52,793 nt of DNA, taken from Ignavibacteriales bacterium (GTDB lineage: Bacteria; Bacteroidota; Ignavibacteria; Ignavibacteriales; Ignavibacteriaceae). Every line of letters starts with the position of its first letter. Position 1 is the first letter of the stretch. The stretch is from assembly GCA_003141435.1 (NCBI GenBank), contig PLLW01000011.1:72822-125614 (forward strand), written 5' to 3'. This document shows positions 1-52,793 of the stretch, piece after piece. Both the position numbers and the translations under genes were made by a program. The notes under the pieces were generated by a model. That model did not search any database. It was not told the origin of the DNA and saw nothing but the letters and a program-made list of their open reading frames with translations.

Positions 1-174
1 ACAAAAAAATACCGCCCTAATCTTAAAATCGTTTAGTTTCTTTAATATAATTTCAGTATTGCCACAGACCGGACCATCATCAAATGTTAATAGAATCTTA
101 TCTACCTTCGATTCCCATTGGAAATCGTGGAAGACATGTTTTAATATAAAAGAAGGATCATGCTGAGATTTCAA
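1..174 (-). CDS. Polysaccharide deacetylase (NodB fold), 5' part only
   Basis: The minus strand from about 174 to the left edge reads without a stop and encodes the start of a NodB/CE4 deacetylase. The metal-binding/catalytic TFDDGP motif is followed by the usual helix and an AVFFC strand at the edge. The rest of the gene, including the HxxxH motif, lies outside the window. There is no ATG in this frame after the upstream stops, so TTG at 174 is a tentative start without a clear Shine-Dalgarno. The gene is divergent from the permease starting at 246, so the short gap should hold both promoters. Such enzymes remove N-acetyl groups from cell-wall or exopolysaccharide amino sugars; the substrate cannot be told from this fragment. 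Confidence 0.8.
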   Translation of the reverse strand, partial: MKSQHDPSFILKHVFHDFQWESKVDKILLTFDDGPVCGNTEIILKKLNDFKIRAVFFC

Positions 175-245
175 ATTAAAATAATATGATTTTAAGTTAT
201 AAAGATATTATTTTCCCTACTTATTATGAATAATATTATTAATAA

Positions 246-2087
246 ATGTCATCCGTTTTTTATATAATAGTTAATGCGGGATTATTTCTAGTCTTCTTTC
301 TTCTAATGAGGAAAAAAAACTACCTTAGTTTCCTTGAAGGGGGCAGATGGTGGCTGACTTGGTTAGCTGTAGGCATCATCACACTTATGGATGAGATGAC
401 CTCAATATTTTACGCACCTTTTGAAGCTTACAGATTCATTGGTATTAAAGCAATAATGTATATTGCTTTAACATCTTTACTGATCCGATTTCTTTCAACC
501 AGGATGGTGGAAATATCCGAAATATTGGAAGCAAACAACATAAAAGGGGGCGGGGTCTATTCTTTTTCATATCTTGTTTTAGGACCGAGCGTTTCATTTA
601 TAGCAATTTCATCAATTCTTGTCGATTATGTACTTACAGCAACAATCTCAACCGTTAGTGCTGTACAAAACGGAACTTCTTTCCTCACTATGGGGAGTGC
701 ATTTAAGTTCTTTATTAATTTCGTCGTTGTTTGGGGAATTGCAGGACTAAATATTTTAGGAATTAAAGAGAATGCCCGTTTTACTTTTTATATCTTTTTA
801 TTTGCTGCATTTATACTAGTAAACCTTATAACAGGCGGAATAATAAATTTTGATGCTCATGCATTTACAAGAATTGGAGAGAGTGCAACTGAATTCTGGC
901 GGGACGTATCCACGCATTCAATTTTCGGAGCATATTCGAATATTATAATTGGAATCGGAAGTTGTATTCTGGCTTATTCCGGAGTGGAATCAGTTCTGCA
1001 GACTGCTTCATTAACAAAGTCATGGCAGGAAACGAGGAAATCATATATTTTTCTTGCAGTAACTGTAGGAATTGTCACTCCTATCATAGCAATGCTTGCC
1101 TTATCATCCAAAGTAGATATTAATGGGCATGAAACAGATCTGATACCACAATTTGCAAAAGGTATAATGGGTCCACTTTTCGGTGTAGCAGTAGCTATAC
1201 TTGCCAGCGTAACGCTGATCATGGCAGTGAATACAGCTATGGTTGCTTCCTCCGAATTGATCGAAAAGGTAGTTGAAAAATATGGATTCCATTGGCTGAT
1301 AAAGTTAAACAATAAACAATCCTATTACAGGATTCATATCCTAAATGCCCTTTTTTATTCCATTATATTAACCATAACAAGCGGCAGCCAGGCAGTACTT
1401 GCTGAAATGTATGCAGTAGGACTTGTTGCAAGTTTTTGTATTAATATTTTCTCGATTCTTGTTTATAGATATTCGAAGGGAACCAAAGAAATTACTTATC
1501 ACACTTCACGAGGCGGGACAGCTATTCTATTTGCAATTTTACTAAGTACATTCATTTATATAATTATTCGAAGACCATATGGAACTCTATTATGGTTTAT
1601 ACTAGGAGCCGTGTTCGTTATCGGAGGATTAAGAATTGCAAGGAAAAGGTCTCCGGAGATTGCAGTTAAGAAACTCAGTGATAATCCTATGGACATTATT
1701 TTCTCTCTAATCGAGCTGGATACCAAGGAAGTCCATCTCATATTTAAACGATTCCGTGAATCAAAAGAAGAACTGTTTAACAAGAATAATATCTTTGTAA
1801 GCTTCTTTAAACCAAGAGTGGAAACACCTGAGAAATTAGGACCGAACCATTTCTGGATACAGGTTCCTCAGCGGGCTGAAATGTTCGGGATGATACAGGC
1901 GCTTCTTGCGATCATTGATTATGAAGTTCCGGAGGATATTAAAATTCACGTTCATTTCGGGTGGCCATTATCTTCTTGGTATGACAGACTATCCACCGGT
2001 GTATTGGTCTATAAGATTATCAAACTTCCGCGCGATTTCCCGAGGTTTATCTATCATATGGATTATGAAAAACAAAAAAGCGTTTAA
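246..2087 (+). CDS. APC-superfamily amino acid permease with C-terminal extension
   Basis: This 613-residue protein is a polytopic inner-membrane permease. About a dozen hydrophobic segments span residues 1-475, and the Gly-rich GGGVYSFSY motif (101-109) marks the first unwound helix of APC amino acid/polyamine transporters. The last 130 or so residues are hydrophilic and probably form a cytoplasmic domain, which makes it longer than ordinary permeases of about 450-500 residues. The substrate cannot be assigned. The ATG at 246 lacks a clear Shine-Dalgarno. The gene converges with the ABC-F gene, 31 bp apart, with no obvious terminator between. It is intact, unlike the unrelated-looking APC pseudogene at 29154-30597. 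Confidence 0.8.
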   Translation: MSSVFYIIVNAGLFLVFFLLMRKKNYLSFLEGGRWWLTWLAVGIITLMDEMTSIFYAPFEAYRFIGIKAIMYIALTSLLIRFLSTRMVEISEILEANNIKGGGVYSFSYLVLGPSVSFIAISSILVDYVLTATISTVSAVQNGTSFLTMGSAFKFFINFVVVWGIAGLNILGIKENARFTFYIFLFAAFILVNLITGGIINFDAHAFTRIGESATEFWRDVSTHSIFGAYSNIIIGIGSCILAYSGVESVLQTASLTKSWQETRKSYIFLAVTVGIVTPIIAMLALSSKVDINGHETDLIPQFAKGIMGPLFGVAVAILASVTLIMAVNTAMVASSELIEKVVEKYGFHWLIKLNNKQSYYRIHILNALFYSIILTITSGSQAVLAEMYAVGLVASFCINIFSILVYRYSKGTKEITYHTSRGGTAILFAILLSTFIYIIIRRPYGTLLWFILGAVFVIGGLRIARKRSPEIAVKKLSDNPMDIIFSLIELDTKEVHLIFKRFRESKEELFNKNNIFVSFFKPRVETPEKLGPNHFWIQVPQRAEMFGMIQALLAIIDYEVPEDIKIHVHFGWPLSSWYDRLSTGVLVYKIIKLPRDFPRFIYHMDYEKQKSV

Positions 2088-2118
2088 TTGATTAATGTGG
2101 AATAAATGCCTTAACTGT

Positions 2119-4005
2119 TCACGCTGAAGATTCATGCGATATTTGCTCAAGTATACCCCACCTATCATAAAGATATTTAACCTTTTCCTTGGCTGATTCC
2201 AATTCTAGGTTGATTTGATTTACTTGAAGGGCATATATTTTATAGAAATCGGGTAACAAATATATTTTTTCTATCCTATCAACTTCTTTTTCGGCTTCCA
2301 ATATTTCCCCTTCAATTGAGTCAAGCTCCTTCTTTTCCTTCCAGGAAAGTTTCTTTGCTTTAACCTTCATCCTTGTATCTGCCTTCCTTTCTTTTTTTTC
2401 CGGAACAGACTGATCCTTAAATCTTAAATTCCTCTTCTCTATATAATAGTCATAATTGCCTTCACTAAAATGGAGCTTTCCATCTCCTTCAAAAGCTAAT
2501 ATACCATTACAAATCCGGTTCAGAAAATACCGATCATGGCTAACAATAACTACGCATCCCTTAAACGCCATAAGTGCTTCCTCAAGAATTCTAAGTGTAG
2601 GAAGATCGAGATCATTTGTCGGTTCATCAAGCAGAAGGAAGTTGCCTCCATTCTTTAATATTTTGGCAAGTGTAAGCCTGCTTCTTTCTCCGCCTGATAA
2701 TCTTCCAACCATTGTGTTCAGGCGGTCATCCGTAAAAAGAAAACGCCTTAGGTAGGTCCATATCTTCATCTGGTGTTTACCGAATTTGATTGTCTCATTC
2801 CCCTCTCCAATAGCTTCAATTACAGTATCTTCATCATTTAATAATAGCCTTGCCTGGTCGATATAATTAAACTCAGTTTTTTCTCCTGTATCAATCTTTC
2901 CCCATTTGGGGGGAATTTCACCAATTAGTATCCTTAGGAGAGTTGTTTTCCCTACGCCATTATTCCCAATAATACCTAATTTCCGCCCCCCTAAAAATTC
3001 GAAATTAAAATCCTTAAATAAAGTTTTTCCCCCTAATTCAGTTCCAACATTAATAAGATCAAGCACCTTCTTCCCAAGAAGATCTGCGGGAGGAATAATC
3101 AAATCGACATCAAGTTCAACTTCATTCTTCTGTTCAGATAGTACCTCATTAAAATTATCAATCCGAAATTTAGCTTTAGTTCTTCGTGCACGTGGTCCTT
3201 TGATGATCCATTGGAGCTCCCTTCTTAAGAAATTCTGTCTTTTCTGTTCCTCGGTTTCTTTTATTGCCTGACGCTGTGATTTATTTATAAGGTAATCCGT
3301 ATAATTACCGGTATGAGAATAAAAAGTGCCATTTGCCAACTCAACAATACGGGTAGCGATCCGGTCGAGAAAATAGCGGTCGTGTGTAACAAAAATGCAA
3401 GTACCTTTGTAATCGGCTAGAAAATTTTCAATCCATTCAATTGAATTAGTATCAAGATGGTTTGTCGGTTCATCAAGGATTAAAAGTTCGGGGTGTGAAA
3501 TAAGTGCACGGCATAAAGCTGTTCTTCTTTTCTCTCCTCCCGATAGTGTTCCAACAATTCTATCTACAGGAGGAGCATGAAGTGAACTAAGCAGAATCTC
3601 GATTTTTCTTTCAAGTTCCCACCCTTCTGCATGCAAAATTTTCTCTTCAAGGATATGTCTTTGCGGATGATCAAAGGATAGCATTTCATATTCTTTCAAC
3701 AAGGCGAATATCTCTTTCGCCCCGTCAAGAACATTCTCGTAAACTGTTTTCCCTTCCATCAGGGTAAATTCTTGGGAAAGAAAGCTGATAACAAGATCTT
3801 TCCTTTTGGCAACTTCGCCTGAGTCTGGAGGCAGTATTCCGGATATAATTTTCAGGAATGTAGATTTACCTGCACCGTTTCTTCCCACCAATCCAATCCT
3901 GTCCCCCTCATGAACTGAAAGGGAAGCTTTATCAAGGATAACCTGTTCGCCATAATGAACTTCGAGCTCTTTTGCAGTTAATATAACCGGGGTTACTTTT
4001 TCCAT
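2119..4005 (-). CDS. uup: ABC-F ATPase, Uup-like (ribosome-associated)
   Basis: Two ABC ATPase domains sit on one chain without membrane segments, which defines the ABC-F family of translation factors. Domain 1 has Walker A GRNGAGKST (about residues 41-49), signature LSGGEKRR and Walker B LILDEPTNHLD. Domain 2 has GNNGVGKTT, LSGGERSR and LLLDEPTNDLD. A charged linker joins them, and a Lys/Glu-rich coiled coil of about 80 residues ends the protein, as in Uup rather than EttA. I start it at ATG 4005; an upstream in-frame TTG at 4029 would add eight residues but looks less likely. A Uup-like role in relieving stalled ribosomes or in DNA-related processes is known for the family, not shown here. 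Confidence 0.85.
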   Translation of the reverse strand: MEKVTPVILTAKELEVHYGEQVILDKASLSVHEGDRIGLVGRNGAGKSTFLKIISGILPPDSGEVAKRKDLVISFLSQEFTLMEGKTVYENVLDGAKEIFALLKEYEMLSFDHPQRHILEEKILHAEGWELERKIEILLSSLHAPPVDRIVGTLSGGEKRRTALCRALISHPELLILDEPTNHLDTNSIEWIENFLADYKGTCIFVTHDRYFLDRIATRIVELANGTFYSHTGNYTDYLINKSQRQAIKETEEQKRQNFLRRELQWIIKGPRARRTKAKFRIDNFNEVLSEQKNEVELDVDLIIPPADLLGKKVLDLINVGTELGGKTLFKDFNFEFLGGRKLGIIGNNGVGKTTLLRILIGEIPPKWGKIDTGEKTEFNYIDQARLLLNDEDTVIEAIGEGNETIKFGKHQMKIWTYLRRFLFTDDRLNTMVGRLSGGERSRLTLAKILKNGGNFLLLDEPTNDLDLPTLRILEEALMAFKGCVVIVSHDRYFLNRICNGILAFEGDGKLHFSEGNYDYYIEKRNLRFKDQSVPEKKERKADTRMKVKAKKLSWKEKKELDSIEGEILEAEKEVDRIEKIYLLPDFYKIYALQVNQINLELESAKEKVKYLYDRWGILEQISHESSA

Positions 4006-4029
4006 ATTCTCTAAAAATGCTGAGGGCAA

Positions 4030-4378
4030 ATATCCGTATAATTCTCTCCCCTATCAATTGCTTTAGGTTGGATTGCCTAAATTACTTCCCGCCATCAACA
4101 CTTTTCCTTATTCCCTGCTATAATACCCTGACTTTTCCCCCTATCGTATATAACTCTCAATACCCGTAGAATACCCATAGAATACCCGTAGATGCAACTT
4201 GGCTGTTACAAGGCTGTGTAAAATATCTTCCAAAAATAAGAAAAATGCTCTTTTTCCCCTTGCATTTAATCCCCAATTTTATTTATTTCCTCCCCTAAGT
4301 GCATTGGTTTAAGGGATTTATGGTTTTAAACCAATTCTTAATTGTTAAACCCAATTCAGAAACTAGGAGAACAAAACT
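4030..4378. other. Intergenic gap with three tandem 11-mers
   Basis: No convincing gene is visible here. At 4159-4191 there are three head-to-tail copies of the 11-mer AATACCCGTAG (the middle copy has A in place of G). One more copy of AATACCCGTAGAT occurs in the intergenic gap at 17807-17819. Just before the next gene, AGGAG lies nine bases upstream of the ATG at 4379 and would serve as its ribosome binding site. Confidence 0.5.
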
Positions 4379-5069
4379 ATGGCACATCTCAGAAAACAAG
4401 TTCTCGGTCAGATTCAGGGCGGCATTGCAGACATAAAAATCAAATACAGAAATGGCAAACCTTATGTCGCCAGTAAACCCGGTAAATTCAACACCGGCAA
4501 AGATCCCGTTACACTCTTCAAAAAGAAGCCAGGGAAAGTTTATTGGCAAACTATCCAGTGTAATCTATAAAATTGAAATCCTTAAGAAAATTTGGTCCCT
4601 CATCGATGCACCCAAAGGATATACCTACCAGCAAATTTGGGCAAGGAATTACCGCTCTATTAAGAACAACGATCTTTCCGGAATTGTTACCCTCATCCCC
4701 TCTTCTGGATTTAAGACTATCAACCAAACAATCGAATTGGGAGAAAATGAAAAAGGCATTTTAACTGCCTCTCCCCTTGGCGATAAAATTGGAATAAATT
4801 TGTCTATAGAAAAAAAGATGATAGCAACAGGTGTGGTCATACTAAAAAATAATATGTACGGCTCTGAAACAGATTTTGGTTTCCTGGCTATCAGCTCTAA
4901 ACCGGTTGATTTCAATTTAACCGATTCTATAAATATAAATTTCGATACACTCCCCGTTACTCCTTCGGTAATAAGTTATTTTTCAATAAGAAAATCCTAT
5001 ATCACACTCATAACCTTAGACGAATCCGGCTCCCCCATCCACTATTCCGAAGTAATCACCGGTGGCTAA
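4379..5069 (+). pseudogene. Conserved protein (possibly DUF6266-like), frameshifted copy 1
   Basis: The gene starts at ATG 4379 with an AGGAG ribosome binding site. It reads MAHLRKQVLG... through PVTLFKK and then shifts frame near 4525. The remaining ~180 residues (SQGKFIGKLSS... to VITGG) lie in the +1 frame and end at 5069. Compared with the second copy at 6344-6940, this copy has one extra G inside an A-rich run (five A, G, two A, instead of seven A). The repaired product would be about 229 residues, soluble and beta-rich at the C-terminus. Its N-terminal Gly/Lys pattern and size resemble the DUF6266 family of Bacteroidota, but I am not sure of that match and no function is known. A sequencing error or +1 ribosomal frameshifting could also explain the break. 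Confidence 0.6.
4472..4660 (+). repeat. Direct repeat, left copy (189 bp)
   Basis: This stretch is identical to 6344-6531 except for the single extra G near 4525. After 4660 the two genes diverge quickly, though their proteins stay clearly homologous. The two copies have the same orientation and their starts are 1,872 bp apart, enclosing the toxin-antitoxin pair and the methyltransferase remnant. Confidence 0.9.
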
Positions 5070-5103
5070 ATGATAACCCCTCTATATCTAAATTATTGCT
5101 ATA

Positions 5104-5421
5104 TTATTGATCGACAAGTAGTAATTTATAATTCCTTGCACCGTGAAGTATTCGGTGAATTAAAATTGTTCTTTTTTCTATAGTATAAAATATGAGATAA
5201 TTTCCTATAATTAAATATCTGTAGCCAAGCGATTTAAGATCAGAATCCCCTGGAATTTTCCCCAATTGGGGATTCAAAGAAACCAATTTCAGGTTCTTTT
5301 CAATCTTGTTGGCTAAGTCTTCAGCGGCTTTTACATTATCAGTAGCAATAAAAGTAATTATTTCAGTTAAATCCTCCTCAGCAATACTCAGAAACCGGAC
5401 ACGATAATTATTTTTGTTCAC
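5104..5421 (-). CDS. RelE/ParE-family toxin
   Basis: This 105-residue basic protein has the layout of RelE/ParE toxins: an N-terminal strand (YRVRFLSIAEEDL), two helices with the AAEDLANKIEKNL pattern, then the beta strands YRYLIIGNYLIFYTI and TILIHRILHGARNY. The family includes ribosome-dependent mRNA endonucleases (RelE) and gyrase inhibitors (ParE); HGARNY near the end fits either, so the target is open. The start is GTG at 5421, inside the 3' end of the antitoxin gene (14-bp overlap), which implies translational coupling. It lies between the two direct repeats. Confidence 0.85.
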   Translation of the reverse strand: MNKNNYRVRFLSIAEEDLTEIITFIATDNVKAAEDLANKIEKNLKLVSLNPQLGKIPGDSDLKSLGYRYLIIGNYLIFYTIEKRTILIHRILHGARNYKLLLVDQ

Positions 5422-5680
5422 TAATAATAGTCCTGATCTTTTTCATTATCTGTGTAATGTCCTTTCCTTTATCCCCTGCTGCCTTTTGTTTCTGTGAAAC
5501 AGATAATTTAGACAGCAAATCTATCTTTAGCTGCATCCTTGAATAATAATTCATCGACATTACAACTAAATCGCCTTCACCATTCTTTGTAATAAAGATT
5601 GGCTCATTAGATTCATTGGCAATATTTGATATTTCATTCGATTTATTTCTTAAATCAGAAATAGGTTTTATTATTGGCAT
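5408..5680 (-). CDS. Phd/YefM-family antitoxin
   Basis: The protein of about 90 residues begins MPIIKPISDLRN, the typical DNA-binding N-terminus of Phd/YefM antitoxins, followed by PIFITKNGEGDLVVMSMNYY, the family's strand-loop-strand with a central Gly. The Lys-rich C-terminal helix would wrap the toxin. An in-frame ATG at 5707 exists, but ATG 5680 is preferred because AAGGA sits at a good distance before it and because family members start at this point. It is the first gene of a two-gene operon with the toxin. A perfect palindrome just upstream (5713-5728) is a probable autoregulatory operator. Confidence 0.85.
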   Translation of the reverse strand: MPIIKPISDLRNKSNEISNIANESNEPIFITKNGEGDLVVMSMNYYSRMQLKIDLLSKLSVSQKQKAAGDKGKDITQIMKKIRTIISEQK

Positions 5681-5712
5681 ATTTATATTCCTTATTTTCA
5701 ATATCAATATTA

Positions 5713-5728
5713 TATCATAATTATGATA
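5713..5728. promoter_or_regulatory. Probable toxin-antitoxin operator (perfect 16-bp palindrome)
   Basis: TATCATAATTATGATA is a perfect inverted repeat centred 40 bp upstream of the antitoxin start. Phd/YefM antitoxins repress their own operon by binding palindromes in this position. The palindrome also lies in an AT-rich tract that could hold the -10 region. The operator role is inferred from position and symmetry. Confidence 0.6.
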
Positions 5729-5754
5729 ATAGCAAATTCCAAAACTTCAACCTA

Positions 5755-6343
5755 CTACTTCCCAATCACCCCTTTAACAATCTTATCAATCTCCCCTAGT
5801 TCCTTAACAAGATGTTTCTTCAGCGAAGTCCTCATCCTTCCAAGATGAATTGCCGAAAGCTCTTGTTTGGGAGGATTATCCTTTATAAAACCACTCGCCT
5901 TTTCATGTGCCGACTTACTTAGCTCTGCTAACTTTACATGCACAGGATCATTTCCATCAAACTTGGGATAATAGATATCAAGAATCTTCTTTGAAACATC
6001 CCTGGCTCCGAATAAACCTCTTGATTGAAATTCTTTCATACTTTCATTTGGAATAGAAGAATTTAGAATTGCTGATAAATAATAAGCTTCTTGAATATTC
6101 TGAAAGTGCAATACATAAGTCTTATAATCAGCAAAGAATTCCAATCCTATCTCATTTCTTTTAACTACAACTGAGTTTGCATCTTTACCAGATGAATTAT
6201 ATAAAACTAAATATGGAGCATTAAGATTCTGTGTCGTTAATTTAGTTTGCCAATTAAGATAATCTTTAGCAGTAATATTCTTATTCTTCTCCGTCCTGTG
6301 TATTCCCCAGATATTTTCAACATTACCGAACCATTTGGATGCA
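5755..6343 (-). pseudogene. C-terminal remnant of a class I (Eco57I/type IIG-like) DNA methyltransferase
   Basis: About 195 residues remain of what is normally a protein of 500-1,200 residues. The visible part has the C-terminal hallmarks of Eco57I-like adenine methyltransferases: AYYLSAILNS followed by FQSRGLFGARDVSKKILDI and YPKFDGNDPVHVKLAELS. The catalytic NPPY motif and SAM-binding region are absent because the reading frame runs into the second repeat copy at 6343/6344. In-frame sequence beyond the junction is only the reverse of the repeat gene. It can no longer methylate DNA. It looks like the trace of a lost restriction-modification gene brought in together with the toxin-antitoxin pair. 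Confidence 0.75.
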
Positions 6344-6531
6344 AGTAAACCCGGTAAATTCAACACCGGCAAAGATCCCGTTACACTCTTCAAAAAAAGC
6401 CAGGGAAAGTTTATTGGCAAACTATCCAGTGTAATCTATAAAATTGAAATCCTTAAGAAAATTTGGTCCCTCATCGATGCACCCAAAGGATATACCTACC
6501 AGCAAATTTGGGCAAGGAATTACCGCTCTAT
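6344..6531 (+). repeat. Direct repeat, right copy (188 bp)
   Basis: This is the right-hand partner of 4472-4660. The junction with the methyltransferase remnant is sharp at 6343/6344. The copy lacks the extra G that disrupts copy 1 (seven consecutive A at 6392-6398). Confidence 0.9.
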
Positions 6532-6940
6532 AAAAAACACCGATCTTTCCGGAATTGTTACCCTCGTCCCCTCCGTTGGATTTAAGATAATTAACTCTAC
6601 CATTGAATTAGGAGAGAATGATAAAGGTAAATTAACCCTCCCTCCCCTTGGGGTAAAAATTGGATTAAATCCTGCCATTGAAAAAAAGATAATCGCCACA
6701 GGAATTGTTATACTCAAAAATGATAACCCCGGCTCTACTTACGAATTCGGTTTCATGGCTATCAATTCTACACCGGTTGATCTCGATTTAACTTCACTCG
6801 TAGAAATAAATATTGAAGCTAAACCCCTTACCAAATGGTACATACTCGATTTCTCCATAAAAAAGATATATATCACCTTAATTACCATAGACGAATCCGG
6901 TTCCCCAATTCACAATTCGGAGGTAATGTCCGGCGAATGA
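6344..6940 (+). pseudogene. Conserved protein (possibly DUF6266-like), 5'-truncated copy 2
   Basis: About 198 residues are open, SKPGKFNTGKDPVTLFKK... to EVMSGE, but the first 31 residues present in copy 1 (MAHLRKQVLG... to KPYVA) are missing and no ribosome binding site or ATG replaces them. An in-frame TTG at 6335 could start translation, but it falls in the methyltransferase remnant and is probably fortuitous. Outside the 188-bp repeat the protein differs from copy 1 at many positions while keeping the strand pattern, for example ELGEND and PIHNSEV near the end. Copy 1 keeps its start but is frameshifted, and copy 2 keeps its frame but lost its start, so neither copy alone encodes the full protein. 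Confidence 0.65.
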
Positions 6941-7104
6941 ATAATACTTATGACATTTATTTACCCCTGCATTTAGTTGCATTATTAGTCATAATTTTAT
7001 ATAAATTTCGTATATGTTGAATAACAACTTCGCCCATATCCTTTTGTGGTCGTACGTTTAATTGCAAAGTATATTCTATGTTATTATACAAATGAGGTAA
7101 TCGT

Positions 7105-8661
7105 ATGAAAAACTTGTCACTTCTTTTAACCCTCCTCCTTTTTCTTTCTGTAACTGCATACAGTCAGGTAACAAATGTTACAGTTAATGGACAAACTTCA
7201 AATTTCACTATGGTTTCTGGCGGTCAACTAAGCTGGGCTTACGATGTGCCTAATCTGGGTGACTCTACTCTTATGGAAATTTGGGTGGATGCAGACTCGA
7301 ATGGCGTCCTCAATCCTACTGTCGATGTATTGTGGACTTATTTTGTCCAGATAGATGGTGATACTCATGGTCAAAATGGTCCCCCGGACGGAGATGGTTT
7401 AGTAGATGGACACGTAATCATGCAGCAGCCACTAGGGTTAGCGCCTGCTCATTACATTATGGTTTTCAAAAATCATAACAATTACAAATATATTGCGGGA
7501 AAGGTAACTAATTTAGTCTCCCCTGCATTTACTATCTCGGGAACAGTTACTGTTCCTACTGGTATGAGTAATAAAAATATTATGCTCTCTCTTCAAAATA
7601 ATAGTCAACAAGGTGGTACATTTTGGAACGCTCTTACTGATAATTATGGCCACTTTTCCATTCAAATGAGTTCAGATACCTCAGGTAATCCCTGGAATTT
7701 GAGAACAAACAATAATATTATTTTCGGCTCAGCAATAGTTTCTCCGGATCAATATTCTATAAATTTAAATCCAAATACTTCTACATACACAGGTAATAAT
7801 TTTACTGTAACTGCTTCTTCCGCATCTGTAAAGGGAACGGTAAAAGACGAAAATGGCAATCCTTTAATAAATATTACAGCTGGTGTCAATGGAAATAATG
7901 GAAATTTAAACCGGTATGTGCAGTCAGATACCATCGGGGCTTTCCAGATAGGTTTATTGGCTTCTGAATTACCCCTGACATATCTAAGTCTTTATGCTGG
8001 TAATCAAGATGATAACTCATATATTCAGGCATTCTATCAAATCCCCTCAATAAGTTCTGGTAATATTATAACTCATAATTTATGTATATTCAAAATCAAT
8101 TCTTCAATTAGTGGAAGAATAACAGTTGATGGGAATTCACCAAATTTTAATGTCTCTCTATATGGCATGAATACTGACTCTGCGGGTATAGGTACTACTT
8201 CTGATTTAAATGGATATTTTACATTTCGTGTAAGCAATAAAATTTATAACTATGATCTGAGTGCTTATAATATCCCCAACAATTATAGTAGTGCCCATGT
8301 AACCGCTCATCCCGGTCAGACTAATGTAGTAATGAATATTTCAACAACCGGCGTTAATAAGGATAATTCAAATATCCCTACAGCATTTAGTTTATCTCAG
8401 AATTATCCTAATCCCTTTAATCCATCTACATCTATTTCATATCAGCTCCCTTCCGATGCTTTCGTAACTCTTAAAATATTTAATGTGCTTGGTAATGAAG
8501 TTAGAACATTAACAAATGGATTCACTCAGGCTGGTTCTCATCAGGTTCAATTCAATGCACAAGGACTTTCAAGCGGTGTCTATTTCTATACTATCCAGGC
8601 TTCCTCTCTCAATGGAAAGCAGTCCTTCCGAAGCACTAAAAAAATGATCCTAATGAAATAG
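7105..8661 (+). CDS. Secreted protein with type IX secretion sorting domain
   Basis: The 518-residue protein starts with a Sec signal peptide (MKNLSLLLTLLLFLSVTAYSQ, cleavage near 21). It ends with a type A T9SS C-terminal domain from about residue 425, seen as FSLSQNYPNPFNPST, strand repeats and a final KKMILMK. The middle consists of beta-rich segments with carboxypeptidase-regulatory-like patterns (ISGTVTVP, VKGTVKDENGNPL, ISGRITVDG), which suggests three or four Ig-like/CNA-B folds. Asn/Ser/Thr are abundant. It is probably exported to the cell surface or medium; no catalytic motif is visible, so a structural or adhesive role is a guess. GAGGTAATCGT before ATG is a fair ribosome binding site, and a hairpin terminator follows. 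Confidence 0.85.
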   Translation: MKNLSLLLTLLLFLSVTAYSQVTNVTVNGQTSNFTMVSGGQLSWAYDVPNLGDSTLMEIWVDADSNGVLNPTVDVLWTYFVQIDGDTHGQNGPPDGDGLVDGHVIMQQPLGLAPAHYIMVFKNHNNYKYIAGKVTNLVSPAFTISGTVTVPTGMSNKNIMLSLQNNSQQGGTFWNALTDNYGHFSIQMSSDTSGNPWNLRTNNNIIFGSAIVSPDQYSINLNPNTSTYTGNNFTVTASSASVKGTVKDENGNPLINITAGVNGNNGNLNRYVQSDTIGAFQIGLLASELPLTYLSLYAGNQDDNSYIQAFYQIPSISSGNIITHNLCIFKINSSISGRITVDGNSPNFNVSLYGMNTDSAGIGTTSDLNGYFTFRVSNKIYNYDLSAYNIPNNYSSAHVTAHPGQTNVVMNISTTGVNKDNSNIPTAFSLSQNYPNPFNPSTSISYQLPSDAFVTLKIFNVLGNEVRTLTNGFTQAGSHQVQFNAQGLSSGVYFYTIQASSLNGKQSFRSTKKMILMK

Positions 8662-8681
8662 CCTTTATAAATATCCTTTCA

Positions 8682-8710
8682 AAAGCCTCTGGTTAAATAC
8701 CGGAGGCTTT
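8682..8710 (+). terminator. Hairpin terminator after the T9SS cargo gene
   Basis: AAAGCCTCTGG and CCGGAGGCTTT form an 11-bp stem (one T-G wobble) around a 7-base loop, ending 50 bp after the stop codon. The following T tract is short, so termination may be only partial. Confidence 0.7.
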
Positions 8711-8862
8711 ATCATAAAATAGATAAACATCATCCCTATACCATAGTACAAATTCGCACTTCTAAAAATCCACCTAATCATTGTATAGGCTTTTTCCTTA
8801 CCTCCAAATTTGAGTAAATCAGCCAAATGGTGTATGTTTGAAGAAATTATTTATCGGACTTT

Positions 8863-9783
8863 ATGCTCGTTGCCGAAAACCTTACTAAAGATTATAAAGA
8901 CATAACCGCTGTTAATAATGTCTCCTTCAGAGTTGAACCGGGCAGGATTTTCGGTCTTCTCGGTCCAAACGGTGCAGGTAAAACTACCACAATCCGTACT
9001 ATCCTTAATATTATTAAACCGACTTCCGGAAGAATACTATTTGATGGCGAACCGATAAATGACCAGTTCTTCAACATAATAGGCTATCTCCCCGAGGAAA
9101 GAGGTCTCTATAAAAAAAGTAAAGCCATAGATGTCATCCTCTACTTCGCCCGCCTGAAAAACATGGATAAAAAAACCGCTCTATCTAAAGCGGACTATTG
9201 GCTAAAAAAACTTGATATCTCCCAATATCGGCACAAGAAAATTGAGGAATTGTCCAAAGGCAACCAGCAGAAGGTTCAGTTTATTACCACAATCATACAT
9301 AACCCCAGACTTATAGTTCTTGATGAACCATTCGCCGGCTTTGATCCGATAAACCAGCAGCTTATTAGAGAAATTATTATTTCTTTGTCCGGATTGGGAA
9401 AGACTATTATCCTATCCACTCACCAGATGGATACAGCGGAAAAACTTTGCTCCGATATTTTCCTTATCAATAAAGGAAAGGAAGTCTGCAGCGGAAGTAT
9501 GATTGATATTAAAAAAAGATTCGGGACTAATACTGTCAGAATTATATTTGAGGGAGATGGCTCATTTATTAGCACTCTCCCCTCTGTTATCCGTATTGAA
9601 AAATCTAATTCCCTCTCAGAAACTAGTAATATATCTTCTTCTCTTGAAGTCACTCTTAAAGATGATATCCACCCGAAAGATTTCCTTAAGGATATTATGA
9701 ACCGACTTAGCCTTACACATTTCTCTGTAGTTGAACCGGCTCTCGATAAGATATTTATTGATGTTATAAGAAACAGCCAATGA
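8863..9783 (+). CDS. ABC exporter ATP-binding protein (NatA/CcmA-type)
   Basis: The 306-residue single-domain ABC ATPase has Walker A GPNGAGKTT near residue 38, signature LSKGNQQKVQ and Walker B LIVLDEPFAGFDP, followed by the switch His in STHQMD. The last ~80 residues match the extension of Na+/drug-type exporters of the NatA family. Its stop overlaps the start of the permease by four bases (ATGA), so the two form a transporter pair, probably a heterodimeric NatAB-like or lipid/drug exporter of the inner membrane. The substrate is unknown. Confidence 0.9.
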   Translation: MLVAENLTKDYKDITAVNNVSFRVEPGRIFGLLGPNGAGKTTTIRTILNIIKPTSGRILFDGEPINDQFFNIIGYLPEERGLYKKSKAIDVILYFARLKNMDKKTALSKADYWLKKLDISQYRHKKIEELSKGNQQKVQFITTIIHNPRLIVLDEPFAGFDPINQQLIREIIISLSGLGKTIILSTHQMDTAEKLCSDIFLINKGKEVCSGSMIDIKKRFGTNTVRIIFEGDGSFISTLPSVIRIEKSNSLSETSNISSSLEVTLKDDIHPKDFLKDIMNRLSLTHFSVVEPALDKIFIDVIRNSQ

Positions 9784-11024
9784 AAAAAACTCTTATCATC
9801 GCAAAATGGGAATATATCGAAAAGATCAGGACCAAAACCTTTATCATTTCAATGTTTGTCACTCCCGCTATCTTATTGCTTTTTACCTTAGCCCCAACTT
9901 GGTTCAATAGGCACGAAGAGGAATCCACCAAAGCATACGGTATAATTGACACCTCTGGTATTTATTTCAATCAGTTAAGAAATAACCTCGAGAAAATTAA
10001 ATTAAATGACGAGCAGCCCAAATACATAATCATAAATCTCTTTGATAAAAAAGTTAAACTCAATGAACTTAAGAAATCAGCCGATCTGGATGTCATAAAA
10101 AATAGACTCCAGGGATACCTCCTTATTCTGAATGGCGGCACCGATAAGATAAAAATCAATTTCCGCAGTAAAGGTTCCGGCAGCTTTGATGATCTGGGTA
10201 AATTTGAAGAAGTCTTCAATAGGGTTAAGAATAAAATACAATTGGAAAATGCGGGAGTAGACACCTCTATCATAAGCTCAATCTCAAAATATGTGGATAT
10301 CAGCCCTATAAAAATTGAAGAGAACGGGAAAGAAAGCAAAGCTGATTTCCTCACACTCTTCTTCTCCTCTTTCATTTTCATTATGCTGCTTATGATGATG
10401 GTCCTATCCACCGGCGGAATGCTTGTGCGCAGCCTGCTTGAGGAAAAGTCAAACCGTCTCATAGAAATTCTCGTGTCAAGCTGTTCCAAAAAGGAACTCC
10501 TTGCAGGAAAAGTAATCGCCTTAAGTGGTCTGGGATTTACTCAAATATTGATATGGTTTATCCTGGGTCTCGTTACTGCCCGCACCGCTTTAGTCCCGAT
10601 GGAAGTATTTGACAATGTACTCCCCATGCTCGGATTTTTCATATTGGGATACGTTTTTTATGTTTCAATATTTGTAGGTATAGGATCTATAGTATCCACT
10701 GATCAGGAAGCGCAGCAGATGACAAGTTATATCAGCATTATTCTCATCCTGCCTACAATATTCGCTGTCAGCGCTATACAAAATCCTGGATCTACCCTGA
10801 TAAAAGTTTTATCTTATATCCCCTTTACCTCCGCTTCAATAATGATGTTAAGATTAAAAATAGAAACCATACCGCCGGGCGAACTTCTAACTATCGTCCT
10901 CATAATGCTTGTATCAATTTATCTTACTATTACCTTTTCCTCAAAACTCTTCAAAATAGGAATTCTCTCTTATGGTAAACGTCCTTCTGTTAAAGAATTG
11001 ATCAGGTGGATAAGAGAAAAATAA
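9780..11024 (+). CDS. ABC exporter permease (NatB/YhaP-type, ABC-2)
   Basis: This 414-residue permease has one N-terminal membrane helix (about 18-40), a hydrophilic outside domain of about 140 residues, then five or six helices from about residue 195 to the end, the standard ABC-2/NatB topology. The GGMLVRSLLEEKSNRLIEILVSS segment contains the cytoplasmic coupling motif (EEK..R..E) typical of this family. It overlaps the ATPase gene by four bases and acts with it. Fifty bases separate it from the PrsW-like gene. Confidence 0.88.
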   Translation: MKKTLIIAKWEYIEKIRTKTFIISMFVTPAILLLFTLAPTWFNRHEEESTKAYGIIDTSGIYFNQLRNNLEKIKLNDEQPKYIIINLFDKKVKLNELKKSADLDVIKNRLQGYLLILNGGTDKIKINFRSKGSGSFDDLGKFEEVFNRVKNKIQLENAGVDTSIISSISKYVDISPIKIEENGKESKADFLTLFFSSFIFIMLLMMMVLSTGGMLVRSLLEEKSNRLIEILVSSCSKKELLAGKVIALSGLGFTQILIWFILGLVTARTALVPMEVFDNVLPMLGFFILGYVFYVSIFVGIGSIVSTDQEAQQMTSYISIILILPTIFAVSAIQNPGSTLIKVLSYIPFTSASIMMLRLKIETIPPGELLTIVLIMLVSIYLTITFSSKLFKIGILSYGKRPSVKELIRWIREK

Positions 11025-11073
11025 TGTCGCGTTTTATCTTGTTGTTTCGATATACACATAAAACATATTTTTA

Positions 11074-12018
11074 ATGATAGTCTCATCTGCTGTTGCTGCT
11101 TTTGTTCCCATGTTTATTTATCTGCTTCTGATATGGAGGTTCGATCAGTATAATAGAGAACCTTTTATCCTTATCATTAGAAATTACCTTTGGGGTGCCC
11201 TTGGGGCTGTTTTCTTTGCGTTATTAGGAAGCTATATCCTCTCGTTTTTCGTTTCAATATTCGTCCATAATAAAGAATCATTAACCCGGATTGAAACAAT
11301 CATAATCGCACCATTCGTTGAAGAAACTACAAAGGGAATATTCCTGTTTTTTACTATCTCAAGCCGTAAATTCGACAATATGACTGATGGAATTGTATAC
11401 GGGGGAGCTATCGGTTTAGGGTTTGGTATGACTGAAAATTTCCTATATTTTATCGCCAATACCGGCAGCTTGAATATATGGATGATGATGGTTGTTATAA
11501 GAACATTATTTACTGCTGTTATGCATTGCGTTTCAACTGCAACTCTCGGCGCCTTCCTGGGTTATGCTAAATTTAAAAGCATATATTACAAGCTCACCTT
11601 CCCTTTCCTTGGTTTAGCTTCAGCCATATTTATACATTTTGCCTGGAACTTAATGATATCCTTCGAAAAAACTGAGCCTTTGGGATTCCTCTTCATGCTT
11701 ATTACTATTTTAATTTTTATTGTGGTATTTTCAATATCAGTAAGTAATGATAAAAGCACTATTTATCACGAACTTCTGGAGGAAGCTAATAATGGAATTA
11801 TTCCTATGAACCATGTCCCGATTCTAAATTCTTCTAAAAGAAATAATTTCGGCTGGATTGATGAAAAGATACGAAAAGTTTATATTCAGGCAGCTACTAC
11901 TCTAGCATTCAGAAAAATGCAGTTGCGCAACACAAAAGGATATAACCGTATTTATTATGAAAACGATGTCCTTCATTACAGAAACTATATTCAGGCATTA
12001 TTAGCTGGGATAAAATGA
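11074..12018 (+). CDS. PrsW-like intramembrane protease
   Basis: The 314-residue membrane protein carries the PrsW/CPBP-type active-site pattern. APFVEETTKG gives the paired Glu and Lys (E83, E84, K87), followed by GMTEN (E121), AVMHCVSTATLG (H151) and FIHFAWN (H188) in later helices. PrsW of Bacillus cleaves the anti-sigma factor RsiW; the substrate here is unknown. About seven helices precede a hydrophilic C-terminal tail of about 90 residues that could be regulatory. The stop overlaps the next gene by four bases, so it is probably co-translated with the degenerate transferase and nadD. Confidence 0.8.
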   Translation: MIVSSAVAAFVPMFIYLLLIWRFDQYNREPFILIIRNYLWGALGAVFFALLGSYILSFFVSIFVHNKESLTRIETIIIAPFVEETTKGIFLFFTISSRKFDNMTDGIVYGGAIGLGFGMTENFLYFIANTGSLNIWMMMVVIRTLFTAVMHCVSTATLGAFLGYAKFKSIYYKLTFPFLGLASAIFIHFAWNLMISFEKTEPLGFLFMLITILIFIVVFSISVSNDKSTIYHELLEEANNGIIPMNHVPILNSSKRNNFGWIDEKIRKVYIQAATTLAFRKMQLRNTKGYNRIYYENDVLHYRNYIQALLAGIK

Positions 12019-12716
12019 ATAAACTGAATTCTTCAATATATTTGTTTCCTCTGCATCCTGTATTCAACATGGAATATGTCCCTCCGTTTGAATCTTTCGA
12101 TACGGAACATTCTTCCTTATTGTATTCCGCATTAACTGAAAACTATAATGAAATATTTAACGCATTTGAAGGAAAAATAAATTCTGTATATGTATTCGAC
12201 AATAATGATAAGGATTTTCTTCCTGCACCATTTAACCGTGAAGGATTAAATTTATTCTTCGGAGATACCTGTAAAAAATCTCTGATGTTGAAGAATCTTT
12301 CGGGTAAGTATTTCAACAACTATACGAATAACCTATTAGTATTCTCGAATTCAATATGCTTGACTGCGAACGATATACAGCAAGCATTTAATCTATTATC
12401 CATAAATGATGAAGCAGTGGTCATCGGTAAAACCGCCTCAGGAGGAATCACTTTCCTTGGCTTCAATACCTTTAATCACGAATTGTTCAATGAGATTGAC
12501 TGGAATAATTTGAATTACGATAACTTCCTTCTTTACACATCAAAGCATGAGCACTTCCTTCATGTTATTGATAACTTCCTTGTTATTAGAAATATCGAAG
12601 ATTTCAAAAACCTGTATATAGAGCTTTCAAAGAAGGAAAGCCTTGCATACTGCAGTCAGAATATGCATGAAAAGTTCACACAACTGTTTATTGAATATAA
12701 GGATCTCCTTAAATGA
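12015..12716 (+). CDS. Degenerate DUF2064-like (nucleotidyl/glycosyltransferase-fold) protein
   Basis: The 233-residue soluble protein has no ready name. Its middle and C-terminal part follow the DUF2064 (TIGR04282, GT-A-like) pattern: LLVFSNSICLTANDIQQAFNLL corresponds to the family's GSDxPxLxxxxLxxAF, IGKTASGGITFLGFN to GPxxDGGYYLLG, FNEIDWNN to FxxIxWxT, and VIRNIEDFKNL to the final DVDTxxDL. The Asp residues that make the active site are largely replaced (SNSI for SDCP, TASGG for xxDGG), so it is probably not a working transferase. It sits between a protease gene and nadD with four-base overlaps on both sides. Confidence 0.5.
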   Translation: MNKLNSSIYLFPLHPVFNMEYVPPFESFDTEHSSLLYSALTENYNEIFNAFEGKINSVYVFDNNDKDFLPAPFNREGLNLFFGDTCKKSLMLKNLSGKYFNNYTNNLLVFSNSICLTANDIQQAFNLLSINDEAVVIGKTASGGITFLGFNTFNHELFNEIDWNNLNYDNFLLYTSKHEHFLHVIDNFLVIRNIEDFKNLYIELSKKESLAYCSQNMHEKFTQLFIEYKDLLK

Positions 12717-13288
12717 AAGTCGGCGTATTCGGAGGAACATTTGACCCCGTCCATTATGGTCACCTGATAACTGCAGTGGCAGTTAAAGAAATAAAAAACC
12801 TTGATAAGATCATCTTTATTCCAAGCTTCATTGCTCCTCACAAGATCGATCGGTCAAGCTCTTCCCCCATACATAGAATTGAAATGCTCAAATTAGCAAT
12901 CAAAGGAATCTCTTATTTTGATTATTCCGATTTTGAAATTAAAAAGAAAGGGGTCTCCTATACAATCGATACATTAAAGTTTCTGCAAAATACATATGAT
13001 GATATCGAACTCATTATCGGCTATGATAATCTGCTCGACTTCAGCTCCTGGAAAGATCCTGATGAAATATTAAAGATGATAAAACTTGTTGTACTTAAAA
13101 GAAAAGTGCAGAATGAGCCCGTAGAAAAAGATAAATTCTACTATGCCTCGGAAATAATAGAAACCCCCACAATCGATATCAGTGCCACAGCTATAAGGAA
13201 AAGAGTCAAGAATAACCTGCCCATAAATTTTCTTGTCCCTGATGCCGTAATGGAATATATTAAACATTTTAATTTATATAAGGATTGA
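12713..13288 (+). CDS. nadD: Nicotinate-nucleotide adenylyltransferase
   Basis: The 191-residue protein joins nicotinate mononucleotide and ATP to deamido-NAD, the late step of NAD synthesis. GGTFDPVHYGH (7-17) is the nucleotidyltransferase HxGH loop region (HYGH), and SATAIRKR near the end is the ISSTxIR motif. The length is normal for NadD. Its ATG overlaps the preceding stop by four bases, and the epimerase gene follows after three bases, so it is part of a long co-directional cluster. Confidence 0.93.
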   Translation: MKVGVFGGTFDPVHYGHLITAVAVKEIKNLDKIIFIPSFIAPHKIDRSSSSPIHRIEMLKLAIKGISYFDYSDFEIKKKGVSYTIDTLKFLQNTYDDIELIIGYDNLLDFSSWKDPDEILKMIKLVVLKRKVQNEPVEKDKFYYASEIIETPTIDISATAIRKRVKNNLPINFLVPDAVMEYIKHFNLYKD

Positions 13289-13291
13289 ACA

Positions 13292-14221
13292 TTGAAAATA
13301 TTAATTACTGGCGGTGCCGGATTTATTGCTTCCCAGATTGCAGATGCCTTTATTGCAGATGGACATAAAGTATTCATTCTCGATAACCTCTCTACTGGAT
13401 TTGAAATAAATGTTAACCCTAAAGCGGTATTCATTAAAGCTGATATCGGCGATAAAAGCCTCTCCTCTCTGTTTGAAAAAGAAAAGTTTGATGTGGTAAA
13501 CCACCATGCCGCACAGATGGATGTCCGTCGCTCTGTTGCTGATCCTGCTTTTGATGCAACGACTAATATACTTGGTACAATAAACCTCCTTCAAAACTGT
13601 GTAAGAACGGGTGTTAAAAAATTCATGTTCGCTTCCACAGGAGGAGCAGTATACGGCGAACAGAACTACTTCCCGGCAGATGAAAATCACCCTGTTGCTC
13701 CCCTATCCCCCTATGGTATCTCCAAACTCGCTGTTGAAAAATATCTCTTCTTCTATCGCGCACAATACAATCTCAATTATACAGTATTAAGATATGCCAA
13801 CATTTATGGTCCAAGACAAAATCCGTTTGGTGAAGCAGGCGTTGTAGCAATCTTCTCAACAAAATTACTCAAGGGAGATCAGCCCGTAATCAATGGAACC
13901 GGATTGCAGACAAGAGATTATGTCTTCGTAGGTGATGTTGTCAAAGCTAATATAACAACCATCAACGATAAGGCAAGCGACATCTACAACATCGGAACTG
14001 GGATAGAAACCGATGTGAATGAATTATTCCATGCCCTGAATAAACTTACCGGTAAAGGTATGGTTGAGAAACATGGTCCTCCTGCTGCCGGTGAACAGAT
14101 GCGAAGCGTAATTACCTCGGATAAAATATTCAATAAGTTCAACTGGCGCCCCAATACTAAGCTTGAAGTTGGTCTTAAGCATACTGTAGATTTCTTTAAA
14201 GAAAGAATGGAATCTAAATAG
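13292..14221 (+). CDS. NAD-dependent epimerase/dehydratase, UDP-glucose 4-epimerase-like
   Basis: The 309-residue extended short-chain dehydrogenase has GGAGFIAS (7-14) for NAD binding, the catalytic Ser/Thr around residue 115 (ASTGG), and YGISK (Y141, K145). ARYANIYGPRQNPFGEAGVVAIF and the TRDYVFVGDVV segment are typical of UDP-sugar 4-epimerases. The start is TTG at 13292, supported by AAGGA just upstream and by the Rossmann strand beginning immediately after. Whether it interconverts UDP-Glc/Gal or another sugar nucleotide cannot be told. It could feed envelope polysaccharide synthesis. Confidence 0.88.
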   Translation: MKILITGGAGFIASQIADAFIADGHKVFILDNLSTGFEINVNPKAVFIKADIGDKSLSSLFEKEKFDVVNHHAAQMDVRRSVADPAFDATTNILGTINLLQNCVRTGVKKFMFASTGGAVYGEQNYFPADENHPVAPLSPYGISKLAVEKYLFFYRAQYNLNYTVLRYANIYGPRQNPFGEAGVVAIFSTKLLKGDQPVINGTGLQTRDYVFVGDVVKANITTINDKASDIYNIGTGIETDVNELFHALNKLTGKGMVEKHGPPAAGEQMRSVITSDKIFNKFNWRPNTKLEVGLKHTVDFFKERMESK

Positions 14222-14226
14222 GATAA

Positions 14227-15177
14227 ATGAACTCTGATTTAGCCGGCAAAATATTAAATAAAGATAAAAGAGGTATTGCAAGAGGTATTACTATCATTGA
14301 AAACAGTAATTCCGATTCTGCGGAACTCCTAAAGAAAATCTATTCTAATATTGGACGGGCATACAGGATTGGAATTACAGGTCCCCCCGGTGCTGGCAAA
14401 AGCACCCTCACAAACCAACTTACCAAATACTACAGAAAGAAAGGAAAAACTGTAGGAATAATCGCCGTCGATCCTACCAGTCCTTATACCGGTGGCGCAT
14501 TGTTAGGCGACCGTGTGCGTATGTCTGAAATAGGACAGGATGAAGGCGTATTTATCAGAAGCATGGCTACCCGCGGAAGTCTCGGCGGTCTTAGTAAAAA
14601 AGCAATCGATGCCGCCGATATAATAGATGCTGCTGGATATGATTTCGTAATACTTGAAACAGTTGGTGTCGGTCAGTCTGAACTCGATATCGCCCAAGCC
14701 GCAGATACTACCATTGTTGTCTTAGTCCCTGAATCCGGCGATGCAGTGCAGGCTATGAAAGCTGGACTCATGGAAATTGCTGATTTCTTTGTCCTTAATA
14801 AAAGCGATCGCCCGGGTGCTAAACAAGCCGTTAATGCAATAAAAACTATACTGATGATGTGCGATCATGATGCTTCTTCCTGGATGCCCAATATCATACA
14901 AACTATAGCTTCCGAAAATGATGGCATTGAAGAAACCGCCGCAGAAATTGACCGCCACCGTGAATATTTAATAAATATGGGGAACCTGAAAAAAAGACGC
15001 GAACACCGGACACGCCTTCGTATTAAAGAAATTGTTGAAGATAAAATCAGAACCGAACTTTGGAATGATGTTCGTGAAAAATCATTAAACTCATCTCTTG
15101 AGAAAGTAGTGCTTGGTAATTTGTCCCCCTATCATATTGCCGATGAGATCTTAGAGAATTTTAGAAAACAATTCTAA
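14227..15177 (+). CDS. meaB: MeaB/ArgK-type G3E GTPase chaperone of a B12 mutase
   Basis: The 316-residue P-loop GTPase of the G3E class has Walker A GPPGAGKST (52-60), the VDPTSPYTGGALLGDRVRM segment unique to MeaB, Walker-B-like ETVGVGQSE, and base-recognition NKSD. MeaB protects and loads adenosylcobalamin in methylmalonyl-CoA mutase; no mutase gene is in the window, so the partner lies elsewhere. AGGAT a few bases before the ATG serves as ribosome binding site, with only 5 bp after the epimerase gene. Confidence 0.92.
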   Translation: MNSDLAGKILNKDKRGIARGITIIENSNSDSAELLKKIYSNIGRAYRIGITGPPGAGKSTLTNQLTKYYRKKGKTVGIIAVDPTSPYTGGALLGDRVRMSEIGQDEGVFIRSMATRGSLGGLSKKAIDAADIIDAAGYDFVILETVGVGQSELDIAQAADTTIVVLVPESGDAVQAMKAGLMEIADFFVLNKSDRPGAKQAVNAIKTILMMCDHDASSWMPNIIQTIASENDGIEETAAEIDRHREYLINMGNLKKRREHRTRLRIKEIVEDKIRTELWNDVREKSLNSSLEKVVLGNLSPYHIADEILENFRKQF

Positions 15178-15222
15178 ATCTCTAATGACTAAAGAAACTG
15201 CTCGATGTAATAATGCAGTCTT

Positions 15223-15891
15223 ATGAAAATAAAATTGATCCCCTTTATACCGCTGCAGCATCATCTGAAATTTGTTATTGTAATTATACTATTCCCTTTC
15301 CTTGTCTCCCCGCAGGTGAAACATTTATTCTATGCCGTTGATAGTCTCACAAAATATCTTGCCGTTAAACAATATAATGAAATAAACGATCTCCACGCTG
15401 TCGATTCGATTTATCTCCATGCAAAGGCTCTGTTGAAAGGCGACCTGTCCGAAACTTTCCTATCTCTTACATTTGCGGCAATCCCCTATAATAATGTGCC
15501 TATCCAGCTTCCTGTTATTCATCTCATGGTCAACTTCCCTCTCATATGCGCAGCAGACTCGATTTATAAGTTAAAGAACCACAACTTGCCTGCCCGTCTT
15601 TACTTCGATACCCCCGATGATAACTTTGGCGATAAGGATAAAAATGCACACTTCTTTGGCAGTGCCTTTATCTCATACTCCTCCAATGTCTTTGATTTGG
15701 GCGATCTAATTGGTTATTTTGTAGAAGTATTTGAAGAATCTTTTGAGGTTCAGAACCAGGTCGACCCGAGAGATATTCAGGCAAACCAACTCGGCAACCT
15801 GTTCGGCAAGATCATTAAAAAACGCAAAAATGTACTGCCGTCTCAGGTATTGATTCTAAAATCACTTTACCAAATTAGAATGAACTTATGA
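15223..15891 (+). CDS. Exported protein of unknown function (possibly DUF2279/YfiM-like)
   Basis: The 222-residue protein has an N-terminal hydrophobic segment (residues 17-31, LKFVIVIILFPFLV) that fits a signal peptide. The only suggestive motif is DKDKNAHFFGSAFISYSS (about 138-155), which resembles the DKxxHF...G pattern of DUF2279/YfiM-type envelope proteins; I regard that as weak. The C-terminus is charged. Its last codons overlap the NtrC-type regulator by four bases (ATGA), so the two are translated together and may be functionally linked. I do not recognise a function. Confidence 0.6.
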   Translation: MKIKLIPFIPLQHHLKFVIVIILFPFLVSPQVKHLFYAVDSLTKYLAVKQYNEINDLHAVDSIYLHAKALLKGDLSETFLSLTFAAIPYNNVPIQLPVIHLMVNFPLICAADSIYKLKNHNLPARLYFDTPDDNFGDKDKNAHFFGSAFISYSSNVFDLGDLIGYFVEVFEESFEVQNQVDPRDIQANQLGNLFGKIIKKRKNVLPSQVLILKSLYQIRMNL

Positions 15892-17243
15892 ACTCCATAA
15901 TTATTATTGATGATGAAAAAGAGATCTGCGAAAGCATTAAAATGATCCTTGAATATGAGGGCTACACGGTTGACTATTCTACCAGCTCCCCCGAAGGTAT
16001 TGCAAAGATCGCTAACGGACAATTCTCCGCTTTGCTCCTTGATATTCAAATGCCCGAAATGAATGGCTTCGAAGTTATTAAGAAAGTTAAAGAAACAAAC
16101 CCCGACCTTTCTGTAATCATTATTTCTGCTCATGGAAGTATTGAGAATGCTATCAAAGCAACTAAACTTGGCGCCTTCAACTTTATTGAAAAACCCGTCG
16201 ACCGTGATAAACTCTTAATCTCTGTACGTAATGCAGTAGATCAATCAAACCTGATCCTTGAAAACAAAGAAATCAAAAGGTCTCTTTCAGGAAGTGATCG
16301 GATATTAGGTAATAGCAAACCGATCAGGCATATTCTGGATTTGATTGAAAAGGTTGCTCCCCTTGATACCCGTGTCCTTATAACAGGCGATAACGGAACC
16401 GGCAAAGAGCTTGTTGCAAGAGCCATTCATCATCAGAGCATGCGTAAGGATAAATCCTTTATCGAAGTAAACTGCGCCGCTATCCCTAATGAACTAATTG
16501 AATCTGAACTATTCGGACATGAAAAAGGTTCATTTACCGGCGCTGTTCAGCAGAGAATAGGAAGGTTTGAACTTGCAAATAAAGGGACACTCTTTCTTGA
16601 TGAGATTGGCGATATGAGCCTTCAGGCACAGGCAAAAGTCTTACGGGCTATCGAAGATGGAAAAATAGAACGCGTAGGCGGCGGCAAAAAGATTGAAGTT
16701 GATGTAAGAATAATCTCTGCCACAAATAAAAACCTCCTCGATGAAATTGAAAAAGGAACTTTCAGGGAAGATTTATATCACCGCATAAATGTCATTCCAA
16801 TCCAGATCCCCCCGTTGCGTGAAAGAATTGATGATATCCCCATTCTTATAAATACCTTCATTGAGGAAATCACCGCCAAGCATAAAAAGCCTCCAATAAA
16901 ATTAAGTGACGATGCAATGAAGTACATGCAGTCAATGGAATGGAGCGGCAATGTCCGTGAGTTAAGAAATTCTGTCGAGAGAATAATTATTATAATTGAT
17001 AAGAGAGAAATTACTCGCAAGGATATTGAAATCTTATTCTCTACCGGACATAACCATCTTACAGATATTATCGATATAAACAATTCCTTCCAGGAGTTTA
17101 AGGAAAAAGCGGAAAGAGCATTCATACTAAAACAACTTGAGGCAAACGATTGGAACGTCAGCAAAGCAGCCGAAGTGCTCGACATACAAAGAAGCCACTT
17201 GTACAACAAAATGAAAAAATACGGAATAGATAAAGCGGAGTAA
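15888..17243 (+). CDS. Sigma-54-dependent response regulator, NtrC family
   Basis: The 451-residue protein has three domains. The receiver has acidic pair D8/D9, phosphoacceptor D52 and Lys102. The AAA+ domain has Walker A GDNGTGKE (167-174), sigma-54 loop GSFTGA (214-219, a common variant of GAFTGA) and Walker B FLDEIGD. The Fis-type helix-turn-helix at the C-terminus reads NVSKAAEVLDIQRSHLYNKMKKYG. It would activate RNA polymerase with sigma-54 at -24/-12 promoters when phosphorylated. No histidine kinase gene adjoins it, so it is an orphan here. A five-base gap leads to the HIT gene. Confidence 0.93.
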   Translation: MNSIIIIDDEKEICESIKMILEYEGYTVDYSTSSPEGIAKIANGQFSALLLDIQMPEMNGFEVIKKVKETNPDLSVIIISAHGSIENAIKATKLGAFNFIEKPVDRDKLLISVRNAVDQSNLILENKEIKRSLSGSDRILGNSKPIRHILDLIEKVAPLDTRVLITGDNGTGKELVARAIHHQSMRKDKSFIEVNCAAIPNELIESELFGHEKGSFTGAVQQRIGRFELANKGTLFLDEIGDMSLQAQAKVLRAIEDGKIERVGGGKKIEVDVRIISATNKNLLDEIEKGTFREDLYHRINVIPIQIPPLRERIDDIPILINTFIEEITAKHKKPPIKLSDDAMKYMQSMEWSGNVRELRNSVERIIIIIDKREITRKDIEILFSTGHNHLTDIIDINNSFQEFKEKAERAFILKQLEANDWNVSKAAEVLDIQRSHLYNKMKKYGIDKAE

Positions 17244-17248
17244 ACCCT

Positions 17249-17596
17249 ATGGCTGAAACAATATTCTCTAAAATAATTCGTAAAGAAATCCCGGCTGATA
17301 TAGTCTTTGAATCAGATACTATTCTGGCTTTCAGGGATATAAATCCCCAGGCTCCTGTCCACATCTTAATTATTCCCAAACAGTCTATTGCATATACAAC
17401 AGAAATAGATGGTAAAAAAGATGCCATACTTCTCGGAGCATTGTTTGATGCCGCTAACCAAATCGCTAAAGAACAAGGCATAGATAAAAACGGATTCCGT
17501 CTCGTTATAAATTGTGGCGACAACGGAGGTCAGGAAGTCCCTCACCTGCACATGCATCTTCTCGGTGGTAGAAAAATGAAATGGCCCCCCGGATAA
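17249..17596 (+). CDS. HIT-family nucleotide hydrolase (HinT-like)
   Basis: The 115-residue protein is a complete HINT-branch histidine triad protein: FSKIIRKEIPADIVFE at the start, NPQAPVHILIIPK in the middle and the catalytic triad HLHMHLLGG near the end. HinT enzymes hydrolyse nucleoside phosphoramidates such as AMP-lysine. It is the last gene of the long + strand cluster; no clear terminator follows it. Confidence 0.92.
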   Translation: MAETIFSKIIRKEIPADIVFESDTILAFRDINPQAPVHILIIPKQSIAYTTEIDGKKDAILLGALFDAANQIAKEQGIDKNGFRLVINCGDNGGQEVPHLHMHLLGGRKMKWPPG

Positions 17597-18191
17597 TATT
17601 AACACTCCTACATTATTGTCTTCTCGCTATTATCTTGTCAGTCCCGATGTATGGTCATTCCCACGAAAATCTGGTCATTCCCGCAAAGGCGGGAATCTCA
17701 TAACCAAATTTATTCTTAACTATATCGGTAATTATTACCTCCATATCCCGTCTATATATTAGTCGTATAAGATGAGCGAGAGATGAGCGACTCAGATACG
17801 GCTCAGAATACCCGTAGATCAAACTCAGATAATTACCATCCAATGGAAAAATAGCCCCAAATTGAGTAGTTAAATGGCAATTTACCCCTTCCAATTCCCA
17901 TATAAACTCATCTCAGCTGTAATATTTACCTCATTTTAAATAGGTTATCTTTATCTCATGTCTTGAAAGTTATGAGAATTTAATTTAATTTTTTATTGCT
18001 GAATGTAACTATGTCTAGACGGGAATATTTTAAGTAAAAATTATTCGCTATTCGTTAAGAAGGCATATTCCCAAATCAAGTTTATTTATTTATAAACTAA
18101 CTTGGAGTATAATGACTTTATCTGCTGTTTCATTTCTTTAATACGATAATCACTTTATTAAAAACTAAATATATTAAACTAAGGGTGTGCT
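17597..18191. other. 595-bp intergenic gap with short repeats
   Basis: No gene is supported here; a 79-codon minus-strand frame at 17655-17894 only reads through the repeat. Visible are the hairpin repeat at 17677-17696, a preceding partial copy of the same type (GGTCATTCCC, 17653-17662), GATGAGCGA twice with 11-bp spacing (17771-17790), and AATACCCGTAGAT (17807-17819), which also occurs in the tandem array at 4159-4191. AGTTTAT/ATAAACT forms a small inverted repeat near 18078-18097. The promoter of the next gene should lie in the last 150 bp. Confidence 0.5.
17677..17696. repeat. dRS3-like hairpin repeat (ATTCCCGC-N4-GCGGGAAT)
   Basis: Perfect 8-bp arms flank a four-base loop (AAAG). The core ATTCCC...GGGAAT with GC arms is the same as the dispersed dRS3-type element of Neisseria and similar intergenic repeats in other bacteria. 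It is the only full copy in the window. Confidence 0.7.
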
Positions 18192-19622
18192 ATGAAAACA
18201 ATGCTTCTATTTGTAGTTATTCTCTTTTCGGCTATAAACATGTTCCCGCAAAAAGGAATTGTTGCTCACAACTTAAAACTAAATAAAACTGCTTCCCCTA
18301 ACGCTCAGATCTATCTTCCTGATTCGTTAATTCTTTATTCAATGACTGATACTTTACTCGTTACTGCTTCTTATGACCAGACGGGTGCAACTACTTTAAG
18401 ATTAGTAAAAGCTTGGTATAATGGCCAATGGGGAAATTATATGCGGGATATCATGACATACATTGGTAATACTGATATCAGCATGGATCTGAAGCAGATG
18501 TGGTTCAATGGTAATTGGGTTAATTCAACATTTGATAGCTCAACCTACGATGCAAAAGGTAATATGCTTGCTCATCTGTTTAGTTACTACTTGCAGGGAG
18601 TTAGGAGAGATTCTATAAAAAGCCTTCGCTCGTATGATGCAAAAGGAGGTATGCTTACTAATATAGGTTGGTACATGATAAATGGGCAATGGGTAAATCA
18701 TGATCGAAGCATTTACACCAATGACAGCAGCGGGAATCACCTGACTTTTTTGTTTCAGCAATGGTTGTCCGGTAGTTGGACAAATTTAGAACAGTATGCC
18801 TATACTTATGATGTAAATGGACATTTACTTACCTCCTTCTATCAGGTTTGGAATGGGCAGTGGGATAATGCAACACTATCCACCTATACTTATGATCCGA
18901 ATGGAAATATGCTTAGTTTTCTCGTACAGACTTCATTAAATGGGGTATGGATAAATTACACGATCGACACGTACACCTACAATGCGAATGGAAAAATGCT
19001 TACAGATTGGTTAAAGGGATGGGTTAATGGATCCTGGATGAATGGATCACTTTACACATACACTTATAATACAAATGGGTATATGGTTAATGAATTAATT
19101 CAATACTGGCTAAATGGGCTATGGACAAATACTTATCAAACCATATATACCTATGATTCACATGGGAATATAATTACTGGAAATAATACAACGTGGTCTG
19201 GTTCTTTATGGGCACCAACAGATAACCAGTTTGTTATTAATATAAATAACGATGATTACTATTTTACCGGTTACGCCATTAATTTATACTACATTCTTGT
19301 TAATACAACTGGTATCGGAGCAGATAATAGCAGCTTAGTTAATGGTTATTCACTATCACAAAATTATCCCAATCCTTTTAATCCATCTACTAAAATAAAT
19401 TATAGTCTTCCATCTGATTCCAGGGTCACTCTAGATGTATATAATATAACCGGTGAAAGAATCAGTCAGCTTGTCAATGAGGAACAACCTGCAGGCTATT
19501 ACTCTGTTGATTTCGGATCATCTAAGCTATCTTCAGGAATATATTTCTATAGGATTACTGCTGTTAATAAAACCAATGGAAATAATTTCTTGGCAATTAA
19601 GAAGATGATCCTCTTGAAATAA
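18192..19622 (+). CDS. Secreted YD-like repeat protein with T9SS sorting domain
   Basis: The 476-residue protein has a Sec signal peptide (MKTMLLFVVILFSAINMFPQ). From about residue 120 to 350 there are roughly seven units of 30-35 residues built on Y(T)YDxNGxxL...W.NGxWxN, reminiscent of YD/Rhs or MORN-like beta-hairpin repeats. A type A T9SS C-terminal domain follows from about residue 385 (YSLSQNYPNPFNPST, ending KKMILLK). It is most likely a surface or secreted beta-solenoid-like protein that binds a ligand or glycan; that is inference from repeats. It has its own terminator and is probably a single-gene unit. Confidence 0.85.
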   Translation: MKTMLLFVVILFSAINMFPQKGIVAHNLKLNKTASPNAQIYLPDSLILYSMTDTLLVTASYDQTGATTLRLVKAWYNGQWGNYMRDIMTYIGNTDISMDLKQMWFNGNWVNSTFDSSTYDAKGNMLAHLFSYYLQGVRRDSIKSLRSYDAKGGMLTNIGWYMINGQWVNHDRSIYTNDSSGNHLTFLFQQWLSGSWTNLEQYAYTYDVNGHLLTSFYQVWNGQWDNATLSTYTYDPNGNMLSFLVQTSLNGVWINYTIDTYTYNANGKMLTDWLKGWVNGSWMNGSLYTYTYNTNGYMVNELIQYWLNGLWTNTYQTIYTYDSHGNIITGNNTTWSGSLWAPTDNQFVININNDDYYFTGYAINLYYILVNTTGIGADNSSLVNGYSLSQNYPNPFNPSTKINYSLPSDSRVTLDVYNITGERISQLVNEEQPAGYYSVDFGSSKLSSGIYFYRITAVNKTNGNNFLAIKKMILLK

Positions 19623-19635
19623 TATTTATGTCTGC

Positions 19636-19666
19636 AAAGCTGGATGGGTATCACTCATCCGGCTTT
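19636..19666 (+). terminator. Hairpin terminator after the YD-repeat gene
   Basis: AAAGCTGGATGGG pairs with CTCATCCGGCTTT over 13 bp (two wobble pairs) around TATCA, starting 14 bp after the stop codon, followed by a short pyrimidine-rich tract. Confidence 0.75.
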
Positions 19667-19751
19667 CTTACTTCCTGAAACACATAAATTATCCCCCTTT
19701 ATTAGTGTATTCTTAAGATCAATTCAGGTTTTCCCCTATATATTCAGTTTC

Positions 19752-19766
19752 ACCTAATTATTAGGT
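19752..19766. promoter_or_regulatory. Inverted repeat upstream of the SBBP gene, possible operator
   Basis: ACCTAAT-T-ATTAGGT is a perfect 7-bp inverted repeat with one central base, ending 60 bp before the ATG at 19826. Its place and symmetry fit a dimeric regulator site; nothing identifies the regulator. Confidence 0.35.
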
Positions 19767-19825
19767 TATAGTTATAAAAAACAACTAATTAACTGTTTAT
19801 AAAAATAACTGACTTAAAGCATACC

Positions 19826-22546
19826 ATGAAAACTACGTTACTGTTTCTTATTCTCACTATTCCAATATTTGCGGGTAATGAACAAATCCAGGATCAATTA
19901 AACCGGGCTAATAAAAATTTCTTTATTGAAAACAAAGGGCAATGGCCTTCCGAAGTAAAGTATCTTGCTAAAGTAGGTGGTATGAATGCCTGGATAACTA
20001 ATTCCGGTGTCGTTTACGATTACTTCCGGATTGCAAAGAATTACAATGAATCTGAAACTTTGAAAATGACACGGCACAAAAAGGAAGAATTCGAAAAGAA
20101 GAATACAAGTATAAAGGGGCATGCAGTTAAAATGCAGCTTGTAGACGTAAATGCATCATCTGTACAACAGGGAAATAATAAGCAGAAAAGCTATTATAAT
20201 TATTTCATAGGAAATGATAAAAGCAAATGGGCATCTTACGTTCCCCTTTATGGAGATGTTGAACAGGATAATATATATAAGAATATAAATGTTAAATATT
20301 ATTTTGACGGAAATTCAATCAGGTATGATTATATAGTTAAACCGGGGGCTGATCTTTCTAAATTAAGATTGAAGTTTGAAGGTCAGGAATCAGTAAGAAC
20401 AAATGATGCGGGGGAAATAGTTATTAAGACAAGCCTAGGTGAAGTTACAAACGGGAAACTTTATTCTTATCAAACTGATAATGGAATAAAAACAGAGGTT
20501 AACTGCAAGTTTGTACTAAATGTAGATGGAACAATTAATCTTAATGCTTCAAGTTATGATAAGGAAAAGGATTTAATCATAGATCCCCTGGTATACTCTA
20601 CTTTTATTGGGGGAAGTAATAATGATTATGGTCGTTCAATTGCAATCGATGCCGGTGGGAATGCATATATAACAGGATATACAGCTTCAACAAATTATCC
20701 TACGACACCTGGAGCATATGATTCTACTTATTTAGCCGGTAATGATGCCTTTGTAACAAAACTAAACTCAACAGGAACTGCCCTGGTTTATTCTACTTAT
20801 ATGGGAGGAAATGATGACGATTCTGGCAATTCAATAGCAGTAGACGCCAGTGGATATGCATATATAACAGGATATACAAAATCTACAAATTATCCTACAA
20901 CATCGGGCGCTTATCAGACTAATGGTGGTGGTAGTAATAATGATGCGTTTGTAACAAAACTAAACTCAACAGGAAGTGCTCTTGTTTACTCTACTTATAT
21001 AGGAGGGGGGGGTGATGATTTTGGCTATTCAATTGCAATCGATGCAGATGGGAATGCATATATAACAGGATCTACCTTTTCTTCAGATTATCCTACAACG
21101 CCTGGAGTTTATCAGACTACTAATAATGGTTATTCTAATGACTTTGTAACTAAACTAAACTCTACAGGAAGCGCTCTTGTTTACTCTACTTATATAGGAG
21201 GGGGCACTAATGATAATGTCAATTCAATAACTATCGATGCTGGTGGGAATGCATATATAACAGGATCTACCTCTTCTTCCGATTATCCTACAACACCGGG
21301 AGCTTACCAAATTACTGGTCGTGGTTATTCTGATGCCTTTGTTACAAAACTAAACTCAACAGGAAGCGCTCTTGTCTACTCTACTTATATAGGAAGTAAT
21401 AATGATGATTATGGCTATTCAATTGCAGTCGATGCTGGTGGGAATGTGTATATAACAGGATATACAACTTCTTCCGATTATCCTACAACAGTGGGGGCTT
21501 ATCAAACTATTGGTGGTGGTAATTCAGATGCATTTGTAACAAAACTATATCTTCAGCCAATAGGTAACAGTCAAACACCTTCAACAGGCCAGAATAATAA
21601 TTTAAGCTTTGGCGCTACAAACATCTTATTCGATATGTTTGTTTCTACTGCAGCCCAAATTACTTCAATATTTTATGAATATGCATCTCCCCAATCAGGT
21701 ACATTACCGGAGGGGATAAATGGAGTCAGTCAATATTATTGGACAATTTCTGCACCCGGAATAAGCTTTGATAACGGATATATTAAAGTTCCCGTTGCAT
21801 CATTAAGAGGAGTAAATAATCCTGCACACCTGGTCTGGTTAAAGAGAACGAACCCGGGCGATGTATGGACTAATATTGGTGGCTCAATAATAGATGGAAA
21901 TCTTGTAAGCACTGTAGCATTTTCATCTTTCTCGGAGTTTGCCATAGGAACTAAAGGAGATGACCCCTTACCTATTCAACTTACAAGCTTCTCCGCCGAA
22001 CAGGATAATGGAAATGTATTATTAAGGTGGGAAACCAAATCTGAAGTGCAAAATGCCGGTTTTGATGTTGAGAGGAAAACGGCATCAGATGAGCAATTTA
22101 TTAAGATCGGGTTTATTAAGGGCAGTGGCAATAGTAATACACCCAAACAGTATTCGTTTGAAGATAACTCAAGTCAACCAGGTAATATTTCTTATAGGCT
22201 GTGCCAAATAAATACTGATGGATTGGTTGCTTTTTCAAATGAAATACAAGTAAACAGTATCCCTTCTAACTATATATTATACCAAAACTATCCTAATCCA
22301 TTTAACCCTTCAACTATTATTAAATATACACTTCCATTTGAGAGTAAGGTAAGCATTAAGTTCTACAATTCAATTGGTCAGTGTATTCGTGAAGTTAATG
22401 AGGCAACTATGCAGCCGGGATATTATAGTCTAAACTTCAACTCATCTGGTTTAGCAAGCGGAATATACTTCTATTCAATAAAAGCTGTTTCGACAAACGC
22501 TAAAAATAACTATACTGCTGTTAAGAAGATGATGCTACTCAAATAA
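19826..22546 (+). CDS. Secreted SBBP beta-propeller protein with T9SS sorting domain
   Basis: The 906-residue protein has a signal peptide (MKTTLLFLILTIPIFAG). An N-terminal domain (about 35-250, starting FIENKGQWPSEVKYLAK) matches the one that usually precedes SBBP repeats. About six SBBP repeats of ~57 residues (255-590) are each marked VYSTYIGG...DDxGxSIAxDxxGNAYITGxTxSxxYPTTPGAYQ and DAFVTKLNSTG. A further beta-rich region follows (about 590-800), and a T9SS type A domain from about 815 ends KKMMLLK. The repeats should form a propeller. It is exported to the surface; ligand unknown. The DNA of the repeats is also similar, so copy number may vary among strains. Confidence 0.88.
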   Translation: MKTTLLFLILTIPIFAGNEQIQDQLNRANKNFFIENKGQWPSEVKYLAKVGGMNAWITNSGVVYDYFRIAKNYNESETLKMTRHKKEEFEKKNTSIKGHAVKMQLVDVNASSVQQGNNKQKSYYNYFIGNDKSKWASYVPLYGDVEQDNIYKNINVKYYFDGNSIRYDYIVKPGADLSKLRLKFEGQESVRTNDAGEIVIKTSLGEVTNGKLYSYQTDNGIKTEVNCKFVLNVDGTINLNASSYDKEKDLIIDPLVYSTFIGGSNNDYGRSIAIDAGGNAYITGYTASTNYPTTPGAYDSTYLAGNDAFVTKLNSTGTALVYSTYMGGNDDDSGNSIAVDASGYAYITGYTKSTNYPTTSGAYQTNGGGSNNDAFVTKLNSTGSALVYSTYIGGGGDDFGYSIAIDADGNAYITGSTFSSDYPTTPGVYQTTNNGYSNDFVTKLNSTGSALVYSTYIGGGTNDNVNSITIDAGGNAYITGSTSSSDYPTTPGAYQITGRGYSDAFVTKLNSTGSALVYSTYIGSNNDDYGYSIAVDAGGNVYITGYTTSSDYPTTVGAYQTIGGGNSDAFVTKLYLQPIGNSQTPSTGQNNNLSFGATNILFDMFVSTAAQITSIFYEYASPQSGTLPEGINGVSQYYWTISAPGISFDNGYIKVPVASLRGVNNPAHLVWLKRTNPGDVWTNIGGSIIDGNLVSTVAFSSFSEFAIGTKGDDPLPIQLTSFSAEQDNGNVLLRWETKSEVQNAGFDVERKTASDEQFIKIGFIKGSGNSNTPKQYSFEDNSSQPGNISYRLCQINTDGLVAFSNEIQVNSIPSNYILYQNYPNPFNPSTIIKYTLPFESKVSIKFYNSIGQCIREVNEATMQPGYYSLNFNSSGLASGIYFYSIKAVSTNAKNNYTAVKKMMLLK

Positions 22547-22572
22547 CGACAAATAAAACCAATCAATTCCCT

Positions 22573-22606
22573 AAATCCCGTTATAACTACTCTTGTAACG
22601 GGATTT
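22573..22606 (+). terminator. Hairpin terminator after the SBBP gene
   Basis: AAATCCCGTTA and TAACGGGATTT form a perfect 11-bp stem with a 12-base loop, 27 bp after the stop codon, followed by a weak T-rich stretch. Confidence 0.75.
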
Positions 22607-22754
22607 CCTTATTATTCCCAGCAATAAATACAATAACCTTATCCCCCTCCCCTTATAAAGTACTCATATAACACACATATTTCCCCCTAAATTTCATTGA
22701 AGATTATTATATTTCTACTTACTTTGATTTTTAACCTGATATCTACTACAACTT

Positions 22755-25700
22755 ATGGTAAAATACGACTTCCACATTACCGGGTATTCACACAAAAAAT
22801 ACCATATCGATGAATCCCTCTTTTCCATTGAAGGGAAAATCATTATCACTACCCCTTACCAGGCACGACTCCTCTCTGACAACATTAACACTGTCAGAAA
22901 ATCAGAAGGCAAAGCCGACCAGCAGGTAACACCTGGACAGGTAAATGGTCTGGGTCTCCTCCATGAGATTTTTCATTATATGATCAGCTATTACGAAGAA
23001 AAGATAAACCCCGGTGTCTTCTCTCGCAGTATGAACTACCTTAAATCCAAATTCAAAGATGATCTCGATAAGGTATTATTAGAATTTGTAAATGAATTCC
23101 CATCCATGCAGGTATACAAAAATGAGATGACCTCTGGGGATTATCTGAACGGATTCACAGGCAGCAAATCCAATAAGGAAATAATCCTTGAAGAAATCAT
23201 TTTATTATCCATAGAAAATATTAACCCTGCCACCGTTCTGCTTAAGGAACTTTATGATGACTCTGGTCTGGCAAAGAAAACTCCCTATCTTATCTTGCTT
23301 AATGAAACTGAAAATTTCTTCCTTAAAGAAAAACCTATAGGATCAGACAATCTTCCCTTATTATCATTCCTTAAACATCCTATCCTTTCTTCTCCAAACA
23401 GCATTGATGATCAGCTCACATTTATACTAAATAAATGGGGTGTCTTTGTTTATGATAAATTCTATAAAAGAATACTCAGCGGTAAAGATCTTATCTATGA
23501 AGATGCTAAATTATTCTTACATCACGGAGGAGGTGAAAAAGGAACACCCCCTGTACCCTCTTATGAATTCGATAAAGATTATTTCGAAAGGTTAAGAGCT
23601 AAATTAGCAGCAGGACTTAAATTAACTGACGATGAGAGCCGTTTTTATTATGCTGAAACAGAACAGTTTACAGCAGATACTGATTGGATGCCTAAGGTTG
23701 TCATGATCGCAAAGAACGCTTATGTATGGATGCACCAGTTATCAAAAAAATATCAACGCGAAATTAAGCGTCTTGACCAGATACCCGATGAAGAGCTTAA
23801 CATCCTTGCAGATTGGAACTTCACCGCTCTCTGGCTTATAGGCATCTGGGAAAGAAGCACTGCTTCTAAAAAAATAAAAATACTTATGGGAAATCCTGAA
23901 GCAGCATCGTCCGCCTATTCCTTATTTGATTATGTCATCGCCTGGGATTTGGGTGGAGAGGATGCATTCCTTAATCTTAAACATCGTGCATGGGAAAGAG
24001 GAATTCGGCTTGCAAGCGATATGGTTCCTAACCATACGGGTATATTTTCAAAGTGGGTTGTTGAAAAACCGGATTATTTTATACAGGCAGATCATACTCC
24101 CTATCCTTCTTACCAGTTCCATAGTCCAAATCTTTCTGATGATGATAGAGTCCAGGTAAGGATTGAAGATAAATATTATTCTAAACAGGATGCCGCTGTA
24201 GTTTTTCAGAGAGTTGATAGTTATACTGGCGATGTAAGATACATTTATCATGGCAACGATGGTACTAATATGCCCTGGAACGATACCGCACAGCTTAACC
24301 TGCTAAACCCTGAGGTGCGCGAGTCCCTGATTCAGACCATAATGCATGTTGCAAGAAAAACTCCTATCATACGCTTTGATGCTGCAATGACTCTCTCTAA
24401 GAAACATTACCAGAGATTGTGGTTTCCCCAACCCGGACTGGGAGGAGGTGTTCCTTCAAGATCTGATTATGCAATGACCCGCACTGAATTTGATGAGGCT
24501 ATGCCCGTTGAATTCTGGCGCGAAGTTGTTGACAGGATAAATTCGGAACTTCCAAACACCCTTCTGCTTGCAGAGGCATTCTGGCTTATGGAAGGCTATT
24601 TTGTACGAACCTTGGGCATGCACCGCGTTTATAATAGCGCTTTCATGCATATGCTGATGAAGGAGGAGAATGATAAATATAAGCTCCTTATAAAGAATAC
24701 TCTCGAATTTAATCCTGAAATACTCAAACGGTATGTAAATTTCATGAGCAATCCTGATGAGGAAACGGCAATCAATCAATTCGGCGGAGGTGATAAGTAT
24801 TTCGGAATAGCACTATTGATGTGCACACTCCCCGGACTCCCGATGTTCGCACATGGACAGATAGAAGGATACTCGGAAAAATACGGCATGGAATACCAGC
24901 GCTCTTATTATGATGAGTATGTTAATGAACATCTGGTATGGAGGCACGTTACAGAGATTTTTCCCCTCATTAAAAAGCGGTATATATTCAGCCAGGTATA
25001 TAATTTCGAATTGTATGACCTGATTGATGATTTCGGAAATATGAACGATAATGTTATCGCTTATTCTAATAATGTCGATGGGGAAAGATCTTTAATTATA
25101 TATAATAACTCCTACACCGAAGCTAAAGGCACAATAAATTATACTGCTAATAAGATCAATTCTTCAGGTAATATATCTAACAAAAAATTATCTGAAGCAA
25201 TGGGTATTCGGGGAGATCATAATATTTATTACATATACAGGGACCACCGCTCAAACCTGGAATATATAAGATCAGGAAATGATATTTGCGATTCGGGACT
25301 TTATATTCTTTTAGGCGGATATCAGTATAACGCCTTACTTGATTTCAGGGAGGTATATGATTACTCAGGTTCCTATTATCAGATAAATAATTTCCTGAAC
25401 GGAAGAGGCGTGCCATCGGTCGAAAATGCTAAGAATGAACTTCACCTTTCAGGTGTTCATCTATCCTTAAGAAAACTCTTGTCTCCCGATATGCTGTATA
25501 AGTTTGATACCCTGCTTACTGAAGAGCAAATGAACGAAACCGGGATTAAGGAAATACTCTCCGTCATCTCTGCTGATGTTAACTACTTTATAAATGAACT
25601 CAATCGTATAAAACATGTACCCTTTAATAATGAGAAGATCCTAAAGCAGGTAGAAGCAGATATTAACACTTCCCGTCTATATTTATCTGCATTAAGAGAA

Positions 25701-26582
25701 ATAGATTCCCTGGATACTAAACCGGAATGGTTCGATAAATTCGCTTTGTCATTACCTATTTTCGGTGAAAATGGAAAGAGTATAAACAGAAGTCTCCTGC
25801 TTCCACTCATTGTGCTCAGAAACCTGTCACACTATGAGATAAATGATCTTCCCGGTTCAGGAAATTTGATAGATAAACTTATGATGGACAGAATCTTCTT
25901 TGAGGTTTTAGAAGGTAAGGGAGTTGATAATGAAGACACTGGTAAAAAGATTTTCCTTTCCAGGGCTATAATAAAAGATGATATTCAGGAAAATAAAAAT
26001 GCTGTTAAGTTCCTGGATAATGTCGCTTCGCATTATGAGTCTGCTAATTTTATAGGTCTTCACGAATTTGAAGGTATAAGGTATTGCAATAAAGAAAATT
26101 TTGAGTCTTATCTTGACTGGCAGCTTACATTCGCAGGAATAGAGGCATTAAAGGAGATAAATATGAAAAGTTCAAAACCACGACATACTAAATCAGATGC
26201 GAAAAGAATCACGAATAAATTAAGATCTTTATACGATTATTACAGCCGTATAAAGGTTGCTTCTTATGAAGCACGTTATGACTTTGACAATACAAAGAAA
26301 CTGCTTGAGGATAAATCTAAATCCAATGAAACCGGCATAAAGACAGGAGTTGTCAAAAAACGGATAACAATGAATAAAATCAAGAGCAGGTTAGTTGATA
26401 TAAAGAAAAATTCTGACGCAAAGAATAAAGCTAAAAAAACAAAGAAAGCTGATAAAAAGAAAATATCTGTTATTAAGAAGAAAGCCAAAATAACAAAGAA
26501 GGCTGATAAAAAGAAAATATCTATTACTAAGAAGAAATTTGATAAGTTAAAGAAAAATGATATGAAGAAGAAAAAGAAGTAA
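22755..26582 (+). CDS. Very large GH13 alpha-amylase-family protein with Lys-rich tail
   Basis: The 1,275-residue protein has a GH13 TIM-barrel in its middle (about 340-780). DMVPNH (D422) is conserved region I, RFDAAM (D542) the nucleophile region, LLAEAFW (E607) the acid/base, and MSNPDEE (D668) the region with the transition-state Asp. The usual His before that Asp is Pro here. No signal peptide is seen, so it is probably cytoplasmic, acting on alpha-glucan or a maltosyl/trehalose-like substrate. The first ~330 residues are helical and unassigned and contain HEIFH; the last ~45 residues are Lys-rich with an 18-residue repeat. Long amylase-family proteins of this plan occur in related phyla, with unproven function. 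Confidence 0.8.
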   Translation: MVKYDFHITGYSHKKYHIDESLFSIEGKIIITTPYQARLLSDNINTVRKSEGKADQQVTPGQVNGLGLLHEIFHYMISYYEEKINPGVFSRSMNYLKSKFKDDLDKVLLEFVNEFPSMQVYKNEMTSGDYLNGFTGSKSNKEIILEEIILLSIENINPATVLLKELYDDSGLAKKTPYLILLNETENFFLKEKPIGSDNLPLLSFLKHPILSSPNSIDDQLTFILNKWGVFVYDKFYKRILSGKDLIYEDAKLFLHHGGGEKGTPPVPSYEFDKDYFERLRAKLAAGLKLTDDESRFYYAETEQFTADTDWMPKVVMIAKNAYVWMHQLSKKYQREIKRLDQIPDEELNILADWNFTALWLIGIWERSTASKKIKILMGNPEAASSAYSLFDYVIAWDLGGEDAFLNLKHRAWERGIRLASDMVPNHTGIFSKWVVEKPDYFIQADHTPYPSYQFHSPNLSDDDRVQVRIEDKYYSKQDAAVVFQRVDSYTGDVRYIYHGNDGTNMPWNDTAQLNLLNPEVRESLIQTIMHVARKTPIIRFDAAMTLSKKHYQRLWFPQPGLGGGVPSRSDYAMTRTEFDEAMPVEFWREVVDRINSELPNTLLLAEAFWLMEGYFVRTLGMHRVYNSAFMHMLMKEENDKYKLLIKNTLEFNPEILKRYVNFMSNPDEETAINQFGGGDKYFGIALLMCTLPGLPMFAHGQIEGYSEKYGMEYQRSYYDEYVNEHLVWRHVTEIFPLIKKRYIFSQVYNFELYDLIDDFGNMNDNVIAYSNNVDGERSLIIYNNSYTEAKGTINYTANKINSSGNISNKKLSEAMGIRGDHNIYYIYRDHRSNLEYIRSGNDICDSGLYILLGGYQYNALLDFREVYDYSGSYYQINNFLNGRGVPSVENAKNELHLSGVHLSLRKLLSPDMLYKFDTLLTEEQMNETGIKEILSVISADVNYFINELNRIKHVPFNNEKILKQVEADINTSRLYLSALREIDSLDTKPEWFDKFALSLPIFGENGKSINRSLLLPLIVLRNLSHYEINDLPGSGNLIDKLMMDRIFFEVLEGKGVDNEDTGKKIFLSRAIIKDDIQENKNAVKFLDNVASHYESANFIGLHEFEGIRYCNKENFESYLDWQLTFAGIEALKEINMKSSKPRHTKSDAKRITNKLRSLYDYYSRIKVASYEARYDFDNTKKLLEDKSKSNETGIKTGVVKKRITMNKIKSRLVDIKKNSDAKNKAKKTKKADKKKISVIKKKAKITKKADKKKISITKKKFDKLKKNDMKKKKK

Positions 26583-26645
26583 ACATGCAAAAGCTAAAAC
26601 TGCTATTATTATATTTATTAAATTGAATAAATAAAAGGAATCTTA

Positions 26646-26849
26646 ATGAAAACACAGGAATTCAAAATCGAAGGGATGTCATGCGGTCATTGTGTAATGG
26701 CTGTACGAAAAGAATTAAGCAAACTTGTTAATATAAAGATTGATGACGTTCAGATTGGTAAAGCCAAAGTCGAATTTGACGAATCCAAAATACAGGAGAG
26801 CCTTATTGTCAAAGCTATTGAAGAAGCCGGGTTCAAAGTAGTAAGCTGA
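26646..26849 (+). CDS. copZ: Copper chaperone, heavy-metal-associated domain
   Basis: The 67-residue protein is a single HMA domain with the metal-binding GMSCGHC loop near residues 10-16 and the expected beta-alpha-beta-beta-alpha-beta length. It would bind Cu(I) in the cytoplasm and pass it to the P-type ATPase encoded six bases downstream. AAGGAATCTTA before the ATG is a good ribosome binding site and marks the start of the two-gene copper unit. Confidence 0.9.
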   Translation: MKTQEFKIEGMSCGHCVMAVRKELSKLVNIKIDDVQIGKAKVEFDESKIQESLIVKAIEEAGFKVVS

Positions 26850-26855
26850 ATTAAA

Positions 26856-29081
26856 ATGGAAAATAAGGAAACATTATCCCTTCCTGTCGAAGGAATGACC
26901 TGCGCCAGCTGTGTATTGAGAGTAGAAAAGGCAGTTAAGAAAATAGAGGGGGTTGAGGATGTTAATGTAAACCTTGCTACTGAGAAGGTTACATTTACAA
27001 TTATCAATTCAGAAGCTAACCTTAAAGCAATCGCTGATGCTGTTGAAGATGCCGGATACAAAATCATACTCCCTTCCAAATCAACTTCCGCCGAAATACC
27101 TGAATCAACTTATGAAAATGATAGTTCTACGAGATATTTAGAACTTAAAAATTCTTTTATATTCAGCCTAATACTTACCATCCCTGTATTAATAATAAAT
27201 ATGGTAAGCATGACAAACTGGTATATGAAGTGGTCTCCTCTTTCAATGGATTATACTAATAGGATTTTATTCCTGGTTACAACGCTTATAATCTTCATCC
27301 CCGGTAGAAGGTTCTTTATATCAGCCTGGAAACTCCTGAAGCATTTTTCCGCAGATATGGATACTCTTGTTGCGGTGGGTACGGGCACCGCTTATGTATA
27401 TAGCACTATCGCCGTTCTTTTCCCCGACCTCTTATCCTTAAAAAATCCCAATGAACATATATACTTTGATACTGCCGCCGTCATAATCACTTTAATCCTC
27501 ATGGGACGCCTGCTTGAAGCAGGAGCAAAATCAAAAACAACATCCGCTATAAAAAAACTAATGGGACTACAACCTAAAACTGCCCATATAATAAAGAACA
27601 ATAAGGAAACCGAAATAAAGATTGCTAACGTGGTTGAAGGAGATATAATAATTGTACGTCCCGGAGAGCGGATCCCGGTTGATGGAGTAATTACCGAGGG
27701 CAGCTCTTCAATAGATGAATCTATGATCTCAGGCGAAAGTATCCCGGTTGATAAATTTATCGGTGACAAGGTTACTGGGGGTACTATAAACTTAAACGGT
27801 AGTATTACATTCAGAACAACTGCGGTAGGAAAGAATACAGTAATTGCTCAAATTATAAAATACGTTGAAGAAGCACAGGGTTCAAAGGCTCCAATCCAGA
27901 AGCTGGCAGATAAGATTGCTTCGGTATTTGTCCCCATTGTTATATCAATAGCTCTAATTACTTTCCTTGTTTGGTATTTACTAATGGGAGTGCCGTTCAA
28001 TGCAGCTATGCTTAATTTTATTGCCGTTATGGTAATCGCCTGTCCATGTGCATTGGGATTAGCAACTCCTACCGCTATAATGGTCGGAACCGGATTAGGA
28101 GCTTCCAATGGAATACTCATTAAGAATGCCGCCAGTCTTGAATCTGCTTTCAGGATAAATACTGTTGTACTTGATAAAACTGGCACTATAACAATTGGAA
28201 AACCTATGGTGGCAGATCTGCAGGTCTACAATGGTTTCAATCAAGCCGATGTCATAAAATACACTGCGACAATTGAAAATAAATCAGAACATCCGTTGAG
28301 CAAATCAATTATGGACTATGCAGGCAAATTCAATATCCAGCCCACTGATATTTTAGAATTCAATTCATACCCTGGATTGGGACTTACAGGTAAAGTAGAT
28401 AATAAGAACATAATTGTTGGCAACAGAAAAATGCTGGAACAGTATTCTGTCCAACTTACCGAGGCAGAAACAGACAATAAGTCAAAAGCTAATTCATCAG
28501 TATATGTTGCAGTAGACAACAAGCTCGCCGGCATTTACAATATTTCCGATACGATCGCCGATACATCAGCAGGTGCAATTAAAAAGTTAAAGGATATGCA
28601 TCTCAGCATTTACATGCTTACAGGGGATAATAAAGCTGCTGCAGAATCCATAGCAGAAAAGGTCGGTATAGAAAATGTCATAACAGATGTTCTCCCGGAG
28701 GATAAAGCAAAAGTTATTAAAGATCTGCAATCCAAAGGAAGGATAGTGGCAATGGTTGGTGATGGAATAAATGATTCCCCTGCTCTTGCGCAGGCAGACC
28801 TGGGTATTGCCATCGGAACCGGTACTGATATTGCCATTGAAACAGCCGATATAACCCTTATCAAAAATAATATTGAGGGCATTTCGCAGGCAATAAACCT
28901 CTCTTATAAAACACTAAGAACCATTAAACAAAACCTGTTCTGGGCTTTTATTTATAATATTATAGGCATCCCTGTCGCAGCTCTCGGATTACTTAATCCA
29001 ATGTTTGCAGCAGCCGCGATGGCTTTAAGTTCAGTAAGCGTTGTATCGAATTCCCTCAGATTAAAGCGTGCAAAGATCTGA
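26856..29081 (+). CDS. copA: Cu(I)-exporting P1B-type ATPase
   Basis: The 741-residue P1B ATPase exports Cu(I) from the cytoplasm. It has one N-terminal HMA domain with GMTCASC (C16, C19), eight predicted membrane helices, the SGES actuator motif (TGE-like), the transmembrane CPC metal site in ACPCALGL (C396, C398), phosphorylated D440 in DKTGT, an HP motif (SEHPLSK) and GDGIND at the hinge. Length and motif order are standard for CopA. It is translated with the chaperone gene; no copper-responsive regulator is present next to it. Confidence 0.95.
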
Positions 29082-29153
29082 CTCCCCCTGATTCTTCTTG
29101 CTATTCCTGATTACTATTATTATTCTTTCCTTAATAGTTTATAATTACCGGGA

Positions 29154-30597
29154 ATGTTCCTAAATAAAAAACTTTTTCAGGGTTAAGAGACTTGATACTA
29201 TTCTTGCAGAAGAGCGGGATTCTAAAGATAAACTAAAGCGTGTATTGGGAGCATTCGATGTTGTAATGCTCGGAATTGGGGCAATTATCGGAGCAGGCAT
29301 ATTTGCCACTATAGGAACTGCCGTTGCTGGTGATCTGATGCGTCCGGGAGCAGACCCTTCCCTCATTGTTTCTTTTGTAATAACTGGAATAGCATGCGGA
29401 TTTACAGCATTATGCTACGCTGAATTTGCTTCAATAGTCCCTTAATCGGACAGCGCATATACTTATTCCTATGCAACACTTGGAGAAGTAGTCGCCTGGA
29501 TAATTGGATGGGATCTAATTATTGAATACGCAGTTGGAACTGTAATTGCAGCAATAAGTTGGGCAAATTATCTCAAAACATTTATATCAGGTTTCGGCAT
29601 TATTATCCCTGATTGGATATCTACTGATTTTAGAACTGCAGTAAAATTCCCGGGTTAATTGATAGTGCTCCTCACATATTTGGCATAATTGCAGCCATTA
29701 CAGTAATATTAGTGATTGGTATTAAGGAAAGTGCCCGAACTAATACAATAATGGTTCTAATCAAGCTTGTAGTACTATCAATATTCATATTTGTGGGATT
29801 TCATTATGTTAAACCTGCCAATTGGACTCCTTTCGCTCCTAATGGTTGGGCAGGTATACAAGCGGGAGCAGCTATTGTTTTCTTTGCTTATATAGGATTT
29901 GATTCAGTCTCTACGGTGGCAGAGGATGTAAAAAATCCAAAATGGGATCTCCCTATCGGGATTATAGGTTCATTAATAATCTGTACTATCTTCTATATTA
30001 TAGTAGCTGCAGTATTTACGGGAATCATTCCTTATAGCGCCCTGGTAAAGACTTTATCTACTTCACAGGCAGAAATTAACGCTGGGTATTCAATATGCCA
30101 ATATCAAAACCTGGGGGAATTTCTTTGTGGGGGTATTCGGTTCTGTTATAGCACATACTGCAGTACTGCTTGTATTCCAGATGGGACAGCCAAGGATTTT
30201 CTTTTCAATGTCCAGAGACGGCCTATTACCTAAAAGCTTTTCCAAAGTTCATCCAAAATACAGGACACCATATATAACAACTATTTTAACCGGAGCAGTA
30301 GTTGGTATAACCTCAATGTTTACAAGTATAGATGAAATGGTCGATCTTACAAACATAGGTACCTTGTTTGCTTTCATTTTAGTGTGCATTGGTATATTGA
30401 TACTGAGGAAAAAAGACCCGTTAAGGGAAAGAAGCTTCAGAATCCCCTTAGTCCCTATATTGGGAATTGTGTCATGTCTCTATCTTATGCTTGGACTGCC
30501 ATGGATAAGATTTGCCAGGTAGCTAATGATAGGATTATTTATTTATATCTTTTACGGAAGAAACCGTAGCAGGTTAAATTCAATAAATGGGATTTAA
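29154..30597 (+). pseudogene. APC amino acid permease pseudogene (multiple lesions)
   Basis: The remains of a cationic-amino-acid-type permease can be followed across three frames. It starts at ATG 29154 (MFLNKKLF), shifts at the T run 29173-29177 to RVKRLDTILAEE..., and continues through GAFDVVMLGIGAIIGAGIF. It meets TAA at 29443 just before SDSAYTYSYATLGE, loses frame again near 29640-29656 before GLIDSAPHIFGII, shifts near 30070-30076 (after LSTSQAE, before LTLGIQYA), then meets TAG at 30520 where Trp is expected, and fades out by 30597. Five separate lesions rule out a simple sequencing error. The intact protein would have been roughly 480 residues. Confidence 0.9.
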
Positions 30598-30606
30598 TAT
30601 AAATCA

Positions 30607-33600
30607 TTATATCTGGGTTAAAAAGATTCTTTCAAGCGAATCTACCATTTTTTCCCTGAATATAGGTTTCGAAATGAAATCACGGAAACCTGCAGTAATA
30701 AATTTTTCCTTATCCCCCGGTAATACATATGCAGTTACTGCTACTATGGGAGTTTTCATATATGCAGGCATTTTACGTATAATCTTTAATGCATCCAGTC
30801 CATTGTATTCTCCCTGCAGGTTTATATCTATAACAATAAAATCGAATCGTTCATTGTCAAGTAATGGCATTGCCTCCTCAAAACTGACTGCAAATTTAAT
30901 TACCTTCAGTTCCTTCATCTGTACTTTAAATAGGATCTGAGAATCTACCTGGTCTTCGAGATATAGACAGGATAGCTTGGAAAGATCAAGTTTCTCAGAT
31001 TGTTTAAATGGTTTTACTTCCCTTATCTCATTCTCTAAGTTAATTAAATCCTCATCAAACTTAAGGGGTTCCAATTTCTCAATTTCAGATTCATCAAAAG
31101 TATATTTGTTTAATATAATTCTTGATGATGGAACTTCCTCAAACCCTCCCTCTGTAAACTTAGGATTAGATTTCACCTGTGCTATGTCTTTATTTAATGC
31201 CGGTATTTCATCTGGAACAAATATCTGTTTTGCCCCTTCATCAATCAGCGGAATAGATTCTTCTTTTTCTTTGGGAATAACGGAGAAACTAATCGGGAAT
31301 ATAAATCCATAGTCAGCTTTATCTCCTTTACTTAAAACTTCAAATTTCCCATTTAACAATTTAAGCAGCTTCTTGGTTAGCTTTAAAGTCAACCTGGATA
31401 TTCCGAAATCTTTCCCTTTTGCCACATCAGAATCTGTAAATAATTCTTTAAGATTATCAATCAGATACTCTGATACAAAAGAATAGTTATCCTTTATCGC
31501 TATTATAAAATTATCCTGATTTGCCTGATAAGCAGAAAAATATATTTTCTTTTCTTTGGTTAATTGAATAATAACTCTTAAAAGAAGGGAAATTAAATGC
31601 TGGAACTTAGACTTATCAGACTCAAAACTTAAGGAAGAAGAAATCTTCCCGTATGCAAAATCAACCCCTACATTACCGGATAATTCTTCTATATCCTTCT
31701 GATAAAAATCTATAATCTCAGTAATATTTATATTCTGGAGTTTGAATTCATAATTATCCTTCCCCATCGTCGAATACTCCATTATAGAGTTCATTGTATT
31801 AAGAAGGGTTGTCTTGTTTTGGTTTATAAAGTCGGCAGCTTCTTTTTGTTCTGGGGTTATATTCTGAGCATTGTCAGTTAATTCCTGCGCAAACCCTATA
31901 ATTACATTAATAGGAGTAAGAATTTCGTGAAACATATTGGATAGGAAATCTTCATTAATCTCATTAGGCAAATTTGCAGAAAAAAGTTTACCGGAATCAT
32001 AAGCCGGTTTTTCTACTTCAACCTCTTTAATCACTTCTTTTATTATTGTCTGCTGTGCGATTCTTCCTATTATAGTAAACGAATCAATTTCTTCCTTATA
32101 GTTTAGAATAGGGGTTGCAGTAAGCTCTGCCGATATGAACGATCCATCTGTCCTCTTTAATTGCATATTAAGAGAAATTGGATCTGTCATTTGAGTTTGA
32201 AATATGGAAGTTGTGATCGTGTTTCGATCTTCATCCTTAACTAGAGAAACGAATGAATTATTCTCGATATCAGATTTAGAGTAATTAAGAGTATCAAGCA
32301 CAACTTCATTTACATAAGTTATAAAACCCGTACTATCCGTAATAAATAAAAGATTCTGGGAGTTGTCGAAAGCAGATTTATAAAGCTGGTTTTTCTTTTC
32401 TATCTCCAACTTTTGAGTCAAGTCTCTTACAATGTTAAAATGAGCATCCTTATCATTAAACTTGAACTTGACTTTACTTATCTCGACATAAACAGACGAA
32501 CCGTCTTTTGTTTTATGCCTGTAAGGTCCTTTAAATTTTCCGAACTGATCGGGTGCATTGGATGCATCAAACAAAGTCTGGATATCTTCAGGAGTATAAA
32601 GGTCGGTAAAATCCATCTGAAGAAATTCTTCCTTCTTGTAACCGTAGAGATTCAGAGCCGCATTATTTACTTCCAGAAATTTTAGATTTTCAGTATCGTA
32701 AATAAAGATTGGTTCCGGATTATTCTGAATCAGAATTTCATACATTGTCCCTCTTCTTTTTATTAAATTTTCGAAATCACAATTTGAGGAATCCTCTTCC
32801 AAAAATATTAAGAACCCTTCAGGTTCATTAATCTTACTAAAAAGTTTACTTAAATATACATTAAAAGATTCAGAATTTCCCTTATTACTCTCAAACTTTC
32901 CCTGAAATAATATTTTTGATTCAGTCTTATCTCCCTCCTGGAAATCTTTCAATTGTTTTGCCAATTCACCGGGGAAAACATCCATGTAATTTTTATTTAA
33001 TAAGATTTTCTGATCTTTGTTCAACAATAATACAAGTAAGGAGTTCAGTAGGCATATCTCTTTATTTTTATTTATATGCGCAGCTGCGAAAGGGAAAGGC
33101 TCTAAAATTAATGAAAGTTCTTCTTTTTTCTTTGCAATTTTCTGAGTAATCCCTACAGAGGCAATAAAATTATGCTCTGAATCAAACAAAGGATATTTAA
33201 TTGTTTCATACAGACCGGAATTGTCCATGCCTATAAATGGAACTCTTTTAATAACTATAGAGTTGCCGGCATCCTTGATGTAATTATTAATAGAATCATA
33301 TAGAGAGCCCAAAACAGGAACGAGGAAACTTTCCACCTTTTTGCCTTCCATATGCTGGGTTTTAACCCCAGTATGTTTTGAAAGACTTTTATTAGCAATA
33401 AAATAGTTCCCTTTAATATCTTCAATCCAGAAGGGTTCTTCCAATTTATCAATCTTCTTTCTGAATGTTTCCTTTCCTATAAGAGTAAATGGAAAATTTT
33501 GCCTGACCTCTTCTATTGCTTTCAAGATTTCCACATCGTATATAATCTCCCTAATATCCATATTCCACACAGTAATTTCAGACAATGATAAAGGAGCAGT

Positions 33601-33960
33601 TAATTCACTTTTCTTCAATGAAAACAAGATATAATTTTCCTGCTCTTCGTTATATATATTTAATAGAATTTTTCCTCTTATTTCTGTATCTGATTTTAAT
33701 CTAAGATTTGTTAGGTTAACAACCGGTTCGGGATTGGAAAACAGTTTTTCAATCAAGCTGTTGACTATTTCGCAAGAAGGGTCATCGAGCACATCGTAAA
33801 TATTATTTCTGTCCTTTTCGAAATGGAATAGAATGCCGGCTTCCTTATTAAAGGATAATACATTCCCCATATTATCCATTAGAATGAATGGAATATTTAT
33901 AATCTCATTTAATGAGCCAAAAAGACTATTATTTATTTTAAATTCTGAACTCATATTCAC
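30607..33960 (-). CDS. Soluble multi-PAS hybrid histidine kinase with degenerate ATPase motifs
   Basis: The 1,117-residue protein has no membrane segment. Five PAS-like modules can be read (about 10-120, 155-285, 290-400, 405-530, 535-650). A HisKA-like dimer helix with FHEILTPIN (H678) follows, then a histidine-kinase-like ATPase region and a C-terminal receiver domain (about 995-1117) with YLED, phosphoacceptor D1045 and SKP. In the ATPase region the N box reads LLLRVIIQLT without the usual Asn, and the DxGxG motif is KDNYSFV, so ATP binding is doubtful; only KGKDFGISR resembles a G box. It may be a signalling scaffold or an atypical kinase. It follows the polysaccharide cluster but is separated from it by a terminator. 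Confidence 0.8.
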   Translation of the reverse strand: MNMSSEFKINNSLFGSLNEIINIPFILMDNMGNVLSFNKEAGILFHFEKDRNNIYDVLDDPSCEIVNSLIEKLFSNPEPVVNLTNLRLKSDTEIRGKILLNIYNEEQENYILFSLKKSELTAPLSLSEITVWNMDIREIIYDVEILKAIEEVRQNFPFTLIGKETFRKKIDKLEEPFWIEDIKGNYFIANKSLSKHTGVKTQHMEGKKVESFLVPVLGSLYDSINNYIKDAGNSIVIKRVPFIGMDNSGLYETIKYPLFDSEHNFIASVGITQKIAKKKEELSLILEPFPFAAAHINKNKEICLLNSLLVLLLNKDQKILLNKNYMDVFPGELAKQLKDFQEGDKTESKILFQGKFESNKGNSESFNVYLSKLFSKINEPEGFLIFLEEDSSNCDFENLIKRRGTMYEILIQNNPEPIFIYDTENLKFLEVNNAALNLYGYKKEEFLQMDFTDLYTPEDIQTLFDASNAPDQFGKFKGPYRHKTKDGSSVYVEISKVKFKFNDKDAHFNIVRDLTQKLEIEKKNQLYKSAFDNSQNLLFITDSTGFITYVNEVVLDTLNYSKSDIENNSFVSLVKDEDRNTITTSIFQTQMTDPISLNMQLKRTDGSFISAELTATPILNYKEEIDSFTIIGRIAQQTIIKEVIKEVEVEKPAYDSGKLFSANLPNEINEDFLSNMFHEILTPINVIIGFAQELTDNAQNITPEQKEAADFINQNKTTLLNTMNSIMEYSTMGKDNYEFKLQNINITEIIDFYQKDIEELSGNVGVDFAYGKISSSLSFESDKSKFQHLISLLLRVIIQLTKEKKIYFSAYQANQDNFIIAIKDNYSFVSEYLIDNLKELFTDSDVAKGKDFGISRLTLKLTKKLLKLLNGKFEVLSKGDKADYGFIFPISFSVIPKEKEESIPLIDEGAKQIFVPDEIPALNKDIAQVKSNPKFTEGGFEEVPSSRIILNKYTFDESEIEKLEPLKFDEDLINLENEIREVKPFKQSEKLDLSKLSCLYLEDQVDSQILFKVQMKELKVIKFAVSFEEAMPLLDNERFDFIVIDINLQGEYNGLDALKIIRKMPAYMKTPIVAVTAYVLPGDKEKFITAGFRDFISKPIFREKMVDSLERIFLTQI

Positions 33961-33981
33961 TTTTTATAAAAGTAAGATACC

Positions 33982-34022
33982 AAAAAAAAAAGATACCTGC
34001 TCTTTTATGTCAGGAGCAAGTA
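33982..34022 (-). terminator. Strong intrinsic terminator ending the polysaccharide cluster
   Basis: On the minus strand, TACTTGCTC and GAGCAGGTA form a 9-bp stem (one wobble) with an 11-base loop, followed after two bases by ten consecutive T (33982-33991 as A on the + strand). It lies about 50 bp beyond the stop of the NodB-fold gene and only 22 bp before the kinase gene starts, so the kinase needs read-through or its own very short promoter region. Confidence 0.85.
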
Positions 34023-34070
34023 TTTTATAATCCGAATTAACCGGCAGAATTCTTACTCTCAGTGAAATTA

Positions 34071-35969
34071 TTAAACATTAGTTTTATCATAATCTACATA
34101 ATAGGTACGTGATTCACCTGATTTAAGATCATTAATAAAAAGTTTAACCGTCTTGCTTCCTTTTTGATGTTCAAAACTTGCAGTTACAGTAGAAATTATT
34201 TCTGAACTTAGCGAAATATTATCTGCCTTTTCATTCAGATCGATCTGAATAACAGACTGATTGACTATTTCATTCCCAGGATTCGAAACTGTAAGCGAAA
34301 CTCTTGACTCACCTCTTTTATCAACCCTCACTTCTATATAATCCCTTTTAGAGAACCATTTCCGTATCTCCGAAGCTGTGGTAATCCAGAAATTCTTTTT
34401 CTTCAAATCTTCGATTATTTGCTTTACAACAATTATATTTTCAGGTTTGCATTGATATTCAGGGTGTATTTTCATTATATACATACCCCCCTCAAAAAGA
34501 ACTCTGTCAACATCTTCCTGGTATGTATAGAACTGAAATTCAGGCTGAATAAGACCGAAATCCCTTATAACTTCATAATCATCGCGCGCAGTCGTAGTCA
34601 TTGATAATAACCTATTTTTGCCACGGATTATAATTTTTGGAACTGATCTGTCTGTTAATGAATCAGACATTACGTACTTATAACCTGAATTAATTAAGGC
34701 AAGTTCAGTATTGTGATCAAATAAACCATAATACGGATAACAGCCGGATACTTCAGAACCGAAAATTGACTCAAGGGTTTTCTTTGCACCTTTCAGTTTC
34801 GCAAACTGAGTATTGTAATCGTTGAGATGATTTATTGTATCGTTGGCAAAAATTAGATACCCTATGTCGACCAAAGAAGCAATTTCGCCATAGTTAGAAA
34901 GACCCTGGATAAGACCTTTATTCTGTTCTGCCTTATCTGGATCAACAAAGAAAGTTCCCTTTACTCCCTCAGAATCAAGGATATTTAAAAGATTCCTGAT
35001 ATCATAAGTATCCTCTGAAATAACGGGAGAAATTACAGCAGCGGCAGCATAACCATCAGGCCATTCTTTTATATATGCAACAGGACCATTGTTTAACCAA
35101 TTTATACTATTTCTGAACAGTCTGTCAAAATATATATAATCATCCTGCACTCCGATAACTGAATTTATTTCAAAACCCATCCAGACAAATTTTCCCGTGC
35201 CATAAGTACCATAAACGATACCGGCACTCTTTTTAATTTCTTCACGTTCCAATCCATCTTCAAGTCTGTAGTTATACCAGAAGCTGACCTGGGTAGTTCT
35301 GGGATCCAATACTTCAACTGATATAGGGTGATCCCATGTTGCCACTTTCAAAGGATAACCTGTTGGAATATTTGATGTTATCGCTAATTCACCCCGCAAA
35401 GTATGCATCTTAGTATTTTCATCTGAGGCAATTTCCTTTGTGAATTTTAATCCGAATACTTCTGAAAGGAATTCCCATCCTCGCCATTTCCCATCCTGTG
35501 AATAAGATGCTATGCCACTTGTTGCAAAAACAGAGCCGCCATTATTAATATATTTTTTAATCTGCGAAATCTCTAAATCACTTAATGACCTTGATCCAGG
35601 AAGAACGAGGATTTTATAATCAAAGAGCTTACCTTTTTCAATTGATTCATCGGAAATAATATCGAATTTTAATTTAGAAGTTCCGAAGAATTTTTCCCAG
35701 GTACTTAAATTATCATTCTGCCAGGAACTTCCGTTCGGCAGCATATTCTCAGTATATCTGGAATTAAGAATAGCTATTTGAGAACCGCTACCGTTAAAAA
35801 TGGTTCGTATTACTTTTGAATCTGGAAGCAGAGATACGGGATTGAATTTTCCTAATACACCGTAAAGAATAAAGAGGTAAGTAATTACCGAACCTGCCAG
35901 AATTAATAAACCTACAAAAATAAGAAGGGCTTGATTTACTCTGCCTCGTTTGTAAGTTATTATTTCCAC
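34071..35969 (-). CDS. Membrane-anchored GATase-like plus NodB-fold protein (degenerate deacetylase)
   Basis: The 632-residue protein has one N-terminal membrane helix (about 13-37) and an outside part of three regions. Residues ~58-300 look like a class-I glutamine-amidotransferase/ThuA-type fold (FDYKILVLPGSRSLS, YINNGGSVFATSG). Residues ~303-530 follow the NodB fold (YAAAAVISP, GVKGTFFVDP, YPYYGLFDHNTELALINSGYKYVMSD, MKIHPEY). Residues ~540-632 form a beta-sandwich. The catalytic DD pair of NodB is replaced (SPVISED) and the HxxxH pair is absent, so deacetylation is unlikely; glycan binding is more plausible. Its start overlaps the preceding small gene by 10 bp and it is the last gene before the terminator. 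Confidence 0.7.
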   Translation of the reverse strand: MEIITYKRGRVNQALLIFVGLLILAGSVITYLFILYGVLGKFNPVSLLPDSKVIRTIFNGSGSQIAILNSRYTENMLPNGSSWQNDNLSTWEKFFGTSKLKFDIISDESIEKGKLFDYKILVLPGSRSLSDLEISQIKKYINNGGSVFATSGIASYSQDGKWRGWEFLSEVFGLKFTKEIASDENTKMHTLRGELAITSNIPTGYPLKVATWDHPISVEVLDPRTTQVSFWYNYRLEDGLEREEIKKSAGIVYGTYGTGKFVWMGFEINSVIGVQDDYIYFDRLFRNSINWLNNGPVAYIKEWPDGYAAAAVISPVISEDTYDIRNLLNILDSEGVKGTFFVDPDKAEQNKGLIQGLSNYGEIASLVDIGYLIFANDTINHLNDYNTQFAKLKGAKKTLESIFGSEVSGCYPYYGLFDHNTELALINSGYKYVMSDSLTDRSVPKIIIRGKNRLLSMTTTARDDYEVIRDFGLIQPEFQFYTYQEDVDRVLFEGGMYIMKIHPEYQCKPENIIVVKQIIEDLKKKNFWITTASEIRKWFSKRDYIEVRVDKRGESRVSLTVSNPGNEIVNQSVIQIDLNEKADNISLSSEIISTVTASFEHQKGSKTVKLFINDLKSGESRTYYVDYDKTNV

Positions 35970-36328
35970 TTCAAAGTCCCAATTGATTTTTCTTCTTCAG
36001 AAGGAACAATATAACCATCAGAAGTATATTTTAAGTATTTATGTCCTTTCTGTTGAGGGTAATTTCCTACCTCGGGCTGAAAAGAAGGAATGGTTTTTTG
36101 TTCTGAATATGCCGGTTGAGGAGCTATTTCAGGACCCTGTCGCGGAACCTGTGCAGAAATTTCTGCCGGGGTGTATAGTTCAGCTCTAACAGTTGAGGGT
36201 ATCGGAGCAATAGCTTGTTGTCCCTTGCTCTCCCTTATCTTATAAAGAATATAAGCTCCAATAGCAAGCAAAAATGTACTTATTGTTGCTACAAGAATAA
36301 TTGTTGATAAAACAGGTATAAGTTCCAT
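35960..36328 (-). CDS. Small single-pass membrane protein of the polysaccharide cluster
   Basis: The 122-residue protein has one N-terminal helix (about 5-28, LSTIILVATISTFLLAIGAYILY), a short basic stop-transfer stretch (KIRESKG) and a Pro/Gln-rich, probably disordered remainder. It lies 23 bp after the GT2 synthase gene and overlaps the next gene by 10 bp. Small accessory membrane proteins such as PgaD partner GT2 synthases, but this protein shows no sequence likeness to PgaD that I can see, so the role is inferred from position only. Confidence 0.65.
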   Translation of the reverse strand: MELIPVLSTIILVATISTFLLAIGAYILYKIRESKGQQAIAPIPSTVRAELYTPAEISAQVPRQGPEIAPQPAYSEQKTIPSFQPEVGNYPQQKGHKYLKYTSDGYIVPSEEEKSIGTLKWK

Positions 36329-36351
36329 AGAAACCTCTAATAATTTAATTT

Positions 36352-37758
36352 TTATGCTTTTGCAGTTCCAACTCGTTCTAATTTACCCCAGGACATTTTT
36401 ATTCCAAGGAATTCTTCAGCAGTAGACATTGCTTTACATATATCAATTACAAGAATAAAGAACATTCTGTAAATGATTGCATACCAAACAAGTCTAAATT
36501 CTTCTTTCTCTACTGTCACACAATACAATGCAGTAATTAAGTCAAGCAGAGCCAGACCAGCCCACCAGAAAAGTATAAGGGAAGTAAAACCGAATACTAT
36601 TGCTGCGATCATGAAAAATAGATTGGCCGCTATATTCATAGTCGGCCATATTAGAGCTTCATAGAACATTGTCCACAGAATAAAAGTATCGCCAAAGTTA
36701 ATAGTCGGATTCAGCAATAACTTTTTATGTTTTCTGATAGACTGTAGAATTCCTCTTGTCCAGCGGTATCTTTGTTTCATTAACTGTTGTAGCTTTACTG
36801 GGGCCTCAGTAAAGGAAACAGAATTCGGTTCATAGTAAATCTTCCATCCGCTTGCTAATATATTCAGAGTAAGATCAGCGTCTTCAGCAAAGGTATCGCT
36901 TGAATAATATCCTGCTCCTTCGATAGCTTTCTTCCTGAATAGTCCAATAGGGCCGGGAATAATATTTACCAAACTAATAAAACTTTGGGCACTGCGCGCC
37001 ATGTTCAACCCTTCAATATATTCAAGCGCCTGAAGATCAGTAAAGAATTTTCCTCTGTTTAAGACTTTTACATTTCCTGCAACAGCACCGATCTCCGGAT
37101 CAACAAAATGCCTTACGGCCAGTTTTAAGGAATCAGGAGTGAGTTGAGAATCACCATCCATACACAACACAAATTCTGCTTTAGAAAACAAAATCCCGGC
37201 ATTTAATGCTTTGGATTTTCCACCATTTGGTTTATCTATCAGGGAAATTTTAATATCTGAATATCTGCCTTTCTGATAACCGACCAACTGTTCGGCAACT
37301 CCCTTTGTCTTATCAGTAGATCCGTCATTGACTATAATAATTTCGTAATTTGAATAATTCAGATCAAGCAGGGATTTGACCGAATCCGCAACAATTTTTT
37401 CTTCGTTATAAACGGGCACAATAATTGAAACAAAAGGAAAGAATTCTTTTGTGGGTTTAAATGTATACTGGTTTAGATATAGGTAAGCCAATATCAGAAT
37501 TCCGAAATATCTAATAAGAAGTACAAACAAAAATATTACCAACGCATCAACGAGAGCATATTCAATAAGTGAATCATATGAAAGTACAGTTAAGGGCAAA
37601 GTATAAATAATAATAAAAACAAGAATCAGAGATAATAACCCGCTTATTAGTATTTGTCTGAGGAGCTTACCTTTCTTATTTCCATCCCGAGAATGTGCTT
37701 CCCGGTCTTTGAGGATCAAGGTATCTCTAATAATTTGCTGATTTAGCTTCATATCCAT
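36352..37758 (-). CDS. Processive GT2 glycan synthase (PgaC/BcsA-like)
   Basis: The 468-residue membrane glycosyltransferase has two N-terminal helices (about 34-56 and 68-95). A GT-A domain follows with VNDGST (D145), DGD (201-203), AEDAD (E292, D293) and QRYRW (329-333), and three or four helices close the protein. The ED and QxxRW motifs mark processive beta-glycan synthases (cellulose, poly-GlcNAc, hyaluronan) that both polymerise and translocate the chain. Size and plan are closest to PgaC/IcaA; there is no PilZ domain, so c-di-GMP would not act on this chain directly. The sugar is not determinable from sequence alone. A promoter-like element lies 23 bp upstream of the start. Confidence 0.85.
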   Translation of the reverse strand: MDMKLNQQIIRDTLILKDREAHSRDGNKKGKLLRQILISGLLSLILVFIIIYTLPLTVLSYDSLIEYALVDALVIFLFVLLIRYFGILILAYLYLNQYTFKPTKEFFPFVSIIVPVYNEEKIVADSVKSLLDLNYSNYEIIIVNDGSTDKTKGVAEQLVGYQKGRYSDIKISLIDKPNGGKSKALNAGILFSKAEFVLCMDGDSQLTPDSLKLAVRHFVDPEIGAVAGNVKVLNRGKFFTDLQALEYIEGLNMARSAQSFISLVNIIPGPIGLFRKKAIEGAGYYSSDTFAEDADLTLNILASGWKIYYEPNSVSFTEAPVKLQQLMKQRYRWTRGILQSIRKHKKLLLNPTINFGDTFILWTMFYEALIWPTMNIAANLFFMIAAIVFGFTSLILFWWAGLALLDLITALYCVTVEKEEFRLVWYAIIYRMFFILVIDICKAMSTAEEFLGIKMSWGKLERVGTAKA

Positions 37759-37780
37759 TTAACTCATTTTGATATTAAAA

Positions 37781-37796
37781 TTCAACAATAGTGCCA
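37781..37796 (-). promoter_or_regulatory. Possible sigma-54-like (-24/-12) element upstream of GT2
   Basis: Read on the minus strand, the site is TGGCAC-TATTG-TTGAA. The -24 half is perfect and the 5-base spacer is right; the -12 half has A instead of the usual C after TTG. The same TATTGTTG also nearly fits the Bacteroidota -7 box (TAnnTTTG). The ATG follows 23 bp later. It is a weak prediction. Confidence 0.3.
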
Positions 37797-38046
37797 TAAA
37801 TCAAATCCTATTATTGGATATAAAATTGAAGTTTTTCGTAGCATGTTAGGACAATAATCACTAATTGTCTCATATTAAAACATTTCTTTCTTGGATGTAA
37901 TTTCAATGAAAACACATAAATAAGTTAAATTTTATTTTTATTTTTATTTTTTTTGATGTAATTATCCAATAGGGAGAATAAAAAATCCGGAGAAGTTTTG
38001 TTTTATAATTTTATTACGCAATAAAGCCAAAGCCCTCTAAATAACA

Positions 38047-39258
38047 TTATTTAACATTTAATATAGCCTCTGTTAACAAATCTGCCAATATTTTTCCGCC
38101 TGCATCTGAGAAATGAGAATAATCTTTAAGAGCCAAGTTCTGGTTTACCCATTCATTCATAGAGTTTACCCCCCCCATGGCTTCCATACTGTTCCAAAAA
38201 GCAATACCTGTTTGCTGAGCAATTAATTTTTGTTCATTTAACACTATGAAAATCGAGGGGTCAGTGACAAATTTCGTTCCTTTTTTAATCGCTTTATCAC
38301 CCACTCCAATCATAAGGATAGCAGCATCGGGAAAAATCTGCTTAAGATTGTTAATAACTTTAATCATTTTATTCCTGTACCAAGTATAATTTGTCTGTTC
38401 GGGGGAGGCAATATTCACGCCATAATTCAAAATGATAAGTTTATAATTAAGCAATTTCTGGAAATCAGAAAGAATGTTTCTTGGGATATCATCAATGGAA
38501 ACTCCTGAGTTTCCTCTGATAGGGAAATTATCGACATACACGCCGTTACCATTTTCAAGGCTTACACCATAGAAGTTTACATCGCTGCTGCATGAAGTAA
38601 AATTGAATTTGACAGATGTTATATCACCTGGAGAATTTATGACCGATTCCTTTACATTCATACCCGACTGTAAATTAAGATTCTGCGCTGCGCCATTATT
38701 CAGGGAATATGAAACACGACAACTATATTTTGCATTATTATAAAATAATCGGATTGTTTTGAATGACTTACATGAACTCCTGAAGTTAGTAGCTTCATAT
38801 TTCACCCAGCTATTGCCTTTAGATTTTGCAACCGTACCTGCAATTCCCAAAGAATAATTTTTTAAATTACGCGTAAACAAAGACGCCCAGTCCCATTCTG
38901 CTTCATCAAAAGTCTCCTTTGTGGTCTGTTTGACAACAATGTCGTCAGTAACTAATGACATGAACCCCGCGCCCTGTCCTCCGAATTTACTCTGAAAATT
39001 CTGTCTTAAATCTTGAGTGATAATATCTCCCCAATTTATTGAATCTCCGTAATGTGCAATTCTGATCTTTATAATTTTAGCTTGATTAAGAGAATTCAAG
39101 AACTTCTTCATCTGACTAGTATTGCCAGTAATAGGTACCTTTTTCCCTAGAGATGGAGTAGTATTAACTTCTGCAAAAGTGCCGGGATAAGAAATAAACG
39201 TAAATGATATAAGTATTACTATAAGTATTGTTGTTAATGACTTTCTAACCATAAGCAA
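38047..39258 (-). CDS. Exported SGNH hydrolase of the MBOAT-partner type
   Basis: The 403-residue protein has a signal peptide or anchor (residues 8-24). It carries the SGNH blocks: GDS with catalytic S73 in IAHYGDSINWGDIITQDLR, a Gly-containing block in FGGQGAGF, Asn in NYGVN, and D379/H382 in KDYSHFSDAGG near the end. The GDS...D.IT..LR...Q..FGG.GAGF pattern resembles periplasmic SGNH proteins that work with MBOAT acyltransferases in Bacteroidota. Such enzymes transfer or remove acyl groups on glycans; direction and acyl group are unknown. It follows the TPR/barrel gene by 47 bp, and an MBOAT gene lies about 10 kb upstream. Confidence 0.78.
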   Translation of the reverse strand: MLMVRKSLTTILIVILISFTFISYPGTFAEVNTTPSLGKKVPITGNTSQMKKFLNSLNQAKIIKIRIAHYGDSINWGDIITQDLRQNFQSKFGGQGAGFMSLVTDDIVVKQTTKETFDEAEWDWASLFTRNLKNYSLGIAGTVAKSKGNSWVKYEATNFRSSCKSFKTIRLFYNNAKYSCRVSYSLNNGAAQNLNLQSGMNVKESVINSPGDITSVKFNFTSCSSDVNFYGVSLENGNGVYVDNFPIRGNSGVSIDDIPRNILSDFQKLLNYKLIILNYGVNIASPEQTNYTWYRNKMIKVINNLKQIFPDAAILMIGVGDKAIKKGTKFVTDPSIFIVLNEQKLIAQQTGIAFWNSMEAMGGVNSMNEWVNQNLALKDYSHFSDAGGKILADLLTEAILNVK

Positions 39259-39305
39259 TGTTCCTAAAAAAATACTTAAAATTATCCAATGATTTGTTTT
39301 GATTA

Positions 39306-42215
39306 TTAAAATATACTAAGGTAACAGGTTAAATAGCCAGCCCAATAATTGTATCCTGTACCGAACCGGGTAGAACCGGAGTTTGAAATCCTTCCAGAGA
39401 TGGTAAATATCTGAGCTGGGTGGTATACCGCTTCCCCATAAATTTCTCTTAAAATATAATCATAAGAAGGGATATAACCAACTTTACCACCGAGATTCAA
39501 AGAAATTTCAGAGTCTTTATATACAGTCCAATCTGTCCAGAGACTGTGAGACTGGAAGTTATGTGGTGAATAATAGAGCGCAGAAATTCTTGAATAGTTT
39601 GTATAATCATATTCATATCCTAAATGAATATAATCATTCAAAGACTTATTAGTTCTTATTCTGAAGTCTTGACCTGCATTATTATCTGGTTTAATATCTA
39701 TATAGTTATAATAGGCGTATAATGAGACTGTAGGAGCGAGAAAATAATTCCCTGTAAACCTTATTATGCCCGCACTCATATTATTTATATCAAGTAAAGA
39801 TGGCGAATATAAAATTACCCTGGCATCATTCTTTTCATAAGAAAGACCTAATCCAAAATCATTTTTCTTTTCATAACGCGCGATAATTTGCAATACGTTA
39901 TTCTGAGAAGATGATATTGATTTTGTCTGACCTAATCCTGCCGAAGCAAAGAAATTATCAACGCTAAAGGTAACATGCCCCAAGAAGGAAGTTAAGTACT
40001 TTTGGTCCACAAGATAATTAAAATTATATCTTGAGTATGTGACACCAACAGATAAATATCTTGCAATCCCGGTTTCAATGCTACTTCCATAGTTAAATAA
40101 TGATAAGTTCTGATTGTCAGAATAAAAGGCGAAAAATGGAGCCAGTGCAAAGTACCCGAACAAATAAGTACCATACTGACTCCCCGCTTGCAGATAATCT
40201 AATCTTTTATGAAAACCATCAAGTTGACTGGAATCAAATCTTGCCTCATTATTACCGTTGGCAGCGATTAATGATTTATAAAGATTTATCGCGTCATCAT
40301 TTCTCTTCATCCTTTCATATAATTCGCCGAGATAATAATTTACAGGAAAATCATACGGGCGCTGAATTTTCATATTTGCAAATTCTTCCAGTGCTTTAGA
40401 TGTATCACCTGCATCAAAATAATCTATCGCCCTGAAGAAAATTATATTAGAATCAGGACCCATTTCAAGAACTTTACCATAGATTTTTTCTGCCATATCA
40501 TATCTTTTGGCAGCAGTATTATATGAAGCATATTCAAGAAGTATATTCTTTTCAGGATTATCAATCTTGGCTACTAATTCAGTATATTTATCAGCGGCGG
40601 CATCAAATTTACCCGAATCATAAAGCTTACCAGCTTCAACGCGCATGACCAAGATCCCCCTCTCCTTTTCTACCAAGGCTCTTGTATTTATCTGATTCTG
40701 AATGGATTCCACCTCTTTACTTTCAGGGTCTATTATTTTAGCCATATCTAAATACTTTTGAGCTTCAGTTATATGTCCCACACCCGCATAAAGAAAAGAT
40801 ATACTAAAAAGAGCATCTAAATTTTTAGGATCATCTTTCAGAATATCCAAAAGAATTCCTTTTGCTCTTTCAATTTCGACAGGGGTAACGTTAAGGACAT
40901 TCCATGCCACTAACCTGGCACTGAATAATTTATAGTCTTTATTAGCGGGAGCATATTTCATTAATATAGCCATTTGGTTGAAGGCATTGTCCCATTTATA
41001 ACTCCAAGCTGAATATTTAGTGAGCATAAAACGAACGTCGAGATCTTCATTCTCTTTTACTGTTGCTAAATATTTTTCAAGTATATCGACTGCGTTATCA
41101 TAATCATAAAGATGTGCATAGTTGTCGGACAATTTTACAGCTGCATCTTTGTTATTATTATTGTTTTCAAATTCTTCGGTATAGATTTTTATATTGTCCT
41201 GATAGCTACTATCCTGCATAGAGGAGACAAAATCCAATTTATCTTTAAAGCGTTCGGTACCGGCAATTTTTTCATCAGACTGCATAATCATAAGCTGTTC
41301 ATTTGCTTCTTCGAACCTTTTATGCTTTATCAAAGAATCAATAAGAGTAAATCTTAGTTCATTATCCTCTGAATTTTTTTTAAGCATCTTGAAATATTTA
41401 TCGATAGCATATTCCTTGGTTTTTATACCACGAATGGTTTTACCATATCTATAAGAAGTATCATTAAAAGTAAAGATATAACCATTCCCTTTTGCCTGGT
41501 CAAGCCCACTCATAGCTTCTTTAAAATACGGCTTTATGGCTAGCGCTTTTTCAAAAGCATTGATAGCATTCTTTCTCTTTCCAAGCCACATTTCAAAATA
41601 GCCATATCTGGACCAGAGCCTTTGGTCCGCGGGGAATTTTTCTGTATATCTTTTTAATATCGGTTCACCTTTTTGTACATGATTATTCTTGGCAAGAATT
41701 TCTGTATATCGGATTATTTCATCGGGAGAGGCTTCCTCCATTTTAAGGTATTTATCATACCATTCTTCTGCGATCAGCCAATCGCCAAGATTTTTATAGC
41801 ACATTCCGATTTCAAGATAGTTTACCGGTTTATGAGGATATATAGCAATTTCTCTTTTATGTCCCTCTATATTGTTATATAAAAGCTTATACCAGGCATC
41901 GGTGGTTTCTGCAAGATTTTTGTTTATTTCAGCATTAACAGGCTGGAGTTTACGGGCTGATCGGAAATCGTATACAGCCATTTCATACTGTCCCCTTTTT
42001 AGATAGCATACTCCACGGAGGTTATAACCTTCTGCCTTTTGCGGGCAAGCAGATACATAACGATTCAAAAGATCTATTGCTTCGCCATATCTGCCAACAA
42101 GCATTTGCTTTTTAGCTTCGTTCTTTAAGGCGTCGTTTTGAGCCTGACTAAATATTGCGGGGATAATGAGAAAAGTAAGCAGTATTATTAAAGCAAATAT
42201 GTTTTTCACTGTCAT
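39306..42215 (-). CDS. TPR protein with C-terminal outer-membrane beta-barrel (PgaA/BcsC-like exporter)
   Basis: The 969-residue protein has a signal peptide (about 1-25). A long array of TPR-type helical repeats follows (about 27-670), clearest at AKKQMLVGRYGEAIDLLNRYV and CYLKRGQYEMAVYDF. A C-terminal region of about 280 residues (690-969) is rich in alternating aromatic/polar strands (SLSVGVTYSRYNFNY-like, ending in YWAGYLTCYLSIF) and looks like a 14-16-stranded barrel. This is the plan of PgaA, BcsC and AlgK/E-type polysaccharide exporters: the TPR part guides the glycan in the periplasm and the barrel lets it out. It lies 11 bp after the KaiC-like ATPase gene, so the two are co-transcribed. 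Confidence 0.82.
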   Translation of the reverse strand: MTVKNIFALIILLTFLIIPAIFSQAQNDALKNEAKKQMLVGRYGEAIDLLNRYVSACPQKAEGYNLRGVCYLKRGQYEMAVYDFRSARKLQPVNAEINKNLAETTDAWYKLLYNNIEGHKREIAIYPHKPVNYLEIGMCYKNLGDWLIAEEWYDKYLKMEEASPDEIIRYTEILAKNNHVQKGEPILKRYTEKFPADQRLWSRYGYFEMWLGKRKNAINAFEKALAIKPYFKEAMSGLDQAKGNGYIFTFNDTSYRYGKTIRGIKTKEYAIDKYFKMLKKNSEDNELRFTLIDSLIKHKRFEEANEQLMIMQSDEKIAGTERFKDKLDFVSSMQDSSYQDNIKIYTEEFENNNNNKDAAVKLSDNYAHLYDYDNAVDILEKYLATVKENEDLDVRFMLTKYSAWSYKWDNAFNQMAILMKYAPANKDYKLFSARLVAWNVLNVTPVEIERAKGILLDILKDDPKNLDALFSISFLYAGVGHITEAQKYLDMAKIIDPESKEVESIQNQINTRALVEKERGILVMRVEAGKLYDSGKFDAAADKYTELVAKIDNPEKNILLEYASYNTAAKRYDMAEKIYGKVLEMGPDSNIIFFRAIDYFDAGDTSKALEEFANMKIQRPYDFPVNYYLGELYERMKRNDDAINLYKSLIAANGNNEARFDSSQLDGFHKRLDYLQAGSQYGTYLFGYFALAPFFAFYSDNQNLSLFNYGSSIETGIARYLSVGVTYSRYNFNYLVDQKYLTSFLGHVTFSVDNFFASAGLGQTKSISSSQNNVLQIIARYEKKNDFGLGLSYEKNDARVILYSPSLLDINNMSAGIIRFTGNYFLAPTVSLYAYYNYIDIKPDNNAGQDFRIRTNKSLNDYIHLGYEYDYTNYSRISALYYSPHNFQSHSLWTDWTVYKDSEISLNLGGKVGYIPSYDYILREIYGEAVYHPAQIFTISGRISNSGSTRFGTGYNYWAGYLTCYLSIF

Positions 42216-42226
42216 AACTTTACCAG

Positions 42227-43492
42227 TTATAGACCAAATTTGTTTTTGTCCTGCGACTCGATACCGACTAACACATCAAGAAGCTCATTAGCATTATGTA
42301 CATTCTCATCCACCCTAATTGCATAGACGCTAATGAAGGGAATGACAGATTTAATAAAGTCGGGATCATTACGGGGGAGATTAGCTTTTATTTTTGCAAT
42401 AAGACCTTTGATACCCTTCTGATCTACTTCCCGCGTAATTAGAACAACCACATTATTTAAAATAATACAAATTTTATCTTTTCTATCCGTCGAAAGCCGG
42501 ACGGCATTCTGAAGCTGACTGATAGTGATTAAGCCTTTTCGCTCAACTTCCATATCAAGCCGGAAGGATAACATGGTAAATATTTGTCCTGTGCTTTTAT
42601 AAAGAGCAATCTGGTTATTCAGGAGAAGATTAAAGTCATTGACATTATAATAATTAGAATGAGTAACTTGCTCTTCGTTAGTATCGATATCAATTAAGGA
42701 TCTATACATATGACCTTTAGGTGCAACCATAGAGCCAGGGCCCGGGGCATCTGTAGAGACGAGAACAGGTGAAACGATGGAATGTTTAAAATCTGTTGTA
42801 ATTCCCTTATCTGGTTCGATAATATAATCTGCTGAAAATTCACCCTGTGTATGCCCAATATTAGGAAATATAGTCATTTTACCCCCATGATATTTTTTCT
42901 CAGTCAGAACACCATTCCTGAGATAAATCATTCCTGTACCATAGGCGGTTATTGCATCAATAATTTGTTCAGCAGACTGTGTAGCAGGTTCGCCGAAAAT
43001 AAATAAGCTGGTTATTCCAAAATCTTCGATAGCTTCAATATTTTTTAGGAAAGTCTCCTGTAAAAGGTTAATATTTTGAAATCCGATAAATGGGGTTAAC
43101 TCATCAAATACAATTTTTGACGGCTTGTATTGTTCAACAATCGTAACTATATTATTTAAATATTCGATAAGATACTGATCAGCATTGGGCACATTGGCAA
43201 TATCAGTAGGAGGGACTACACGTACAACAATAATAAGATTCTTATTCATTAGTTCCTGAAGGTCAATATCAATAGAGGCAGCCTGAATAATAAGGTCTTT
43301 GGGACGCTTCGATGTAAAATAAAGACAAAGTTCCTTCTGCCCGGCACTTTCCTTTGCATATTGCAAACTTAGAAGGGTCTTACCTGTTTTATGGGCACCG
43401 ATCACCATGTAAGTCCCACCTCTGTAAAATCCACCCCAAGCGGAATCGACCAATGAAATTCCTGAGGCTAACAATTGTATTTTTTCCATCAT
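42227..43492 (-). CDS. KaiC/RadA-like ATPase with C-terminal GGDEF-fold-like domain
   Basis: The protein of about 421 residues begins with a RecA-fold ATPase of the KaiC type: GISLVDSAWGGFYRGGTYMVIG, Walker A GAHKTGKT (about 32-39) and Walker B KIVFDELTPF (Asp near 130). The C-terminal third (about 290-420: FTMLSFRLDME, TISQLQNAVRLSTDRKDKICIILNN, KIKANL, YAIRVDE) follows the strand/helix order of a GGDEF domain without the GGDEF signature; that assignment is my inference. There is no membrane segment. ATG 43492 or 43489 is more likely than the upstream GTG 43498. As first gene of the unit with the TPR/barrel exporter it may regulate polysaccharide export. Confidence 0.7.
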   Translation of the reverse strand: MMEKIQLLASGISLVDSAWGGFYRGGTYMVIGAHKTGKTLLSLQYAKESAGQKELCLYFTSKRPKDLIIQAASIDIDLQELMNKNLIIVVRVVPPTDIANVPNADQYLIEYLNNIVTIVEQYKPSKIVFDELTPFIGFQNINLLQETFLKNIEAIEDFGITSLFIFGEPATQSAEQIIDAITAYGTGMIYLRNGVLTEKKYHGGKMTIFPNIGHTQGEFSADYIIEPDKGITTDFKHSIVSPVLVSTDAPGPGSMVAPKGHMYRSLIDIDTNEEQVTHSNYYNVNDFNLLLNNQIALYKSTGQIFTMLSFRLDMEVERKGLITISQLQNAVRLSTDRKDKICIILNNVVVLITREVDQKGIKGLIAKIKANLPRNDPDFIKSVIPFISVYAIRVDENVHNANELLDVLVGIESQDKNKFGL

Positions 43493-43498
43493 AATCAC

Positions 43499-43893
43499 GT
43501 CATATTTTTTTTATTACAACCCAAATATTATGCCTAATTGTGATTTACTGATAATGGCTCATTTTAGCTTAATTTGTTGGTTAATTAGAGACAACAAATA
43601 GCATCTGTCTTAGAATGTTACATATAATGGGAACCAGATTTTAAGAAAGAAACCAACTTTTAGACCTGCTTTTTTTGTACTAAAAGCTAAAATATAGACA
43701 CAGTCTTTCAAAACCATTGTGTTGCTATGCGTATAGCGACTTTAAGAATGATATTATTAGCTAATTGTTTGTAAAGTCCCCTCACAAATATAGTAATAAA
43801 TTTACGCAACTGAAGCTAAAAAATACAATAACGTAACACGCATTAGGTTAGGGTGTAATACCAAAGAATTTTGGCTAAAAAGGGGGATTCATT
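43499..43893. other. 395-bp intergenic region upstream of the KaiC-like gene
   Basis: I see no gene here. It separates the GH9 lipoprotein gene from the KaiC-like gene, both on the minus strand, and should contain the promoter of the polysaccharide cluster. At 43520-43535 the minus strand reads AGGCAT-AATAT-TTGGG, a loose -24/-12-like match at the same distance from the start codon as the element before GT2. No T-rich terminator hairpin after the GH9 gene was found. Confidence 0.4.
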
Positions 43894-45546
43894 TTACCTA
43901 TTAGAATAGTATCCATATACAAAAACTGCGGTTGCATTACTACCAATTGTAGGCTCATTAGTAATATAATCATTCATGTCATCGAAATATTTAACTGAAT
44001 TCGTATTGAAATAGTTATATGTAGAATCAGTTCTATTGATTTTATATTGATTAAGGATGCTTATTGGAGCAGGACCAGCAGATAGACCACCTGGGAGGTA
44101 TCCTGAATTAAAATAAGCCACTTGCGAATGCAAATGACGGGCAAATACTGAACCGATATTATAAATAAAACTAAGTCCCCATGGATTTCTGCCAAGAATA
44201 TAGTCCCTTTGGTAAATAGCCAGCGAATCAAATTGAGTATTACCTGTAAGCTTTTTAAATAAGATTGCCTGTAGAGTAACACCAAGTAATGAATTAGTTG
44301 TTCCCCAAGTAAAATTCAAACATTCGTTAAATGCAGAAGAAGTCATAAAATGGTCGGAGGCAATAAGGTTATTGTAAATATATTGTAGATATCGGTTATT
44401 AAACCGGGCAATTTTATAGTGAGCGAGTGAATTTATATCTCCCCAACTCCACCAATAATCGGATTTGGCACTATCTCCATAAGCAAGGGCATCATTAAGG
44501 TAGTTTTCATTTTTAGTATCTTCATAGAGTTCTACAGCGGCAAGGGCTAATTTTCCCCAGAAGTTTTTATCCTGATAGAACCCGGACTGAGTAATTTCTA
44601 TATCAGGGACTGTATCACGGATAGAATAAATATTTTCGGCTGCCGAGAGACATTTATCGGAGAATACTTTATCCTTGAATTTTTCTGCCCATATCCGGGA
44701 AGCAATGGAGAGTGCGGCGCAGAAAATACCTATCTGGTTTTTGCCAATTCCAACGAAAGCCGGTCTATCATATTGCAAGGGATCATTCTCCGGTTTTCTC
44801 CATTTATTATCATGATCGCGAAGATCCTGCACTTGGGTAATAAGAGAATATTTATCGAAATTACATCTAAGGAGCCAGTCGAGTCCTACCTTAGCTTCTT
44901 CAAGAACATCGGGAACGCCGTTCCTATCGTTATCAAATCCAAACTTATTCTTATCAAATTCATAAGAAAAGACAAGCAGATAAGTAGTATAGGCTGTAGT
45001 AGAGAGGAACTTAATATAATCGCCCCCATCGTGCCATCCACCCGTAACATCAACAGCGGAGATTTTATTGCCACCAACAATCCTAGTTGCATCAGACAGA
45101 TGACATGGCGCATGAAGATATGGGTTAGTAGGTCCGCATCTCTGCACCTTAAAAAAGAGCATGAGGGAATCGACAACATTGTTAAAGACATCATTTTTTA
45201 TTTCGAATGGAATTGATTTATTCCCATCCGCAACGATTTGGTACCTGCCTGTATCCTTCAATGAGCTGAAATCAATACTGTAGCAATGTTTAAACTTGTC
45301 GTAGGTAAAGGAGCTGTCCTTTATTTCCTGCTCGAGGACTTCCCTGCCGGAATTTGTATTTACGATTTGATATTGTTTATTAAAAAGGGGATATTCTGAG
45401 AAAATAACCGCTGTTTTAAAATCATCGGAGCGGAAGCCAACCTGGCTGGCTCTAATAAATACCGGATTAGGATTGAGGGCAACACGGCATCCAAAGGAAA
45501 ATGCAAACAGGCTAAAGATCAGGATGTACTTAATTTTAACGATCAT
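43894..45546 (-). CDS. GH9 family glycoside hydrolase (endoglucanase-like), lipoprotein
   Basis: The 550-residue protein begins with a lipoprotein signal ending SFGC (C20), so it is probably membrane-anchored. An Ig-like CelD-type N-terminal domain (about 30-115, ASQVGFRSDDFKTAVIF) precedes the GH9 barrel. GGWHDGGDY (169-177) carries the catalytic base Asp pair (D173, D176) and the NEP segment near the end carries the acid (E531). NPWGLSFIYNIG and the His in ARHLHS match substrate-binding parts. GH9 enzymes cut beta-1,4-glucans. Being next to a GT2 synthase/exporter cluster suggests a role in trimming the cell's own polymer, as cellulases do in cellulose synthesis loci, but scavenging is also possible. 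Confidence 0.88.
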   Translation of the reverse strand: MIVKIKYILIFSLFAFSFGCRVALNPNPVFIRASQVGFRSDDFKTAVIFSEYPLFNKQYQIVNTNSGREVLEQEIKDSSFTYDKFKHCYSIDFSSLKDTGRYQIVADGNKSIPFEIKNDVFNNVVDSLMLFFKVQRCGPTNPYLHAPCHLSDATRIVGGNKISAVDVTGGWHDGGDYIKFLSTTAYTTYLLVFSYEFDKNKFGFDNDRNGVPDVLEEAKVGLDWLLRCNFDKYSLITQVQDLRDHDNKWRKPENDPLQYDRPAFVGIGKNQIGIFCAALSIASRIWAEKFKDKVFSDKCLSAAENIYSIRDTVPDIEITQSGFYQDKNFWGKLALAAVELYEDTKNENYLNDALAYGDSAKSDYWWSWGDINSLAHYKIARFNNRYLQYIYNNLIASDHFMTSSAFNECLNFTWGTTNSLLGVTLQAILFKKLTGNTQFDSLAIYQRDYILGRNPWGLSFIYNIGSVFARHLHSQVAYFNSGYLPGGLSAGPAPISILNQYKINRTDSTYNYFNTNSVKYFDDMNDYITNEPTIGSNATAVFVYGYYSNR

Positions 45547-45599
45547 ATTGAAATAAACTTACGACTAAAACAAATAATACTCCAGAATTATTTTAGGAG

Positions 45600-46226
45600 T
45601 TACTGATTTTTTTCCGGGAAATCAGTACCTATTATTTTGTCCCATAGCGGTGAGCTAACACCGAATCCTTTTGCTGGATCTTGATAGTGATGTTTCATAT
45701 GATGGTTTTTAATAGCCAGCCAGAATTTATTATACATATTAAAATGGTGAATAGCATAATGCGTAATATCGTAAAATAAGTAACCTGTAAGAAATCCTGC
45801 CATAAAGGGGGCTACGTATATTTTTCCCACTATTAAATAGAAGAGGAAATAGAAAATGACAGCCAGAGGAAGGCTTGCAGAGGGAGGCATAACAAGCCTT
45901 CTTGAATCACTCGGGTAATCATGATGAACCCCATGGAATATGAAATGTAATCTTTGACCAAATTTTGAATCGGGCACATAGTGAAAAACGAACCTATGAA
46001 GAAGATATTCTGCAAGTGACCAAACAATAATACCCAGAACGATTAAAGAAATAAGTTTCATGAATTCAATATTAAAAATGAAGATGCCAAGGTAGAGGAA
46101 TGCAAGAATAACCGGGATATATACATATAAAGGAACAGTGAAATGAACTTTGGAACAGGCTTCAAGGAAATTATTCTCAAACATCCTTACAGTTTCATCT
46201 TTATTGGAGATAAAATTCTTCGACAT
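45600..46226 (-). CDS. Fatty acid hydroxylase/sterol desaturase superfamily membrane protein
   Basis: The 208-residue membrane protein has the His clusters of the di-iron hydroxylase superfamily: HRFVFH, HFIFHGVHHDYP, HYAIHH and KNHHMKHHY, alternating with four hydrophobic segments. The GVHHDYPSDSRRLVMPP segment and the final GVSSPLWDKIIGT resemble fatty acid 2-hydroxylases, which hydroxylate sphingolipid or other acyl chains. The substrate here is unknown. It would act in the inner membrane. A TAAGTTTG box lies 34 bp upstream. The GH9 gene follows after 53 bp. Confidence 0.85.
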   Translation of the reverse strand: MSKNFISNKDETVRMFENNFLEACSKVHFTVPLYVYIPVILAFLYLGIFIFNIEFMKLISLIVLGIIVWSLAEYLLHRFVFHYVPDSKFGQRLHFIFHGVHHDYPSDSRRLVMPPSASLPLAVIFYFLFYLIVGKIYVAPFMAGFLTGYLFYDITHYAIHHFNMYNKFWLAIKNHHMKHHYQDPAKGFGVSSPLWDKIIGTDFPEKNQ

Positions 46227-46259
46227 TGTGATTTCCTATAATTGTTTATTTTATATGGA

Positions 46260-46267
46260 CAAACTTA
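46260..46267 (-). promoter_or_regulatory. Bacteroidota-type -7 box before the hydroxylase gene
   Basis: The minus strand reads TAAGTTTG, an exact match to the Bacteroidota primary-sigma -7 consensus TAnnTTTG. No clear TTTG -33 box is seen 19-21 bp upstream, so it is a moderate prediction. Confidence 0.35.
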
Positions 46268-46334
46268 ATTATTACTTATAAAGAATTTACATAACTTTTA
46301 CAGTAAAGCGGTGTGATTTACAACGGGGTACTTA

Positions 46335-47357
46335 TTAAATGATTTTTTTTACGCCTAAACCGGGAAGGTCACTAGGAATAATTTTACCATTGGTAGCTTT
46401 TACACCATCAAATTTATCATTTGTAATTAGAATATTACCGTCCAGGTCGACCCAATCAGCAAGGGAGCTTAGATGTGCCGCTGCAGAAATGGCGCAGGAA
46501 GTCTCCGTCATACAACCAAGCATTACTTTTAAGTTCAGCTGCCTAGCACGTATAATCATCTTATAGGCCTCACTAATACCAGTACATTTCATAAGTTTAA
46601 TATTAATACCTGAGTAGGCGTTTTTAATTTTGTCTAAATCTGATAATCTTTGTACAGCTTCATCTGCAATAATTGGAATTGGGCTTCGTGCAGTTAACCA
46701 AGCAGTATCTTTAAAATTTGATTTGCGAAAGGGCTGTTCTATTAAGAGTACATTATTCTCATAGAGCGACAGAGTAAGTTCGAGAGCTTCTTCCCTGTTT
46801 TTCCATCCCTGATTTATATCAGCGTATATAGGTTTATCCGTTACAGTTCTGATAGTATTTATAATTTTTCGGTCATTATCGGTTCCAAGCTTAGCTTTTA
46901 TATAGCTAAATTTTTCTGCTTCCTTCAGTTTAAGCATTAGCATTTCAGTGGAATCAATTCCAATTGTATAGGAAGTGAGCACTTCCCTTTTGGGGATTTC
47001 ATACATTTTATAGACCGGAAGTTTTTTTATTTTCCCGACTAAATCATGGAAGGCAATATCGATGGATGCTTTCGCTGCATTGTTATCTGGAAAGAGATTG
47101 TCTATGCCTGACAATATTGCATTGAGATCTGTTTTGTCATCAAAGGAAGATAAATCTATTTTTGCCAGGAATGACTGCACGCTCTTTTGGGTTTCCTTCA
47201 TATAGGGAGGCAATGATGCTTCGCCATAGCCAGTCATTCCCTCATATTCCAGTTCAACTAAAACTGTGGGAGTAGTAGTTCTTGAATTGTTAGATATCGT
47301 AAATGTGTGCTTCAGTTCTAAGGAATATGGATACCAAGATAAATTTAATTTCTTCAT
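46335..47357 (-). CDS. L-Ala-D/L-Glu-type dipeptide epimerase (enolase superfamily)
   Basis: The 340-residue muconate-lactonizing subgroup enzyme has the KxK pair in YIKAKLG, metal ligands Asp in YADINQGW, Glu in LIEQP and Asp in IIADEAV, the second catalytic Lys in GINIKLMKC, and the Asp-containing WVDLDGN that caps dipeptide substrates. Family members epimerise L-Ala-D-Glu or other dipeptides, usually in peptidoglycan recycling. The ATG at 47357 is chosen because the first strand follows at once. The gap to the divergent GNAT gene (156 bp) should hold both promoters. It could also supply a D-configured residue to the nearby adenylation system, which is speculation. Confidence 0.85.
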   Translation of the reverse strand: MKKLNLSWYPYSLELKHTFTISNNSRTTTPTVLVELEYEGMTGYGEASLPPYMKETQKSVQSFLAKIDLSSFDDKTDLNAILSGIDNLFPDNNAAKASIDIAFHDLVGKIKKLPVYKMYEIPKREVLTSYTIGIDSTEMLMLKLKEAEKFSYIKAKLGTDNDRKIINTIRTVTDKPIYADINQGWKNREEALELTLSLYENNVLLIEQPFRKSNFKDTAWLTARSPIPIIADEAVQRLSDLDKIKNAYSGINIKLMKCTGISEAYKMIIRARQLNLKVMLGCMTETSCAISAAAHLSSLADWVDLDGNILITNDKFDGVKATNGKIIPSDLPGLGVKKII

Positions 47358-47513
47358 GTTTTGAAAGTTAATAAATATTTACATCTGATGTTTTGGCATA
47401 TAGACTCTCTCCGGGTGTAACAAATAAACTTTGATTGGTTGAGTCTCGCAAACTGATTATATTTAAGTAATAATAAATTTGAATTTAAGTTTAATATTTT
47501 AGGAATTTATTTT

Positions 47514-48212
47514 ATGGTAATCTTAAGAAAAGCCCTCCCTTCAGATACTGATTTTATAGTTGAAGCAATAATTGAATCTGAAAAAAGCGGGACAGATAAA
47601 TTCTCGTACTGTACTCTATTCGGATTGGCAACAGAAGAGGTCAGTGAAATAATAAAAGAGATATTAACTGAAGATATACAAGGGCAGAAGTTTTGTCTTG
47701 AGCAATTTATTATTGCCACAGTTAATGATGAACCGGCAGGAGCCTGCAGTTCCTGGATAGAAGGGGGAACAGGTTCTTCAAGCAGTTATCTTCAGGGGCA
47801 AATTCTGCTTGCATTCTTTCCCCGTGAAAATGTGGCTGATGCCCGTGACCGGCTGGAAATGGCAAAGGATTTAACAATTGAAAGAGAGTATAATGCTCTT
47901 CAGATAGAGTCAGTTTATGTTAAACCCAACTTCAGAGGATTGGGTATAGCAGGAAAAATAATTGTAGAGCATATTCAAAATGCACTGAAGGGAAATCCGG
48001 ATTTGAAAAAAACTCAGATAGTCGTTGCGAAAACAAATGACAGTGCTGTAAAATCTTATACAAAATTGGGATTTGAAGTTGTCGAGGAAAGGCATTGCGG
48101 CAATAAGGATATCCTCAATTTCCTCCCCGCAGACACACTTGTTGTAATGGAAAATATAAAACCGCTGAATGATTATAAGTCAAATAGCTTTTTACAAAGA
48201 AAAGATTTTTAA
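47514..48212 (+). CDS. GNAT-family N-acetyltransferase
   Basis: The 232-residue protein has the acetyl-CoA binding motif in YVKPNFRGLGIAGKI (R/QxxGxG/A loop) with the preceding strand LQIESVYV, and the late strand IVVAKTNDSAVKSYTKLGFEVV typical of GNAT enzymes. AGGAA precedes the ATG. It is the only + strand gene in the right half, lying between the dipeptide epimerase and the adenylation gene and converging with the latter. The substrate is unknown. Confidence 0.85.
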   Translation: MVILRKALPSDTDFIVEAIIESEKSGTDKFSYCTLFGLATEEVSEIIKEILTEDIQGQKFCLEQFIIATVNDEPAGACSSWIEGGTGSSSSYLQGQILLAFFPRENVADARDRLEMAKDLTIEREYNALQIESVYVKPNFRGLGIAGKIIVEHIQNALKGNPDLKKTQIVVAKTNDSAVKSYTKLGFEVVEERHCGNKDILNFLPADTLVVMENIKPLNDYKSNSFLQRKDF

Positions 48213-48248
48213 CGGGATAAAGAGAAAAGATCATTCAAACAAGGTAGT

Positions 48249-49754
48249 CTAATTCACTACATTTTTTAATAAAGCTTTTCTATCAATTTTACCATTTACA
48301 TTTAAAGGGAATACCGGCAGATTGTGGATAAATGAGGGGATCATATATTTAGGTACTTTGGTTTCCAGATAACTATTTATATCTTCAGTCTTACCTTCAT
48401 AATTCTCAACAAACAGATAAATTTTTACATTTCCTGTTCCAGCACTATCGGAGGCAACTGCAGCAATATTTGAAATCTTAGTAAACTCCCTGGCATGATG
48501 TTCAATTTCACTTAATTCAACTCGGAAACCCTGAATTTTAATCTGATGATCGAGTCTTCCGCCGAACATGAAATCATCATCTTCATCCAGAAAAGCAATG
48601 TCCCCGGTTCTATAATATGTTTTTGCTTCCCCGTTAGATTCAAGAATAAAAAAGGCTTCTTTATCTTTTTCAGGATTCTTCCAGTAGCCCCTCGTCATTT
48701 GAAATCCGGTTAGACAAAGCTCCCCTTTTTGACCTTTAGGAACAGGTTTTAAATTCTCATCAACAATAATGGCGCCCATGTTCATCATCGGTTTGCCAAT
48801 GCAAGTTATTCCATTATAATTTTTATTTTTAAATTGATCTTTCTTAATATCATAAGTCAGACAGAAAATTGTTGCCTCAGTAGGTCCATATACATTCTGA
48901 ACCAGCGCATTGGGAACACATTTTGCCCATTCAAGGACAACATCTTCATACAAGGCCTCCCCACAAAACATACTGTATTTCATCTTTTGAAGATTTATTT
49001 CTTCAAAATAAGGTCGTAAATAAGCTATTATTGAGGGAACCATTAAGGCCACAGTAATCTCCTGCTCTTCAAGTATTGTATATACAGATGCATATTTTAT
49101 TCCACCGGGAGGAACTGTATATACACATGCACCTCTACATAATGGCGCAAGGTAAGACATCAGGGATAGATCGAAAGTCATATCAAACATTTGTAAAACC
49201 TTGTCCTTTTCATTCATCTTGTATCCTAACTGCCAGAATGCATCCATAAATGAAAATAGATTTTCCCTTGATATAGGAACTCCTTTCGGGACCCCCGTAC
49301 TTCCCGAAGTAAAGAGAAGATAAGCTATTTCATTTCCTTCAACACCAGGAAGTGATATATTAGATTTAACTTTTGGGATGTCGGTTGTATTAATGAAGTT
49401 AATCCCCTTCTCTTTGCATAGAGAGATAATTTTTTCATCGTTCTGAGAACTTAGTACAATCTTAATATCTGCCTGGTCAAGGATTGAAGCATTTCTGTCA
49501 ATTGGATTCTCCGGGCTGATAGGGACAAATCCACATTTAGTAAATAAAATGGACAATGCGGACGCATAAGTTTCAAAGTCATCATAAGTAAGAAACCCAA
49601 TGAGCCGGTCTGATGAAGAGGAATTTTGTTCAATCTGAAATCTTATTTTAGAAATCGCACTTTCAAGATCTTTATATGTATAGAATTTTTCTTGAATAAA
49701 AAATGAATTCCGTTCCGGAAATATTTCCATCGTTTTTTTTATTTGATCAAGCAT
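48249..49754 (-). CDS. DltA-like AMP-forming amino acid adenylation enzyme
   Basis: The 501-residue enzyme of the adenylate-forming superfamily has the length of DltA (about 500). Motifs are FTSGSTGVPKG (ATP loop), YGPTEATIF, YRTGDIAF, GRLDHQIKIQGFRVE and NGKIDRKAL with the catalytic Lys near the end. The PTEATIFCLTYDI and KIQGFRVELSEIEH stretches are as in D-alanine:carrier-protein ligases and NRPS domains. It would activate an amino or other carboxylic acid and load it on the carrier protein encoded two genes upstream. The amino acid is not predictable here without a pocket analysis. It is the last gene of the four-gene Dlt-like unit, 15 bp after the MBOAT gene. Confidence 0.82.
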   Translation of the reverse strand: MLDQIKKTMEIFPERNSFFIQEKFYTYKDLESAISKIRFQIEQNSSSSDRLIGFLTYDDFETYASALSILFTKCGFVPISPENPIDRNASILDQADIKIVLSSQNDEKIISLCKEKGINFINTTDIPKVKSNISLPGVEGNEIAYLLFTSGSTGVPKGVPISRENLFSFMDAFWQLGYKMNEKDKVLQMFDMTFDLSLMSYLAPLCRGACVYTVPPGGIKYASVYTILEEQEITVALMVPSIIAYLRPYFEEINLQKMKYSMFCGEALYEDVVLEWAKCVPNALVQNVYGPTEATIFCLTYDIKKDQFKNKNYNGITCIGKPMMNMGAIIVDENLKPVPKGQKGELCLTGFQMTRGYWKNPEKDKEAFFILESNGEAKTYYRTGDIAFLDEDDDFMFGGRLDHQIKIQGFRVELSEIEHHAREFTKISNIAAVASDSAGTGNVKIYLFVENYEGKTEDINSYLETKVPKYMIPSFIHNLPVFPLNVNGKIDRKALLKNVVN

Positions 49755-49769
49755 TATACTATCCGATAA

Positions 49770-51269
49770 TTAAAATTGGAAATATAGGAACGGCTGTAAA
49801 TCGGCAAACCGGAATTGTATTACTAACCAAATAACAAAAGCAAGCATTACAGCTTTCCCGATCAGAGGGGTTTTCACAATTAATTCCTGAGTTTTCACTT
49901 TCCAATTCTCCGGGATAAAATGGACGAGATAACCCAAAACAATTAATCCGAATATCAGTTTATAGCCAAGAACAAATTGCATAAATACTTCAGCATGGAA
50001 GAATGTAAATATTTGTTTAATTACATAAAAGGCCATGGTCATGTTTGATGCTCTGAAAAAAATAGTCGTAAAAACAACTAAATTGAAAGTAAAGAACCAT
50101 TGCAGAAATTTTACGATACGTGAGTTGGTAAGACCGGTTTTTTTATAAAAATTCTGTCTAAGCTTTTTTGTGAAGATAGATGTGGCTAAATAAGTTCCAT
50201 GAATTGCTCCAAAGACAATAAATGTCCAGTTAGCCCCATGCCATATTCCTATGACCAGGAATGTAATAAAAAGAGCCAGGGCATTCCCGAAGATATTCAT
50301 TCCACGAAATTTCATCTGTAGTGGTTTAAAGATGTAATCGAGGCACCAGGAGGAAAGTGTTATATGCCATCTTCTCCAGAAGTCGGCAATAGATAAAGCT
50401 TTAAAGGGAGCATTAAAATTATCGGTTAATCTATATCCCAAAAATAAGCTGACACCCAAAGCCATATCAGTATATCCGGAGAAATCGGTATAGAGTTGAA
50501 GTGCATAAGCATAAGCTGCCATAAGATTTTCAACGCCAGTAAAACGAAGCGGGCTATCGAATACCCTATCAACAAAATTTATCCCTATATAATCGGCAAT
50601 AACAACTTTTTTAAGTAAGCCCGACATTATGAGGAAAAGAGCCGTTCCAATCATTTCTTTACTAATTGGGTTATCTGCTTCAACCTGGGGAAGAAAATTT
50701 GAAGCTCTCTCAATAGGGCCCATTTGCAGTGTAGGGAAATAAAATATAAAAAATGTAAAATCTCTTATGCTATTAACGGGTTCTATATTTTCGAGATAAA
50801 TTTCAATAACATAGCTCAATGCTTTAAAAATAATAAAGGAAATACCTAATGGCAGGAAGATATCTAATGGTGCAATCTGAGAACCCCGAACGACGTTTAT
50901 TATCTGGATAAAGAAATTTGTATACTTAAAATATATTAGGAGACCAATATTCAGAAGAAGGGATAGAAGAAAGAGAGCAAGCCTAACTTTCCTGCTCTGC
51001 GCTCCGCCGATCCATTTGCCCATGAAATAATTAACAAATGATATTACAAATAGAAAGAGAAAATAAATTCCCGATGCTTTATAATAAAAGAAAATGGAAA
51101 AGCTAATTAGTAAATATATTCTAGCTGGTTTGCTTTTATATAATACTCTGTATAAAAAAAGAAGGGCAAAGAATGCGAATAAGAACATGCTTGAAGTAAA
51201 GACAAGGGGATCAGTCTTATCATAAACTAAAAGGAGTTTTATTTTATTCAGATCAAAATACTGGAACAT
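49770..51269 (-). CDS. DltB/AlgI-like MBOAT acyltransferase
   Basis: The 499-residue polytopic protein with about 11-12 helices carries the MBOAT signature. Conserved segments are LPLGISFIIFKALSYVIEIY, FPTLQMGPIERASNFLPQ, DFWRRWHITLSSWCLDYIFKP and GIWHGANWTFIVFGAIHG, the last with the catalytic His of GIWHG. Length and motif spacing are those of the AlgI/DltB/PatA group that passes acyl groups across the inner membrane to a periplasmic glycan or SGNH partner. The adjoining carrier protein and adenylation enzyme point to a DltB-type use of a carrier-bound acyl or aminoacyl donor. Confidence 0.88.
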   Translation of the reverse strand: MFQYFDLNKIKLLLVYDKTDPLVFTSSMFLFAFFALLFLYRVLYKSKPARIYLLISFSIFFYYKASGIYFLFLFVISFVNYFMGKWIGGAQSRKVRLALFLLSLLLNIGLLIYFKYTNFFIQIINVVRGSQIAPLDIFLPLGISFIIFKALSYVIEIYLENIEPVNSIRDFTFFIFYFPTLQMGPIERASNFLPQVEADNPISKEMIGTALFLIMSGLLKKVVIADYIGINFVDRVFDSPLRFTGVENLMAAYAYALQLYTDFSGYTDMALGVSLFLGYRLTDNFNAPFKALSIADFWRRWHITLSSWCLDYIFKPLQMKFRGMNIFGNALALFITFLVIGIWHGANWTFIVFGAIHGTYLATSIFTKKLRQNFYKKTGLTNSRIVKFLQWFFTFNLVVFTTIFFRASNMTMAFYVIKQIFTFFHAEVFMQFVLGYKLIFGLIVLGYLVHFIPENWKVKTQELIVKTPLIGKAVMLAFVIWLVIQFRFADLQPFLYFQF

Positions 51270-51304
51270 ATTTTTTATAGATTATTATTAAAAATATAAG
51301 GGAA

Positions 51305-51550
51305 TTAGCCAGCAGAAACTGTAGTTAATTTTTTATCTATCAGCCGTTGAAGTTCGCCTATATTCTTAATTTTCAGAATCTCTATGCCCTTAAATTTTAT
51401 TTTATAATTTTTTTCTATAGCGACTATTATCTGAATATGTGAAAGTGAATCCCAGCCAGGCACCATATCAGCAGTAGTTTCGTCTTGCAAATCAAGATCA
51501 ACCAAAGCAAGTTCTTGCAGTACAATCTCTTTTAATCTTTCTGAAATCAT
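51305..51550 (-). CDS. Acyl/peptidyl carrier protein (DltC-like role)
   Basis: The 81-residue carrier protein has the phosphopantetheine attachment Ser35 in PGWDSLSHIQIIVAIEK, preceded by helix 1 and an acidic loop as expected. A strong ribosome binding site (AAGGAG, six bases before ATG) supports the start. It would be charged by the adenylation enzyme and used by the MBOAT protein encoded next to it. By sequence alone it could equally be a generic ACP. Confidence 0.85.
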   Translation of the reverse strand: MISERLKEIVLQELALVDLDLQDETTADMVPGWDSLSHIQIIVAIEKNYKIKFKGIEILKIKNIGELQRLIDKKLTTVSAG

Positions 51551-51573
51551 TTATTACTCCTTAATTTTTTTAT

Positions 51574-51762
51574 TTAATTAGATAAGATTGATGGATCAGA
51601 ATAATTAGACAAAGAATCCTGTTTAATATCCATAAAAAGATCTACCGGTTTAATAGATATCCCCAGAATTTTTGTTTTGGGAGGGAAATAAGAAATAAGG
51701 ATCAATAATAAAATAGTTAAACCAATTAATAAAACTGGAATATTTTTTATGTTTTTAAGCAA
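51574..51762 (-). CDS. Small membrane protein at the head of the Dlt-like unit
   Basis: The 62-residue protein has one hydrophobic helix (about 9-27, PVLLIGLTILLLILISYF) and a short tail KTKILGISIKPVDLFMDI. Position and size recall DltX, the small membrane peptide found with dlt genes, but the sequence does not let me claim homology. The tail looks like the stretch just after the anchor of larger SGNH-type proteins, so a truncated gene is an alternative. The stop is 23 bp before the carrier protein start. Confidence 0.6.
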   Translation of the reverse strand: MLKNIKNIPVLLIGLTILLLILISYFPPKTKILGISIKPVDLFMDIKQDSLSNYSDPSILSN

Positions 51763-51903
51763 TATTTCAAATCCTTATCTGATAAATTTAATGAATTCGC
51801 CACAAATTATGTACCAGAATGTAAAACCTTGATTTTTTTGTGGTAACAAAATAGGCATTATCAAAATAAGACATTATTTAATAAATTGTTCTGATAAATT
51901 TTT

Positions 51904-52793
51904 TCATTTGATCTGCGAAACAGAATTTCCATCAGACTTTAAAAGAACTGCCCCCAGTTTGTCTGTCCTTAAAATATTAGCATTAAACATTCGAAGCCTT
52001 TCCAGGACTTCCTTAGAAGGATGATGAAATTTATTCTTTATTCCTGCACTTATTAGTGCAAAATGAGGCTGAATATAATTCAGGATATTGAATGAAGAAC
52101 AATATTTGCTGCCATGATGTGAAACTTTAAGAACATCACTTCTTAAATTAATATTATATAAAGAGGAATAATATTTCTCAGCAGTTTTACCAAGATCACC
52201 AGTAAATAAAAAGGAGGTTTTACCATATACTACTTTTAACAAGGAACTTTTATCATTATTTGAATTATTTTTTCTGAAATGCATGTGTCTATTATTTAAT
52301 ATAAATACCCGAGCATTTCCGATTTTAATTACACTTTTATTATAATATGTAATGGAAATATTTTGTTTCTTTATAAAATTCTCGAACCTGATATCCCGTG
52401 TAAGAGATGTATCTAACTCCGGTTTATAAATTCTTTTTATCTTACCTGCCTGAATTAAAGAAACAAATCCGCTATAATGATCTGAATCTATATGCGACAC
52501 AAAAGCGTAATCAATAACCGGAATGTTCAGATGATTCATCAGGGGAAGTATTATTTTCCCACCGTTATCGAAATTCAGTGATGCTTCCCCTGCATCAATG
52601 AGGGCAGTTTCACCATCAGGAAATCTGATCAGGAAGGAATCCCCCTGCCCGACATCAATCATCATCACATTTAATTCATTTTTAGTTAATAAATCTTTGC
52701 GATCGAAAGAGGTTATCACTATGTAATTAGCTAATAAGAATATGATTAATAACAATCTCGCTGCCGAATTAGTGAATTTTTTATAATAATATA
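51904..52793 (-). CDS. comEC: ComEC/Rec2 C-terminal metallo-beta-lactamase domain (5' end outside window)
   Basis: The frame is open to the right edge; an internal TTG at 52755 is not needed as a start. About 295 residues are visible: the tail of a hydrophobic segment, then the ComEC beta-lactamase domain with DVGQGDSFLIRFPDG, LIDAG, the metal motif SHIDSDHYSG, FTGDLG and SHHGSKYCSS. The membrane channel and Competence domain would be encoded beyond the edge. ComEC carries single-stranded DNA across the inner membrane in natural transformation. The divergence from other genes cannot be judged. Confidence 0.88.
   Translation of the reverse strand, partial: YYYKKFTNSAARLLLIIFLLANYIVITSFDRKDLLTKNELNVMMIDVGQGDSFLIRFPDGETALIDAGEASLNFDNGGKIILPLMNHLNIPVIDYAFVSHIDSDHYSGFVSLIQAGKIKRIYKPELDTSLTRDIRFENFIKKQNISITYYNKSVIKIGNARVFILNNRHMHFRKNNSNNDKSSLLKVVYGKTSFLFTGDLGKTAEKYYSSLYNINLRSDVLKVSHHGSKYCSSFNILNYIQPHFALISAGIKNKFHHPSKEVLERLRMFNANILRTDKLGAVLLKSDGNSVSQIK

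Follow-up and report, generated by a model that had tools for sequence, protein, structure and literature searches.

We found that the window, a stretch of 52,793 nucleotides from an Ignavibacteriales bacterium, probably encodes a pathway of the MBOAT-SGNH type in which a small neutral amino acid is esterified to an exported polysaccharide. This reading draws on gene order, motifs, anchor homology and selection, co-occurrence, and the exchange of loaders among relatives. The core of the locus is a tight minus-strand unit (48249-51762) of a small membrane protein, a carrier protein, an MBOAT, and an adenylation enzyme. All four ORFs are co-directional, and the gaps between them are 23, 35, and 15 bases. 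We concluded that the unit is not a chance arrangement because the carrier and MBOAT pair is kept in about 40 of the family's genomes and because of the pN/pS ratio and codon-position mismatches of the small ORF, given below. Scans for promoters and terminators yielded no excess of matches over shuffles. Several features of an MBOAT-SGNH system are present: the MBOAT has the catalytic His and a C-terminal Tyr hexapeptide, and a candidate SGNH partner has a Ser/Asp/His triad. The original prediction had described a Dlt-like logic, with adenylation enzyme, carrier, and MBOAT in one unit, no DltD, an SGNH partner, and a GT2-made glycan as target. These parts stood; its DltX, its charged amino acid, and its DltA did not.

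The gene content resembles dltXABC, and the DltA and DltB models align across nearly their whole lengths, as a genuine dlt operon from a Gram-positive donor would predict. We consider such an origin scarcely credible. The MBOAT scored 198 bits against the DltB equivalog TIGR04091 (cutoff, 375), and the adenylation enzyme, the genome's best match, scored 273 bits against the DltA equivalog TIGR01734 (cutoff, 560), about half of the cutoff in each case. DltD (PF04914) had no match anywhere in the genome, which is 93% complete, although the search did detect it in the positive controls B. subtilis and L. lactis. The nearest relatives are all from Bacteroidota/Ignavibacteria. With both enzymes below the equivalog cutoffs and no DltD, we rejected a true dlt operon. 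What the locus shares with Dlt (DltXABCD, D-alanylation of teichoic acids) is a stand-alone adenylation enzyme, a carrier, a DltB-like MBOAT, and a transmembrane microprotein in one unit, along with an acyl-Tyr shuttle motif. In contrast to Dlt, the shuttle motif here is on the MBOAT and missing from the microprotein, which derives from an SGNH anchor, and no teichoic acid is expected.

The carrier (51305-51550, minus strand; 81 amino acids) matches the PP-binding family PF00550 above its cutoff, has its attachment site at Ser35 (GWDSL), and is 51 to 79% identical to carriers that adjoin related MBOATs. The MBOAT (49770-51269, minus strand; 499 amino acids; PF03062, 80 bits) is DltB-like across residues 29 to 406. 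Its residues His344 (WHG), His302, Tyr496, and Phe499 are invariant in 23 homologues, and its predicted structure (pLDDT 90) has extra helices at 437 to 450 and 469 to 486, beyond the DltB-like part, and a flexible tail. The protein ends in FLYFQF (49773-49790, minus strand; Tyr496 codon, 49782-49784), which matches FXYXXF, and [FI]-Y-F-x-F occurs in nearly all relatives. FXYXXF is carried by DltX and by PatA-type MBOATs, and an acyl-Tyr mechanism has been demonstrated for PatA and is also reported for DltX (PMC12148441). According to the published dichotomy, carrier-fed systems have a separate DltX (Dlt), while in CoA-fed systems, Pat among them, the MBOAT itself bears the shuttle (PMC12148441). 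The MBOAT described here appears to be carrier fed and to bear its own shuttle, a departure from that dichotomy. PatA/PatB with Ape1, for Gram-negative peptidoglycan O-acetylation, shares an MBOAT with a fused C-terminal FXYXXF and an SGNH partner anchored through one N-terminal helix. However, PatA takes acetyl-CoA and has no carrier, whereas our locus has both a carrier and a loader; the SGNH protein is closer to Ape1 than to PatB, and separate genes encode its anchor and its catalytic part.

That anchor is the small ORF (51574-51762, minus strand; TTG start), which encodes 62 amino acids with one transmembrane helix at residues 8 to 26 by hydropathy and a short outside tail (..ISIKPVDLFMDIKQDS..). 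It is 60% identical (E 5e-18) to residues 14 to 73 of a 501-amino-acid SGNH protein of a related genome (G017), and an intact anchored SGNH protein lies directly upstream of the carrier and MBOAT in most relatives. We read it as an N-terminal anchor that has become detached from an MBOAT-partner SGNH protein. It had been proposed as a dltX counterpart, which we ruled out because the protein, ending in ..SDPSILSN, has no FXYXXF motif and is homologous to an SGNH anchor. Homology confined to the opening section of a longer protein would also fit an SGNH gene that was truncated and is now decaying without function. Decay is very improbable: pN/pS is 0.25, similar to that of neighbouring genes (0.23 for the MBOAT); mismatches gather at third codon positions (12/7/26 at positions 1/2/3); and the anchor, which also stands alone in G025, G027, G028, and G030, is kept in that form in two genera. 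By these measures, the 62-amino-acid protein is under purifying selection.

All six genomes with anchor-only operons encode a separate SGNH gene. It adjoins the GT2 synthase gene in five of the six, compared with 6 of about 32 others (p = 3e-4; this and the later genome-level p-values overstate independence because they come from related, partly incomplete MAGs, in tables compiled by hand from search outputs). In the sixth case, G027, the contig ends at that point. We concluded that the final transferase is most likely encoded in two pieces, an anchor and a catalytic SGNH protein.

The proposed loader of the carrier is a stand-alone amino-acid adenylation domain (A-domain; 48249-49754, minus strand; 501 amino acids; AMP-binding PF00501, 186 bits). 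It scored 300 bits against TIGR01733 (amino-acid adenylation domain; cutoff, 317), and by single-domain score it is about equally distant from the LgrA, tyrocidine/gramicidin synthetase, and DltA structures. The enzyme keeps Asp195 and Lys489, equivalent to Asp235 and Lys517, of which the Asp binds the alpha-amino group. Since this Asp is kept and the pocket is neutral, the substrate is probably an amino acid and not a fatty acid, the distinction that a reading of the pocket code had been proposed to make. The code itself, DLMLMCVIFK, suggests a neutral amino acid, names no single one, and goes against the charged decoration first envisaged. Nearby on the plus strand is a GNAT-family acyltransferase (47514-48212; PF00583), a probable accessory that perhaps N-acylates the aminoacyl carrier. 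Its relatives are convergent with the MBOAT, 2 to 15 bases apart or with a 3-base overlap, in G011, G058, G059, and G071, and were in no fatty-acyl-AMP ligase (FAAL) operon examined.

In relatives, the A-domain family usually lies at a distance from the MBOAT, as tandem pairs accompanied by GNATs and a second carrier, and its partner could therefore be another pathway. The adenylation enzyme and GNAT might serve cytoplasmic aminoacylation of an amino sugar (O-antigen or capsule) and lie beside the MBOAT by accident, while the carrier and MBOAT use a different acyl group. The pairs in relatives also accompany SDR, LuxE, and LuxC genes. Both Segatella copri and G186 have an A-domain and carrier in loci for surface polysaccharides that include an N-acetyltransferase-like gene, and no MBOAT was seen there. 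The S. copri capsule locus resembles ours in its related A-domain (37% identical) beside a carrier, with an alanine racemase also present, a likeness that favours the main reading, but it differs in having no MBOAT in the stretch seen and an acceptor that is probably a cytoplasmic amino sugar. We nevertheless think an accidental neighbour unlikely. Here the A-domain, encoded on the same strand as the MBOAT, begins 15 bases past its stop codon, and no second A-domain of its family was found elsewhere in the genome. In addition, an operon of a Saprospiraceae MAG joins an A-domain (42% identical), a GNAT relative, a carrier, and an MBOAT.

The distribution of loaders also argues against accident. 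Sister genera pair FkbH or FAAL with the same carrier and MBOAT, and the A-domain family is complementary to FAAL, being present where the operon has none (17/1/4/18, p = 1e-6 at the genome level, with the overstatement noted above; 5/0/2/9, p = 0.005 at the genus level). A search of papers available without subscription found no description of operons that combine FkbH or FAAL with an MBOAT. We concluded that the loader, which chooses the attached group, is most likely exchanged between close relatives.

The proposed last acyl acceptor and transferase is a secreted SGNH protein (SGNH38; 38047-39258, minus strand) with a signal peptide, an SGNH fold, and an inserted CBM-like domain. Its gene sits between those of a TPR-barrel protein and the GT2 synthase. 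We found SGNH38 in 41 of the 42 MBOAT genomes, and it was missing from 22 of 24 GT2 carriers without the MBOAT (41/2/1/22, p = 3e-14 among the GT2 carriers of 80 genomes surveyed, again overstated; 17/1/0/7, p = 2e-5 at the genus level). Its homologues directly adjoin the carrier and MBOAT in relatives. The PF13472 and DltD profiles, with positive controls, had no match in the genome, and SGNH38 is the only SGNH protein detected; a search without a positive control likewise found no small single-domain SGNH of the kind in g8-type operons. SGNH38 is thus the best candidate partner of the MBOAT, in line with the original prediction, which had placed it at the missing last step.

SGNH38 has Ser73, Gly249, Asn282, Asp379, and His382. 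Its model (pLDDT 90.7) is nearest to Ape1 (4k3u; TM 0.72/0.82), with Ape1 of Neisseria and Campylobacter as the closest solved structures and a profile match of E 1e-37, and the modeled SGNH fold with an inserted CBM35-like domain is as in Ape1. It lacks the PatB/OatA feature, replacement of the block II Gly, which is published as a transferase criterion for PatB/OatA only (PMC12148441). With the esterase Ape1 as its nearest match in fold and Gly249 kept, SGNH38 may remove rather than add groups. It would then trim the modification, and either an unrecognised protein would carry out the transfer or this step would take place directly on a lipid-linked acceptor; in the PatA/PatB/Ape1 operon, an Ape1 is found alongside a distinct transferase (PMC12148441). 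We give trimming a modest chance. Against it, SGNH38 disappears along with the MBOAT, no other SGNH protein was detected, and in genera without FAAL the sole SGNH protein of the carrier and MBOAT operon is of the SGNH38 type, membrane anchored and next to the MBOAT.

The GT2 polysaccharide synthase (36352-37758, minus strand; PgaC/IcaA-like; TIGR03937, 194 bits against a cutoff of 422) is the proposed glycan maker. The proposed exporter is a TPR protein whose C-terminal part is barrel-like (39306-42215, minus strand; PgaA/BcsC-like; TPR families and a weak TIGR03939 PgaA match); its gene lies beside those of SGNH and MBOAT in G046, G048, and G050. The GT2 operon also encodes a polysaccharide deacetylase-like protein (34071-35969, minus strand; PF01522), conserved beside GT2. 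Within the family, all 42 MBOAT genomes have a GT2 orthologue, consistent with the GT2-cluster glycan as the likely target; a module without a GT2 cluster, the case named against this proposal, was not seen. AlgI/AlgJ/AlgX/AlgF, for alginate O-acetylation, likewise combines an MBOAT with two SGNH proteins, one held at the membrane and one on the polymer side, that act on an exopolysaccharide made by a synthase; both SGNH types also occur in relatives. Alg differs in having neither carrier nor adenylation enzyme, and the ALGX family had no match here in a search without a positive control.

From these data, we infer each chemical step, the kind of amino acid, the anchor's part in recruitment, and the glycan target as follows. 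The adenylation enzyme would activate an alpha-amino acid with ATP and load it onto the carrier phosphopantetheine, where the GNAT may N-acylate it. The MBOAT would move the group from the carrier to its own Tyr496, outside the inner membrane, and the FLYFQF motif would pass it to Ser73 of SGNH38. The 62-amino-acid anchor, fused to the SGNH domain in most relatives, would recruit SGNH38 to the MBOAT. SGNH38 would then transfer the group to the GT2-made glycan en route to the TPR-barrel exporter.

We tentatively suggest that this is a modular, carrier-fed form of glycan acylation, in which the carrier, MBOAT, and exopolysaccharide locus stay the same, the loaders (A-domain, FkbH, and FAAL) are interchangeable, and a DltX-like scaffold microprotein has arisen from the split-off anchor of an SGNH transferase. 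If so, the same polymer carries different chemical groups in closely related bacteria. This module and its relatives have both a carrier and a fused shuttle, which would separate two features, carrier feeding and shuttle placement, that go together in the published picture (PMC12148441). A cut-off SGNH anchor kept under selection would offer a testable route to DltX-type scaffolds, and loader exchange within one clade would let a lineage alter its matrix polymer chemically through the replacement of a single gene.

We found that four minus-strand ORFs encoding a 62-aa membrane protein (51574-51762), a carrier (51305-51550), an MBOAT (49770-51269), and an adenylation enzyme (48249-49754) follow one another with gaps of only 23, 35, and 15 bases, a tight, co-directional unit as originally predicted. 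The adenylation enzyme scored 300 bits with an amino-acid adenylation model and 273 bits with the DltA model (cutoff, 560), and the MBOAT scored 198 bits with the DltB model (cutoff, 375). Since both scores fall below the DltA and DltB cutoffs, the predicted likeness to dltXABC holds only in that the unit is Dlt-like, not Dlt. As also predicted, a whole-genome search (genome 93% complete) found no DltD.

The small protein had been placed in the DltX position. It lacks the FXYXXF shuttle motif and therefore is not DltX. Instead, it matches the N-terminal anchor of the family's SGNH proteins (60% over 60 residues; E value, 5e-18). Between the window's genome and a same-genus genome, its ORF has a pN/pS of 0.25 (MBOAT, 0.23), and the two other reading frames give 1.5; it is a microprotein kept by selection. 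Besides the window, same-genus G025 has this anchor-only form, as do three genomes from a different genus (G027, G028, and G030).

An acyl-shuttle motif, FLYFQF, forms the C terminus of the MBOAT, on a tail following two helices added beyond the DltB-like part. Tyr496 and His344 of the MBOAT are invariant across 23 homologues. An acyl-Tyr intermediate has been demonstrated for PatA and reported for DltX, and non-Dlt pathways are stated to lack a carrier (PMC12148441). In contrast to these published pathways, the window's module joins a carrier with a shuttle fused to the MBOAT. We infer all of the module chemistry.

We compared MBOAT surroundings across 80 named loci and 80 genomes from the window's family. 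The commonest order in the family starts with an SGNH protein that carries a membrane anchor (450 to 505 aa), in many cases continues with a fatty-acyl-AMP ligase (565 to 575 aa), and ends with carrier and MBOAT; elsewhere in the Bacteroidota, this MBOAT type adjoins SGNH proteins without a carrier. In G058 (L047) and G059 (L046), two SGNH-carrier-MBOAT units lie in tandem with a GNAT in between.

The secreted SGNH protein at 38047-39258 (minus strand; SGNH38) had been proposed as the missing MBOAT partner, and it remains the candidate: a whole-genome search found no other SGNH families. SGNH38 has a signal peptide and lacks the anchor of operon-type SGNH proteins. Its predicted structure (pLDDT 90.7) shows an SGNH fold interrupted by a CBM-like domain and is nearest to the peptidoglycan O-acetylesterase Ape1 (4k3u; TM, 0.72/0.82), and Ser73, Asn282, Asp379, and His382 are invariant. 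Among carriers of the GT2 polysaccharide synthase gene, 41 genomes have both an SGNH38 homologue and the MBOAT, 2 only the former, 1 only the latter, and 22 neither (P = 3e-14; genus level, P = 2e-5). Throughout the comparison, most genomes are MAGs, genome-level counts are non-independent, and several tables were compiled by hand from search outputs. MBOAT-less G005, G042, G055, G060, and G078 also lack the gene between the proposed exporter (TPR-barrel) gene and the GT2 gene. A separate SGNH38-type gene was present in 6/6 anchor-only genomes, with that state assumed for G026 from its genus because its contig stops short of the anchor position. By a count done by hand, this gene lies beside the GT2 gene in 5/6 of them versus ~6/32 others (P = 3e-4); in the sixth, G027, it is at a contig end. 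However, SGNH38 retains the block II Gly that is replaced in PatB and OatA (PMC12148441). This argues against a transferase role, and we therefore retain the idea, which we think improbable, that SGNH38 is an esterase.

The MBOAT tree places the window and G025 as sisters in a moderately supported clade (90/92) that also holds G063 and genus g7. Within this clade the enzyme proposed to charge the carrier varies: the A-domain in the window, FkbH plus a MaoC-like protein in G025, FkbH plus a glyoxalase-like protein in G063, and a fatty-acyl-AMP ligase in g7. Window-type A-domains are found where the carrier-MBOAT operon lacks a fatty-acyl-AMP ligase (17/1/4/18 genomes family-wide, P = 1e-6; genus level, 5/0/2/9, P = 0.005). 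The original prediction allowed for a charged amino acid. The pocket, DLMLMCVIFK, keeps the alpha-amino-binding Asp and holds no charged side-chain selector, thus suggesting a small neutral amino acid as the probable substrate. In Segatella copri, a capsule locus holds a 37%-identical enzyme together with a carrier and an alanine racemase. A-domain, GNAT, carrier, and MBOAT share a single operon in a Saprospiraceae MAG. Window-type GNATs overlap the MBOAT or lie within 15 bases of it in four relatives, and none was near any fatty-acyl-AMP-ligase operon among those examined.

Other A-domain arrangements were also seen. In relatives, at L034, L047, and L132-L140, A-domains of pocket types DLMLLCVIFK and DFVCLCAVFK form tandem pairs accompanied by GNATs. 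These adjoin genes for a second carrier, an SDR, an acyl-AMP ligase, LuxE, and LuxC, possibly a carrier-bound acyl/aldehyde pathway. In G065, a GNAT-GNAT-carrier-FkbH-GNAT-GNAT-A-domain cluster (L286, 3518-9848) immediately adjoins the GT2 locus. Elsewhere in the window, an amino-acid permease-like sequence (29712-30522, plus strand) is divided between overlapping reading frames of 173 and 131 aa, which suggests a frameshift in the assembly or the gene. Two near-duplicate plus-strand ORFs of ~200 aa each (4452-5069 and 6335-6940) have almost identical N-terminal halves and flank an opposite-strand ORF.

Throughout the family, the GT2 polysaccharide operon consistently includes a gene for a KaiC-like ATPase (42227-43498, minus strand, in the window). 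The glycan made by this operon had been proposed as the module's target. We found a GT2 synthase (36352-37758, minus strand) orthologue, at ≥65% identity, in 42/42 MBOAT genomes versus 24/36 without the MBOAT (P = 3e-5; genus level, P = 0.02), and no genome of the family had the module without GT2. In several genera the MBOAT and GT2 operons are at most ~20 kb apart, and in G046, G048, and G050 SGNH and MBOAT directly adjoin the TPR-barrel gene (39306-42215, minus strand, in the window). Taken together, this co-occurrence and gene proximity support, but do not prove, the GT2 glycan as the target of the module.
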